Below the pieces are notes generated by a model. It saw nothing but the letters and a program-made list of their open reading frames with translations. It did not search any database and had not been told where the DNA came from. A program made the position numbers and the translations under genes. Source: Thermoplasmata archaeon (GTDB lineage Archaea; Thermoplasmatota; Thermoplasmata; Lutacidiplasmatales; UBA184). Taken from it: a DNA stretch of 49,743 bases. Every line of letters begins with the position of its first letter. Position 1 is the first letter of the stretch. The DNA lies in NCBI GenBank assembly GCA_022749895.1, contig JAKIWS010000011.1:1-49743 (forward strand), read 5' to 3'. Below are positions 1-49,743 of this stretch, piece after piece.

Positions 1-887
1 AGCAGGTACCAACGGAGCGCCTCGCGTCCGAGGGTAGCGACCGTCGACCGGATCGTGACCAGAGATCCGCGCGTTTTCGACATCTTGGTACCCCCCTCGG
101 TCACGAATCCGGTGTGGAGGTAGCATCCGGCGAACGGTTCGTCGCGGAGCGTGAGGGCGAGCTCGTTCTCGGCGTAGTGGTGCGGAAAGATCAGGTCGAC
201 GCCCCCCCCGTGGAGGTCGACGGGGAGCCCGAGGTGCGCCCCTGCCATCGCGTAGCACTCGAGGTGCCAACCGGGCACGCCGGGTCCCCACGGGCTCGGC
301 CACGAGGGCAGCGGCGGATCCTGCCGTTTCCAGACGACGAACTCCCGAGCTTCGTCGGAGTCCGCCGTGGAGTCCACCCCCGGTTCCGGCACCACGTGCC
401 GTGCGAACGACTCGCCCACGGGGAAGTTGCGGAGGTCGGGGGTGCGGGGAGGCCGGTAGTAGTACGCGTCGTCCCGCTTGTCGACCCGCCCGCGCCGCTC
501 CAGGGCGGCCACGACGCGGCGGATCTCGTCGATATGCTCGCTCGATCGCGGGGCGACGTCGGGCGGCTTGACGCCGAGCCGTTTCATGTCGGCCCAGAAG
601 CTCCGCTCCTCCCGGCGGCTCAGCGTCTTCCAATCGACCCCCTGTTCCTGGGCCCGAACGACGATCTTGTCCTCGACGTCGGTGATGTTCATCGTGTGCC
701 GTAGCGGGATCCCGCAGCTCTCGATCGCCCGGCGGAGCACGTCGAAGTAGAGGTAGGTCCGGGCGTGCCCGACATGCGCCGGAGCGTAGACGGTCGGGCC
801 GCAGACGTACATGCGCAGTGGCCGTCGCGTGTTGCGCCGGATCGTCCGGTCGTGGCCCGTGAGCGAGTCGCGGAGCAACAACGGCAT
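1..887 (-). CDS. cysS: Cysteinyl-tRNA synthetase (3' end beyond window)
   Basis: Class I synthetase that charges tRNA-Cys. The reading frame is open from the ATG at 887 to the window edge, giving about 295 residues, so the anticodon-binding C-terminus is missing. Visible signatures are MYVCGPTVY with the first zinc Cys, the HIGH-type motif HVGH, GWHLECYAM (second zinc Cys), and HHYAENE (zinc His and Glu). The signature lysine loop reads KMSKT, not the usual KMSKS. The start adds about 25 residues before MYVCGPT. A TATA-like box (TTATGG, 915-922) lies about 30 nt upstream and supports this start. The next gene is divergent. Confidence 0.95.
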   Translation of the reverse strand, partial: MPLLLRDSLTGHDRTIRRNTRRPLRMYVCGPTVYAPAHVGHARTYLYFDVLRRAIESCGIPLRHTMNITDVEDKIVVRAQEQGVDWKTLSRREERSFWADMKRLGVKPPDVAPRSSEHIDEIRRVVAALERRGRVDKRDDAYYYRPPRTPDLRNFPVGESFARHVVPEPGVDSTADSDEAREFVVWKRQDPPLPSWPSPWGPGVPGWHLECYAMAGAHLGLPVDLHGGGVDLIFPHHYAENELALTLRDEPFAGCYLHTGFVTEGGTKMSKTRGSLVTIRSTVATLGREALRWYL

Positions 888-914
888 GCGACGCGGCCGC
901 GGGCCGATGACGGA

Positions 915-922
915 CCATAAGG
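915..922 (-). promoter_or_regulatory. TATA-like box for cysS
   Basis: On the minus strand it reads CCTTATGG, centred about 31 nt upstream of the cysS ATG. This predicts a leader of only a few nucleotides. The core is nearly palindromic and could also serve the divergent Lrp-like gene. Confidence 0.5.
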
Positions 923-991
923 CTTCCCGGCGGGCGGCTCCCGCCCCCGGCGCTACCTTCAAGAGCCCCCACCGGGCTGGGCCGGCCCCTC

Positions 992-1243
992 GTGGGAATC
1001 GTGCGCATGGAGACGCTCTACCTGCTGATCGAATGCGAGGTCGGTCGCCTCGACGAGGTGATGCGGCGACTCCGCGCCATCCCGACGGTGGCCGAGGTCG
1101 AGGCGGTGACCGGGCCGTTCGACCTGATCGTGAAGTTGCAGGCCGAGCGGATCAACGAGGCCCTCGACACCGTCGTGAATCGCGTGCGTCGGGTCCCCGG
1201 TATCAAGGGGACGGAGACCCTCGTCACGGTGAGCGGGCCCTGA
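992..1243 (+). CDS. Stand-alone Lrp/AsnC ligand-binding (RAM) domain protein
   Basis: The 83-residue product matches the C-terminal ligand-binding domain of Lrp/AsnC regulators. It shows an alternating beta-alpha-beta pattern with the typical segments EVEAVTGPFDLIVKL and VPGIKGTETLVTV. There is no helix-turn-helix, so it cannot bind DNA by itself. Such single-domain proteins usually assemble into oligomers that bind amino acids or partner with full-length Lrp proteins. The frame opens with GTG at 992; the ATG at 1007 (METLYLL) is a credible alternative. It lies 65 nt before the peroxiredoxin gene, which has its own promoter-like box. Confidence 0.85.
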   Translation: MGIVRMETLYLLIECEVGRLDEVMRRLRAIPTVAEVEAVTGPFDLIVKLQAERINEALDTVVNRVRRVPGIKGTETLVTVSGP

Positions 1244-1280
1244 CCCCACCTCGCGGGGCCGTGGCGGGTTCCTCCCCACC

Positions 1281-1288
1281 CTAAATAC
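1281..1288 (+). promoter_or_regulatory. TATA-like box for the peroxiredoxin gene
   Basis: CTAAATAC lies about 25 nt upstream of the ATG at 1309. That is the archaeal box-to-start distance expected for a leaderless transcript. Confidence 0.55.
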
Positions 1289-1308
1289 GGGACTGGATTC
1301 GTGCCGGC

Positions 1309-1749
1309 ATGGTAGCCCCCGGTGACCCCGCTCCCGATTTTGAGGCGCCGAACCAGGACGGAAAGCCCCTCAAGCTCTCCTCGTTGCGGGGCCACCCCGT
1401 CGTGCTCTACTTCTACCCCGCGGCGGACACCCCCGGCTGCACGGTCGAATCCAAGGCGTTCCGCGACCACTATGCGGAGCTGCAGGCGAAGGGGGTTCAC
1501 GTCGTGGGCGTCAGCACGGACACCGTCGACGCCCAGTGCGACTTCGCGAAGAAGTACGCCCTGCCGTTCCCGCTGGTCGCCGACCACTCGAAGGCGATCT
1601 CGAAGAACTATGGGGTCCTCCGCGACAGCGGCCGGGCGCGCCGCGTGACGTTCTTCATCGACCCGAAGGGGAAGGTGGTCGACGTCGTCGACGCGGGCGC
1701 GCCCGACCCGCACATCGCCCGGGCGAAGAAGCTCTACCTGGCCAACTGA
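1309..1749 (+). CDS. Peroxiredoxin, PrxQ/Bcp type
   Basis: A thiol peroxidase of 146 residues that reduces hydrogen peroxide and organic hydroperoxides. The thioredoxin-like fold begins at PGDPAPDF. The peroxidatic Cys44 lies in DTPGCTVES, with the conserved Pro and Thr before it. The resolving Cys that many Bcp proteins carry five residues later is absent (Lys49). Cys77, 33 residues downstream, matches the alternative PrxQ subtype whose resolving Cys sits in the next helix. FFIDPKGKVV is the usual C-terminal strand. A TATA-like box about 25 nt upstream supports the ATG. The next gene starts 32 nt after the stop and may be co-transcribed. Confidence 0.93.
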   Translation: MVAPGDPAPDFEAPNQDGKPLKLSSLRGHPVVLYFYPAADTPGCTVESKAFRDHYAELQAKGVHVVGVSTDTVDAQCDFAKKYALPFPLVADHSKAISKNYGVLRDSGRARRVTFFIDPKGKVVDVVDAGAPDPHIARAKKLYLAN

Positions 1750-1781
1750 CGGATTCCGCGATCGAAACCCGGCGAGGCAGC

Positions 1782-4085
1782 GTGGGGGAGACCGCGACGG
1801 CTCCGCACCGGGTCGCGGTCCTCCCCCTCGTCAACATCGACCCGGAAGGCGGTCACGACTTCTTCGCGGACGGCCTGACCGAGGAACTGATCTCCACTCT
1901 CTCCCGCATCGCCGGGCTTCGCGTGATCGCCCGGACGTCCGCGATGCGGTACAAGGGCACGCAAAAGCGGGTCGCCGAGATCGGCTCCGAGCTCGACGTG
2001 CGGACGGTCATCGAAGGGAGCGTCCGCCGGTCGGGGGGGCGACTCCGCGTCAGCGTGCAAGCGATCGATGCCGTGACGGAGGAGCACCTGTGGGCGCGGG
2101 ACTACGACCGGGACCTGGGGGATGTCTTCGCGATCCAGAGCGACATCGCCCAGCGGGTGGCCCGCGGCCTCCGGGTCGACATTCGGCGCCGGGAGCGAGA
2201 GCGGATCGACCGCGCGGCCACCACCGTCACGGACGCCCACACCCTCTACCTTGAGGGCCGCTTCCGATGGAACCAGCGCTCCGAACCTGCGTTGCGCGAG
2301 GCGGTCGGGTTCTTCGAACGCGCGCTCGTCAAAGATCCGAAGTTCGCGCTCGCCCTCACCGGGCTGGCCGACACGTACGCCGCGCTGGCGCTGCTGGAGT
2401 TCGTCCCTCCGTCGGAGGCGTTCCCGAACGCCCGGCGAGCCGCGGAGCAGGCCCTCGTGCTCGACCCCCAGCTCGCCGAGGCGCACGCCTCCCTCGGGCT
2501 GGTCCTGTTCCAGTACGACCGGGACTGGGCGGCGGCGGAGCGCGAGTTCCGCGCCTCCCTCGAGCTCAACCCGAACAACCCGCTCGCGCACCACTATTTC
2601 GCGGACTACCTCAAGGCGATGGGACGCTTCGACGAGGCGCTCGAGCAGATGCAGCGGGCCCAGGAGCTCGACCCGCTCTCGCTCGCGATCAGCACCGGGC
2701 TCGGCCATGTCCGGTACCTCCACCGCCAGTTCGACCTCGCGATCGAACAGTACCGACACGCCCTCGAGCTCGACCCGACGTTCGTGCAGGCCCATCTGTG
2801 GTTCGGGCGGCCGTACCTTCAGAAGGGGATGTTCGACGAGGCGATCGGTGAACTGACCCAGGCCGTCACGCTCTCGCACCGGAGCACGATCTCGCTCGCG
2901 GTCCTCGCGCACGCCTACGCCTCGGCGGGCCGGGCGGCGGACGCCCGCGTGATCCTCCGCGAGCTCCTCGAGCGCTCCCACCACGCGTACCTGCCGTCGT
3001 ACTGGATCGCGTTGATCTACACGGGCCTCGGCGAGACGAGCGAAGCGCTGCGCTGGCTCGATCGGGCGTTCGATGAACGGTCGAGCTGGCTCGCGTGGAT
3101 CAAGGTGGAGCCGAGGTTCGACCCGCTCCGTTCCGAACCGCGCTTTGCGATGCTCCTCCGGCGGATGGGTCTCGCCGGTCCGGCCGCCGCCGCGAGCGAC
3201 GCGGGGGCTCCCCAGCGAATCCAGCTGCGGGAATTCTTGGCTTCGCTCTCGGAGATACGGACCGCGCGCTACCGGGTCGTCGGCGACTATGCCCGGTACG
3301 ATGAGGGAGCTCGGAACCTGCTCAAGGACCTCCGGCAGCGGGTTCTCGCCTCCGTGGGCTCGACCGCGGCGCGGGGCGAAAACTTCCTACTTTGGGCGCC
3401 ACCCGGGAGTGGGAAAACGTTCTTCGTCCGGGAGCTGGCCGCCGCCGCCCGCGGCGGCCCGGAGTACCACGAGATCAATCTCGCGGAGCGGGCTGAGGAG
3501 GCGTTCCGTGCCGCGCTCGCCACGGTCGCCGCCTCCTCGCAGCCGACCATCACCCTCATCGACGAGGTCGACAGCAAACCCACGGAGGCGTGGCCGTATG
3601 AGGCGCTTCTTCCGCACCTGGACCCGGCCAATCGTACTCCCGTCCCGCGCGTCTGGATCGTCGCCGGCTCTTCGGGCGGCCGTCTCGCCGACCTGGTCGA
3701 GCGATTGGCGAGTCGTCCGAAGGGCGCGGACCTGCTCGCCCGTATCCCGCCGGAAAATCGGGTCCCGATCCCGGGCTTGACGCCGCACGACCGGCTCCTC
3801 GTCGCGACGAGCCAGCTCGTTCAGGCGGGTCGGGACCGGGGCCACCCACTCAACGAGGTCGAGAAGCTGGCCCTCTACTTCGTGGGCGTCGACCCGAGCC
3901 TGGACAACGCGCGTCGCCTCCGCGTGTTCCTCCTGCGCGCGGCCGACCGGGTCCCGCCCGAGGAAGAACGCCTGCGGTTCGACAACCTGTTCAGTCCGGG
4001 CGACCCGCAGAACAAGGAGTTCTGGGTTCGGGCCCGCGAGGAGGCCCCGGAGCTTTCCGGAAGCTTCCTCCGCATCGAAGAGTAG
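1782..4085 (+). CDS. TolB-N domain / TPR repeat / AAA+ ATPase fusion protein
   Basis: From the GTG at 1782 the product is 767 residues. Residues about 5-130 resemble the TolB amino-terminal domain found in bacterial TPR-containing cyclases and regulators (VAVLPLVNI, FFADGLTEELISTLSRI, VIARTSAMRYK, YDRDLGDVFAIQSDIA). Residues about 150-500 are tandem TPR repeats, with motifs such as ALALTGLADTYAAL and AEAHASLGLVLF. From about 520 there is a P-loop NTPase: Walker A APPGSGKT (539-546) and Walker B TLIDEVDS (591-598), followed by a helical lid region. No signal peptide or membrane helix is seen. The longer frame back to 1536 only reads through the peroxiredoxin gene. TolB-N/TPR modules are typical of bacteria, so acquisition is plausible. 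The function is unknown; a signalling or scaffold ATPase is inferred. Confidence 0.85.
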   Translation: MGETATAPHRVAVLPLVNIDPEGGHDFFADGLTEELISTLSRIAGLRVIARTSAMRYKGTQKRVAEIGSELDVRTVIEGSVRRSGGRLRVSVQAIDAVTEEHLWARDYDRDLGDVFAIQSDIAQRVARGLRVDIRRRERERIDRAATTVTDAHTLYLEGRFRWNQRSEPALREAVGFFERALVKDPKFALALTGLADTYAALALLEFVPPSEAFPNARRAAEQALVLDPQLAEAHASLGLVLFQYDRDWAAAEREFRASLELNPNNPLAHHYFADYLKAMGRFDEALEQMQRAQELDPLSLAISTGLGHVRYLHRQFDLAIEQYRHALELDPTFVQAHLWFGRPYLQKGMFDEAIGELTQAVTLSHRSTISLAVLAHAYASAGRAADARVILRELLERSHHAYLPSYWIALIYTGLGETSEALRWLDRAFDERSSWLAWIKVEPRFDPLRSEPRFAMLLRRMGLAGPAAAASDAGAPQRIQLREFLASLSEIRTARYRVVGDYARYDEGARNLLKDLRQRVLASVGSTAARGENFLLWAPPGSGKTFFVRELAAAARGGPEYHEINLAERAEEAFRAALATVAASSQPTITLIDEVDSKPTEAWPYEALLPHLDPANRTPVPRVWIVAGSSGGRLADLVERLASRPKGADLLARIPPENRVPIPGLTPHDRLLVATSQLVQAGRDRGHPLNEVEKLALYFVGVDPSLDNARRLRVFLLRAADRVPPEEERLRFDNLFSPGDPQNKEFWVRAREEAPELSGSFLRIEE

Positions 4086-4149
4086 GCCGACTGCCCAGGG
4101 CCGCGGGGTTCGCCCCGGAGCGACTCTGCGGAGCGTGCGCCCGCCCGGT

Positions 4150-7100
4150 TCAGGGGGCGGCGGGTGGCGGCGCGCCCCCGGCGTCCCTGCCCCCCCGCCG
4201 ACCGGGAACGAGCACCCAAACGCGCTCGCCGAGAAGCTGAAGGGCGGCCGGCACGAGGTAGGTCCGGACCACCATCGCATCGAGCACGACGGCGACGGCG
4301 ACCGAGAATCCGATCGCCCGGAGGAGGAGGAAGTTCCCCGTCGCGAGGATGGCGAACGCGCTCGCCAGGATGATCGCGGCGGCGGTGATGATCCCACCGG
4401 TCGCCGCCACGGCGCGAACGACCGCGTCGCTCGAGCGCCCGGGCCGCTGCCGCTCCTCGCGCACGCGGGTGAGCACGAAGATGTTGTAGTCGATCCCGAG
4501 GCCGAGGATCAGGATGATCATCACCGTCGGGACGAAGAAGAACAACGGGAGGCTGAAGACGCCCCCGAACACCAAGTAGGTGATCGCCCACGCCCATCCG
4601 ATCGAGAGCCCGATCGTGGCGACGGCGAGCAGCGGGATGAGCGCCGATCGCAGCACCGCGAGGAGGACGATAACGAGCCCGAGCGCGACCGCGAGGACCA
4701 GCCGTTGGGTCGCGAGGCTCGTCTGCAACTGGATGTCGCGCGTCGTGGGAGCGCCCCCCGCGTACGCCAGCCCCGTCACATTGGGGTGGGACGCGGAGTA
4801 GGAGGCGAGCCGGTCCCCCAGCTGGTGGAGGTTCGAGACCGCGGTCGCCGAGAGGCCGTCAGTCGAGTAGGTGACGGTGAGCGCCACCGTCCGGCCATCG
4901 GTCCCGACGTAACTGCTGAGGATACCGACGAGCTGGGCGCGCGTTCCGGGCGGAGCCGAGGTGTAGTTCAACCATAGGCCGAGGGGGGCCCCGGTCGCTC
5001 CGGTCGGGGAACGGACGGTGGCCACTCCGGGCGAGGCGGCAACCACATTCGTGAGCCCTGCAAGATCGCCGACCTCCGCCGAGTTCACCGCCGCGCCGGT
5101 CAGGAGCGGAGACGCGAACGTGACGAGGACCGTCGTCGGGAAGACGAACCCGGGTCCAAAGTTCTGGGAGAGGATCTGGAGACCGTTCGTGGCCGGCTGG
5201 CCCCCCGGCAGCTGCTGGTAGAAGTCGAACGAGACGGGTACCGTGAGCGCGACCGCGAGGAGCGGCACCGACGCGGCGAGGATGACGCCGACGACGGCGG
5301 CCGGGTGGCGCTGGCTGAACCTCCCGGCCCGGAAGAAGTACGTCCGCTCTTCGGCGTGACGGCCCGCGATCTGCCGGGCCTGACGTTCGAACCGCGGACC
5401 GACGTACGGCCAGAAGACCTTCGGGCCGACGAGGACGAGCATGGCGGGGATCAGCGTGAGCGAGATGAGCAGCGTCCCGACGATGGCGAGCGAGAGGGTC
5501 ATGCCCCATTGGCTCAGCAGCGGCACGCCGGAGAAGGCGAGGGCGATCGTGGCGAGGAGGGCGGCCGCGCCGCTCGTCGCGATGCTTTGGCCCGCCCACG
5601 TGACCGCCGTGACGACCGCGTCGCGCGACGGGACCCCCCGGATCAGCTCTTCCCGGTACCGGGCAACCAGGAACACCGCGTAGTCGGTCCCGATCCCGAG
5701 GATGAAGGTGTTGACGAGCGTGAGGGCGGTGACGTCCACGTGCGTCACCAAAGTCCCGATCACCACGACGCCCGCGAGTCCGAGCGCGATAGCGATCCCG
5801 AGCGCCCCGAACGTCAGGATCGGGGCGAGCGGGGCCCGGAAATAGAGGATCGAGATCCCGAGCAGCGTGACCAGGGTCAGCGGGAGGACGATGGCCAGGC
5901 TCGCGCTGAGGTCGACGCTCTCGACCTGGTCGAGCGCCGCCCCGCCGGATTGAACGAACGCGAGGGTGTGTCCCGGGTCCTCGGCCGCGAGGACCAGCGG
6001 CACGACCCGGTTGATCTCGACCACGTCGGCAAAGACCGGATTGTTCCCCGCGGCGTCGGTGTATCCGGACGCCACCGTGTAGGCGACGATGAACACGAGG
6101 GCGTTCCGGTTCGGGCTCACGAACGAGCTCTCGATCGAGGGGGGGATGGGCAGCGCGTACGGGGTCGTGGCCCCGGCGGCAACGACCGCCGTCGCGAACG
6201 TTGCCACCTGGGTCGGCGTCGGCGTGCCGGTGCCGAACGCGAGCCAGACCGCGCGAACCCACGCCGCGGGGAAACCCACGCTCGGGCTCAGGACCGTCGC
6301 CGCCACCCCGACCAGCGCGGAGTAGTTCGTGAAATTCTCGATGCCGACGCCCGCGAGGGCCGCACCGGCGACGGCGCGCTGGGTCGCGTTGGGGACCACC
6401 GTCGGCAGCACCGTCCCGACATTCGTCCGCGCGGCGAGGTCGGCGCACGCGACGACCTGCGAGGTCGGATGGGTCCCGCAACTCGCGGATCCGTTGAAGC
6501 CGGTGTTCGAGCCGCCGGCGCCGCCGTAGAACGCGGAGAGAACGGCCTCGGCCGCGGGGTTCCCGGAGTACGAACCCTGCGTGAGATTGTAGGACGGGGC
6601 GTTCCAGCTGGCGGGGGGGGTTCCGGGGTGGCCCGCGACCTCGTTCTGCCATGTCGTGAGGAAGGCGGCGGGGGACCCCCAGACGAGAACGGCCGATTGG
6701 TTGACGGTCGGAAGCAGGGCCGGCGAGCCACCTTCCGCTCCGCGCACGAGCTGACCGGTTACGTTCGTCATCGCCCCGACGTACCGACCGTACGCCGCGT
6801 AGAGCGAGGAGACCGCGCCGACGAACTTCAGCGCGCGATCGTGGTCGATCCGGTCGGTCAGGTTGAGCGTTGTCGCGAGCGCGACGGGCCCGGTCACGTC
6901 GGCCCCGGTGAGGACGACTTCGCTCGCGGAGGGGTACGATCCGTTCGGGAACAGGTGGTCAATCTCCGCCTGGGCCACGGCGCTCGGCGCGGTCGAGACG
7001 ACGTTCGCCGCCGAGTTGGTGGTCACCGTGTTGAGGTGGCTCAGTGTGGGCAGGGCGGCCACGAGCAGAACGATCCAGGCAATGACGGGGTACCATGGAT

Positions 7101-7179
7101 GGCGGACGATCGCGCGTCCCAGCCCCGAGAAGAATCCGACCCCGAGCGGCGCGGAGCGTCGCTCGCGTCCCCCGGGCAT
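4150..7179 (-). CDS. MmpL-type RND superfamily transporter
   Basis: A polytopic membrane protein of 1009 residues with the duplicated RND layout: a first membrane helix at about 25-45, a large extracytoplasmic domain, then a six-helix block, repeated once. Each half carries the MmpL proton-relay motif, GIGTDYAVF near residue 494 and GLGIDYNIFV near residue 891. Each is followed by a basic cytoplasmic RYREE/RVREE segment and a Thr/Ala-rich SGAAALLA or TGGIITAAAI helix. The family exports lipids or hydrophobic compounds using proton motive force; the substrate here cannot be read. It is convergent with the AAA+ fusion. A weak TAAAC box at 7202-7207, about 26 nt upstream, suggests its own promoter. 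Confidence 0.9.
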   Translation of the reverse strand: MPGGRERRSAPLGVGFFSGLGRAIVRHPWYPVIAWIVLLVAALPTLSHLNTVTTNSAANVVSTAPSAVAQAEIDHLFPNGSYPSASEVVLTGADVTGPVALATTLNLTDRIDHDRALKFVGAVSSLYAAYGRYVGAMTNVTGQLVRGAEGGSPALLPTVNQSAVLVWGSPAAFLTTWQNEVAGHPGTPPASWNAPSYNLTQGSYSGNPAAEAVLSAFYGGAGGSNTGFNGSASCGTHPTSQVVACADLAARTNVGTVLPTVVPNATQRAVAGAALAGVGIENFTNYSALVGVAATVLSPSVGFPAAWVRAVWLAFGTGTPTPTQVATFATAVVAAGATTPYALPIPPSIESSFVSPNRNALVFIVAYTVASGYTDAAGNNPVFADVVEINRVVPLVLAAEDPGHTLAFVQSGGAALDQVESVDLSASLAIVLPLTLVTLLGISILYFRAPLAPILTFGALGIAIALGLAGVVVIGTLVTHVDVTALTLVNTFILGIGTDYAVFLVARYREELIRGVPSRDAVVTAVTWAGQSIATSGAAALLATIALAFSGVPLLSQWGMTLSLAIVGTLLISLTLIPAMLVLVGPKVFWPYVGPRFERQARQIAGRHAEERTYFFRAGRFSQRHPAAVVGVILAASVPLLAVALTVPVSFDFYQQLPGGQPATNGLQILSQNFGPGFVFPTTVLVTFASPLLTGAAVNSAEVGDLAGLTNVVAASPGVATVRSPTGATGAPLGLWLNYTSAPPGTRAQLVGILSSYVGTDGRTVALTVTYSTDGLSATAVSNLHQLGDRLASYSASHPNVTGLAYAGGAPTTRDIQLQTSLATQRLVLAVALGLVIVLLAVLRSALIPLLAVATIGLSIGWAWAITYLVFGGVFSLPLFFFVPTVMIILILGLGIDYNIFVLTRVREERQRPGRSSDAVVRAVAATGGIITAAAIILASAFAILATGNFLLLRAIGFSVAVAVVLDAMVVRTYLVPAALQLLGERVWVLVPGRRGGRDAGGAPPPAAP

Positions 7180-7210
7180 CCGCGGTCCGACCGCCCGCCG
7201 AGTTTAGTTC

Positions 7211-8182
7211 TTACGCGTCCGTCGGAGCGGCCGCGGGACGTTCCGACGACCGGGCGCCCCACCGTGGCGGGAACCGGGCGGGGTCGGCGAAGACCCGGGT
7301 CTGGGTCACGACCCACCCCGGCTTGCTCCCCTTCATCGCGTCGGCGTCGACCTCGGCCGTGCCGTACGCGACGAACACGCCCGAACGGGTCACGAGGGCG
7401 ACCGTGGCCCCCGTCGAGAAGCTCCGGGACATGCTGACGATTCCCCCGCGGGCCAACGCCGCCCCATGGGCCAACGCCGACGCGGCGGCGTCCTTCACCA
7501 CCACGGTCGGGAACTCCCGCCAGACCTCGTCGATCGGATGGAGCAACTTGAGGAGGTCGCCGGCGTCGCCGCCCCGGGCCTTCTCCGCAGCGTCGCGCAG
7601 CGCGGTGAGCGGGACCACGTCGTCCTCGCGGAACGGTCCGGTGCCGATCCGCCGGAGCTCCTCCAAGTGCGCCCCCACGCCGAGCGCTTCGCCGACGTCG
7701 ACGGCCAACGTCCGAACGTACGTTCCCGAATCCCCGACGATGTCGAGCAGGTACCGCGGCGGGGCCGCTTCGACGAGGCCGAGCCGGTGGATCGTGCGGA
7801 CGCGCCGCTCCCGCTTCACCGCCGAGCGAACCGGCGGCGTTTGGTAGATCGGCCCGGTGAACTCCGTAAGGACGCGCTCCAGTTCCTTCGTCGCGACCTT
7901 GCTGTGCAGGACAACGAGGGCGATGTACCGCTTGGGGAATTCGAGCAGGAGGGGGATCAGCTTGAGGGCCGGACCACTCCCGACCCAGAGCAGACCGGAG
8001 ACGTTCGGGTCCAGCGTCCCCGCATGGCCGGTGTGGTCGACGCCGAGGATATCGCGCGTCCAGGCGGCGACCTGATGCGACGAGGGTCCCCGGGGCTTGT
8101 CGACGAGGACGAAGGCGCCCGCCGCCAGGCGTTCGCGAACAGGTTCGGGGAACGGCTCTACGACCGGGGAGGGATCGGTCAC
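7211..8182 (-). CDS. truB: tRNA/rRNA pseudouridine synthase, Cbf5/TruB family
   Basis: A pseudouridine synthase of 323 residues. GHAGTLDPNVSG contains the catalytic Asp58, and SGTYVRTLAVDVGEALG and LEELRRIGTGPF are conserved TruB blocks. The C-terminal 80 residues (VVVKDAAASALAHGAAL onward) match a PUA domain. In archaea this protein is the catalytic subunit of H/ACA ribonucleoproteins and can also modify tRNA U55. The product ends in a low-complexity Arg/Ala-rich tail. Its ATG overlaps the cmk stop by four nucleotides (ATGA), so it is translationally coupled as the last gene of the secY cluster. Confidence 0.95.
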   Translation of the reverse strand: MTDPSPVVEPFPEPVRERLAAGAFVLVDKPRGPSSHQVAAWTRDILGVDHTGHAGTLDPNVSGLLWVGSGPALKLIPLLLEFPKRYIALVVLHSKVATKELERVLTEFTGPIYQTPPVRSAVKRERRVRTIHRLGLVEAAPPRYLLDIVGDSGTYVRTLAVDVGEALGVGAHLEELRRIGTGPFREDDVVPLTALRDAAEKARGGDAGDLLKLLHPIDEVWREFPTVVVKDAAASALAHGAALARGGIVSMSRSFSTGATVALVTRSGVFVAYGTAEVDADAMKGSKPGWVVTQTRVFADPARFPPRWGARSSERPAAAPTDA

Positions 8183-8724
8183 GTTCTCTCCTTCATCCGG
8201 GGCTCCACGAGGGCGATGATCCGCTCCACGACCTGTTCAGGCGTCAGGTCGGATGCGTCCACGCGTTCGTCGGGTTGGGTCGCGTCGAGGTCGATCCCGT
8301 AGAACCGCGCGTATCGATCCCGCTCGCTCCGCTCCCGCGCCCGAGTCCGCGCGAGGGCGTCGGCCACGCTCAGGTGGTCGCGGTGGGCGATTCGCTGGGC
8401 CCGGACCTCCTCGCGCGCGGTCACGTCGATCCAGAGGGCGTGAAGGCCCCGGCGCCGCAGGAACTCGCCAACCAGGCGACCTTCCAGCATGCGCCCCGGT
8501 CCGGCCAGGCCGATCATGGCCTCATCGATCTCGAGGTCGACCTCCGGGTGGGCCTCCGCGTACGCGGAGAACTCGAGGAGGTCCATCCGTCGTGCGCTCG
8601 CCGCCGCGCGGAACAGGTCGCCGGCGCTCCGCAGCTCGAGGTGGAGCTTCGCCGCGACGCTCCGGGCGGCGGTAGTCTTGCCGCTCCCCGGGGGGCCCCC
8701 GAGCGCAACGAGCGGGGCGGTCAC
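8179..8724 (-). CDS. cmk: Cytidylate kinase
   Basis: Archaeal CMP kinase of 181 residues that makes CDP from CMP and ATP. The P-loop GPPGSGKTT sits at residues about 10-18, followed by LRSAGDLFRAAA for nucleotide binding. RMLEGRLVGEFL and the Arg-rich RTRARERSERDRY lid are typical of the archaeal family. The GTG start at 8724 overlaps the upstream stop as GTGA; the longer open frame merely reads through the upstream membrane-protein gene. The same gene neighbours truB and the EMC3-like gene in many archaea. Confidence 0.93.
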   Translation of the reverse strand: MTAPLVALGGPPGSGKTTAARSVAAKLHLELRSAGDLFRAAASARRMDLLEFSAYAEAHPEVDLEIDEAMIGLAGPGRMLEGRLVGEFLRRRGLHALWIDVTAREEVRAQRIAHRDHLSVADALARTRARERSERDRYARFYGIDLDATQPDERVDASDLTPEQVVERIIALVEPRMKERT

Positions 8725-9509
8725 GCCGCGCCCCCCGTCGCTCCCGTGCCGGCGACCGTGGGGCCGCGGAACGACGGGTGGCGGCGGAGGGTGTAGTGCT
8801 TGAGCATGCGCCGGAAGATCAGGGAGAACGGGAACGAGTAGACGCTGAACAGGACGAACCAGTTCTGGATCGGCCCGATCACGTTGCCGAGCAGGTTGAC
8901 CCTCAGCCCGCCCAAGCTCACCCAGGTGCTCACGGCGATGGGGTGGGTCGTGATGCCCCCGGCCGGCCCCCCGAGGTAGAGGTAGACCCAGCTGTAGATG
9001 GCGATCAGGAGGAACCAGGTCACCGCGAGCCCCTTGAGCTGCGCGATCTGGAGCTCCCCGGCGAGCTTCGTCACCGTGAGCTGGTGCGGTTTGAGCGCCT
9101 CGACGCGGTCCTTCTTCCCGGAGCGCATCGCCGCCATCTGGAACTTGCGGAACGCCGAGCTCCACTTCTGGGTCTTGGCGGTTTTGACCCAGTCGGTCGT
9201 CCAATTGTAGGCGAGCGCGGCCGCGAGCATCTCGATCACCGCCGCGAGGAACATCGTGAGCAGCGGATAGTGACCTCCGAACCCGATCAGCGGGCCCAGG
9301 CCCAACCCGAGCGTCGCCGCGACCTGGTACCGCAGCTGCGCATCGATGATCATGCCGAATCCGAGGATGAACATGAACGTCAGGATGAACGTCGACGGCT
9401 TGAACGGCGGGGGCGGGGGTCGCGCCGGTGTCGCGGGGGCGGCCGCCGTATCGGCGGCCTCCTCGGTGTCGTTCGACGGAAGCGGCGTCGACGCCGGGGG
9501 GGCGCTCAC
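8721..9509 (-). CDS. EMC3/TMCO1-like (DUF106) membrane insertase
   Basis: A 262-residue membrane protein of the archaeal DUF106 family, distant relatives of YidC/Oxa1/EMC3 that help insert membrane proteins. After a Pro/Ala-rich cytoplasmic N-terminus of about 38 residues, a first hydrophobic helix spans about 40-58. A second follows at about 84-100, then a charged cytoplasmic coiled segment (KTAKTQKWSSAFRKFQM) characteristic of the superfamily, then two C-terminal helices. It lies 3 nt after secY, the usual archaeal partner, and overlaps cmk. Confidence 0.88.
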   Translation of the reverse strand: MSAPPASTPLPSNDTEEAADTAAAPATPARPPPPPFKPSTFILTFMFILGFGMIIDAQLRYQVAATLGLGLGPLIGFGGHYPLLTMFLAAVIEMLAAALAYNWTTDWVKTAKTQKWSSAFRKFQMAAMRSGKKDRVEALKPHQLTVTKLAGELQIAQLKGLAVTWFLLIAIYSWVYLYLGGPAGGITTHPIAVSTWVSLGGLRVNLLGNVIGPIQNWFVLFSVYSFPFSLIFRRMLKHYTLRRHPSFRGPTVAGTGATGGAA

Positions 9510-9512
9510 GAC

Positions 9513-11273
9513 CTATTCGCCCCCGAGGAACCGGCGCAGGAGCGGGTTCATCTCCATCAGCTGCTCCCGGCCCATCGCCTCGTAGAGGTTGATCACGATC
9601 CCGACGGTCAGCAGCACGCCCGTGCCGCTCGCGTTGCCGACGGTGCCGATCAGGTCGGCCCCCGCGGCCAACGCCCCCACCGCCGCGCCGGAGATGACCG
9701 TGATGACCGGGATGTACCGGGCGAGCACTCTACGTAACACGCGCGGCTCGCGCCGGAACCCGGGGATCTGCATCCCGCTCGCCTCGATCTGCCGCGCCAC
9801 GGCCTCCGGACCCATGTTCGTCGTCTGGATCCAGAACTTGGCGAACATGATCGAGCCGACGACCATGACGGTGAAGTAGATCCCGACGTGGAGGAGGTCC
9901 TGCCACCACTGGTGTCCGACCAGGAAGCCTCCGTACGTCTGGGCGTTGAGGAGCGGGAGCAGCCAGGATTCGAGCCCGTTGACGGTCGAGAGATAGTAGG
10001 CACCTCCGGTAAGAGGGGTCGTCTGGCTGACCCCTAACGTCTGCGCTTGGAGCGCGGTCGGGTACGACCCGATCCACCACTTCCCCCCGATGAGCGGGAA
10101 GTGGGACAAGGTGGGGTTGTTCCACAGCAAGATCGAGAACATCGAGACGTTGGCCAGCAAGGCCGCCATCAGGATCACCGGGATGTTGCTCGCGTAGATC
10201 AGCCGCAGCGGGTAGCGGCCGCGGGCGCCGCGCGCTTCGGCGTGGCTCAACGGGAGCTCGATTCGAGTCGATTCGGTCCACGCGACGAGGAAGAAGATCG
10301 CGGCGGTGCCGGCGAGCGCGACGACCGGGTTGGGGGCATGGAGCAAGATCTGTTCCCACCCGCCGCCCGCCAGCTGCCCGGCGTTATCGTTCTGGAAGAA
10401 CCAGATCATCTTCGGGATCGTTCCCGAGGGGGGGTTCATGGCGGTGATGTGCCCGGGCTGGGCGGGGAGCCAATTGAGCGTCCCTTGGACGATCTGCTGC
10501 GAGACGCCCGCGGCGATGAACAGCGAGATCCCGCTCCCGATCCCCCACTTGCTGACGACCTCGTCCATCAGGAAGACGAGGTAGCTCCCGAAGACCAGCT
10601 GGGCGATGATGATCGAGGAGGCGAGGAGGGCGCCGTTCCCGTGGGAGGCGCCCCCCAGCGAGCTCACGAGCGCGCTGCTCGGCGTCAGGTAGCCGAACAC
10701 CTGGGGGATCGCCTCGACGAAGATCATCGCGACGACGATGACCTTCTGGGTCCCCTGGTACATCCCCTTGTCCTCGTCGTCGGTGAGGTCGAGGTTGATG
10801 ATCTTCGCCCCGGTGAACAGCTGCATGATGATCGAACCGGTGACGATCGGTCCGATGCCGAGGTGCATCAGCGTCCCCTGCTGCCCGGCGAGGATCGCCC
10901 GGTAGCTCTGGAAGAGGTCGATGACCGTCGCCTGGTCGACGCCGTAGAGGAAGACGTTCGTCAGGAGGAAGTACGTCAGCAGGACAACGACGACCCAGAA
11001 CAGCTTCGTCCGGAAATGGACGTGGCCTTTCGGCTGGGCGATCGCGGGCATCCGCGTCGTGATCGGCTTGAGCCCGTACAGCTTGGACTTCGTTCCGTCG
11101 TACGAGAGGCCCAGGAAGATGAGACCCAGAATGGCCCCGACGGCGAGCGACGTCAGACCGAAGGCGAGGATCGTGGGCCGGCTCCAGACCCAGTCGATCG
11201 ACAGGATCAGCGCCCCGATCACCAGGATCGGGACACCCCACCGATAGTCCCGGGGGATCTCCTCCTCAGCCAT
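9513..11273 (-). CDS. secY: Preprotein translocase subunit SecY with extra N-terminal helices
   Basis: Pore subunit of the Sec translocon. The canonical part starts near KLYGLKPITTRMPAI and shows the plug and TM2 region LGIGPIVTGSIIMQL, the DLTDDEDKGMYQGTQK loop, VSKWGIGSGISLFIA, and the C-terminal MGREQLMEMNPLLRRF. Two additional hydrophobic stretches (VPILVIGALILSIDW and ILAFGLTSLAVGAILGLIFL) precede the normal N-terminus, making a 586-residue protein, longer than usual. The frame could open at 11336, but a TATA box (AGTATATA, 11301-11308) lies inside that extension, so the ATG at 11273 is preferred and the transcript is probably leaderless. Confidence 0.93.
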   Translation of the reverse strand: MAEEEIPRDYRWGVPILVIGALILSIDWVWSRPTILAFGLTSLAVGAILGLIFLGLSYDGTKSKLYGLKPITTRMPAIAQPKGHVHFRTKLFWVVVVLLTYFLLTNVFLYGVDQATVIDLFQSYRAILAGQQGTLMHLGIGPIVTGSIIMQLFTGAKIINLDLTDDEDKGMYQGTQKVIVVAMIFVEAIPQVFGYLTPSSALVSSLGGASHGNGALLASSIIIAQLVFGSYLVFLMDEVVSKWGIGSGISLFIAAGVSQQIVQGTLNWLPAQPGHITAMNPPSGTIPKMIWFFQNDNAGQLAGGGWEQILLHAPNPVVALAGTAAIFFLVAWTESTRIELPLSHAEARGARGRYPLRLIYASNIPVILMAALLANVSMFSILLWNNPTLSHFPLIGGKWWIGSYPTALQAQTLGVSQTTPLTGGAYYLSTVNGLESWLLPLLNAQTYGGFLVGHQWWQDLLHVGIYFTVMVVGSIMFAKFWIQTTNMGPEAVARQIEASGMQIPGFRREPRVLRRVLARYIPVITVISGAAVGALAAGADLIGTVGNASGTGVLLTVGIVINLYEAMGREQLMEMNPLLRRFLGGE

Positions 11274-11300
11274 TCTCGGTTGACGAGCCCGAGGTCGTCC

Positions 11301-11308
11301 TATATACT
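11301..11308 (-). promoter_or_regulatory. TATA box of the secY operon
   Basis: AGTATATA on the minus strand, about 31 nt upstream of the secY ATG at 11273. It places the transcription start within a few nucleotides of that codon and shows that secY has its own promoter, separate from the ribosomal cluster. Confidence 0.65.
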
Positions 11309-11540
11309 CTTCGGGTTGCGCGGGAGCGATTCCCACGCCTGAGTTTCAGCGGCGGCCGCGCGGCTCCCCGGACGCTCGGATCCGGGTGACCATCCCCCGT
11401 TCAGCTCTCGAGGCATGACGGCGGTGCCTCCGGGGGGCTCCGCGCTCGGGCACGGACCCTGTCCAAGGATGGGAGAGCCTCGGGGCATCGAGGGCCTGAA
11501 GTAAGCCACCGCCTTCCGAGGAACTGGCCGTCGGAGCCCC

Positions 11541-11996
11541 GTGGCAACCGAGCCCTGCCGTTTTTGCGAACGGGTGCGGCATAGCCTATCGTTCCCGGGC
11601 GGGGTGGTCTACGAAGATGCCCACTTCCACGCCACGCTCTGGACCGGCGACGACCCCCGTTCGTACCTCGGCCAGTTGTTCGTCCAGTCCAAACGCCACG
11701 TTCCGTCGCTCGCCGAGCTGACCGTCGACGAGGGGGCGGCGCTCGGGGCCCTCATCCAGAAGCTTTCGAACGCGCTCCGCGACACGGTGCACCCCGAGCT
11801 CGTCTACCTCGACTGCTACATGGAGGTGGTCCGCCACGTGCACCTCTTCCTCACCGCCCGCTACCCGGGAACTCCGTCGGAATTTCTACGCTGGCGGGTG
11901 ACCGAATGGCCCGGCGCGCCGCACGGCGACCGAGCCCAGATCGACGTACTCGGAAATCGGCTCCGGAGCGTGCTCGCTCGAACGTCGACCGTGTAA
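11541..11996 (+). CDS. HIT-like family protein with N-terminal CxxC
   Basis: A 151-residue product resembling histidine-triad (HIT) proteins, which are nucleotidyl hydrolases or transferases. It starts with PCRFC (Cys6, Cys9), a possible zinc pair. VVYEDAHFHATL, SKRHVPSLAELTVDE and the final RHVHLFLTARY follow the HIT order. The triad is incomplete: His99 and His101 are present, but the third position is Phe103, so it differs from the standard HxHxH motif while keeping the middle nucleophilic His. The start is GTG. The gene runs opposite to all its neighbours and separates uL15 from secY, which are adjacent in most archaea. Confidence 0.7.
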   Translation: MATEPCRFCERVRHSLSFPGGVVYEDAHFHATLWTGDDPRSYLGQLFVQSKRHVPSLAELTVDEGAALGALIQKLSNALRDTVHPELVYLDCYMEVVRHVHLFLTARYPGTPSEFLRWRVTEWPGAPHGDRAQIDVLGNRLRSVLARTSTV

Positions 11997-12027
11997 AGGC
12001 GCGGTCGGACCCGTCGCCGGACCCGCC

Positions 12028-12477
12028 CTACGCGGGCGACGCCGCGGGAGCGGCGTCCGGGACCGGGGCCTTCTCGAGCACTTCGACCTTCTCGCGGGCG
12101 TGCTTCGTCGCGTGGGCCACGAAGACCTTCCAGGTCCCCTCGACGGCCCCGCCGCCGAGCAACCGGTCCACTCCGATCGCCGAGAGGTCGGCCGTGATCG
12201 AGGCGCCCGAACGCGAGATCGCCTTCGCGGCCTCGAGGAGTGGGACGATTCCGTGGAGCTCCCCGACGTTGAGGGACTTCGGGTGCGCGACGATCTCGGG
12301 TGGGCGCTTGAACCCGTGGCGCCCGAAGTGATCCGGCGCGTAGATCAGCATCGACTTGAACTTGTACTTGTGAAGGCCCGCGTTGCCCCGGCCCCCCTGC
12401 TTGCCCGCGCCGCGGCCGGCCTTGATGCCCCGACCGTGGGTGCGGTGACCCCGGAACTTCCTCGTGCGGCTCGGCAT
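12028..12477 (-). CDS. rpl15: Large ribosomal subunit protein uL15
   Basis: Ribosomal protein of 149 residues. It starts MPSRTRKFRGHRTHGRG, the conserved Arg/Gly-rich archaeal N-terminus, and continues with GAGKQGGRGNAG and HFGRHGFKRP. The C-terminus is an Ala/Pro-rich tail. It is the last gene of the minus-strand ribosomal cluster, 17 nt after uL30. A much longer open frame upstream is only read-through. Confidence 0.96.
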   Translation of the reverse strand: MPSRTRKFRGHRTHGRGIKAGRGAGKQGGRGNAGLHKYKFKSMLIYAPDHFGRHGFKRPPEIVAHPKSLNVGELHGIVPLLEAAKAISRSGASITADLSAIGVDRLLGGGAVEGTWKVFVAHATKHAREKVEVLEKAPVPDAAPAASPA

Positions 12478-12494
12478 CGTCGCCTGTCCGCCCC

Positions 12495-12920
12495 TCAGAT
12501 CATCTTGCGGGCGATATCGTTGATCGCCGCGCCGCGGTAGCCGAGCGCGCCGCCACGGGCGAACGGTTTCTTCGTCGACCGCCAACCGCCTTTTGGTGCG
12601 CGGAGCCGGAACATCGGTTTGATCCCACCGGCCCGCGAGAGTCCGCCCGCCACGACCTGTTCCGCCGTTGGGATCTTGGTCGCAGCGTCGGGAATGCTGA
12701 GGGGTGCGCCGCGCTCCTTGAGGAGAAGCTCCACGGTCGCCGCGTCCGCCTCCCCCCAGGTGACGTACCCCTCGACCTTCGTGATCATCCCACGGAACGA
12801 CGGCTCCTCGGGCACCACGGTGGCGTGGTTCGGGCGGGTCAGGTGAAGTTGATCGAGCGTCGCCACGATCTCGCCCCGCGCGTGGACGCCACCACGAACG
12901 CGGATGATCATCCACCCCAT
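12495..12920 (-). CDS. rpl30: Large ribosomal subunit protein uL30
   Basis: The 141-residue archaeal form of L30, longer than the bacterial protein. IIRVRGGVHARGEI and TLDQLHLTRPNHATVV form the conserved ferredoxin-like core, with GMITKVEGYVTWGE and the C-terminal FRLRAPKGGW. Its ATG directly abuts the uS5 stop. The second Met (12911) is a possible alternative start that leaves the conserved IIRVRG intact. Confidence 0.96.
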   Translation of the reverse strand: MGWMIIRVRGGVHARGEIVATLDQLHLTRPNHATVVPEEPSFRGMITKVEGYVTWGEADAATVELLLKERGAPLSIPDAATKIPTAEQVVAGGLSRAGGIKPMFRLRAPKGGWRSTKKPFARGGALGYRGAAINDIARKMI

Positions 12921-13841
12921 CTAGGTCCCTCCGGCCGGTCGGGGCGGCGGAGCCCGCGGAGGCGGCCCACCGCGTCCCGGCGGCCCCCGGCCGGGTCCGC
13001 CACGTCCCGGACCCCCGCGACCCGGCCCGCCTCGGCCGCCGGGACCGCGACGTCCCGGCCCGCCGCGGCGACCGCCGCGCATCGGCATCGCGCCCTCCTC
13101 CTTCGGGGGGAGGATCGAGGTGCCGGTGGGACCCCGCACGACCTTGAGCCGCTGCGCGTCCTCGGGCGAGACCTTGAGCTCGCTCAACGCCTGCAAGGCG
13201 AGGAACGCCGACTGGGCGTAGTTCACGGTCGTCTTGGTGTGGCCGTCGGTGTAGCCCCACGTGTCGGTGATGCCGGCGAACCTAAGGATCGGCTTCGCGA
13301 CGTCGCCGACGGCGAGGCCCACCCCTTGCGGGGCCGGCCGGAACGTGACGACCACGGAGCCCGAGCGCCCATGGACCTGGAACGGGACGGTGTGAGATCG
13401 GCCGCAGCCGCATTCCCAGCTGCCGCATCCGCGCAGGACCTCGACGACGGTGAGCTTGGCGCGGTCGATCGCCCGTCGGATGGTCGGGCCGACCTCGCGG
13501 CCCTTGGCGCGACCCAGGCCGACGAACCCGTCGCCGTTTCCGACGACGACGGTGACGGCGAACTTGAACCGACGACCGGAATCGGTCATCCGCTGGACCA
13601 TGTTCACGTCGAGCACTTCGTCGTGAAGGCCGGGCAGGAGCGCGTCGACGATCTGGGCCTCGCGCAGCGGAAGCCCGCTCCGAAGCGCCTGCGACATCGT
13701 GGTGATCTCGCCGCCGTGGACCTTCCGGCCGAGCTCGGTCTTCGGCACCCACGGGGGCGGGGGCGCGGCCGGGCCGAAGCCACCGGTCCGGGGCGGGCCG
13801 GAGCCGAACGACGGTCGGGTCGGAGCGGCCATCGCGGTCAT
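12921..13841 (-). CDS. rps5: Small ribosomal subunit protein uS5 with Gly-Arg-Pro tail
   Basis: Ribosomal protein of 306 residues. The S5 dsRNA-binding and S5-C domains are clear: DALLPGLHDEVLDVNMVQRMTD, RFKFAVTVVVGNGDG, the archaeal Cys-containing block GCGSWECGCG and TVPFQVHGRSGS. Residues about 254-306 are a low-complexity Gly/Arg/Pro tail (units such as GGPGRGGPGRG) that ordinary S5 proteins lack. The N-terminus is also Pro/Gly-rich. The ATG at 13841 overlaps the uL18 stop as ATGA; ATG 13832 is an alternative. Confidence 0.95.
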   Translation of the reverse strand: MTAMAAPTRPSFGSGPPRTGGFGPAAPPPPWVPKTELGRKVHGGEITTMSQALRSGLPLREAQIVDALLPGLHDEVLDVNMVQRMTDSGRRFKFAVTVVVGNGDGFVGLGRAKGREVGPTIRRAIDRAKLTVVEVLRGCGSWECGCGRSHTVPFQVHGRSGSVVVTFRPAPQGVGLAVGDVAKPILRFAGITDTWGYTDGHTKTTVNYAQSAFLALQALSELKVSPEDAQRLKVVRGPTGTSILPPKEEGAMPMRGGRRGGPGRRGPGGRGGPGRGGPGRGGPGRGPPGRGGPPPRAPPPRPAGGT

Positions 13842-14368
13842 GCCGCCTTCTCCTTCGTCCGTGGGACGACGCCGGGCAGCTTGCCGCGGTAGCTCTCGAT
13901 CGGCTCGGGCGGTCGGTGGGCGAGGTGCGTCCCGGCGAGGCGGTCGTTGCTCGGGAAGGCGCCCTCCCCGTGCGGGATATCGATCCCCGCGTCGACGAGG
14001 CCCTTGACGGCGCCCCACAGGCGGCCCCCCGTCGCGGGTCGACGCAGGCCCAGGTCGAGGACGGCGCTCACGGTTCCCGAGCTCTTCGCCCGGAGGCCCG
14101 CGAGGTAACCGGTCAGGTACGAGGCGGGTGTGGAGGCCAGCCCCGACGTCGGGAAGCCGATCCGCAGGAGCTCGGGGCTCTCCGCCGCTGCGATCACCCG
14201 GTCGCCGGTAGGATCGTACGACGTGAGGGCGACGACGACCCGGTGGTGGGTCAAGCGGACGACCGCGCGGGGTTCCCCCGAGCGGAGCAGCGCGAGCCGG
14301 TGGCGGTAGTCGGTGCGCCCCTCGCGGCGCCGGCGGAACGGGACGCGGAACCTCGGCCCGCGACTCAT
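13838..14368 (-). CDS. rpl18: Large ribosomal subunit protein uL18
   Basis: 5S rRNA-binding protein of 176 residues. It begins with an Arg-rich segment and RREGRTDYRHRLALL, then AVVRLTHHRVVVAL, and the C-terminal block GLVDAGIDIPHGEGAFPSNDR typical of archaeal and eukaryotic L18. Start and stop both overlap their neighbours by four nucleotides (ATGA), which indicates translational coupling with eL19 and uS5. Confidence 0.96.
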   Translation of the reverse strand: MSRGPRFRVPFRRRREGRTDYRHRLALLRSGEPRAVVRLTHHRVVVALTSYDPTGDRVIAAAESPELLRIGFPTSGLASTPASYLTGYLAGLRAKSSGTVSAVLDLGLRRPATGGRLWGAVKGLVDAGIDIPHGEGAFPSNDRLAGTHLAHRPPEPIESYRGKLPGVVPRTKEKAA

Positions 14369-14829
14369 TTCTTCGCCTCGGCGGGAAGCGCGCCCGCGAT
14401 CCGGAGGTTCAGGAGAAGGTGGGCCCGGCTGCGGAACGTCCCGCCCTTCGCGCGCCGGTAGTACTCGCGGTAGACCTTCGGGGGGATCTTCTTCGCGCCG
14501 CGGAGCTCTTTGAGAAGGTCGCGCTGCGCGCGGATCCGCTTCATCCAACGCTCCTTCTTCGGGACGCGGGCGAACGGGGTTCCGCGGCGGGAACCCGGCC
14601 CGGCGTGGCGGCCCTTCGCGAGCTCGGCCGCATGGCGGCGCGCGCGGACGCGGCTCGTCCCGCGGATCGGGATCCGCTGGATGACGCGGGCCTTGATCGC
14701 GCTGCGGATGTCGGCCCGGGTGACCGCGTCGGCCAGTTCCTCCTGGCTCGCGGGGTCGATCCAGACGCGGCCCTCGCCGCACCGGAGGATGATCGCCGCC
14801 ATCCGCCGCTGGTTCGCGAGGTCCGGCAT
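14365..14829 (-). CDS. rpl19e: Large ribosomal subunit protein eL19
   Basis: A 154-residue archaeal/eukaryotic ribosomal protein absent from bacteria. Conserved blocks are ANQRRMAAIILRCGEGRVWIDP, IRSAIKARVI, KGRHAGPGSRRGT and the long basic helix of the C-terminus. The second block corresponds to the family's RNA-binding region. It abuts eL32 and overlaps uL18. Confidence 0.96.
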   Translation of the reverse strand: MPDLANQRRMAAIILRCGEGRVWIDPASQEELADAVTRADIRSAIKARVIQRIPIRGTSRVRARRHAAELAKGRHAGPGSRRGTPFARVPKKERWMKRIRAQRDLLKELRGAKKIPPKVYREYYRRAKGGTFRSRAHLLLNLRIAGALPAEAKK

Positions 14830-15396
14830 CTACGTCTCCCTCCGCTCGGAGACGAGGGGGTTCAAGAGGTGAACGCCGCGCTTGCGCGCGACCTCTTCCA
14901 GGACGAGCCGCTTCTTCGTGCCGACGCCGTGGGCGATGACGGCCGCCTCGAGCGTGGGGTTGATCGCGTCGATGTCGCGCGAAGTGTGGACGAGGACGGG
15001 CCGGAATCCGGAGGGCGTCAAGCCCCGGACGACCCGCGGACCCCGGAAGCCGATGCGGGCGACCGTGGAGCGGTAGCCGTAGTGCCGGCGTTGTTTGGAT
15101 TGCAGGCCCCGCGGCGCCCTCCACGATCCATCCCGACCGATCCGGTAGTACCGGTACGACGCTTGGCGCGTGAACTTCGGTCGCCGGTCGTCCTGGGCAT
15201 CGCGCAAGCGCAGCAGCTTGGCCGCGTTCGCGTCGAGCGTCGGTCGGCGGGGGGCCTTGGGCCCTTTCGCCTCGCTCTTCTTGGGGGGGGACGGAGCCGC
15301 GGCCTTCGCCGCGCCGTCCTTCTTCGTCCCGCTCTTCTTGGCCGGGGCGGCGCGGGCCTCCGGGTCGGGCGCGGCCGGCTTCGCGTCGTCCGCCAT
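14830..15396 (-). CDS. rpl32e: Large ribosomal subunit protein eL32 with long disordered N-terminus
   Basis: An archaeal/eukaryotic ribosomal protein of 188 residues. The folded part starts near residue 65 (RRPKFTRQASYRYYR) and includes WRAPRGLQSKQRRHYGYR, IGFRGPRVVRGLTPSGF and VLVHTSRDIDAI. The first 60 residues are Ala/Lys/Pro-rich and predicted to be unstructured. The ATG at 15396 shares one base with the uL6 stop (TGATG). Confidence 0.95.
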   Translation of the reverse strand: MADDAKPAAPDPEARAAPAKKSGTKKDGAAKAAAPSPPKKSEAKGPKAPRRPTLDANAAKLLRLRDAQDDRRPKFTRQASYRYYRIGRDGSWRAPRGLQSKQRRHYGYRSTVARIGFRGPRVVRGLTPSGFRPVLVHTSRDIDAINPTLEAAVIAHGVGTKKRLVLEEVARKRGVHLLNPLVSERRET

Positions 15397-15962
15397 CAGC
15401 CGACCTCGAGAAGGTGGGCCCGTTCGATCAGGTAGATGCCGTCCTGGAAGACCCGAGGGTCGTAGTCGCGGATCTTGGTCGCGGTCTCGATGTTCGCCGC
15501 GCTCTGGCCGACAAGCTCGACGTCGGCGCCGCGGAGCGTGACGATGTCCCCCTCGACCACGGCCGTCACGCCCGGCACGAGGTGCGCGCTCCGGGGATGC
15601 TTCTCCCCGAGGAAGTTCTCGATCAGGAGCGTGCCGTCCTTCACCTGGACCTTCATCGGGAAGTGGGCGGCGACGATCTTCATCTTCGCTTCCACGCCCC
15701 GTGTCACGCCGCCGACCAGGTTGCGCACGTGCGCTTCCCACGCGTGGAGCAGCGCCTTCGACTGCTTGCGGGTCGACGCGACCTTGAGCCGGAGAACGGC
15801 TTCGCCCTGGTCGGTCGTGAGCTCGAGGACATCGGACGGGAACGAACGGACGACCTTCCCCTTCGGTCCCTCCGCCGTGACCCGCTGCGCGCCCGGGGCG
15901 ATCTTCGCGCCGCTCGGGATCGCTACGCGGGCGATCGACCGGTCCTCGGTGTCAGTAGACAT
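15396..15962 (-). CDS. rpl6: Large ribosomal subunit protein uL6
   Basis: A 188-residue protein with two related L6 domains. IAIP-like strands open the protein (ARVAIPSGAKI), then ALLHAWEAHVRNLVGGVTRG, FPMKVQVKDGTLLIENFLGEK, and GQSAANIETATKIRDYDPRVFQDGIY at the rRNA-contacting end. The start overlaps the end of uS8 by 11 nt. Confidence 0.96.
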   Translation of the reverse strand: MSTDTEDRSIARVAIPSGAKIAPGAQRVTAEGPKGKVVRSFPSDVLELTTDQGEAVLRLKVASTRKQSKALLHAWEAHVRNLVGGVTRGVEAKMKIVAAHFPMKVQVKDGTLLIENFLGEKHPRSAHLVPGVTAVVEGDIVTLRGADVELVGQSAANIETATKIRDYDPRVFQDGIYLIERAHLLEVG

Positions 15963-16341
15963 AGGCGAGGAGCTTCCCTCCGATCTTCCGCTCGCGGGCC
16001 GACTGATGGCTCATGACGCCCTGGTTGGTCGTGAGGACGAGGAGTCCGAAATCCTGCGCCGGGAGGAAGCGCGCCTCGAACCGCTCGAGCTCGCGCCCGT
16101 GAACGGCGAGCCGCGGCTTGATCACGCCGCAGGAGTTGATCCGGCGGGCGAGCTTGACGTCGTACTTGCCGCCCTGGCCGGTCGCCACGTAGGTGAACTC
16201 CTCGATGTAGTGGTGCTCCCGGAAGATCCGAAGCACCTCCCCGATGAGCTGCGAGCTCGGCGCGATGTCGACGTGGGCGCGCCCCTGCTGGTCGGCGTGC
16301 CGGATCGTGACGAGGGCATCGTTGAGCGGATCGTGACGCAT
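15952..16341 (-). CDS. rps8: Small ribosomal subunit protein uS8
   Basis: A 129-residue protein. The start MRHDPLNDALVTIRHAD and QLIGEVLRIFREHHYI are the conserved N-terminal domain; GVIKPRLAVHGRELERFEARFLPAQDFG and the final TTNQGVMSHQSARE with GGKLLAYVY are the archaeal C-terminal domain. It follows uS14 after 19 nt. The longer open frame upstream is antisense to uS14 and is not supported. Confidence 0.96.
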   Translation of the reverse strand: MRHDPLNDALVTIRHADQQGRAHVDIAPSSQLIGEVLRIFREHHYIEEFTYVATGQGGKYDVKLARRINSCGVIKPRLAVHGRELERFEARFLPAQDFGLLVLTTNQGVMSHQSARERKIGGKLLAYVY

Positions 16342-16360
16342 GAGACCGACTTCCCTCCCC

Positions 16361-16507
16361 CTACTGGTACTTCCGGAATCCCAGGTCGACCGCGACCTCG
16401 CGGAAGCACTGCCGGCACAGATGGAGCCCATAGCGCCGGACGATCCCGCGCTTCCGGTCGCACCGGAAACACCCGACCTTCCGTCCGAACTGCTTGCGGG
16501 GCTTCAT
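16361..16507 (-). CDS. rps14: Small ribosomal subunit protein uS14, zinc-binding type
   Basis: A short gene of 48 residues beginning [13 protein letters not shown] and ending LGFRKYQ. Two CxxC pairs (Cys13/Cys16 and Cys31/Cys34) form the zinc knuckle of archaeal-type S14, with FRCDRKRG and HLCRQCFRE as the conserved context. It sits in its expected place between uL5 and uS8, 7 nt after uL5. Confidence 0.96.
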
Positions 16508-16514
16508 CGTGCGC

Positions 16515-17075
16515 TCACTCCAGGAACGTGACTTTGAACGCCGCGGCGAGGAACGCGCGGGTCTCGTCGGGCGTCGCCCGGACGTACCGCGGGAGCGGGC
16601 GGGCCCGGACGAGACGCTCGCGCACGCGCCACCCGGCGCGACCGACCTCGACGCAGATGTCCATGCCGTGGATGCCGATCGCCGGGTCGTACTTCATCCC
16701 CGGAAAGTCGGTGTAGTCCCCGATCCCGAAAGCGAAGTTGCCGTTCCGATCGACGGAATCCGGGTCGAGCTGCCGGTCGCGGGCCTCGAAGGCGCGCCCG
16801 AGGAACTCGACGGCCGCGGCGCCCCGCAGGGTCACCTTGGCCCCGATCTCCTGCCCCTGGCGGATCCCGAAATCCCGGTTCGTCGAGTGCGACCGGGTCG
16901 CGATGGGCTTCTGGTGGGTGATCATCTGGAGGACCTTCTCGGCCTTCGACCGGGGATCCCCGGACTCCCCCACGCCGGCGTTCACGACGACCTTCACGAC
17001 CTTGAGCGCCCCGTACGGGTTCACCGCGGCGGGCGGCGCGGTCGGCGGGACCGGGGGAACGGCGGCGGCGCTCAT
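16515..17075 (-). CDS. rpl5: Large ribosomal subunit protein uL5
   Basis: 5S rRNA-binding protein of 186 residues. [41 protein letters not shown] and [20 protein letters not shown] are the conserved segments. The first 18 residues are Ala/Pro-rich. The ATG overlaps the eS4 stop as ATGA; the longer frame upstream is read-through. Confidence 0.96.
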
Positions 17076-17788
17076 CGCGCGACCCCCTCGGGGAGCGTGA
17101 TCTGGGGCGACGCATCGCCGACGACGAAGACGTACTCCTTCACCGTCGAGAACCCCTCTTTGAAGTGGACCCGGTTCGGCTGGGGCGAATTGCGCACCTC
17201 GATCTTCTCGACCCGCGCGAGCTCGCCCACGTGCGAACCCCCCGCGACGAAGGCGAGGTGGCCCGACGCGAGCGGGAGATGCCCCGTCACCTTCTGGCTC
17301 GGCAGCTCGATGCGGAGCGAATCGCCGACCCGCCACGGGGTGGAGGCGTCGGCCTCGAGATTCCGTCCGTCGTGGAGCGTCACCTGGAGCTTCCCGCCCC
17401 GGATGGCGTGCTTGAACCGCACGCGACCGAGCTTGAAACCGGCTTCTTTCTCGGGGATCGGGACGAGGGCGAGCTTGCCCCGGCGGTCCTTCAGGACGCG
17501 GAAATGCTCGTTGAGCGGGGCGCCGAACGACACGGTGTCCATGAGGCCGACCCCGCGCGACAAATCCTTCACGACCTTGCCGTCGACCCGGACGGCGCCG
17601 GTGCGGAGGAGGACGCGCGTCTCCCGCGCGGACGCCGCGAGATGGCGAAGGTCGCGGACGACGAGCAGGATCGGGATCGATTCGTCGGTCTTGTGCGGTC
17701 CGGGCGCCGGCCGCTTGATCCACTTCGTCCCCTTGCGGGGGACGGTCCAGGCCCTAGGAGCGGCGCGTCGCTTGAGTCGGAACGTCAT
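17072..17788 (-). CDS. rps4e: Small ribosomal subunit protein eS4
   Basis: An archaeal/eukaryotic protein of 238 residues. Conserved elements are the N-terminal LKRRAAPRAW, the S4 RNA-binding domain (ETRVLLRTGAVRVDGKVVKD), the central GVGLMDTVSF and the C-terminal KOW-like region. The Met start overlaps the uL24 stop by four nucleotides. Confidence 0.96.
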   Translation of the reverse strand: MTFRLKRRAAPRAWTVPRKGTKWIKRPAPGPHKTDESIPILLVVRDLRHLAASARETRVLLRTGAVRVDGKVVKDLSRGVGLMDTVSFGAPLNEHFRVLKDRRGKLALVPIPEKEAGFKLGRVRFKHAIRGGKLQVTLHDGRNLEADASTPWRVGDSLRIELPSQKVTGHLPLASGHLAFVAGGSHVGELARVEKIEVRNSPQPNRVHFKEGFSTVKEYVFVVGDASPQITLPEGVAR

Positions 17789-18294
17789 GACTTCGCCTCA
17801 GGATCGGCCTTCGCCGCCCGTTTCGGTTTCGCCGGAGCGGCCGCCGCCCCTTCTTTCGGTTCGGGGGCACTCTGGGGTTCGGGGGTCGTCGGCGTCGGGG
17901 TTTCCTCGCCCGCCTCGTCCTCGACGGGCTCACCTTCCGCGACCCGAAGGACGCGGCGTCGCCACGGGTCGGCGAGATTCAGTCGAACGAGGAGAAGGCT
18001 GTTCGTCCGGAGCGGGAGCGGCTTCAACTTCGCTTCGCCGGTCTTGACGGTGATGTTGTCCAGCGTGACGGAGTACGACCGCCGGTCGACCCTCGCGACC
18101 CGCTCCTCGCGACCGATGTAGCTGCCCCGGAGGACCCGCACCGTGTCGCCCTTCCGGACCGGCATCTGCCGGCGTCCGTACCGGGCGCGCAGATCGCGGG
18201 AGAGCGGGACGGACATGAGACGCCGGCGCAGGGTCGTGTGCGCCGTGAACCGCGCGAGGCGTTGCTTCCGGGGGAGTCGCGAAGGTGCGGACAT
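17785..18294 (-). CDS. rpl24: Large ribosomal subunit protein uL24 with Ala/Pro/Lys tail
   Basis: A 169-residue protein. The basic N-terminus (RKQRLARFTAHTTLRRR, LSRDLRARYGRRQMPVRKGD) and the KOW motif (GDTVRVLRGSYIGREERVARVD) are typical of archaeal L24. The last 50 residues are acidic and then Ala/Pro/Lys-rich, an extension beyond the normal end. The ATG at 18294 gives the standard N-terminus; the frame extends further but without conservation. Confidence 0.95.
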   Translation of the reverse strand: MSAPSRLPRKQRLARFTAHTTLRRRLMSVPLSRDLRARYGRRQMPVRKGDTVRVLRGSYIGREERVARVDRRSYSVTLDNITVKTGEAKLKPLPLRTNSLLLVRLNLADPWRRRVLRVAEGEPVEDEAGEETPTPTTPEPQSAPEPKEGAAAAPAKPKRAAKADPEAKS

Positions 18295-18317
18295 GGTGCG
18301 CCTCGTTCCCTCCCGTT

Positions 18318-18716
18318 TCAAACGATGATCGAGCTCGCGGCGGCGATCCGCGGCCATCGCTCGGCGGCTTCCTTGGCGACCGGCCCTTTGATCTGGGAAC
18401 CTTTGATCTCGCCGGTCTCGGTCGTGATCACGGCGGCGTTGTCCTCGAACTGAAGGCGGGTCCCATCGGCGCGGTGGATCGGAGAGCGCGAGCGGACGAT
18501 GACGGCGTGGAGCACCTGGCGCCGCATCTCGGGGGTGCCCTTCTTCACGGAGACGATGATCAGGTCGGCGATCCCCGCCCGGGGGTACCGGCGGTGGGTC
18601 CCGTGCCAGTTGCGCACGGCGATGATCTCGACGATCTTGGCGCCGGTGTTGTCGACGCAGTCGAGCCGCGCGCCCTTCGGGAGCCCGCGACCGCGCCGGC
18701 CGGGGAGGCCCTTCAT
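18318..18716 (-). CDS. rpl14: Large ribosomal subunit protein uL14
   Basis: A 132-residue protein with the conserved block [38 protein letters not shown] and [19 protein letters not shown]. It continues with the terminal [18 protein letters not shown]. The ATG overlaps the uS17 stop. The gap of 23 nt to uL24 is among the larger ones in the cluster. Confidence 0.96.
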
Positions 18717-19141
18717 TCGGCGGCGACCTCCGTCGGCGCCTTCGCGGGCGCGGGATCTTCGCCCCGGGCCTTCTGGCGCGCGTCGCCCAGGTCCTGGACG
18801 ATGCAGAACGAGACGGCCTTCGCGATCGACCGCGTCTCCGCGATCTTGACCCGATGGCCGAGCGGGATGTGCAGGCACGGCGGGTTGTGCACGAGGTAGC
18901 GGCGGCGCCGCTTTTCGTACCGTTCGTACTTCGGAACGAAATGGAGCAGCGTCCGCTCGACGACCGCCGTCCGCTGCATGGCGGTCGAGACGACGGTCCC
19001 CTCGATCACCTGCCCCCGGATCGCGAGGTGGCCGTGGAACGGACAGTGCTGGTCGTCGCACGCCTCCTTCGGCGGCCGGACGTCAAGCCCGATGTCGCGG
19101 CCCCGGCGGGAGGGGCGCGTCGAAGAACGTGCGGGCGTCAT
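18713..19141 (-). CDS. rps17: Small ribosomal subunit protein uS17
   Basis: A 142-residue archaeal S17. [14 protein letters not shown] and [20 protein letters not shown] form the N-terminal extension and OB-fold start, [16 protein letters not shown] and [18 protein letters not shown] the conserved core. The C-terminus is Ala/Pro-rich. It overlaps both neighbours by four nucleotides. Confidence 0.96.
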
Positions 19142-19470
19142 GTGAGGGATCTCCGACCGCGCATCTGGAGACGCTTCGTGCGGTCTTCGGGACGCACGCG
19201 AAGGAGGTCGCCTCTTAACGGTAACTCTCGTCCGCCGAGGAGGATCGTCCCCTCGAGGCCGGTCTTCGTCAGGATCCGGGCCCGTTCGGCCCCGCGGGGC
19301 CGGACGCGCAACGTTCGGAGCGTCTCGTCCACGATCGTTCCGGTGATCGGCAATTTCGCCACGCCGCGCGCCCGCTCGATGCGGACCGGGGCGCCGATGA
19401 GCTCGCCGGCGAACTCAGGGGGCGGTTCGACGCGTCGCGGAGGCCGGGGGGGTTCGCTGGAATCGGTCAT
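19138..19470 (-). CDS. rnp1: RNase P protein component 1 (Rnp1/Pop4)
   Basis: Archaeal homologue of eukaryotic Rpp29/Pop4, a protein subunit of RNase P that processes the 5' end of tRNAs. The 110-residue product has an Sm-like beta barrel: ELIGAPVRIERA, ITGTIVDETLRTLRV, ILTKTGLEGTI and the final ELPLRGDLLRVRPEDRTKR. Its position between uL29 and uS17 is the usual archaeal one. No eIF1/SUI1 gene lies between it and uL29, unlike in several other archaea. Confidence 0.93.
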   Translation of the reverse strand: MTDSSEPPRPPRRVEPPPEFAGELIGAPVRIERARGVAKLPITGTIVDETLRTLRVRPRGAERARILTKTGLEGTILLGGRELPLRGDLLRVRPEDRTKRLQMRGRRSLT

Positions 19471-19500
19471 CGCCTACGGGAATGTCGGTCCCCCTCCCCC

Positions 19501-19737
19501 TCAGCGGCGAGTCGCCGCGGCCGCCGCAAGTGGGCGGGTGCGCGAGCGCTCGGTCAAGACGGTCAGGGCGCGGGCGACGTTCGTCCGGAGCGCCCGCATG
19601 CGCCCGGGGCTCGGGGGGGCGCCGCCCATCGCGGCGACGCCGCGTTCCCGCAGGAGGTCGTTCTCGATGGCGGCGATCTTGCTGCGGAGCTCCTCGTCGG
19701 AGAGGGCGCGCAGCTCCTTCATCCTCAAGAGGCTCAT
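19501..19737 (-). CDS. rpl29: Large ribosomal subunit protein uL29
   Basis: A 78-residue helical hairpin protein of the polypeptide exit tunnel rim. MKELRALSDEELRSKIAAIENDLLRERG and RTNVARALTVLTER are the two helices. The ATG at 19737 overlaps the uS3 stop (ATGA). A short Ala/Arg tail ends the protein. Confidence 0.95.
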   Translation of the reverse strand: MSLLRMKELRALSDEELRSKIAAIENDLLRERGVAAMGGAPPSPGRMRALRTNVARALTVLTERSRTRPLAAAAATRR

Positions 19738-20423
19738 GCCGGCGGCTCCTCGGTCGCCTCGACGGGGACGACGGCTTCCGTCGGTGGCAGCGGCGGCAGT
19801 ACCTCGACGATCGGCTTCGGTCGCTCCTCGACCCCCTTCACGTGGATCTCGTCCGGGAGCTTCGCGGTCGGCCGCATGATCCAGACGTTGACGCCGATGA
19901 CGCCTGGCTTGAGCCGCGCCTGGTAGAACCCCTTCGCGATGTGAAGGTACGCGGCTTCGCCGCAGTACTTGATCATCCCCGCCTTGAACCGCTCGGTACG
20001 GTGCCGCTCGCCGGTGAGCTTCCCGGAGAGGATCACCTGGCAGCCGCGCGCGCCGGATTCCATGATGCGGCGGACGGTCGAATGGCCGGCCCGCCGGAAA
20101 TGCCAGCCGCGTTCCAGGGTCGAGGCGAGCTTCTCCGCCATCAGCTGCGCGTTGAGCGCGGGCTGCCGCTCTTCCTGGACCTCGATCTGAGGGTTGTCGA
20201 GCTGGAAGCGCGACGCGATGTCCTGCGTCAGCTGTTTGATGAGTTCCCCGCGACGGCCGATGAGGATCCCGGGCCGTTCGCAGATAAGCGTCACGCGCGT
20301 CCCCATCGGGGTTCTTTGGATGTCGAGGCCGCCAAAGCCGGCGCGGGCGCTCTCCTGGATCAGGTAGTCCTTGAGGAGCACGCGGCGCGTCGCCTCCTGG
20401 ATGACCTTCCGTTCGCTCGCCAC
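19734..20423 (-). CDS. rps3: Small ribosomal subunit protein uS3
   Basis: A 229-residue protein with a type II KH domain; the GxxG loop is GRRG in PGILIGRRGELIKQL. The C-terminal S3 domain has STVRRIMESGARGCQVILSGKL and ARLKPGVIGVNVWIM. The start is the GTG at 20423 (ASERKVIQEATRR), 2 nt after the uL22 stop; upstream codons in frame are antisense or overlapping and not conserved. Confidence 0.95.
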   Translation of the reverse strand: MASERKVIQEATRRVLLKDYLIQESARAGFGGLDIQRTPMGTRVTLICERPGILIGRRGELIKQLTQDIASRFQLDNPQIEVQEERQPALNAQLMAEKLASTLERGWHFRRAGHSTVRRIMESGARGCQVILSGKLTGERHRTERFKAGMIKYCGEAAYLHIAKGFYQARLKPGVIGVNVWIMRPTAKLPDEIHVKGVEERPKPIVEVLPPLPPTEAVVPVEATEEPPA

Positions 20424-20425
20424 GG

Positions 20426-20884
20426 TTACGCCTTCTCCCCGCGCTCGCCGAGCACGATCTCGATGCTCGTCGTCTGCTCGTTCCACGGGGTCGCATGACC
20501 GTGCGCCCGCGGCATGTTCCCCTGGCGGATGCGGCCGCGGGACGAGGCGGCGACCTTGACGAACAGGTTCTCCGTGTCCATCCCCTCGAATTCCGCGTTC
20601 GCCTCCGCGTTCTGGAGGACCTGGAGGATCGACTTCGCGACCTTCTTCGGGTACCGCCCCGGGCCGATCGACCGCTTGTGGGCCGTCTCCTGGTTGTACC
20701 GCCGGAACGGGATCGCCCGCTTGAGCTCGACGACGTCCTCCAAGAGGGCGCGCGCTTTCGGGAGCGGCATTCCGCGGATCGCGTTCAGGACCTCGTACGT
20801 CTTCTTCGGCGAGATCGGGAACTCGATGCCGCGGGCCCGGGCGACCGTCACCTCGGTCTCGCCCGCGTACGTGTAGCCCCGCAT
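20426..20884 (-). CDS. rpl22: Large ribosomal subunit protein uL22
   Basis: A 152-residue protein. SPKKTYEVLNAIRGMPLPKA and LKRAIPFRRYNQETAHKR are archaeal signatures, VAKSILQVLQNAEANAE is the conserved helix, and MPRAHGHATPWNEQTTSIEIVL is the extended hairpin that lines the exit tunnel. It follows uS19 after 16 nt. Confidence 0.96.
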   Translation of the reverse strand: MRGYTYAGETEVTVARARGIEFPISPKKTYEVLNAIRGMPLPKARALLEDVVELKRAIPFRRYNQETAHKRSIGPGRYPKKVAKSILQVLQNAEANAEFEGMDTENLFVKVAASSRGRIRQGNMPRAHGHATPWNEQTTSIEIVLGERGEKA

Positions 20885-20900
20885 CCCTCGACCGACCTCC

Positions 20901-21326
20901 TTACTTGAGCGGCATGAACTTCGACGACCGCGTGGCGCCGACGCCGGGACCCGAGTGCTTTTCGAACCGGCGCGTGAGCGCGAATTCCCCGTAGTAGTGG
21001 CCGATCATCTCGGGGCGGACCTCGACCTCTTTGAACTCCTTGCCCGTGTGCACCGCGACGCGGTGCCCGACGTGGAGCGGCAGGACGAGCGCGTCCCGCA
21101 CGTGGGTCCGGAGCGGCTTCTCCTTCGGTTGGACCAGGATCTTCTCGAGGAACGACCGCTGTTCGTCGGTAAAGCCCCGCTTGATCGAGCGCCGGGCGCG
21201 CGCCGGGAGGAGCTTACCCAGCTGCTCGAGGGTGAGGGCCTGGAGTTGCTCCAGCGTGAGGCCGCGGAGCGTGAACTCGCGCTTCCGGCGTACCTCGGCC
21301 TTCTTCGTCCGTCGACCTTTCGGCAT
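20901..21326 (-). CDS. rps19: Small ribosomal subunit protein uS19
   Basis: A 141-residue archaeal form, with an N-terminal extension containing the repeated TLEQLQALTLEQLGKLLPARARRS helix. The S19 core is RTHVRDALVLPLHVGHRVAVHTGKEF and HYYGEFALTRRFEKHSGPG. It lies 2 nt after uL2. Confidence 0.96.
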   Translation of the reverse strand: MPKGRRTKKAEVRRKREFTLRGLTLEQLQALTLEQLGKLLPARARRSIKRGFTDEQRSFLEKILVQPKEKPLRTHVRDALVLPLHVGHRVAVHTGKEFKEVEVRPEMIGHYYGEFALTRRFEKHSGPGVGATRSSKFMPLK

Positions 21327-21328
21327 CG

Positions 21329-22048
21329 CTACCGACCTCGCCGGTTCTTATTCTTCCGGCGCTTCGGCGAGAAGCGGCCGACCTTCGCACCCGGCCAGGT
21401 GCCCGCGGAGACCGTGCTCGGCCGGCCGACGTGCTGGTGCGCCCCGCCGCCGTGCGGGTGGTTCACGGGGTTCATCGCGACGCCGCGCACTTTGAACGCG
21501 GCCTTCGCGAGCGACTTGTAGGCGAGGACCTTCTTCCCGGCCTTGATGAACGGCCGCTCCCCGCGGCCGCCGCCCGCCACGCCGCCGACTTGCGCCCGGC
21601 ACGTACCTAAGAGATTCTTGAACGCCCCGGAAGGGAGCTGGATCGTGACCTCGCGACCGGTGTGCGCCGTGACGAGCGCGCTCGCACCGGCCGCGCGAAC
21701 GAGGCGGCCGCCGTCGAACGGGTTCACTTCGATGTTCGACACGAGCGTGCCGTCCGGGATCGAGCCCAGGGGAAGGACGCTGCCGCGGTCCACCGCCCCC
21801 GCGTTGAGCGAGATCTTGTCGCCGGTCGCGATGCCCGCCGTCGCGATCATGCGGACGGTGTCGCCGTCCGGACCCCGCACCTCGACCACGGGGGCGGACC
21901 GACCCGGCGACGGCATCATCCCGGTCACGGTCGCGGACCCCACGACCGACGGCGCCGGCAAGTAGACGGCCCCGTGGTGCAGGTGGCTCGGCGAGCTGTA
22001 CGGCCCGGTGCCCGTGCCCCGGCGACGGGAGATGATCCTCTTTCCCAT
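21329..22048 (-). CDS. rpl2: Large ribosomal subunit protein uL2
   Basis: A 239-residue protein near the peptidyl transferase centre. MGKRIISRRRGTG, GDKISLNAGA, VSNIEVNPFDGGRLVRAAG and the essential C-terminal region AMNPVNHPHGGGAHQHVGRPS with its conserved His are intact. The ATG shares one base with the uL23 stop (TGATG). Confidence 0.97.
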   Translation of the reverse strand: MGKRIISRRRGTGTGPYSSPSHLHHGAVYLPAPSVVGSATVTGMMPSPGRSAPVVEVRGPDGDTVRMIATAGIATGDKISLNAGAVDRGSVLPLGSIPDGTLVSNIEVNPFDGGRLVRAAGASALVTAHTGREVTIQLPSGAFKNLLGTCRAQVGGVAGGGRGERPFIKAGKKVLAYKSLAKAAFKVRGVAMNPVNHPHGGGAHQHVGRPSTVSAGTWPGAKVGRFSPKRRKNKNRRGR

Positions 22049-22314
22049 CAGAACACCCCGGCGCGGCTACCGATGTCCTCGGCCGAATATTCCGGGGTGA
22101 AGCGGACGGTCGCGATCTTCCCGACGCGCACGCGCTTCGTGTTCACCTTGGCGACCTTGCACTGGTAGAGCGTCTCGACCGCGCGCTGGATCTCTTTCCG
22201 GGTGGCGCGGGTGTCGACCACGAACTCGAGCTTGTTCTGTCGCTCCATCTCGTCCATCGACTTCTCGGTCACGTAGGCGTGGAGCAGGATCCGGTGCCGG
22301 AGGATGTCGGTCAT
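22048..22314 (-). CDS. rpl23: Large ribosomal subunit protein uL23
   Basis: An 88-residue exit-tunnel protein that docks the signal recognition particle. VTEKSMDEMERQNKLEFVVD and RKEIQRAVETLYQCKVAKVNT are conserved. The ATG overlaps the uL4 stop by four nucleotides; further upstream codons in the frame belong to uL4 antisense reading and are not conserved. Confidence 0.96.
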   Translation of the reverse strand: MTDILRHRILLHAYVTEKSMDEMERQNKLEFVVDTRATRKEIQRAVETLYQCKVAKVNTKRVRVGKIATVRFTPEYSAEDIGSRAGVF

Positions 22315-23135
22315 GCGTTCGCTCCATCCCGGACGGCGAGCCGCTCGATCGCGGCGTGCGAGAAGACGGTGAGCCGACCGGGGTCGCCGCCCGGTGCGAG
22401 GTCTTCGGTGCCGAGGCGACCGACGGCGACGACATCGACGCCCGGGAGGTTCGCGAACCCCCGGCCCTTCCCGATGTCGCTGATCACGAAGAGGAGGCTG
22501 CGCGCTTGGCGACGGGGACGACCGCGGCGCTTCCCGCGCCCGGCCCGCTGGTGGGTCGAGCGGTCCGCGCGGTCGACGTCGGCCCACAGTTCGAGCTTTT
22601 CGAGGAGGGCGCGGGCGGCCGCCGTGGTGGCGATCGCTTCGACGGGGTCGTCGACGACGACCGGGAGGTGGAGTTCGTCCGGCACGAGGTGACCCCGCGC
22701 GCGGGCGAGCTTCGCCTCGCGCGTGGCGGCGAGCGCCGACCGGAAGGCCCGGCGGCGTTCTTTCACGTTGATCTTCTTCGTCCAGATCGTCTCGATCCGC
22801 GGCGGGTGGGCCGGCCGACCGCTCACGGTGTTCGGCGCCTGGGCCCCGCGCATCGAGCCCATGAGCCGCGGCGTGCGGGCGACGCCCTTACCCTTCCCCG
22901 ACCACTCGACCGAATGCCGGAGTCCCGCCGTCGGCGAGGTGCCGTGCGGTTGGCGGCGATGGGACTGGGCCGCGACGACGGCGCGCCGGATCAGGTCGGG
23001 GCGGATCGCTTCGGAGAACGCGGCGGGGAGGCTCACGGTCTTGCCGGGTTTCCCGTCGGCGCCCAGCACGTGGACCCGGTGGTGCACCGTGTGCGGCTCG
23101 GCGGGGGCCGCGGGGGCCGGCGTCCCGTCGCTCAT
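22311..23135 (-). CDS. rpl4: Large ribosomal subunit protein uL4
   Basis: A 274-residue protein. The folded part has AIRPDLIRRAVVAAQSHRRQP and the internal tunnel loop GLRHSVEWSGKGKGVARTPRL through GRPAHPPRIE. It continues with KINVKERRRAFRSALAATR and PGVDVVAVGRLGTEDLAPGG. The N-terminal 20 residues are Ala/Pro-rich. It overlaps uL3 by ATGA. Confidence 0.96.
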   Translation of the reverse strand: MSDGTPAPAAPAEPHTVHHRVHVLGADGKPGKTVSLPAAFSEAIRPDLIRRAVVAAQSHRRQPHGTSPTAGLRHSVEWSGKGKGVARTPRLMGSMRGAQAPNTVSGRPAHPPRIETIWTKKINVKERRRAFRSALAATREAKLARARGHLVPDELHLPVVVDDPVEAIATTAAARALLEKLELWADVDRADRSTHQRAGRGKRRGRPRRQARSLLFVISDIGKGRGFANLPGVDVVAVGRLGTEDLAPGGDPGRLTVFSHAAIERLAVRDGANA

Positions 23136-24130
23136 ACTCCCTGCTTCGAGCGCGTGCTCAGATACCGGATATCGACCTTCTCGACGGAACTCACTTGGCT
23201 CCGCATCGGGAGCCGGAATCGGAGCAGCCGCTTCGCCGGACCGGGGAGCGAGCCGTGGAGGACCATGCAGGAGCTCCGGACCTCGCCGTAATGCGGGAAG
23301 CCCCCGACCGGCGTGATCGGCTCCTGGCGCGGGTCCTTTACGATCTTGAGCACCCGCATGTTGTAGATCGTGCGTCGGTGGTAGCCCATCTGCCCGGCCT
23401 GGGGGATGCGGTACGTGACGAAGCTCGGGTTGTGCGGCCCGAGCGTTCCGATCATGCGGCGGTGCTTCGAGTTCTTGCGCGGCTGGAGCTTGACGCCCCA
23501 GCGCTTCGTGTGTCCCTGGAATCCCTTGCCCTTGGTCACGCCGAGCACGTCCAAGAACTCGCCCTCGCGCGCGAGCTGTTCGATCGGGATCTCCTGCCCG
23601 AGCTGCTTCAAGGCGAAGGCGCGCCGCTCGTCGAACTTCTCGCCGCCCACGCGCACCTCGAACAGATACGGGACCTTCGTGGGAACGCCGGTGATGAGGG
23701 CGGGCTGGGAGTGGACGACGAGGCGCACTTCGTCGCCTTCGACCCTCAGGAAGTGGGCGGTCGCTTCCGGACCGCTCGCGGGATGGACCGGGAGGCGTCG
23801 CTCCAATTCCTGCGACGGTGAACCCCCCCACACCTCCGCGACGACGCGGCTCCCGTACGGCGCGTCGTGGTAGATCCGGGCCGCGGCGACCTTGAGAGGG
23901 GGGACCTCGACCACGGTGACCGGGATCGAGACTTCCTGCCCGGCCGTGGTGGAGCGCTTTCGATAATCGACGATGAACGCGTGGGTCATCCCGACCTTGA
24001 AACCGGCGAAACCTTCGAGGGACGGGTTCTTCGCCCCCGCGGCCCAGGAGCGGATACGCGGGACCGGCCGGGCGGACCGGGAACGAGGGGAGAAGCCGAG
24101 CGAACCTCGGCGAGGACGGTGACGGGCCAT
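23132..24130 (-). CDS. rpl3: Large ribosomal subunit protein uL3
   Basis: First gene of the ribosomal cluster, 332 residues. The basic start RHRPRRGSLGFSPRSR, GFKVGMTHAFIVD, and the characteristic VTKGKGFQGHTKRWGVK through HRRMIGTLGPHNP and AGQMGYHRRTIYN are the archaeal L3 blocks. The ATG at 24130 lies about 55 nt downstream of a strong TATA box, so the operon probably has a leader of about 25-30 nt. Confidence 0.97.
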   Translation of the reverse strand: MARHRPRRGSLGFSPRSRSARPVPRIRSWAAGAKNPSLEGFAGFKVGMTHAFIVDYRKRSTTAGQEVSIPVTVVEVPPLKVAAARIYHDAPYGSRVVAEVWGGSPSQELERRLPVHPASGPEATAHFLRVEGDEVRLVVHSQPALITGVPTKVPYLFEVRVGGEKFDERRAFALKQLGQEIPIEQLAREGEFLDVLGVTKGKGFQGHTKRWGVKLQPRKNSKHRRMIGTLGPHNPSFVTYRIPQAGQMGYHRRTIYNMRVLKIVKDPRQEPITPVGGFPHYGEVRSSCMVLHGSLPGPAKRLLRFRLPMRSQVSSVEKVDIRYLSTRSKQGV

Positions 24131-24181
24131 AGGTCGATGGGGGGGTGTTTCCTCCGGTGGGGGTGGGCGAGTTAGGTACCC

Positions 24182-24189
24182 TATATAAG
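24182..24189 (-). promoter_or_regulatory. TATA box of the ribosomal protein operon
   Basis: CTTATATA on the minus strand, about 52-59 nt upstream of the uL3 ATG. With usual archaeal spacing, transcription starts near 24158. A GGAGG at 24151-24155 is about 20 nt from the ATG, too far for a normal ribosome binding site. Confidence 0.65.
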
Positions 24190-24362
24190 GCCACGGACGA
24201 ACGGCCGTCGTCGTCGCAAAAAACCGGTCAATTCACCTCGAGAAACGCAGCATCGCGGCTGCGGGCTCGAACGCGCGCGTAGAGCGCGGGTTCGCGGGGG
24301 CCGGGACCCAAGAAGGCGTGCAGCTCGGCCGAACACCCAACACCTAAACTCCTCGACGGGGG

Positions 24363-25619
24363 ATGGCCGAGGGCGTGACGACGTCGAATTCGGCCGTGAC
24401 GGTCTCGCTCGCCGACGTCGAGCGCGCGGCCGAGGTGATCCGGTCGACGATCGTCCGGACGCCGCTCATCGAGGCCCCGCCGTTCCTCGGGGCGGATTTC
24501 CCCCCCGTCTATCTCAAGCTCGAGAACCTCCAGCGGACGGGCGCGTTCAAGTTGCGCGGTGCGACGAACCGGATCGCGCAACTCAGCGACGACGACGCAC
24601 GTCGCGGCGTTATCGCGGCCTCCGCCGGCAACCACGCCCAAGGCGTCGCGTACGCGGCGCGGGCGCGCGGCATCCCCGCCACGATCGTCATGGCCCGCGC
24701 CGCTTCCCCGCTCAAGGTCAGCGCGACGGAGGCGCTCGGGGCCACGGTCGTCCTGCACGGCGGCGACTACGAAGAAGCGCACGAGGAGGCGTCCCGGCGT
24801 GCGACGGCGGAGGGCCTCACCTTGATCCACCCGTTCGACGACCCGTTCATCATCGCCGGCCAAGGCACGGTCGGGCTCGAGATCGTCGAGGACCTACCGG
24901 ACGTCCGCCGGATCATCGTCGGGGTCGGAGGGGGCGGGCTGGCGGCCGGGATCGCGGTCGGCGCCCGCGGTCGTCGGCCGGAGGTCGAGATCGTGGGCGT
25001 GCAACCGGCCGGCGCCGACACCCTGAAAGCGTCGCTCGCGCAGTCGCGGGTCGTGGTCGGGAAAGCGCCGACGACCTTTGCGGACGGACTCGCGACCCGT
25101 CACATCGGCGACCTGCCGTTCCGGATCCTTCACGAGCACCACGCGAAGGCCGTGGTCGTCGACGACCGTGCGATCGCACGGGCCGTGTTCCTCCTCCTGG
25201 AGAAGGCGAAGGTCCTCGCGGAGGGTGCCGGGGCGACGCCCCTCGCCGCCCTCCTCGCCCATCATGAGCTTGCCCGCGACGGTCCGACCGTGCTGGTGGT
25301 GAGCGGGGGCAACCTCGACCCGTTCCTCCTCGACCGGATCCTGTTCATCGGCCTCGCCGCCGAGGGCCGCCTCCTCCGGCTCCGGTCGGCGTTGCGCGAC
25401 ACGCCGGGTCGGCTCAAGGAGTTCCTCGAGGTCGCGGCCGCGGCGAGCGCCAACGTCCGCCACCTGAACCACGATCGTGATTCCCCCGACCGCGCCCCGG
25501 GCGATGTGAGCGTCGAGGTCGAACTCGAGGTGCGGGATTCCGAGCACGCCGACGACGTGGTCGTGATGTACCGCGAACGCGGCTGGTCGGTCGAGCGCGT
25601 GGCCCCACCTGCCCGCTGA
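24363..25619 (+). CDS. ilvA: Threonine dehydratase (PLP-dependent)
   Basis: Fold-type II PLP enzyme that deaminates threonine to 2-oxobutanoate, the first step of isoleucine synthesis, or degrades threonine/serine. It has 418 residues. The PLP lysine is Lys63 in TGAFKLRGA. ASAGNHAQGVAYAA is the substrate loop, and GGGGLAAGIA binds the PLP phosphate. The last 80 residues (LRLRSALRDTPGRLKEFL, ANVRHLNHDRD) form an ACT-like regulatory domain, as in TdcB/IlvA family members with a single ACT. It is transcribed divergently from the ribosomal operon. No box at the proper leaderless spacing is seen. Confidence 0.94.
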   Translation: MAEGVTTSNSAVTVSLADVERAAEVIRSTIVRTPLIEAPPFLGADFPPVYLKLENLQRTGAFKLRGATNRIAQLSDDDARRGVIAASAGNHAQGVAYAARARGIPATIVMARAASPLKVSATEALGATVVLHGGDYEEAHEEASRRATAEGLTLIHPFDDPFIIAGQGTVGLEIVEDLPDVRRIIVGVGGGGLAAGIAVGARGRRPEVEIVGVQPAGADTLKASLAQSRVVVGKAPTTFADGLATRHIGDLPFRILHEHHAKAVVVDDRAIARAVFLLLEKAKVLAEGAGATPLAALLAHHELARDGPTVLVVSGGNLDPFLLDRILFIGLAAEGRLLRLRSALRDTPGRLKEFLEVAAAASANVRHLNHDRDSPDRAPGDVSVEVELEVRDSEHADDVVVMYRERGWSVERVAPPAR

Positions 25620-25679
25620 AGGGGTCCCGCCGAAACCTGCATCCATAAGTAGCGCCGCCCCCATCCCATACGCATCCGT

Positions 25680-26165
25680 ATGCCCGACGAACCGTCGCCC
25701 GAGGTCCCCGAGCGGTTCTGGACCGCCGAGGAGGCGAACGCCCGTTTGCCGGCGCTCAAGGAGCTCCTCCCTCAGATGGGCGGATGGGTCCACCGTCTCC
25801 GGGCGATCCACGAGGAGCTCAAGCGACTTGGCTCGTTCTGGGGCAAGGAGATCCACGCGACCGACCACCCCGACCGGGAGCTGACGCACCGCCTCGAGGG
25901 CGAGTTCAAGACGCTCACCCAGCGGCTCGAGAACGAAGTGGCCCGGCTGCATCACGACGGGATCGAGCTCAAGGACCTCGACGACGGCCTGGTCGACTTC
26001 TTTGCCCGCATCAACGGCGAGATCGTGTACCTCTGCTGGCGCCAGGATGAGAGCGAGGTCGGCTTCTACCACACCTTGAGCGGCGGTTTCCGGACCCGGC
26101 GTCCGCTCCACGAGGGGCGCGCGCGAGCGCTCCCCCGCCCACGGACCGGACCGGCTTCCCCGTAG
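25680..26165 (+). CDS. DUF2203 family protein
   Basis: A 161-residue soluble protein. FWTAEEANARLPALKELL at the N-terminus and GIELKDLDDGLVDFFARINGEIVYLCW followed by GFYHTLSGGFRTRRPL at the C-terminus are the hallmarks of DUF2203, a family without known function found in bacteria and archaea. The middle is charged and helical, probably coiled coil. A CATAAG box lies about 33 nt upstream. The final 20 residues are Arg/Pro-rich and not part of the family core. Confidence 0.85.
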   Translation: MPDEPSPEVPERFWTAEEANARLPALKELLPQMGGWVHRLRAIHEELKRLGSFWGKEIHATDHPDRELTHRLEGEFKTLTQRLENEVARLHHDGIELKDLDDGLVDFFARINGEIVYLCWRQDESEVGFYHTLSGGFRTRRPLHEGRARALPRPRTGPASP

Positions 26166-26178
26166 GGGTGACGCGCCG

Positions 26179-27108
26179 TTACTCGTCCGGCGCGGAGGCC
26201 GTCAGGGCGATCGGCACCACCAGCAGCACGAACGCCGCGGCCGCGAAGGCGCTCGCGACCGACCCGACGAGAAGGACGTCGGGGAGGACCGTATCCAGCG
26301 TGAGGAGCGGAAGGCAGATCGGGGCCGCGAGGACGCCGGCCGCGCCGGCCACGGCGAGCCCCGGCCGTCGTTGGCGCAGGATCGCCCAGACGCCGACCGC
26401 GGCCATCACGATCCCCACGGCGAAAATGACGACGGCGGTCAGCAAGGTGGCGGCGAGCTCTTCCAGGCTCCCGAACGAGGCGTACAGGACCGTGACCGAG
26501 CTCGCCGAGCTCCCGGTCGGAAGCTCGAGGACCAGCCCGGTGGGATGCGCCGGTTCGGAATAGACCGGAGAGAAGAACATGTCGAAGGTCGTGTTCGGGT
26601 ATCCGGTGGAGTTGACCAGGATGGCGACCGCTCCCCTCGGCACTCCGGAAAACGAGAACGACCCATCCGGCGCGGTGGTCCCGCTCGCGGTGTACCCGTT
26701 CTCCCCGGTGAGTCGAAGATGCGCGAACGGAAGCGGGCCGACGACACCCCCCGGACCCACCTCGACGGTTCCGGCCACCACGATCCGTCCCGGGGTGAGG
26801 GCACGGGCCGCGTCCTCCGCGACGATCCCGGCCACGACCGCCGCGATCACGGCCGCCACCACGAGGGCGCCGAGGACGAACGGGCGCACCGGCCGGCGCC
26901 CGCCGTCGGACAGGGTCGGGATGGGAGGGTAAAGTTGCGGAGATACCTCCCAGGCAAACAACGGCGGCGGGTCGCGCGGCGCGACGATGGGGACGGGCTC
27001 CCCGCAGTGCGGGCAACGAACGTACGAGGTCGCGTAGGCGGTCGCGGTCGCGGCCAGAAGACCTCCGCACGCCGGGCAACGGGCGGTGACGGTGGTGGCG
27101 GAGGCCAT
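26179..27108 (-). CDS. Zinc-ribbon membrane protein with carboxypeptidase-regulatory-like domain
   Basis: From the ATG at 27108 the product has 309 residues. A zinc ribbon opens the protein (Cys11, Cys14, Cys32, Cys35). A membrane helix spans about 77-97. An extracytoplasmic domain follows whose pattern (ASGTTAPDGSFSFSGVPRGAVAILV) looks like the CarboxypepD_reg/transthyretin-like fold. Three further hydrophobic helices end the protein. This suggests a cytoplasmic zinc ribbon with an exported beta-sandwich. No enzymatic motif is seen and the role is unknown. It converges on the DUF2203 gene and diverges from DUF99. The frame extends upstream to 27168 but that part would overlap the DUF99 start. 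Confidence 0.72.
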   Translation of the reverse strand: MASATTVTARCPACGGLLAATATAYATSYVRCPHCGEPVPIVAPRDPPPLFAWEVSPQLYPPIPTLSDGGRRPVRPFVLGALVVAAVIAAVVAGIVAEDAARALTPGRIVVAGTVEVGPGGVVGPLPFAHLRLTGENGYTASGTTAPDGSFSFSGVPRGAVAILVNSTGYPNTTFDMFFSPVYSEPAHPTGLVLELPTGSSASSVTVLYASFGSLEELAATLLTAVVIFAVGIVMAAVGVWAILRQRRPGLAVAGAAGVLAAPICLPLLTLDTVLPDVLLVGSVASAFAAAAFVLLVVPIALTASAPDE

Positions 27109-27141
27109 CGCGGCGCGCGACCGTCGCCGCGTCAGATAGCC

Positions 27142-27729
27142 TTGCGCCCCGCCCTGAATAAGCCGCACCTTCGGCTCGCGGCGGTCGACGACGGACCGTT
27201 CACGCGCCGCCAGAAGTACGCCCCGCTCGTCGCCGTCGTCGTCTCGCTCCCCGCGACGCTGGAGGCCATCGCGGTCGATCGCGTCCGCATCGACGGGACC
27301 GACGCGAACGATCGCATCCTCGCGCTCCTTCGGGGTCTCCCTCAGCTACCGGGGATCCGAACGCTGCTCGTCGACGGGATCGCGGTCGGGGGGTTCAACG
27401 TGCTCGACCTGGGAAGGCTCCATCGCGAACTCGGGGTCCCGGTCATCTCGGTGACCCGACGTACGCCGGATTTCCCGGCGATCCAGGCGGCGCTCCGGAC
27501 GTACTTTCCCCGCGACGCCCGGCGGCGATTCAGCTTGATCCGCGCCCACCGGCTCCGGAGGATTGCGACCGGGGGGGTCTCGATCTGGGCCGCCACGGTC
27601 GGCCTGACCGCGGAGGAAGCGGCCGCGGTCGTCCGTCGCGCCGCGGTGCAGGGATATTGGCCGGAGCCGCTGCGCCTGGCGCACCTCGTCGCCCGCGCGG
27701 TCGGACGCGCCGCCCGAACGAAGGATTAA
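27142..27729 (+). CDS. DUF99 family protein
   Basis: A 195-residue protein recognised by AAVDDGPFTRR, LVAVVVSLPATLEAIAVDRV, LLVDGIAVGGFNVLDLGRLHRELGVPVISVTRR and the C-terminal EPLRLAHLVARAVG. DUF99 (UPF0215) is widespread in archaea; members have been linked to endonuclease activity on deaminated DNA, but that assignment is from memory and not shown here. The start is uncertain: TTG at 27142 yields the usual family length, and there is no ATG or GTG near the conserved N-terminus. Confidence 0.82.
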   Translation: MRPALNKPHLRLAAVDDGPFTRRQKYAPLVAVVVSLPATLEAIAVDRVRIDGTDANDRILALLRGLPQLPGIRTLLVDGIAVGGFNVLDLGRLHRELGVPVISVTRRTPDFPAIQAALRTYFPRDARRRFSLIRAHRLRRIATGGVSIWAATVGLTAEEAAAVVRRAAVQGYWPEPLRLAHLVARAVGRAARTKD

Positions 27730-27730
27730 G
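27723..27730 (+). promoter_or_regulatory. TATA-like box for tRNA-Arg
   Basis: GGATTAAG, which includes the DUF99 stop codon, lies about 29 nt upstream of the first tRNA base at 27756. This is suitable spacing for transcription to start at or just before the tRNA. Confidence 0.4.
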
Positions 27731-27755
27731 GTCGTCGCGCCGGTACCCGGGGCGC

Positions 27756-27867
27756 GGGCCTGTAGCTTAGCCTGGACAAAGTACTGGCCTTCTAAGCCAG
27801 GTGTCTCGGGTTCAAAGGTCGCGAGCGCCCCCGCGCGGGCGGGCGGCGGAGAATCCCGACAGGCCCA
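27756..27867 (+). tRNA. tRNA-Arg(TCT) with intron in the T-loop
   Basis: The 5' acceptor strand GGGCCTG (27756-27762) pairs perfectly with CAGGCCC (27860-27866). The D stem is GCTT/AAGT. The anticodon stem CTGGC/GCCAG encloses loop CTTCTAA with anticodon TCT at 27791-27793. The T stem TCGGG (27806-27810) pairs perfectly with CCCGA (27855-27859), but the two strands are separated by 44 nt. Removing 27817-27853 restores the 7-nt T-loop TTCAAAT. The discriminator is A27867 and CCA is not encoded. The mature length is 75 nt. Because of the split T-loop, scanning tools may miss this gene or call it a pseudogene. Confidence 0.93.
27817..27853 (+). other. Non-canonical 37-nt tRNA intron (position 59/60)
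   Basis: The junctions fit a bulge-helix-bulge fold. After the T stem, UUC (27811-27813) can pair with GAG (27849-27851). A bulge AAG follows on the 5' side, with the cut after A27816. A bulge AAT lies on the 3' side, with the cut before T27854. The inner helix GUCGC (27818-27822) pairs with GCGGC (27843-27847). Cutting after the second bulge base on both sides gives exactly a standard T-loop. The central helix has only three pairs plus an A-G mismatch, so it is a relaxed motif. Confidence 0.82.
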
Positions 27868-27880
27868 CGCCGGATGGGGG

Positions 27881-28960
27881 TCAGGTGCTGGTGTCCGGCG
27901 TCGCGTCGACCTCGCGCGAGCATTTCTCGCAGAGGATGCCGCGGTGGGACGGGGGCAGCGGGTCGCCGCAGAGCGGGCAGGTCGCGCGCGAGTCGGCCGC
28001 CGCGAGCAGCTCCATGACGCTGGAACGCAGCGCCGGGTTCGGGAGCGGGGCGAGCGGTTCCACACTCCGGCGCGCGCGCTCGTCCGGGGTGAGGAATGCA
28101 TCGAGCCGACACCGGTAGATGCCGGTGCGCTTGTCGAAGGCGACGAGGCCCCGGGCGCGGAGACCTTCGAGCGTCGAGGTGACGAGCTCGCGGACCCCCC
28201 CGAGCACGTGCGTGAGGTCGATCGCCGGAAGGCCCCCGGTCTCGAACAGGACCTCGAGCACGCGTGACGCGAGGACCCCGGGCTCTTCGCGCGCCAGGTA
28301 GGTGTCGAGGCCGTGGGCCACCCGGGAGGATTGCCGCGTGCGCCGTGAGAGCGGGAGGCGGCCCGCTCGGACATCGGGCAACAGTTGACTGTCGACGAGG
28401 TCGAGTTCGAGTCGGCTACGTCCGTCCTCGCCGTAGGCGAGCAGCGCGGTCGCGAACGGGACCGTACCCGTCGTCCGGACGAAGTCGGCGAACTGCGGCC
28501 AGGTCATGAGGCCGGGGCGGACGGCCGGCGACAGATCGCCCGCGGTCGTGTCGTCGTTCGCGGAGCGCGGGTGATAATGGTCGCGGACCAAGAGGCGGAC
28601 GATCCACCGCTCGGAATCCGACGCGGCGCCGCCGGGGCGGGTCAGCGTGGCCGAGCTGTCCGGGCCGATGACGACGGTGCGGAGCGGAAGGACGAACTCC
28701 CAGACGGCGCCCGCCGCGGGGGGGTGGTCGATCGTCAGGCGGAGGTCCTCGAACAGGACCGAGTCGTCGAGCATCGCGTGGAGCACCGTCGGGAACGGTT
28801 TCCCGTCGATCTCGACCATGAACGGCGCGATCCGCGCCCGACGTCCGGCGAGGTACTCCTCCAGGGCCCGGCCGAGCGCCGCTTCCGAGTAGATGTCGTG
28901 GGCGCCCCGGGGCTCGTGGCGCGCGACCGAATTGAGCTCAGCCAACGTGGCGAGGGGCAC
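27881..28960 (-). CDS. Uncharacterised protein with C-terminal zinc ribbon
   Basis: A 359-residue soluble protein that I do not recognise. The C-terminus holds a clear zinc ribbon (Cys328, Cys331, Cys344, Cys347). Before it, a segment of about 80 residues (VLASRVLEVLFETGGLPAIDL through LEGLRARGLVAFDKRTGIYRC) looks like a winged helix. The N-terminal half is mixed alpha/beta with FVLPLRTVVIG. A DNA- or RNA-associated role is only a guess. Its start lies 23 nt inside the glycosyltransferase gene, so it is the last member of the mevalonate-associated operon. Confidence 0.65.
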   Translation of the reverse strand: MPLATLAELNSVARHEPRGAHDIYSEAALGRALEEYLAGRRARIAPFMVEIDGKPFPTVLHAMLDDSVLFEDLRLTIDHPPAAGAVWEFVLPLRTVVIGPDSSATLTRPGGAASDSERWIVRLLVRDHYHPRSANDDTTAGDLSPAVRPGLMTWPQFADFVRTTGTVPFATALLAYGEDGRSRLELDLVDSQLLPDVRAGRLPLSRRTRQSSRVAHGLDTYLAREEPGVLASRVLEVLFETGGLPAIDLTHVLGGVRELVTSTLEGLRARGLVAFDKRTGIYRCRLDAFLTPDERARRSVEPLAPLPNPALRSSVMELLAAADSRATCPLCGDPLPPSHRGILCEKCSREVDATPDTST

Positions 28961-30143
28961 GACCGGGTCTCTCCGTCAGTAGAAGCTCGTAGAGGGAGAT
29001 AAACCGTCGGGCGGTCGCCTCGATGGAGGCGTGCGCGCGGACGAAGTCGACTCCGTTCCGACCGAGTTGCCGGCGCCGGGTCGCATCGTCGAGGAGTTCG
29101 ATCATGGCCCCGACGAGCGCGGGCCGGTCGCGCGGGTCGACCTTCACGCCGGTGCGACCCTGCTCGACGATCTCCGCCGGGCCCCCCAGCGACGACGCCA
29201 GGACCGGGGTGCCGCAGGCCATCGCCTCGAGGAGGGCGATCGACGAGGTGTCGGAGGTCGATGGAAGGACGAAGAGGTCGCTCTGCCCGAGCAGCGCGGC
29301 CTTCTCGGCCTCGGCGACCGGTCCCACGTACCGCACCCGTTGCGCGAGCCGGGGTTCGGTGCGCAGCCGGCGTCGTACCTCGGCCTCCTCCGGCCCGCTT
29401 CCGCCCACGATCCCGACGACCGGCCGCTGGGCCGCGGCGTCGCCGACCGCGTCGAGGAATCGGTGGATCCCCTTGTCCTCGGTCAGCCGGCCGAGGTACG
29501 TGACCATCGGACCGTCGCCGAGGCCGCAGCGCTCGCGCCAATCCGGCACGGTGAGTCCGGGCCGGAACTCTTCCAAGTCGATCCCGTTCGGGACCACCTC
29601 GATCGGTCGATGGAACGGCTTCGACGCGTGCTCGAGGAGCGCGTCGCGGGCGGCGATCGTCGGCGCCGTCGTGAGGTCGCACCGCCAGTAGGTGCCGAGC
29701 GTCCACCGCCACGCGGACTGGAAGAACAGCCACGCGAGCGGGCCGCCCCCGAAGCTCCGGCGCATCTCCCAGACGTTCGTGTGGAAGGTACCGATGACTG
29801 GCTTCCGGTAGTAGCGCGACGCGAGGAAGCCGGTGCTCCCGACGACCCCCGGCGTGTGCAGATGGATCACGTCGATGTCCCGCAGGTGCTGGCCGTGGAG
29901 TTGCGCGACCGGAAAGAGGCCCCACCGATACTCGTGGTAGACCGGTACCGGCAACGACCGGACGTGAACGACCGGCACGCCGTCCACGCTCGTGGTCTCC
30001 GACGACGCCCCGACCACGGGGTGCGGCGCGAAGACGCGGACCTGGTGACCCAGGCGCTGCAGACACCGGGCGAGCCCGCTCACGACGGCGGAGACGCCGT
30101 CGCGCGTCGGAAGGTAGCTCTCCGTGAAGAAGGCGATCTCCAT
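28938..30143 (-). CDS. GT4-family glycosyltransferase
   Basis: A GT-B fold retaining glycosyltransferase of 401 residues. The N-terminal acceptor domain starts IAFFTESYLPTRDGVSAVV, with IHLHTPG and GTFHTNVW as in lipid glucosyl- and mannosyltransferases. The C-terminal donor domain has VPNGIDLEEFRPG, VTYLGRLTEDKG and SDTSSIALLEAMACGTPV, where the first acidic residue of the E-x7-E motif is Asp. This Asp form is common in diacylglycerol and phosphatidylinositol glycosyltransferases. No membrane helix is seen. Placement downstream of HMG-CoA synthase suggests a lipid or polyprenol acceptor, which is inference. Confidence 0.88.
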   Translation of the reverse strand: MEIAFFTESYLPTRDGVSAVVSGLARCLQRLGHQVRVFAPHPVVGASSETTSVDGVPVVHVRSLPVPVYHEYRWGLFPVAQLHGQHLRDIDVIHLHTPGVVGSTGFLASRYYRKPVIGTFHTNVWEMRRSFGGGPLAWLFFQSAWRWTLGTYWRCDLTTAPTIAARDALLEHASKPFHRPIEVVPNGIDLEEFRPGLTVPDWRERCGLGDGPMVTYLGRLTEDKGIHRFLDAVGDAAAQRPVVGIVGGSGPEEAEVRRRLRTEPRLAQRVRYVGPVAEAEKAALLGQSDLFVLPSTSDTSSIALLEAMACGTPVLASSLGGPAEIVEQGRTGVKVDPRDRPALVGAMIELLDDATRRRQLGRNGVDFVRAHASIEATARRFISLYELLLTERPGRAPRHVG

Positions 30144-30160
30144 CGACGCTCCGCGCGCTC

Positions 30161-30916
30161 CTACACCACCGAGGTGAACGCCCGCTGGAGCCGGTGGAGG
30201 TCCCCGTCGCTGAGCGTGCGCGGGTCGACACTGGCGACCACGACGGAGCCGGAGCGGCTCGCCTGGGTCGTGAGCCAGTTGACGAATTTCAACGTCGTCT
30301 CGAGGCCGAACTCCGTGACGAGGAACTCGATGCCGTCAAAGTAGACGAGCGCCCCCCCCTCGGCTTCGGTCGCTTCGCGGACCCGGCCGCCGATCTCGCC
30401 GGGCGCAGGACCGTGATCGTCGGGTCGCCCGCCCGGTCCGGAGGGTCCCAGTCGGACGACCTCGAGGCGTCCCGGCGGCAGGTCGCCGAACTCCGGGGGA
30501 TGGATCGAGATCGCGACGAGCCGGGGACGCTTGCTCGCGTTCTGCCGGACCATCTCGATCGCCCGGGCCGGCCGCTCCTCCCGCACGAGGTACGATTGGC
30601 CGAACACCACCGGAGCGGGGGGGGCCACGGCGGGGGCCGAGGGGGCGCGCGCCAGCGTCCCCCACGACGTTTTCGGGGGCGGAGCGAGGACGTTGCGGCG
30701 CTTGAACTCCACCTCTTCGGGAACGCGGGCCAGCCGGCTCTCGATGAACAGGCGCAGCTCCTGGGCCGTGTGCCCCCGCGAGACGTGCTGCAGCAGCTCC
30801 TTGAGCCCGTCCCTCAGCCCGTCGCCGAAGCCGTGGGCGTAGGCGTCCGCGAACGCCTCGTCCGGCGCCGACGGACGCCGAGGGAATCCGTCGCGGGACG
30901 GGGGGTCGCCGTTCAC
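30161..30916 (-). CDS. DUF835 domain protein
   Basis: A 251-residue protein. The C-terminal domain matches DUF835, frequent in Thermoplasmata and Thermococci: FGQSYLVREERPARAIEMV, ALVYFDGIEFLVTEFGLETTLKFVNWLT and SGSVVVASVDPRTLS. The fold resembles a degenerate RecA-like or KaiC-like domain but has no P-loop. The N-terminal 80 residues are charged and helical. The ATG overlaps the DUF35 stop as ATGA, so it is translationally coupled to the mevalonate genes. Confidence 0.82.
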   Translation of the reverse strand: MNGDPPSRDGFPRRPSAPDEAFADAYAHGFGDGLRDGLKELLQHVSRGHTAQELRLFIESRLARVPEEVEFKRRNVLAPPPKTSWGTLARAPSAPAVAPPAPVVFGQSYLVREERPARAIEMVRQNASKRPRLVAISIHPPEFGDLPPGRLEVVRLGPSGPGGRPDDHGPAPGEIGGRVREATEAEGGALVYFDGIEFLVTEFGLETTLKFVNWLTTQASRSGSVVVASVDPRTLSDGDLHRLQRAFTSVV

Positions 30917-31392
30917 GCGCGCGCGGATTCCGGTGGTACGGGGGACGGTTCAGGGTCCCGCGTGCGCCGCGGCCCCGAGTGCCACTCGTCCATCGGGGCG
31001 AACTTGTAGCCGTAGTGGATCACGCCAGCGCGTCCCTCTTCCCGGAGCTTGCGGAACGTCGCGCGGACCTTGAGCCCGATCGCGACGTCGCCCGGCGCGA
31101 CGTCGACGACCTGCCCCGTGAGCATCGGACCCTCGGTCGTCTTCACGATGGCGAGGACGTACGGGACCTGCATCTCGAACCCCTCCGCCGCGTCGTGGAT
31201 GACCGAGAACGTCACGACCTCCCCGTCGCCGGAGAGCGTGAACGGCTCCATCTTGCCGATCGACCGCCGGTGGTTGGCGCAGGAGGGGCAGACCGAACGC
31301 GGGGGGAAGTAGACGGTCGAGCAGACGGCGCACTGGCTGCCCCCGAGGTTGTACCGCCGGGGCGACTCCCGCCAGAATCGTGCGATCGACAT
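30913..31392 (-). CDS. DUF35 OB-fold protein with zinc ribbon, thiolase/HMG-CoA synthase partner
   Basis: A 159-residue protein with a rubredoxin-like zinc ribbon (Cys21, Cys24, Cys35, Cys38) and an OB fold (GEVVTFSVIHDAAEGFEMQVPYVLAIV, EGPMLTGQVVD, IGLKVRATFRK). In archaea this family holds acetoacetyl-CoA thiolase and HMG-CoA synthase together and channels CoA intermediates. Gene order here is HMG-CoA synthase, thiolase homologue, DUF35, as expected. It starts 7 nt after the thiolase stop. The C-terminus is Pro-rich. Confidence 0.92.
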   Translation of the reverse strand: MSIARFWRESPRRYNLGGSQCAVCSTVYFPPRSVCPSCANHRRSIGKMEPFTLSGDGEVVTFSVIHDAAEGFEMQVPYVLAIVKTTEGPMLTGQVVDVAPGDVAIGLKVRATFRKLREEGRAGVIHYGYKFAPMDEWHSGPRRTRDPEPSPVPPESARA

Positions 31393-31399
31393 CTTCCCT

Positions 31400-32572
31400 C
31401 TAGTTCACCCGTTCGAAGATATGGACGACGCTCGTGGCGCCGGTGCCGCCCACGTCGTGCGCGAGCGCCACCCTCGCCCCGGCCTGCTGCCGTTCCTTCG
31501 CTTCGCCGCGGAGCTGCCGCACGAGCTCGACCGCCTGCGCGACCCCGACGGCGCCGAACGGACGCCCCTGGGCCTTCATCCCACCCGACGTGTTCACCGC
31601 GAGCTTGCCCGCGCCCGGTGCGAGGTGGCCCTCCGCGAACTCCGGGCCGGCTTCGCCCTTGGCGACGAACCCCAGGTCTTCCATCGCGACGAGCGCGCTG
31701 ATCGAGTAGGCGTCAAAGATCTCCGCGACGTTCACATCGCGCGGGAGCCGGTGCGCCTGGGCGAACGCCCGCTTCGCGGCGACGACGGTGGAATCGAGGG
31801 TCGTGATCTCCCGACGGTGATGGACCGCCATAACGTCGCACGCGAGCTGGCTCGCCGAGATCTGGACCGGCGTGTCGGTGAACTTCCGCGCGCGGTCGAG
31901 CGGGCCGAGGACGACCGCCGCAGCGCCGTCGGAGTACGGTGCGCAGTCGAGCATCCCGAGGGGCTCGGCGACCGGCGTCGCCTTCATGACGCCCTCGACG
32001 GTCAGCAAGTTGCGATAGTGCGCATTCGGGTTCTTCGAGCCCATCGCGTGGTCGTGCACCGGCACGCTCGCGAGTTGCTCGCGCGTCGTGCCAAAGTCGT
32101 GCATGTGCCGCCGGGCGATCATCGCCCACAGGCCGGGCAGCGTCGCGCCGAAGACGGCCTCCCACTCGTGGTCGGCGGTGCCGCCGACGACGCGGTCCGC
32201 CTCCGCTTCGGGAACGTCCGTGAGCTTCTCCGCCCCGCCGACGACGACGAAATCGTGCGCCCCGCTCGCCACGGCGAGGTACCCCTGGTGCAGCGCGACC
32301 GCCCCCGACGCGCTCCCGGCCTCCACCCGCACGGCGGCGAGGTGGCGCCCGGAAAGCCCCGCGTAGTCGAGGATCAACGGCGCGATGTGCTCCTGGCTGA
32401 TCAGGCTCCCGCTCGCCATGTTGCCGAGATACAGCGCGCCGAGGTCCGCGCTCGATAGCTTCGCGTCGACGAGCGCCTGGAGCCCGGCCTCGATCCCGAT
32501 CTCCCGGAACGACCGGTCCCACAGTTCGCCGAACCGGGTCATCCCGACGCCAAGGATCGCGACCTCGCGCAC
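31400..32572 (-). CDS. Thiolase-superfamily protein (acetoacetyl-CoA thiolase homologue) lacking usual catalytic residues
   Basis: A 390-residue thiolase fold of the archaeal SCP2-like type, in the operon position of acetoacetyl-CoA thiolase, which supplies HMG-CoA synthase. Catalytic positions deviate. The nucleophile Cys position reads VEAGSASG with Ser87 (codon AGC). The His of the HDxF motif is Phe286 in EIFDAY. The GHP His is Arg337 in GGMKAQGRPFG (codon CGT). The final loop is AHDVGGTG without Cys. A Ser nucleophile is known to me for haloarchaeal thiolases, but those keep both His. The protein may be structural, or use other chemistry. It lies 3 nt after HMG-CoA synthase. Confidence 0.88.
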   Translation of the reverse strand: MREVAILGVGMTRFGELWDRSFREIGIEAGLQALVDAKLSSADLGALYLGNMASGSLISQEHIAPLILDYAGLSGRHLAAVRVEAGSASGAVALHQGYLAVASGAHDFVVVGGAEKLTDVPEAEADRVVGGTADHEWEAVFGATLPGLWAMIARRHMHDFGTTREQLASVPVHDHAMGSKNPNAHYRNLLTVEGVMKATPVAEPLGMLDCAPYSDGAAAVVLGPLDRARKFTDTPVQISASQLACDVMAVHHRREITTLDSTVVAAKRAFAQAHRLPRDVNVAEIFDAYSISALVAMEDLGFVAKGEAGPEFAEGHLAPGAGKLAVNTSGGMKAQGRPFGAVGVAQAVELVRQLRGEAKERQQAGARVALAHDVGGTGATSVVHIFERVN

Positions 32573-32575
32573 GGC

Positions 32576-33628
32576 TCACTCCTCCGCCATGTTGATCTTG
32601 CCCCGGAACTTCGCGTAGACGGCGTACGGCAGCTCGACCCCGTTGTCGAGGAACTCCTGCACGGGTAGCCCGTACGAGTGGTCGAACCGGGCGAGCTCGT
32701 CGGTGGTCTCGAGGTCGAACGCGTCCGACCCCGCGCCGCTTCCGTAGCCGACCACCAGGACGCGTTGGCCGGGCTGCGCGACGTCGAGGACGTTCGCGAG
32801 GCCGATCAAGGCCGCCCCGGAGTACGTGTTCCCGATGTACGGCGTGACGAGCCCGTAGCGCATCTGCGCGTCGGTGAACCCTAGCTGCTTCCCGACGCGC
32901 TGCGGGAACTTCCCGTTCGGCTGGTGGAAGACGACGTGGGCGTAATCCTTCGGCTCGGTCCCGGCCCGGTCGAACATCGCCCGAGCGCACTCCGTCACGT
33001 GGCGGAAGTACGCGGGCTCCCCGGTGAATCGGCCGCCGTGGCTCGGATACCGTTGACCCTCCCGGCGCCAGAAGTCGGGGGTGTCCGTCGTGTACGAGAG
33101 CGTGTGGCGGATGTACGCGATCACGCGGTCTCGGCCGATCACGAACGCCGCGCCGCCGGCGCTCGCGGAGTACTCGAGCGCGTCGCCGGGCGCTCCTTGC
33201 GACGTGTCCGAGCCGATCGCGACGCCGTACTTGATCATCCCCGAAGCGACGAGGCCGAGGCAACTCTGGATCGCCGCCGTCCCGGCCTTGCACGCGAACT
33301 CGAAATCGGCGGCCGTCAGGTTCGGCGTCGCTCCGATCGCTTGGGCGACCACGGTCGCCGTCGGCTTCACGGCGTAGGGATGCGACTCGCTCCCGACGTA
33401 GAGGGCGCCGATTTCCTGCGGGTTGATGCCGCCACGAACGAGGGCGATGCGAAGGGCCTCGGTGCTGATCGTGATCGTATCCTCGTCCGGGGCCGGAACG
33501 CTCTTGCGGTGGACGTTGAGTCCCTGGCCCATCGCGACGCCGTCGACGCCCCAGACGCGGCCGATCTCCTCGGGAGTTATCCGGTACCGTGGGACGTATG
33601 CGCCGTAACTGACGATCCCCGCCTCCAT
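32576..33628 (-). CDS. Hydroxymethylglutaryl-CoA synthase
   Basis: Condenses acetyl-CoA with acetoacetyl-CoA to HMG-CoA in the archaeal mevalonate route to isoprenoid lipids. It has 350 residues, as in other archaea. The catalytic set is intact: Glu81 in [11 protein letters not shown], Cys113 in [11 protein letters not shown] and His235 in [27 protein letters not shown] and [13 protein letters not shown] are further signatures. The start at 33628 has GGAGG about 10 nt upstream; ATG 33637 is an alternative but sits directly against that element. The HTH regulator gene ends 14 nt upstream, suggesting co-transcription. Confidence 0.95.
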
Positions 33629-33642
33629 CGCGCCCATACCTC

Positions 33643-34320
33643 CTACATCTCCTCCAACCGTTCGAGGACCGTCGGAGCCCTCAACGACGTGGTGAGGAGC
33701 GGAAGGTTCTCGATCTCGCTCAGCCGGATCGCGAGCGGGTCGATCCGCCCCGGGGCCGAGAAGATGACCGCGGCGGGCTTGAGCGGATGCGCCCGGATCG
33801 CGACCATGGGGGAGCGACCGTACTTCACGTTCGCGAAGATGAGGACGCGCTGCGTCGACCAGCCGTACACCTCGACGAACCTCGAGGCGTCGATGGAGAG
33901 GATCGCCCGTGGCGCGTCCAGGATGGTGTAGCCGTGGATATCGCGGTGGAGGTCGACGCGGCTCACCGGCTTGGCGTCGAGCGCGTCCGCGAGCGACTTG
34001 AGCGGGATCGCGATCGAGAACTCCCGGAGTCCGAGGATGCCATCGGAGTGCGTCTTCACTCCGAGCCGCTGGCCGACCCGTCCCCCGTGGGCGGCGTCGA
34101 CCTCGACGAGCGCGTCCACGTACCGCCGGATGAACGCCGCCCCCGGGCTCATCCGCCGTTCCGACTCGTAGTCGGAGACGACGCTCGGGACGGTCGTAAG
34201 ATGCTTCGCGAGATCGCGCTGCGAGATCCCGAAATCCTCGCGCCACTTCCGCAGCGTCCGGCCCGGGTGGGAGGAGAGGACCACCTCCCCGGCGATCTTT
34301 TCCTTAAGGTCGGCCTCCAC
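33643..34320 (-). CDS. HTH transcriptional regulator heading the mevalonate operon
   Basis: A 225-residue archaeal XRE-type regulator. The N-terminal helix-turn-helix spans about residues 30-55 ([24 protein letters not shown]). The C-terminal part ([52 protein letters not shown]) is a conserved domain that this family carries, often beside HMG-CoA synthase. The frame continues upstream, but a TTTATAG box lies 26 nt before the GTG at 34320 and the family N-terminus ([17 protein letters not shown]) starts there, so this start is chosen. An autoregulator of the operon is a reasonable inference. Confidence 0.88.
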
Positions 34321-34342
34321 CGGAAGCTCCGAGAATTCCGCG

Positions 34343-34350
34343 CTATAAAG
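34343..34350 (-). promoter_or_regulatory. TATA box of the HTH/HMG-CoA synthase operon
   Basis: CTTTATAG on the minus strand, 23-30 nt upstream of the GTG at 34320. It predicts a leaderless transcript and argues against the longer upstream starts at 34389 and 34395. Confidence 0.6.
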
Positions 34351-34422
34351 CGTTGAGTCTGCATGTCGTCCGGGGGGTTCGACAGTCATCGACATCGCCC
34401 GGCGCAGTGATGGGCGGTGGAG

Positions 34423-34529
34423 TGGACCGGGCGAGAGCTTCCGGCGTCCGGGAGACGGATCCCAGTCACCCTTTGAACTCGCGGCCTCTACCTTGCCAAG
34501 GTAGCGATCTTCCGCTGATCTACCGGCCC
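34423..34529 (-). tRNA. tRNA-Ala(GGC) with intron in the T-loop
   Basis: On the minus strand the acceptor GGGCCGG (34529-34523) pairs with CCGGTCC (34430-34424), including a G3-U70 wobble, the alanine identity element. The D stem is GATC/GATC. The anticodon stem CTACC/GGTAG encloses TTGGCAA with anticodon GGC (34497-34495). The T stem GCGAG (34482-34478) pairs with CTCGC (34435-34431), but the strands are separated by the intron. Removing 34437-34471 leaves T-loop TTCAAAT. The discriminator A is at 34423 and CCA is not encoded. The plus strand of the anticodon hairpin mimics a GCC anticodon but lacks a T arm. Confidence 0.93.
34437..34471 (-). other. Non-canonical 35-nt tRNA intron (position 59/60)
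   Basis: UUC of the T-loop (34477-34475) pairs with GAA (34441-34439), flanked by the bulges AAG (cut after 34472) and GCU (cut before 34436). The inner helix GGUG (34470-34467) pairs with CGCC (34446-34443), and a GGGA/TCCC hairpin caps the intron. Bulge positions and the A-G mismatch match those of the tRNA-Arg intron 7 kb away. Confidence 0.82.
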
Positions 34530-34555
34530 ACGCCGGTGCGTCGAGCGGCGCCGGA

Positions 34556-34563
34556 CAAATAAC
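34556..34563 (-). promoter_or_regulatory. TATA-like box for tRNA-Ala
   Basis: GTTATTTG on the minus strand is centred about 31 nt upstream of the first tRNA base at 34529, consistent with an archaeal tRNA promoter. Confidence 0.5.
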
Positions 34564-34619
34564 GGCTTCGTTCGGCGCGAGAATTTTCGAGGGCCGGACG
34601 TGCCGCACGACACAAACTC

Positions 34620-34625
34620 TTATGG
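34620..34625 (+). promoter_or_regulatory. TATA-like box for the 119-residue protein/PAC2 operon
   Basis: TTATGG lies 25-30 nt upstream of the ATG at 34650, matching the leaderless pattern seen at other genes in the window. Confidence 0.5.
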
Positions 34626-34649
34626 CCCGCGCCCCGTTCGGCGACCCCG

Positions 34650-35009
34650 ATGGGGGAGGACGGCGGGCGCGGCGAACCGATCGATATCCTCCTCAAGAGC
34701 ACGCGCGATCTCCTTCGCCCCGAAGAGCTCGTCCGCGAAGCGACCCGGGACATCGTCAAGGAAGAGATCCGGCACCACCTCGAGAAGACGCTCGGCGCGG
34801 ACCCGAAGCTCGCCCAGGATCTCAAGGACGCCGTCCGCGCGCTCCTCGAGGCGCGGGCGATGGAGTACGCCGCGCTCGTCCGCGTCGGCACATGCACCGC
34901 GCGGCTCGGCATGGCCGCGGTTCCGCCGGCGATCCGCGCCGCCCTCACCAAGGACGTCGTCGAGCTGATCTCGCGCGAACTCGGGCAGATCGTCGAGCGG
35001 TCGCTGTAA
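34650..35009 (+). CDS. Conserved-looking small helical protein upstream of PAC2
   Basis: A 119-residue protein that I cannot assign to a family. It is rich in Glu, Arg and Leu and predicted to be all helical: IDILLKSTRDLLRPEELVREA, IVKEEIRHHLEKTL, DLKDAVRALLEARAMEYAALV and a C-terminal helix. The start is supported by a TTATGG box. It ends 4 nt before the PAC2-family gene, so the two are almost certainly co-transcribed, and a link to proteasome assembly or another PAC2 task is possible. Confidence 0.7.
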   Translation: MGEDGGRGEPIDILLKSTRDLLRPEELVREATRDIVKEEIRHHLEKTLGADPKLAQDLKDAVRALLEARAMEYAALVRVGTCTARLGMAAVPPAIRAALTKDVVELISRELGQIVERSL

Positions 35010-35013
35010 GCCG

Positions 35014-35826
35014 ATGTCGCTCGGAGCGGACCAGGTCCGCATCTACGAGATCAAGCGCGTGGACGTCGAGGGCGCGATCGTGATCGACGGCTTTCCGTCG
35101 GTCGGGCTCGTGAGCTCGATCGTCGCGAACTACCTCATCGACACCCTCGAGATGGAGCAGATCGGCATCGTCGAGTCCCCTGCCTTCCCGACGGTGTCGC
35201 TGATCCGGAACGGCAACCCACAGCACCCCGTGCGGATCTACGCGGGTCACCCCCCGATGGACCGGACCGGTCGCGTCTCGGACAAGATCGTGGCGTTCGT
35301 CTCCGAGTTCCACCCGGCGCCGAACATCATCCACCCGCTCGCGAACGCGATCATCGACTGGGTTCAGGAGCAGCGCTGCGGTCTCCTGGTCTCGCCCGAA
35401 GGTCTCGTCGTCGAGCGGATGGCGGGCGCCACGGGGAAGGGGCGCTCGACCCCGCTCGCCGATGTGAAGGTCTACGGCGTCGCGAGCACGCGCAAGGCCC
35501 GCGACCTCTACATCGAGCCGAACATGAGTCCGTTCAACGAAGGCGTGATCACCGGGATTGCGGGCGTGCTGCTGAACGAGGGCCGACGCCGCGGGTTCGA
35601 CGTGCTGACGTTCCTGGCCGAGGCGCAATCGGACTACCCCGACGCCCGGGCGGCCGCGAAGGTGATCGAGACGATCAACCGGATCCTGCTCCGAAACCCG
35701 CTCGACCCCGTGCCGCTCTACCACGAGGCCGAGCGGATCGAGCAGCAACTCTTGTCGATCCAGCGGCACGCCGAGAAGGGCCAGGCCGACCGGCCCGCGG
35801 TGGCCTCCCAGCCGATGTACCGGTAG
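35014..35826 (+). CDS. PAC2 family protein (proteasome assembly chaperone-like)
   Basis: A 270-residue protein with the PAC2 signature: GAIVIDGFPSVGLVSSIVANYLIDTL near the N-terminus, IGIVESPAFPTVSLIRNGNPQHPVRIY, and EGVITGIAGVLLNEGRRRGFDVLTFLAEAQSDYPDARAA. The archaeal relatives (PbaA/PbaB) have been studied as ATP-independent or proteasome-interacting chaperones. Its 3' end is overlapped by about 150 nt by the convergent aminotransferase gene; the PAC2 C-terminal 50 residues look weakly conserved and charged. Confidence 0.9.
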   Translation: MSLGADQVRIYEIKRVDVEGAIVIDGFPSVGLVSSIVANYLIDTLEMEQIGIVESPAFPTVSLIRNGNPQHPVRIYAGHPPMDRTGRVSDKIVAFVSEFHPAPNIIHPLANAIIDWVQEQRCGLLVSPEGLVVERMAGATGKGRSTPLADVKVYGVASTRKARDLYIEPNMSPFNEGVITGIAGVLLNEGRRRGFDVLTFLAEAQSDYPDARAAAKVIETINRILLRNPLDPVPLYHEAERIEQQLLSIQRHAEKGQADRPAVASQPMYR

Positions 35827-37072
35827 ACCGAGCCTCCGTCGTCGCGGCGGCCGGGGCCGGGATCCGCTCGATGAGTTCCCGGATACCGCGGACGAGCGCA
35901 TCGGCATCGCCGATCGAATTGTACAGGTAGAACGAAGCCCGGACGTTGCCGCTGAGGCCGCGCGCCGCGTACCAGGAGTGTACACAGTGCATGCCCGAGC
36001 GGACAAGGACACGGTGCCCGGCATCGAGGAACAGGGCGGCGTCGTTCGGGTCGACGCCGTCGATCGTGAAGCCGAAGATGCTCGGGCGCTCGGCGGCCGT
36101 CTCCGGCCCGAGTACGTGGAGTCGAGGCTCGTCGGCGAGCGCCTCGGTCACGCGCCGGTTCAAAGCCAGGTCGTGAGCCCGGACCTCGTCGCGACCGATC
36201 CGCTCGAGGTAGTCGATGCCGGCCCGGGCGCCAAGTACGCCCGCATAGTTCTGAAGCCCCGCCTCGAAGCGATGCGGCGGCGGACGGAGACGGTGCTCGG
36301 TCAACGTCGTCCACTCGACCGTCTCGCCGCCGACGATCAGCGGTCGGAGGTCGGCGAGGGCGGCGGTCGGGGCGATGAGGAGCCCCGTGCCGGTCGGCCC
36401 CAGCATCTTGTGGAGCGAGAGCGCGTAGAAGTCGATGCCCAGGTTCGCCAGATCGACACTCTGATGCGGAGCCGCCTGACAGCCGTCGACCAGGAGTTGG
36501 CCGCCGGCGTCATGCACGCGTTCGGCGATCTCCCGGATCGGAAGCGAGCGTCCGTCCAGGTTGGAGGTGTGAAAAACGCTGACGAGCCGGGGTCGGGGAC
36601 GCAGGATCGCTTCGAGCAGATCGCCGTCCCACCGACCGGCGTCCGGGAGTTCGAGCGCCGCGACGCGGACGCCCCGCTCGCGGGCGAGCCGCTGCCAGAG
36701 GACCAGGTTCGAGTTGTGCTCCTGGTCGGTGACGACGATCCGATCGCCCCGCTTCCAATCGAGCCCGGCGCCGACGAGGTTGATCGCTTCGGTCGCGTTT
36801 CGGACGAAGACCACCCCGTCGCGGTCGGGGGCGCCGAGGAAGCGGGCGAACGCGTCGCGGGCCCCTTCGAACCGATGACCCACCTCCTCGGCGAACCGAT
36901 GGAGGCTTCGCCCGGCGCATCCGGGGAACTCCCGGTAGTACTCCGCCATGGCGGCGAGCACGGAATCGGGGACGAGCGACATGCATGCGGAATCGAGGTA
37001 CGCGGGCGGGGGATCGGTCGACGTCCCGCGGAGAGCGGGAAAATCTTCGCGCGCTCGGTCGATCTCGGGCAC
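35675..37072 (-). CDS. Class V aminotransferase, SufS/CsdA-like cysteine desulfurase
   Basis: PLP enzyme of fold type I. From the GTG at 37072 (PEIDRAREDFPALRG) the protein has 465 residues. The PLP lysine is Lys222 in SLHKMLGPTGTG, the PLP-binding His is in TDQEHNSN, and Asp/Gln are in VDGCQAAPHQ. Cys363 in VRSGMHCVHSW occupies the place of the SufS nucleophile. Cysteine desulfurase or selenocysteine lyase activity follows from the family. The expected C-terminus lies near residue 406; the remaining 59 residues are Arg/Gly/Ala-rich and antisense to PAC2, suggesting a lost stop codon. The gene starts 1 nt after the amidohydrolase stop. Confidence 0.85.
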   Translation of the reverse strand: MPEIDRAREDFPALRGTSTDPPPAYLDSACMSLVPDSVLAAMAEYYREFPGCAGRSLHRFAEEVGHRFEGARDAFARFLGAPDRDGVVFVRNATEAINLVGAGLDWKRGDRIVVTDQEHNSNLVLWQRLARERGVRVAALELPDAGRWDGDLLEAILRPRPRLVSVFHTSNLDGRSLPIREIAERVHDAGGQLLVDGCQAAPHQSVDLANLGIDFYALSLHKMLGPTGTGLLIAPTAALADLRPLIVGGETVEWTTLTEHRLRPPPHRFEAGLQNYAGVLGARAGIDYLERIGRDEVRAHDLALNRRVTEALADEPRLHVLGPETAAERPSIFGFTIDGVDPNDAALFLDAGHRVLVRSGMHCVHSWYAARGLSGNVRASFYLYNSIGDADALVRGIRELIERIPAPAAATTEARSTGTSAGRPPRAGRPGPSRRAAGSTRVAARSARPRGRAARGRAGFGAGSG

Positions 37073-37073
37073 G

Positions 37074-38264
37074 TTATCCCCGCTGCAGTCCCTCGACGGC
37101 GGCGCACAGGACGGCGGCCCCGTGCACGAGGGCGGACTCGTCCGGTGCAAACCGGGCCGAGTGCAACGAAGACGTGTGTCCCGGAGGGTCGACGCCCAGG
37201 AAGAGGAAGGTTCCCGGCCGCTTCTCGAGATACAGGGAGAAATCCTCCGCGCCCATGACCGGTGCCTCAAGCTCGACCATCCGATCGCCGCCCAGTTCCT
37301 CCGTGAGGGCCCGGACCACGATATCCGTCGCGGTCGGGTCGTTCACGAGGACCGGGTAGCCCCGAAGAAACTTCACGGTCGCCCGCGCGCCCAGACTGGC
37401 GGCGATGTGCCGGACGCGTCGTCGCAGAGCCTTCTCCGTCGTGGCGCGGGTCGCGGGCCGGACGGTCCGCACCGTCCCTTCGAGGTCGACCGTGTCCGGG
37501 AGGACGTTGTGGCGCGTCCCGCCGTGGACCATCCCCACCGAGATGACGACGGGGTCCGTGGGGTCGGTGAGCCGGCTCACGAGGGCCTGCAGGCCCGTGA
37601 TCACTTCGGCCGCGACGACAACCGCGTCGACGGTACGGTGCGGGTACCCCGCGTGGCCGCCGCGTCCGCGCACCCGGATGATGAAATGATCGGCCGCGCC
37701 CATCATCGGGCCCTTGGCCCAACCGACCACGCCGAGGGGGATCCCGCCGGCCAGGTGCTGGCCCACGACAAAATCGACGTGCGGGCGCTCCAGCGCGCCG
37801 CGCGCGATGAACGGGGCGGCGCCGCCGTCGATCCCGTCCTCTTCGGCCGGCTGGAACAGGAGCTTGACCGGACCTCGCAGGCGCGACTCGTTCCGCTTGA
37901 GCACGGCGGCCGCGCCCAAGAGCGCCGCCATGTGCACATCGTGGCCGCAGGCGTGCATCCTCCCGGGAAATCGGGACGCGAAGGGAAGTCCCGTCTCCTC
38001 GGTCACCGGCAGGGCGTCCAGATCGGCCCGGAGCGCGACGGTCGGCCCGGACCTATCGAGGGCGAGGGCGGCGCTGACCCCGTTGAAACCCGGGTAGGTC
38101 GTCGGTCGCAAGCCCAGCCCGGTCAGCGCGTCGACGATCTTCGCCCGGGTCCGGACCTCCTCGTTCGAGAGTTCGGGTTCTTGATGGATGGCGGCGCGCC
38201 ACGCGCGCATGGCCGGAAGGAATCGTCGGGCTTCGCGGGTCCAGCGTCCCCGGCGCGTGGTCAC
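37074..38264 (-). CDS. M20D family amidohydrolase/aminoacylase
   Basis: A 396-residue metallopeptidase-like amidohydrolase of the hippurate/IAA-amino acid hydrolase group. Metal ligands appear in order: HACGHDVH, FQPAEEDGIDGG, QHLAGGIPLG, and the C-terminal MGAEDFSLYLEKRPG with a His in HSARF. GGHAGYPHRTVDAV belongs to the lid/dimerisation domain. The family removes acyl groups from N-acyl amino acids. It precedes the aminotransferase with no gap and probably forms an operon with it. Confidence 0.93.
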   Translation of the reverse strand: MTTRRGRWTREARRFLPAMRAWRAAIHQEPELSNEEVRTRAKIVDALTGLGLRPTTYPGFNGVSAALALDRSGPTVALRADLDALPVTEETGLPFASRFPGRMHACGHDVHMAALLGAAAVLKRNESRLRGPVKLLFQPAEEDGIDGGAAPFIARGALERPHVDFVVGQHLAGGIPLGVVGWAKGPMMGAADHFIIRVRGRGGHAGYPHRTVDAVVVAAEVITGLQALVSRLTDPTDPVVISVGMVHGGTRHNVLPDTVDLEGTVRTVRPATRATTEKALRRRVRHIAASLGARATVKFLRGYPVLVNDPTATDIVVRALTEELGGDRMVELEAPVMGAEDFSLYLEKRPGTFLFLGVDPPGHTSSLHSARFAPDESALVHGAAVLCAAVEGLQRG

Positions 38265-38310
38265 GCGCGGAGAGTCCCCTCCCGGTATAAGAGTCGGGAC
38301 CTTGGACGAT

Positions 38311-38928
38311 TCACGGCCGGGGCGAAACCGCGTCGGGGTCGGTCGGGTCGAGACGGTGGATCTGCAACGTGCCGCGGCCGCCCGTCCGGCTCCGGGAACG
38401 AACGGCGAGTTCGTTCGTCCGTGCGTGATGCAGCGCGACGTCGATCGCCTCGGTCGAGATCCCGTACCATCGGAATCTCAGGCGGAGGATGCCGGGCACC
38501 GAGGGTGGTTGGGTCGGTCGGCGTAGGCGTCGATCGATCAGGACGATGCGCAGCGCAGGGTCGGACCAGGCCACGAAGAACTCCTTGTTCCTTCGGAACC
38601 GTACGATGAGTCCGTCGGACGAGAGCACGAGCTCCTCGGCGCGCATTGTCCAGAGGCGGGCCGCCAGGAGAAGCATCGCAGGCCCGAGGACGAGCAGGCT
38701 GACCGCCTCCCCGATCAGAACGGCGTGGGTGAGCGGCGCCGCGAAGGAGTAGCTTCCCAGGGCGATGGCCCAGAATCCGACCCACACGAGGCTCGCTCCC
38801 CCCGCCACGAGTCCGAGCGCCGTGGGGCGAATCTCCTGCCGCCAGAACGCGTCCAACTCGCGACGCGAGATCACGACGCGGGCGGGCGACGCGCGGTCGC
38901 GCTGCGGCGCTTCGTCCGAGTCCGGCAC
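38311..38928 (-). CDS. Uncharacterised membrane protein with two helices
   Basis: A 205-residue product with no recognised family. Two hydrophobic helices (LGLVAGGASLVWVGFWAIAL and LIGEAVSLLVLGPAMLLLAA) lie in the N-terminal half, followed by a basic cytoplasmic beta-rich domain (EELVLSSDGLIVRFRRNKEFFVAWSDP, PGILRLRFRWYGI) that resembles a PH-like domain. The start is GTG; a GTAAAG element about 26 nt upstream fits a TATA-like box. It follows a long inverted repeat at 38964-39011. Confidence 0.62.
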   Translation of the reverse strand: MPDSDEAPQRDRASPARVVISRRELDAFWRQEIRPTALGLVAGGASLVWVGFWAIALGSYSFAAPLTHAVLIGEAVSLLVLGPAMLLLAARLWTMRAEELVLSSDGLIVRFRRNKEFFVAWSDPALRIVLIDRRLRRPTQPPSVPGILRLRFRWYGISTEAIDVALHHARTNELAVRSRSRTGGRGTLQIHRLDPTDPDAVSPRP

Positions 38929-38963
38929 GTCGGCTCGTGCGGAGACACTCCTTCACTTTACCT

Positions 38964-39011
38964 CCCGTTCGACGCGGCGGTCGAGCCCCCCGGGATCGCC
39001 GCTCGAACGGG
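38964..39011. repeat. Long imperfect inverted repeat (hairpin)
   Basis: Arms 38964-38979 and 38997-39011 are complementary over 15 base pairs with one bulged C, and the loop is 17 nt. It lies between the stop of the DUF1326 gene and the start of the next minus-strand gene. It may be a terminator-like hairpin, a regulator site or a remnant of a mobile element. No U-run follows on the minus strand, so a classical terminator is not supported. Confidence 0.6.
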
Positions 39012-39047
39012 GGTAGACCTGGGCCGGCCGGAGCCGATAGGCGGCCG

Positions 39048-39647
39048 CTACGGACCGTTGAAATTGAACGGGGAATGGAAGCTGTTCCCGCCCGGGCGAT
39101 CCCACTTCCACCCGTAGTCGGAGAGTGAGAGCTTGTCGGATTTCGCGACTGTAACTTCGGGCGTCATGAGCAGCGGAGCTCCCGCGATCTTGACCGAGGC
39201 CCCACCCGCGCCAGTGATCGCCTCGGAGCTCATCTCGGCCACGCCCTTGATCCGAAGGGACCGCCGCTTCCCCTCGAGGTGGTACTCGATGGGCGTGTAG
39301 CGTAGACCGTGGACCTTCCCGATCAGAGGGGCCAACGCCCCGAACGGGCCCCCCGCTTGACCGGCGAGGATGGGCTCGAGCGCCTTGCGCTGACCGGGCG
39401 TTGCGCGTTCGTCAACGTACACCGCGACCTCCCATTTGGTCGTGATCATATTGCCCGGCGTGGCGGCCGCGAGCGCAAAGTTGAGCCCGTCGAGCGATTC
39501 CTTCCCGGCCTTGCCACGATCGATGTGCCAGCCGACCAGCACGGTGCAATTGCCGTGGGTCGGGTCGCTCAGGAAGACGCACGGGCAGGCGATGTCGCAG
39601 TTGCACACCTCGAAGTAGTCGCCCTTCAGGCTCCAGGCATCGGGCAT
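39048..39647 (-). CDS. DUF1326 family protein
   Basis: A 199-residue protein recognised by the Cys-rich N-terminus: WSLKGDYFEVCNCDIACPC with Cys15, Cys17, Cys21 and Cys23, then VLVGWHIDRGK, NMITTKWEVAVYVDE and a C-terminal YGWKWDRPGGNSFHSPF. DUF1326 is a family of unknown function in bacteria and haloarchaea or thermoplasmata. The Cys cluster suggests metal binding. A TTTTATGG box at 39668-39675, 21-28 nt upstream, supports the ATG at 39647 over the one at 39671, which lies inside that box. Confidence 0.86.
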   Translation of the reverse strand: MPDAWSLKGDYFEVCNCDIACPCVFLSDPTHGNCTVLVGWHIDRGKAGKESLDGLNFALAAATPGNMITTKWEVAVYVDERATPGQRKALEPILAGQAGGPFGALAPLIGKVHGLRYTPIEYHLEGKRRSLRIKGVAEMSSEAITGAGGASVKIAGAPLLMTPEVTVAKSDKLSLSDYGWKWDRPGGNSFHSPFNFNGP

Positions 39648-39667
39648 GGTCCGAGATGGCGACCCGA

Positions 39668-39675
39668 CCATAAAA
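39668..39675 (-). promoter_or_regulatory. TATA-like box for the DUF1326 gene
   Basis: TTTTATGG on the minus strand, about 25 nt upstream of the ATG at 39647. It predicts a leaderless transcript. Confidence 0.55.
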
Positions 39676-39879
39676 CTCTCGAACCTATCGGGCGGCGGCC
39701 GGGGCCGGGGATTGCTGCACATTTCGCCGGTCAACGAGCGAGGGAGGCCGGCGGGGCGGGCGAAGTGACTCCGGTGACCTCCTCCCGCCGATGGGTCCCG
39801 AAAGCCTCACACCGGGATCCCACGCCTTCTGGGCGAGGATCCCGCCAGAGACCCCAGTCTCGGAAAGCATAAGTCACCT

Positions 39880-39887
39880 TCTTATAG
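39880..39887 (+). promoter_or_regulatory. Candidate TATA box for dnaK
   Basis: TCTTATAG lies about 80 nt upstream of the dnaK ATG and predicts a transcript start near 39911, leaving a leader of about 54 nt. A second AT-rich element (GTTAAATC, 39921-39928) is an alternative closer to the gene. Confidence 0.45.
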
Positions 39888-39924
39888 TAGACCTTACATT
39901 CCACTACTGAAAATCGGGCCGTTA

Positions 39925-39940
39925 AATCCCCCCGGGGATT
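39925..39940. repeat. Perfect inverted repeat in the dnaK upstream region
   Basis: AATCCCC and GGGGATT, 7 nt each, separated by CC. It lies between the candidate TATA box and the start codon, a typical place for an operator of a heat-shock repressor, though no repressor is identified here. It ends 24 nt before the ATG. A GGTGA-type ribosome binding site follows at 39952-39956. Confidence 0.55.
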
Positions 39941-39964
39941 GAAGGTCCACCAGGTGAAAATCGT

Positions 39965-41881
39965 ATGGCGAAAATCATCGGAATCGACCTCGGAACGAGC
40001 AATTCGGCGGCCGCGGTCCTGGAAGGCGGGCGACCCGCGATCATCCCGAGCGCCGAAGGCACCACCGTCGGCGGCGGGAAGGCGTTCCCCTCGTATGTCG
40101 CGTTCACGCGCGATGGGCAACTTCTGGTCGGCGAGCCCGCGCGCCGCCAGGCGGTCTCGAACCCCGAAGGCACCGTCACCGCGTTCAAGCGGAAGATGGG
40201 GACCGACTACAAGTACCGGATCCACGGCAAGGAGTACACTCCCCAGCAGCTCTCGGCGTTCCTCCTCCAGAAGATCAAGCGCGACGCCGAGGCGTTCCTG
40301 GGGGAGAAGGTCGAGAAGGCCGTCATCACCGTCCCGGCGTACTTCAACGATAACCAGCGCCAGGCGACCAAGGACGCCGGGTCGATCGCCGGGCTCGAGG
40401 TCGTCCGGATCATCAACGAGCCGACGGCGGCCTCCCTCGCCTACGGCCTCGACAAGGCCGGCAAGCAGCAGAAGATCCTCGTCTTCGACCTGGGCGGGGG
40501 GACGCTCGACGTCACGATCATGGAGTTCGGGGAGGGGGTCTTCGAGGTCCTCTCCACGAGCGGCGACACCCAGCTCGGCGGCACCGACATGGACGCGATC
40601 CTGACCGACTGGATCGCGGGTGAGTTCCAGAAGGAGAGCGGCATCGACCTCCGCAAAGACAAGATGGCCGTTCAGCGGGTCCGCGACGCGGCCGAGAAGG
40701 CGAAGATCGAGCTCTCCTCGACCCTGGACACCCAGATCAACCTCCCGTTCCTGACCGCGACGCAGGATGGGCCGAAGCACCTCGCGCTGAGCCTCTCGCG
40801 GGCGAAGCTGGAAGAGCTGCTCCGCCCGATCGTCGACCGTTGCAAGGGGCCGGTCGAGCAGTCGATCAAGGACGCGAAGCTCGCGAAGGAGCAGATCGAC
40901 CGGATCGTCCTCGTGGGCGGGCCGACCCGGATGCCGATGGTCCAGAAGCTCCTCGAGACGCTCATCGGCCGCCCGATCGAGCACGGCGTCGACCCCATGG
41001 AGTGCGTCGCGCTGGGCGCGGCGATCCAGGGCGGCGTCCTCGCCGGCGAGGTCAAGGACGTCCTCCTGCTCGACGTCACCCCGCTCTCGCTCGGGGTCGA
41101 GACCTTGGGGGGCGTCTTCACGCGCCTCATCGAGCGCAACACGACGATCCCCACGCGCAAGAGCCAGATCTTCACGACCGCCGCCGACAACCAAGGCGCG
41201 GTCGAGATCAAGGTCGCGCAGGGCGAGCGCCCGATCGCGAACGACAACGTCGCGCTCGGGAACTTCATGCTCACCGGCATTCCGCCGGCGCCCCGCGGTA
41301 CCCCCCAGGTCGAAGTGTCGTTCGACATCGACGCGAACGGGATCCTGAGCGTCTCCGCGAAGGACCTCGCGACCGGGAAGAAGCAGGGGATCACGATCAC
41401 GGCCTCCAACAAGCTCTCGAAGGACGAGGTCCAGAAGATGCTCAAGCAGGCGGAGGAGTACGCCGACCAGGACCGCACGCGCGCGGAAGCGGTCGAGGCG
41501 CGCAACCACGCCGAATCGCTGACCTACGAGGCCGAGCGGGTCCTGACCGAGAGCAAGGAGAAGATCGCGGAGAGCGACGCCGCCGATGTGCGCGCGAAGA
41601 TCGCCGAGGTCCGCTCGGTGCTGGACGGGAAGGACACGGCGGCGATGAAGGCGAAGACCGAGGAGCTCACCCAGGCCCTCCACAAGGTCGCCCAGAAGCT
41701 GTACGAGAACGCGCGGAGCTCGAACGACGCGGGTCCCGCGCCGCCCCCCGACGCGGGTTCCGCTCCGACCGACGCGGGAGCTTCGGCGACCGAGGCTCCC
41801 TCCGGCGGTCCCGGAACGCCGATGGACGCCGACTTCAAGGTCGTCGACGACGGTACCGACGAGAAAGGGAAGTCGGCGTAG
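39965..41881 (+). CDS. dnaK: Chaperone DnaK (Hsp70)
   Basis: ATP-driven Hsp70 of 638 residues. The ATPase domain covers about 1-370 ([62 protein letters not shown]), the linker is [15 protein letters not shown] and the peptide-binding domain continues with [14 protein letters not shown]. The C-terminus is an Ala/Pro/Ser tail ending in [11 protein letters not shown]. The N-terminal ATPase lobe lacks the insertion of proteobacterial DnaK, as in Gram-positive and archaeal versions. No grpE or dnaJ lies beside it. AGGTGA, 8 nt before the ATG, is a fair ribosome binding site. Confidence 0.96.
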
Positions 41882-41908
41882 GAAGGCCGATCGGGCGTCG
41901 GCGCGCGT

Positions 41909-43042
41909 TTACGGCGGGCCGGCGCCGTACCGAGGCCACGTGAGGCCGGTCGGACCGGTGTACCGGACATCCGGCCGTATCAAACGGTTCCCGGTCGCCT
42001 GCTCCAGGGCGTGGGCGACCCAACCGACCGTGCGGGCCAGGGCGAACGTCGGCGTGAACATTTCGCGGGGAAGACCGACGGACTCGAGAACCACGGCGCT
42101 GTAGTACTCCACGTTGGTGTAGAGCCGTGCCGAGGGCCGGGCGCGCCGAAGTGCGGCCAGCGCCTCCCGTTCGACCGCTTCCGCAAGGGCGAGTCGGTTC
42201 GGGTCGGCCACACCTCGCGCGATGGTGTGGAGCAGGATCGCCCGCGGGTCCTCGACCTTGTAGGCGCGGTGGCCGAACCCGTAGAGGAGCTCCTTGCGGC
42301 CCAACCGGTCGCTGATCCACGCGGCGGCGCGGTCGGCCGAGCCGATCTCATCGAGCATCTCCGAGACACGGGCGGGCGCTCCCCCGTGGATCGGCCCCTT
42401 CAGAGCGGCGAGGGCCGCGGTGGCGCCCGCGAACAGGTCGGAGTTCGTCGAGAGGACCACCCGCAGCGCGAACGTCGACGCGTTCATGCCGTGGTCGGCG
42501 AGGAGAATGAAGTACCCTTCGAGGGCGCGCACCTGCGCCGGCGTGGGGGTGACGCCGCTCAGCATCCAGAGGTAGTTCGCGACGTGACCGAGCGCGGGAT
42601 CCGGTGGCACCAGCGGCTGCCGACGCGACCGCCGCACGAAAAAGGCGAGGAGCGACGGGGCGCGTCCGATCAGCTCGTACCCCTGCTCGACCGTCGGGGG
42701 GTACGGGTGCTGACCGTTGCCGAGGGCGGAGACGAGGGTGCGCAACGCATCCATCGGGGGGGTGAGCGGGTCGAGCGCGTCGATGACCCGTTGAGCTTCC
42801 GGCGGGAGGGTGCGCCGGGCGGCGAGGGTGCGGACGAGGTCCCGCGGGGGATGTTCGGAAGGTGGGGACCCGGTCAGCAGAAGGTGGACCACCGATTCGT
42901 ACGGAGTTCCGAGCGCCAGCTCGCGGATGTCGTAGCCCCGGTACGTGAGTCCACCGGTCTCGCCCGCGACGAGGCTGATGGCCGAGTCGCCGATCACCAC
43001 GTCTTCGAGACCGCGCATCGCGGTGTGGACCGGCGTCGCCAC
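41909..43042 (-). CDS. gltA: Citrate synthase
   Basis: Condenses oxaloacetate and acetyl-CoA (or propionyl-CoA in 2-methylcitrate synthases) at the entry of the citrate cycle. It has 377 residues from the GTG at 43042. GLTYRGYDIRELA, ADHGMNASTFALRVVLST with one catalytic His, LKGPIHGGAPARV with another, and GFGHRAYKVEDPRA are conserved. The usual catalytic Asp region (NVDFYS) reads NVEYYSAVVLE, with Glu (codon GAG). The GTG is 26 nt downstream of a TTATGG box; ATG 43018 is a possible alternative. It converges with dnaK, 27 nt apart. Confidence 0.92.
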   Translation of the reverse strand: MATPVHTAMRGLEDVVIGDSAISLVAGETGGLTYRGYDIRELALGTPYESVVHLLLTGSPPSEHPPRDLVRTLAARRTLPPEAQRVIDALDPLTPPMDALRTLVSALGNGQHPYPPTVEQGYELIGRAPSLLAFFVRRSRRQPLVPPDPALGHVANYLWMLSGVTPTPAQVRALEGYFILLADHGMNASTFALRVVLSTNSDLFAGATAALAALKGPIHGGAPARVSEMLDEIGSADRAAAWISDRLGRKELLYGFGHRAYKVEDPRAILLHTIARGVADPNRLALAEAVEREALAALRRARPSARLYTNVEYYSAVVLESVGLPREMFTPTFALARTVGWVAHALEQATGNRLIRPDVRYTGPTGLTWPRYGAGPP

Positions 43043-43064
43043 GGCGCGCGGACCGAGGCCCGCG

Positions 43065-43072
43065 CCATAACG
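43065..43072 (-). promoter_or_regulatory. TATA-like box for citrate synthase
   Basis: CGTTATGG on the minus strand, about 26 nt upstream of the GTG at 43042. Together with the box at 43103-43110 it forms a compact divergent promoter region. Confidence 0.55.
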
Positions 43073-43102
43073 TTCGCCCACGATGGAGGAGCCGCAAGTA
43101 AC

Positions 43103-43110
43103 GCTTATCG
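43103..43110 (+). promoter_or_regulatory. TATA-like box for the LSm/ribK operon
   Basis: GCTTATCG is centred about 27 nt upstream of the ATG at 43134, favouring that start over the longer frame that opens at 43083. Confidence 0.5.
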
Positions 43111-43133
43111 CGGCGACCTTCGTCGGTCCGCCG

Positions 43134-43376
43134 ATGGGAACTCCACCGACCGTGGTCCTCGAGCGGCTCCTCGCCCAGCGGGTCACGCTCCGCTTGAAGG
43201 ATAGCCGCGTCCTCGAAGGCCGCCTCGTCGGGATTGACGAGCACCTCAACGTCGTCCTCGAGGACGTCGCCGAGAGCTCGCCCACAGCGAACCGACATTT
43301 CCCGTGCCTCATCCTGCGGGGCTCGAACGTCACCGCGCTCCATGCCCCGAGCGGACTCCCCGGTCGCCCGGCGTAG
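43134..43376 (+). CDS. LSm (Sm-like) RNA-binding protein
   Basis: An 80-residue Sm-fold protein. VVLERLLAQRVTLRLKDSRVLEGRLVGIDEHLNVVLEDV is the Sm1 motif and LILRGSNVTAL the Sm2 motif with its RGxxV. Archaeal Sm proteins form heptamer rings that bind U-rich RNA. The frame opens at 43083, but a TATA-like box lies between that position and the ATG at 43134, so the shorter product is chosen. It leads the ribK-radical SAM-nadE operon, 16 nt before ribK. Confidence 0.9.
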   Translation: MGTPPTVVLERLLAQRVTLRLKDSRVLEGRLVGIDEHLNVVLEDVAESSPTANRHFPCLILRGSNVTALHAPSGLPGRPA

Positions 43377-43392
43377 TCGGGGACCGCCGCCG

Positions 43393-44079
43393 ATGGCGCC
43401 CAAGCCGCGGCCGCCGCGGGTCAAGGCCGAAGAGGTCCGGGTGCTCGCGCGGCTCGCCGCCGCGGGGGCTCACCACGCCCCGGTCGCCCTTGCCTCGCGC
43501 GAGCTCGGCGAAAAGCTGGGAGTGAGCCAACAGGCCGCGGACCGGTACCTGGTCGCCCTCGCCGAGCGAGGTTTCATCACGCGCAACCTGGCGCAGCGAC
43601 GTCAGCGCATCGCCCTCACCCCCGCGGCGATCGAGCTCCTGCGGGAGGAGTACACCTCGCTCCAGCGCATCTTCCAGGGGCCGGGCGCGGTCCGCTTCAC
43701 GGGGACCGTCGTCTCGGGACTCGGCGAAGGTCGCTACTATCTGAGCCAGCCCGGCTACCTCCTCCAGTTCGCCGAGCGGCTCGGCTACGAGCCGTTTCCC
43801 GGGACGCTCAACGTGCGCGTCGGGGCCGGCGAGCTCCCGCGTCTGGAGACGGTCCGACGTTGGAAGGGGATCCGCATCGACGGGTTCAAGGCGAGCGGCC
43901 GCACCTTCGGCGGCGCCAGCTGCTATCCGGCGCGCTTGGGCGGTCGGAACTGTCATGCCATCGTCCCCGACCGAACGAGCCACCAGGATGTGATCGAGTT
44001 CATCGCCCCCGAGTCCCTCCGGAACGCGCTCGGGCTCCAGGACGAAAAGCCGGTCGACGTCGAGATCGTGGAGGCGTGA
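43393..44079 (+). CDS. ribK: CTP-dependent riboflavin kinase with N-terminal HTH
   Basis: Archaeal enzyme that makes FMN from riboflavin with CTP. The N-terminal part (ARLAAAGAHHAPVALASRELGEKLGVSQQAADRYLVALAERGFI) is a winged helix, so the protein could also regulate its own operon. The kinase domain (from about residue 95) has VVSGLGEGRYYLSQPGY, PGTLNVRV, GGASCYPARL and CHAIVPDRTSH and ends with VDVEIVEA. The start at 43393 gives 228 residues, the usual size of HTH-RibK fusions. It overlaps the next gene by GTGA. Confidence 0.93.
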   Translation: MAPKPRPPRVKAEEVRVLARLAAAGAHHAPVALASRELGEKLGVSQQAADRYLVALAERGFITRNLAQRRQRIALTPAAIELLREEYTSLQRIFQGPGAVRFTGTVVSGLGEGRYYLSQPGYLLQFAERLGYEPFPGTLNVRVGAGELPRLETVRRWKGIRIDGFKASGRTFGGASCYPARLGGRNCHAIVPDRTSHQDVIEFIAPESLRNALGLQDEKPVDVEIVEA

Positions 44080-45101
44080 GCGTGGAGGCCTCCGTCGCTC
44101 GGACCGTTGCGCGGGACCGTCGACCGCCCCCCGCCGACGCGCTCGGGGCCAGCCGGTACGTCAACCTCTGGTCGGAGCCCGAAGCGATCGGGACGCGCCG
44201 CGTCCGCGCCTTCGTGCTGATCCTCCGGACCCGTGGCTGCTACTGGGCCGATGTGAAGGGCTGCTCGATGTGCGGCTACGCGAAGGACACCCTGGGTCGC
44301 TCGGCGACGCCGGCGGAACTGGCCCACCAGCTGAACGCGGCGCTCGCCCGGTACCGCGACGAACCGTACGTGAAGCTGTACACGTCGGGGAGCTTCCTGG
44401 ACGACCGGGAGGTCGACGCGGAGTCGCGCCGGGCGATCGTCGCCGCCTTCGCGGGTCGCGCCGAGCGCCTCCTCTTCGAGACCCTTCCCGAATTCGCGAC
44501 GCCCGCGACGCTCGCTCCGCTGATCAGCGCCTTCCCCGGCACCCTCGAGGTGGCGGAAGGGCTGGAGTCGACCCAGGAGTACGTACTCCGTCGGCTGATC
44601 AACAAGGGGGCGAATCCGGTCGATTACTTCGAAGCCGCTGATCGGATCCGAGAGGCGGGAGCGAGCCCGAAGGGCTACCTCCTCCTCAAACCCCCATATC
44701 TCACCGAACGCGAGGCCGTCGCCGACGTCGTGCGGTCGGTCGAAGTCGCGGCGCCGCGCTTCGACACGTTGTCGGTGAACCCCGTCCATATCCAGAACGG
44801 GACGACGGTGGAATGGCTGTACCGACGCGGCCGGTATCGACCCCCGTGGCTGTGGAGCCTGAACGACGCGATGATCCAGGGCGCCGCGCGACGCGGCCGC
44901 GCCCGCCTCGTCACCTTCCCCACCGCCGGAGGACTCCCGCGCGGTCCCCACAACTGCGGCGAGTGTGACGCCCGCGTCCTGGCGGCGTTGGAGAGCGCGT
45001 CATTGGACCAGACGTTCGACGAGCTCGCGAACCTGGCGTGCCCGTGCCGGACGACGTGGGCGACCACGAGCGCGCTCGAGCCGGCGGGCGTGGTGGCGTG
45101 A
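44076..45101 (+). CDS. Radical SAM protein of the archaeosine synthase (RaSEA) type
   Basis: A 341-residue radical SAM enzyme. The cluster ligands are Cys55, Cys63 and Cys66 in RGCYWADVKGCSMCGY (Cx7Cx2C). KLYTSGSFLDD, ETLPEFATPA, LEVAEGLESTQEYVLRRLINKG and GYLLLKPPYLTEREA match the archaeal/ELP3-like family that acts with ArcS on lysine-preQ0 tRNA to make archaeosine at position 15. The assignment rests on family resemblance; archaeosine itself is not shown. The start GTG overlaps the ribK stop (GTGA); GTG 44082 is an alternative. The C-terminus has a Cys pair (ACPC) of unknown role. Confidence 0.86.
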   Translation: MSVEASVARTVARDRRPPPADALGASRYVNLWSEPEAIGTRRVRAFVLILRTRGCYWADVKGCSMCGYAKDTLGRSATPAELAHQLNAALARYRDEPYVKLYTSGSFLDDREVDAESRRAIVAAFAGRAERLLFETLPEFATPATLAPLISAFPGTLEVAEGLESTQEYVLRRLINKGANPVDYFEAADRIREAGASPKGYLLLKPPYLTEREAVADVVRSVEVAAPRFDTLSVNPVHIQNGTTVEWLYRRGRYRPPWLWSLNDAMIQGAARRGRARLVTFPTAGGLPRGPHNCGECDARVLAALESASLDQTFDELANLACPCRTTWATTSALEPAGVVA

Positions 45102-45904
45102 TCGCCCCGCCGAAGCTGCCCGCGCACGCCCGACGCACCATCGAACGGTTCCTGCGCGCCCACGTCGAGCAGGCCGGTGCCTCCGGCGCTGTGGTGGGAT
45201 TGAGCGGCGGAATCGATTCGGCGCTTACGTTCCGCCTCTGCTGCGATGCGCTCGGAGCACCCCAGGTCCTGGGGGTCCTGATGCCCAACGCGGCCTACGA
45301 TCCACAGCTCGTCGCGGAGACCCGGGACTACGCGGAGGCGCTGGGGGCGGCGACGGTGACCCACGAGATCGGGGAGGTGGAGGCGGCCTACCGCCGGATG
45401 TTCCCGATCGTACACGACCGGATCACGGTGGGGAATCTGACGGCGAGGATCCGCATGGCGATCCTCTTCACGGAGGCCCGCGAGCGCCGATTCCTCGTCG
45501 TGGGGACCAGCAACAAGTCCGAGATCCTGGCCGGGTACTTCACGAAGTACGGGGACGGCGCGGCCGACCTGGCCCCGCTCGGGGATCTGTACAAGACGCA
45601 GCTGCGCGCTCTCGCGAGCGAGCTCGGTCTACCGGCCGCGATCTTGGCCCGCCCCCCGACCGCGGGATTCTGGGACGGCCAGACCGACGAGGAGGAGCTC
45701 GGGATCCGCTACGACGACCTCGATCGGATCCTCGTCGGCCTCGAGCAGCTCCGATCCATCGAAGAGATCGCGACCTCCGGAGGCTGGCCCGTCAAACTCG
45801 TAACCGCGGTCGCGAACCGCGTTACGGCCGGCCGCCACAAGCGCCGCCTCCCGCCCATCCCCAAACTCTCGCTTCGCACCGTCGGCATCGACTGGCGGGA
45901 TTGA
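45098..45904 (+). CDS. nadE: NAD+ synthetase (ammonia-dependent)
   Basis: A 268-residue enzyme that amidates nicotinic acid adenine dinucleotide to NAD+. The PP-loop is LSGGIDSAL (residues 35-43). GNLTARIRMAILF, LVVGTSNKSEILAGYFTKYGDGAADLAPLGDLYKT and PAAILARPPTAGFWDGQTDEEELG are all conserved. No glutaminase domain is present, so ammonia is the likely donor. The GTG start overlaps the radical SAM stop (GTGA); this closes the operon. Confidence 0.95.
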   Translation: MIAPPKLPAHARRTIERFLRAHVEQAGASGAVVGLSGGIDSALTFRLCCDALGAPQVLGVLMPNAAYDPQLVAETRDYAEALGAATVTHEIGEVEAAYRRMFPIVHDRITVGNLTARIRMAILFTEARERRFLVVGTSNKSEILAGYFTKYGDGAADLAPLGDLYKTQLRALASELGLPAAILARPPTAGFWDGQTDEEELGIRYDDLDRILVGLEQLRSIEEIATSGGWPVKLVTAVANRVTAGRHKRRLPPIPKLSLRTVGIDWRD

Positions 45905-45984
45905 GCGATGCGCGGGCCTAAACCTTAAGCGAACGCCCCCGTCCTCCTCGCCGGAACGGCCCCGCCCCCGGACGTCGGCCCCGC

Positions 45985-46800
45985 ATGGATCGCGAAACCT
46001 ACCGTCGGCTGTTCGATTCGCTCGCCACCTACGAGGATGTCCACCGCGTCGCCCAGGCGGAGGGGTTCGACGAGGAGCTCCTGTTCGTGATCTACACGCA
46101 CCGCGTCAGCCGGGACGCGACGCGGCGCTTCTACGTCGTCAAACGCCAGATGCCCCGCATGGTCGGGCAGTGGCGTCGGGGACGCTCGATCCTCGACCTC
46201 GCCCGGGAGTGGAAGTTCCCCCCGGTCCTGATGGGCCAGATGGTGTTGACCGAGCTCAAGGTGCCCCGGAAGAAGGTCTGGGGGATCTTCCTCGACCCGG
46301 CGACCGCCCCGGACCAGCGGATCCGCCGCGAGGTCGAAGAGCTCCTCGCGAACGACTGGATCTACTCCCCCCGGGGGATGGAACTGCAACGCGAGCGCGG
46401 CCGGCGCGGGGAAGAGCGCATGTACCGGTGGCTCCAGCTCCACGGGATCACCTACCGCACGGAGAAGGACCTCCGCGGCAAGTTCACGAAGACCCCGGAC
46501 GCGCTGCTCGACCATCCGATCATCTTCTACGGCCAGAAGCTCAAGTGGCTCGAATCGAAGGCGAACTTCGGCGACGACGTCGAGCTCCGCAAGAACCTGA
46601 AGCGCCAGCTCGGCCCCTACACCGAGATGTTCGGCGAGGGGGCCGTCGTCTACTGGTACGGTTTCGTCGAGGGGGCGGAGTCGCCCCCCGGGATCCTGCT
46701 GTGGGACGGGCCCACGATCGAGGGGATCACCCCGGTCGTACAACCTCCCCCGGAGCCAGCTCACGCTGAGCCCCCGTCGCCAGGTCCCGTTCGACGATGA
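45985..46800 (+). CDS. CDIN1/TPD-type PD-(D/E)XK nuclease-like protein
   Basis: A 271-residue protein with the TPD motif (KFTKTPDALLDHPIIF; Asp172) followed by WLESKANFGDD (Glu190, Lys192), which together make the PD-(D/E)XK nuclease signature. The N-terminal region is helical (EDVHRVAQAEGFDEELL and RRFYVVKRQMPRMV). The human homologue CDIN1 (C15orf41) is linked to erythropoiesis and the archaeal members to nucleic acid processing; function here is inference. The last 25 residues are Pro-rich, and the 3' end overlaps the convergent hisS gene by 74 nt. Confidence 0.83.
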   Translation: MDRETYRRLFDSLATYEDVHRVAQAEGFDEELLFVIYTHRVSRDATRRFYVVKRQMPRMVGQWRRGRSILDLAREWKFPPVLMGQMVLTELKVPRKKVWGIFLDPATAPDQRIRREVEELLANDWIYSPRGMELQRERGRRGEERMYRWLQLHGITYRTEKDLRGKFTKTPDALLDHPIIFYGQKLKWLESKANFGDDVELRKNLKRQLGPYTEMFGEGAVVYWYGFVEGAESPPGILLWDGPTIEGITPVVQPPPEPAHAEPPSPGPVRR

Positions 46801-48028
46801 TCCCCTTCGCCTTCTCCTGAGGACCGATCAGGAGCGCTCGCCGCGCCCGCTTTCGGGCCGCCTCCCTCAGCTGGCGCGAGAGGTTCCGACCGAGAAGGTC
46901 GCACTCGGCGGACACCCCGGATCGTCGCAGCCGCTCCACCCACTCGAACGCCTCGTCGACCTCCGCGGCCGTGATCGCGATGACGTACGTGTCGAGCGGC
47001 GGTTCCCCTTCCGGCCACCGGTCGCCGGCCCGCAGCAGGAGCTCCAGCGTCTGGTCGCCGATCGCGAGACCGCAGGCCGGGGTCGGCGGGCCTCCGAACA
47101 GCTCGATCAGATGGTCGTACCGACCGCCGCCGAACAGCGATCGCCGGTCGGCGTTGCGCTCGAACGCCTCGAACACAGTGGTCGTGTAGTAGGCGAGGCC
47201 GCGCACGAGGGTCGGGTCGAGCCCCACGCGGTCCGAGAGACCGATCCGGTCGAGCAGCGCGAACAATCGGCGGAGCCGGACGACCGCACCGTCGGCCGTG
47301 GAGGAGGCACCGGGCGTGGTCACGCTCGCGAAGAACGATTCGACCGCGGGCCCGCTCACGCCGGCCTTCCAGCTCTCGAGGCGGTCGGCCCACTCCGCGG
47401 CTCGGGCGGCCTCGATGCCGGACGCGACGAGTTCTCTCACGAACTCGCCCCGGGGAAGCTTGCGGAACCGGTCGACAGCGTGGAAGTAGCGCGGCAGGTC
47501 GGCGACTCCGAGCTGCCGACCGATGGCCTCCGCGAGTTCGCGATCGTTGATGCGGAACGCGTAGAGCCCGTGGGCGCCGGCCTCGTCCATCGCGAGCGCC
47601 GCGGTCGCGAGGAGTTCGGCCTCCGCTTCGACGCCCGGCGCTCCCAGGATGTCGAGATTGAACTGGGCGAACTCCCGGGTGCGCCCCTCCTGGGGCTCTT
47701 CGTACCGCCACGACCGTTGGTACGTGAACCACTTGACCGGCAACGGCTCGGATTTGGCCCGGGCGGCGTAGATGCGGGCGAGCGAGGGGGTCGCCTCCGG
47801 GACGAGCGTGACCTCGCGGCCGCCCTTGTCCTGGAACGCCCAGAGCTGACGATTGATCTCGTCGCCGCTCTTGACCTTGAACAGTTCCAGCGATTCGACG
47901 CTGGGGGCCTCGAGCTCCCAGAAGCCGGCGCGCCGCGCGACGGACCGGAAACGTCGGAGGAGCTCGGAGCGGGCCCCGGCGTCCGGAGGAGCGTAATCCC
48001 GGAAGCCGCGGAGGCCCTCGAACGTCAC
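46727..48028 (-). CDS. hisS: Histidyl-tRNA synthetase
   Basis: A class II synthetase of 433 residues. Motif 1 region GFRDYAPPDAGARSELL, motif 2 RSWRYEEPQEGRTREFAQFNLDIL, VRGLAYYTTTVFEAF and motif 3 GLAIGDQTLELLLRAG are conserved. PEATPSLARIY replaces the bacterial TxP loop. The C-terminal anticodon domain is complete (VDEAFEWVERLRRSG). The start is GTG; a TAATAC box at 48050-48056 lies 25 nt upstream and supports leaderless initiation. The 3' end overlaps the TPD gene, but the product ends at the usual length. Confidence 0.95.
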   Translation of the reverse strand: MTFEGLRGFRDYAPPDAGARSELLRRFRSVARRAGFWELEAPSVESLELFKVKSGDEINRQLWAFQDKGGREVTLVPEATPSLARIYAARAKSEPLPVKWFTYQRSWRYEEPQEGRTREFAQFNLDILGAPGVEAEAELLATAALAMDEAGAHGLYAFRINDRELAEAIGRQLGVADLPRYFHAVDRFRKLPRGEFVRELVASGIEAARAAEWADRLESWKAGVSGPAVESFFASVTTPGASSTADGAVVRLRRLFALLDRIGLSDRVGLDPTLVRGLAYYTTTVFEAFERNADRRSLFGGGRYDHLIELFGGPPTPACGLAIGDQTLELLLRAGDRWPEGEPPLDTYVIAITAAEVDEAFEWVERLRRSGVSAECDLLGRNLSRQLREAARKRARRALLIGPQEKAKGIIVERDLATGAQRELAPGEVVRPG

Positions 48029-48049
48029 GACCGTCGGATGGGGACCCGC

Positions 48050-48056
48050 GTATTAG
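48050..48056 (-). promoter_or_regulatory. TATA-like box for hisS
   Basis: CTAATAC on the minus strand, 22-28 nt upstream of the GTG at 48028. It overlaps the stop codon of the preceding gene, so hisS probably has its own promoter. Confidence 0.45.
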
Positions 48057-49120
48057 CTGTTGGTCGCGGTCGCGCGCGGCGGGTCGACGCGCAGCCGCAA
48101 TCGGCGGTACGACTGCACGGCGGCCCCGTAGTTGCGCCGACGGACAGCCCCGGCGAACTCGCGGATCTCCTCGACGGCGGGCCCGGTCTCCACGGCGTTC
48201 GCGCGCTGGCGGCCGACCTCCGTGGCGAGCCGCCGAAGGTCGGTCACCACGAGCGGGCTCGCCACCGACCAGAGGGCGAAGGCCGCGCGCGCGAGGATCG
48301 GTTCGGCCTCCTGGCGCCGACCGCCCCGCGCGAGCTTGCGGCCGACCTCGAGGGGGCCGAGCGCCGGGGCGGGGTCTCCGCCCAACTCCTGGATCACGCT
48401 CGCGACGAGCTCGCACTCGGCGACGAGGATCTGCACCGTCGCCCAGTCGTCCTCGAGGGCCGTGAGCTCCTCTTCGACGTGCCGAAGTCGTCGTTGGGCC
48501 CCTGCGAGGTCCCCGCCCCCGAGCGCGGAGCGGCAGCCTTCGAGCTCCGAATCCGGCGTGGCGGTTTGGACCAGGCCGATGAGCTCGTTCCGCCGCGCCT
48601 CGACGGACTGAAGCTCGTCCATGAGCGACGCAGCGAGGTGGACGAAGAGGTCGCGGCCGAGCTGCTCGAGCTCCCGTCGGTCGTCGGCGACCAGGCTCTC
48701 CCGGGACCGCCGATGGAATTCGGCGAGGTCGAGCCCTTGGCGACGGCCGAGCTGAAGGTACTCATCGATCTGCCGTTTCAGCACCGGGATATCGCCCGCC
48801 GGCGGCAGCGCGGGGAGCGGCTTGCGGAGCTGCGCTTCGGCCGGGGCCCGCGGGCGGTCCGGCCAGGGCGCCGGGGCCGGGAAGGTCCCGGCCATCCCGA
48901 GCTGTGCCGCGGTCACCGGCGCCTCCACCGGAGACGCGACCGGTTCGTCGACCCCGGCCGCGATCAGGAGCTCGCGGATCGTCTCGGCCGATTGGCGTTC
49001 CGTGCCGGATCCACCGCTCGCCTCGCGGACGACGTCGAACAGCTCGACGGCGAGATGGCAGCGCGGGCAGGCCGGCGCGCCGGTGTCGTTCGATTCTCCG
49101 CACGCGGGGCACGTCGGCAC
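48053..49120 (-). CDS. Zinc-ribbon protein with long helical domain
   Basis: A 355-residue product with no known family. A zinc ribbon opens it (Cys4, Cys7, Cys18, Cys21; MPTCPACGES and ACPRCHLAVELF). After a Pro/Ala-rich linker, residues about 110-355 are almost entirely helical and charged (DIPVLKRQIDEYLQLGRRQG, DRRELEQLGRDLFVHLAASL, LRHVEEELTALEDDWATV), suggesting a coiled-coil or TPR-like bundle. No membrane helix. It follows the HtpX-like protease gene after 20 nt and may be co-transcribed with it. Confidence 0.68.
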   Translation of the reverse strand: MPTCPACGESNDTGAPACPRCHLAVELFDVVREASGGSGTERQSAETIRELLIAAGVDEPVASPVEAPVTAAQLGMAGTFPAPAPWPDRPRAPAEAQLRKPLPALPPAGDIPVLKRQIDEYLQLGRRQGLDLAEFHRRSRESLVADDRRELEQLGRDLFVHLAASLMDELQSVEARRNELIGLVQTATPDSELEGCRSALGGGDLAGAQRRLRHVEEELTALEDDWATVQILVAECELVASVIQELGGDPAPALGPLEVGRKLARGGRRQEAEPILARAAFALWSVASPLVVTDLRRLATEVGRQRANAVETGPAVEEIREFAGAVRRRNYGAAVQSYRRLRLRVDPPRATATNS

Positions 49121-49140
49121 GCGCTCGGTCTCCGAACGGG

Positions 49141-49743
49141 CTACGGCCGGATTCCCGAGGAGCGGGAGGAGGCGGCGAACCGGGGGGCCGTGACGCTCGG
49201 CGCGTACCGGTAGGAGAGGTGCATCGAGCGGAGCCGCTGGACCCGCTCCTCGATCGGGGGATGGGTCGAGAAGAGGCTCGCGAACCAGCTCCCGCGGTAC
49301 GGGTTGACGATGTAGAGGCTGCTGGAGGCGGGCGAGCCGGAGCTCAGCGGAACGCGGGCGTTCCCGACCTCGAGCTTCTCGAGGGCCCGGGCGAGGGCTT
49401 CCGGGTCGCCCAGGGTCGTCGCCCCGACCTCGTCCGCCCGGAGCTCGCGGGAGCGGGAGATCGCGAGCTGCAAGAGCATCGCCGCGAGGGGCGCGGTGAT
49501 CGCCGCCACGAGGAGGACGATCGGGTTCACGTTGCTGCGGTTGTTGTTCCCGGCGAACATCGCCGAGAAGATCACGAACTGGGCGAGGTAGGAGATCGCG
49601 CCGGCGATGGTCGCGGCGAACGTCATCAGGAGAACGTCCCGGTCTTTCACGTGGGCGAGCTCGTGGGCGAAGACCCCGGCGAGTTCCCGGTCGTTGAGCA
49701 GTTGAAGGATCCCCTCCGTCGCGGCGACGACGGCGTGCCGTTC
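49141..49743 (-). CDS. htpX: HtpX-like M48 metalloprotease (5' end beyond window)
   Basis: The N-terminus lies outside the window; 200 residues remain. The zinc motif HELAH is in VFAHELAHVKDRD, preceded by EGILQLLNDRELAG, and the third ligand is Glu in SRSRELRADEVGA. Two membrane helices (LLMTFAATIAGAISYLAQFVIF and PIVLLVAAITAPLAAMLLQLA) separate them, with the C-terminal FSTHPPIEERVQRLRSM. The family degrades misfolded membrane proteins at the cytoplasmic membrane. The C-terminal 25 residues are Ser/Arg-rich and beyond the usual end. Confidence 0.93.
   Translation of the reverse strand, partial: ERHAVVAATEGILQLLNDRELAGVFAHELAHVKDRDVLLMTFAATIAGAISYLAQFVIFSAMFAGNNNRSNVNPIVLLVAAITAPLAAMLLQLAISRSRELRADEVGATTLGDPEALARALEKLEVGNARVPLSSGSPASSSLYIVNPYRGSWFASLFSTHPPIEERVQRLRSMHLSYRYAPSVTAPRFAASSRSSGIRP

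Follow-up and report, generated by a model that had tools for sequence, protein, structure and literature searches.

Position 59/60 is among the non-canonical intron sites of archaeal tRNA genes reviewed in PMC4090602, which cites Sugahara 2008 and Fujishima 2010 for the introns of the Thermoproteales. The same review names the subunit type of the splicing endonuclease EndA as the determinant of substrate range, and according to it Euryarchaeota with an α4 or α2 enzyme carry introns in fewer than 10% of their tRNA genes and at the canonical position only. Non-canonical introns are described as almost exclusively crenarchaeal (PMC3218864). One intron model was trained on Crenarchaeota and Euryarchaeota together (PMC8450103), and some euryarchaeal cases must therefore already be known. 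Homodimeric enzymes also cut BHL-like motifs (PMC8707768), which softens their label as 'strict'. The CSL and ASL have been linked to diverse introns (PMC12397907), and the M. kandleri EndA, without CSL and ASL, is of constrained specificity (PMC6379350).

The non-canonical bulge-helix-bulge (BHB) introns of Crenarchaeota resemble those described below in the 59/60 site, the BHB motif, their shortness and the possibility of several per tRNA. They differ in that here nearly all non-canonical introns occupy one site and form a set that is orthologous across a genus, that the introns of different tRNAs are not alike, and that EndA is a single two-repeat gene. The Asgard Atabeyarchaeia and Freyarchaeia also live in soil and are likewise rich in non-canonical tRNA introns, but they carry introns in 92-95% of their tRNA genes, over half of them several (PMC11291895), as against 18 of the 41 genes here, which hold 19 introns. 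No earlier account of 59/60 introns in Thermoplasmatota was found in the search listings of an open-access literature collection.

The window is the whole stretch of 49,743 nucleotides that was analysed (contig JAKIWS010000011.1) and belongs to a MAG of 106 contigs that is 83% complete. UBA184 is assigned to the Lutacidiplasmatales in PMC9287336, in the available portion of which the word 'intron' is absent, and the genome analysed is taken to be a member of that order or a neighbour of it. The window contains two intron-bearing tRNA genes:

27756-27867, plus strand: tRNA-Arg(TCT) gene with intron; discriminator base A at 27867, CCA not encoded
27817-27853, plus strand: Arg(TCT) intron of 37 nt at 59/60; last six bases GGAGAA
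34529-34423, minus strand: tRNA-Ala(GGC) gene with intron; G3:U70 pair present
34471-34437, minus strand: Ala(GGC) intron of 35 nt at 59/60 after TTCAAA; last six bases GGAAGC

The 5' exon of the Arg(TCT) gene ends in TTCAAA, with nucleotide 59 as its last base, and the 3' exon starts with T60. Its splice site has a central helix TTC(54-56):GAG with the mismatch A57.G, bulges AA^G and AA^T, and an inner helix GTCGC:GCGGC. The Ala(GGC) counterpart has a central helix TTC:GAA, again with A57.G, bulges AA^G and GC^T, and an inner helix GGTG:CGCC. After intron removal all 12 pairs of the acceptor and T-stems form in both genes; in 20 mononucleotide shuffles of the window, a downstream partner that gives 12/12 pairs and has a pyrimidine at 60 turns up about 0.004 (Arg) and 0.0025 (Ala) times per 120 positions. 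The statement of an earlier note that both tRNA genes of the window carry a 59/60 intron, of 37 and 35 nt, is thus confirmed. ARAGORN finds no tRNA in the window as a whole and recognises both genes in their spliced form; from the unspliced genes it missed Ala in 2/2 runs and reported Arg in 1/2. The Rfam tRNA model (cut-off 29 bits) gives 31.7 bits for Arg and 24.9, below the cut-off, for Ala, and model R2, partly trained on these same two genes, matches them with E-values of 2.3e-19 and 2.5e-16. In the rest of the window R2 has two weak matches alone, with E-values of 0.036 (11726-11813, minus strand) and 4.4. A weak CRISPR-DR20 match at 44716-44752 (24.6 bits, the cut-off being 42) is probably due to chance.

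It is proposed that these are archaeal BHB tRNA introns fixed at 59/60, and that the set to which they belong was inherited from before the genus diversified, a reading whose probability is put at about 0.87. In the precursor, T-loop bases 54-57 would pair with intron bases -6 to -3; A58, A59 and intron base 1 would make up the first three-nucleotide bulge, and intron bases -2 and -1 with nucleotide 60 the second, and an inner helix would be formed by intron base 2 onward with -7 backward. The T-loop would be restored through cleavage of both bulges by EndA and joining of the exons by RtcB. As the T-loop cannot form in the unspliced transcript, splicing would be expected to come before end processing and T-loop modification. 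The BHB reading is backed by the 12/12 pairs, by covariation between positions 57 and -6, by the orthologous set and by the presence of EndA and RtcB genes, and these sequence features suggest that the 59/60 introns are spliced, that is excised and the exons ligated.

The covariation was examined in 220 parsed introns, from which loci L330 and L337 (T-loop TCCGAA) and L368 were left out; L024 was read by eye. The splice site appears to be a BHB in which exon bases 54-57 pair with the 3' end of the intron. G57 lies opposite C at -6 in 102/111 cases, and A57 lies opposite C in 1/109, opposite G in 77 and opposite U in 30 (Fisher p 1e-50, related sequences being treated as independent). Where orthologues differ by A or G at 57, as the Asn, Arg(TCT) and Asp genes do, position -6 changes as well, such that C accompanies G57 in most (one Asn has A) and G or U accompanies A57 in all. 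A57.G is characteristic of the family: it accounts for 59/69 of the A57 introns in the genus, 15/19 in other genera of the family and 3/21 elsewhere in the class, where A57:U prevails (18/21). All four central pairs are present in 7 of the 13 59/60 introns of the window's genome, the other six, including both window introns, having three pairs and A57.G. The incomplete central helices of many of these introns speak against the BHB reading; four pairs are found in 60/128 introns of the genus, 13/30 of the other family genera, 48/52 of the class and order and 5/10 of the distant Poseidon-type genomes G096 and G153 of the same phylum; the remaining genus introns have three pairs (66/128, mostly with the A57.G mismatch) or two (2/128). 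Pairing of i2 with -7, the first pair of the inner helix, is seen in 116/128, 25/30, 40/48 (class) and 10/10, respectively. Read by eye, D-loop introns of Lys(TTT) follow the same pairing logic, with TAGG:CCTA in most and CCGG:CCGG in genomes G001, G002 and G029.

The genome yields 41 tRNA genes with an anticodon, of which 40 are matches to the Rfam tRNA model and one, Pro(GGG), was added by model R1. Introns of 26-38 nt at 59/60 occur in 13, namely Ala(GGC), Arg(TCG), Arg(TCT), Asn, Asp, Gln(CTG), Glu(CTC), Gly(TCC), His, Lys(TTT), Ser(CGA), Ser(GCT) and Ser(GGA), and no intronless copy of these isoacceptors is among the 41 genes found. In all 13 the intron is flanked by standard T-loop bases and full stems, and excision gives 12/12 acceptor and T-stem pairs. 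Nine score below the Rfam cut-off, and tRNA counts used to judge such genomes can therefore be too low. D-loop introns are present in Arg(GCG) and Lys(TTT), the latter thus having two introns, and an anticodon-loop intron interrupts Tyr, one Met, Leu(TAA) and, on reading by eye, Trp. Overall 44% of the genes are interrupted, and 15 of the 19 introns are non-canonical. Pro(TGG), Val(CAC), Leu(TAG), Arg(CCT) and a third CAT gene were not found in the 83%-complete assembly, which may reflect its incompleteness or genes hidden by introns. The Arg(GCG) gene with the D-loop intron lies at L033 (minus strand, 165-270), and the Arg(CCG) genes of G045, G052 and G060 also have a long D region. The doubly interrupted Lys(TTT) gene lies at L042 (134-276), and a D-loop intron besides the 59/60 intron is also seen in several other genomes of the class.

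The same 13 isoacceptors carry the intron throughout the genus. Relatives were searched with a model trained on intron-bearing tRNAs, intronless copies lying outside what it lists, and for the genus all 115 long R2 matches among those listed were fetched. The window's genome and nine relatives (some of those at least 91% complete among 36 same-genus genomes) have the intron in 127/130 genome-isoacceptor cells, the three not found being two in G033, Asn and Ser(CGA), and one in G026, Ser(GGA); in G022 Asn is represented by two genes. A long D region in Lys(TTT), corresponding to the D-loop intron, is present in 10/10 genomes of the genus. In four genomes from three further genera of the same family (G129, G220, G140 and G088) 34 of 36 matches could be read, all within the 13-isoacceptor set; L345, L347, L355 and L359 are counted among these 34 and lie outside the 220-intron motif set. 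Beyond the family, 21 of 24 class genomes (three of the 24 from the same order) have at least one to eight 59/60 introns each, most commonly in Lys(TTT), Arg(TCT) and Arg(CCG), and none was read in G044, G051 and G055 among the matches listed. At least 45 of 196 genomes sampled from the phylum, with 20 candidates scored per genome, have an R2 match at E<=1e-12. Of 27 new loci fetched from these genomes, 26 could be read as 59/60 introns, and Arg(TCT) in a single family, f8, accounts for 12. Out of 3685 first-look candidates 150 were scored with model R1, which did not recover 4/13 of the genome's own genes, so that the counts in relatives are lower bounds. As the same isoacceptors recur across genus and family, the set looks inherited and not recently spread; it presumably predates the radiation of the genus and, for the most part, that of the family. 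The introns of Lys(TTT), Arg(TCT) and perhaps of Arg(CCG) type look older than the others. G153 has the same 59/60 intron in two Lys(TTT) genes on two contigs (L429 and L430).

The EndA gene of the window's genome (C28:1257-2216) encodes two PF01974 repeats in one frame; the stretch analysed comprises 320 residues, and since the frame extends upstream the real protein is longer. No further PF01974 match, as a second endA or separate subunit gene would give, was found in this 83%-complete genome. Both repeats share one frame in 7 of eight genomes examined, the first repeat of G051 falling below the cut-off, and G096 has no PF01974 match above it. Y258, H266 and K297 are invariant in 29 aligned rows, and Y258 and H266 are taken here to be catalytic residues, as is K297 by its alignment with K287 of A. 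fulgidus. The enzyme looks like the α'2 type, with two repeats in one chain and the catalytic residues in the second. It shares this organisation with A. fulgidus EndA (2gjw, 1r0v), to which it is 30-31% identical, and differs from it by about 14 additional residues, a PRGG-KTP stretch, in the first repeat. The monomer model (pLDDT 93.8) has as its best match, by fold (TM 0.87) and by sequence, the fused M. kandleri EndA 5x89, followed by E-value by the A. fulgidus CSL chimera 3p1y (TM 0.77) and A. fulgidus 2gjw (0.79). The α'2 label calls for caution as a fused (αβ)2 enzyme ranks first by fold; the native M. kandleri enzyme is described as having two subunits, in contrast to the one gene here. 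Broad-specificity enzymes with a CSL (A. pernix) or ASL (ARMAN-2) also belong to lineages with many non-canonical introns, but no such loop is present here: seven residues separate YGS from LSL, as in A. fulgidus 1r0v, compared with 17 in 3p1y, and 29/29 aligned sequences show no gap or insertion at the site of the CSL/ASL lysine loop. The PRGG-KTP stretch was considered as a correlate of T-loop introns and dropped. Among the 29 rows it is absent from G051, which has no 59/60 intron found, and it occurs without its lysine in G056 (one such intron) and G044 (none found), so that no case can be made. RtcB is encoded at C71:3323-4627 (E 3.3e-174). Among the best 80 of 176 matches, the EndA of Thermoplasmata archaeon AcS5-107 shares 90% identity with the one described here and the EndA of UBA184 66%; a 67% identical EndA belongs to a record titled 'bacterium' (L095), probably a mislabelled archaeal MAG.

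The earlier note envisaged serial spread of an intron into a common target, served by a splicing endonuclease of relaxed specificity. Read as recent spread into TTCRAA with a heteromeric or loop-extended enzyme, this is improbable, even though all the introns share one insertion site, gains or losses must have occurred to produce the different composition seen beyond the family (Lys, Arg-CCG, Ala-CGC and others), and G038 has eight short A+T-rich 59/60 introns. Recent copying should make different introns of a genome alike, but the mean identity between introns of different isoacceptors is 0.618 within genomes (n=745) and 0.617 between them (n=6698), which gives no sign of it, whereas orthologous introns compared across genomes reach a mean of 0.684 (n=532, with two pairs of closely related genomes omitted). 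Shuffled introns average 0.576, and their highest value, 0.79, is also the highest within genomes; the excess over shuffled introns in both classes of unlike pairs fits common intron ends. The analogy with crenarchaeal intron transposition is not supported either, as its Thermoproteales hallmark, close similarity between introns that sit in different tRNAs of a genome, was not found among the introns compared, and the constancy of the 13 isoacceptors in the genus also argues against recent spread. Nor is a relaxed enzyme supported: the endA gene could be identified as the note had advised, but it proved to be a single two-repeat gene without a Crenarchaea-type lysine loop in place of a heteromeric or extended form, and the motif is a full or near-full BHB. 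In G096 the same 45-nt 59/60 intron occurs in Arg(CCT) and a second tRNA, probably Gly (L422 and L425), a possible recent copy outside the family of the window's genome.

That the insert is kept, giving a mature tRNA with an enlarged T-loop, or is removed by another nuclease, is very improbable: covariation across the exon-intron border and the BHB geometry fit EndA, the T-loop bases and stems are standard on both sides in all genes, and both EndA and RtcB are encoded. That the genes are artefacts of assembly, or tRNA-like sequences that have decayed or arisen by chance, is barely credible: the fragmentary MAG and the nine sub-threshold genes could suggest it, but the full stems in 13/13 genes, the lack of intronless copies among the 41 genes found and the same genes in nine relatives led to rejection of the chance or pseudogene reading. 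The earlier note had held that its case would fall if most tRNA genes lacked a T-loop insertion and the two were chance; 28/41 do lack one, but the 13 are clearly not chance. Its lineage-wide T-loop intron system accordingly survives as a constant set across the genus and not as a property of every tRNA.

The inherited set of BHB introns leaves room for an ancient burst, because introns this short and fast-changing would lose the traces of copying. It is tentatively suggested, at odds somewhat below even, that one-site introns entered about a dozen tRNAs of the family ancestor in the presence of an α'2-type EndA without CSL or ASL loop, and that exon and intron have since changed together, A57:U(-6) giving way for the most part to A57.G(-6). 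If so, splicing would be a fixed checkpoint before T-loop formation in a third of the tRNAs, and the rule that ties such enzymes to canonical-position introns only would be broken. The feature, which the earlier note thought might be undescribed in this lineage, is of a known kind, since 59/60 introns are on record (PMC4090602); what departs from the published rule is that so many occur at one site alongside a loop-less two-repeat EndA. If confirmed, this would mean that the possible positions of introns are limited by the motif and not by the class of enzyme, and introns with A57.G would be ready substrates for testing the tolerance of loop-less EndA.
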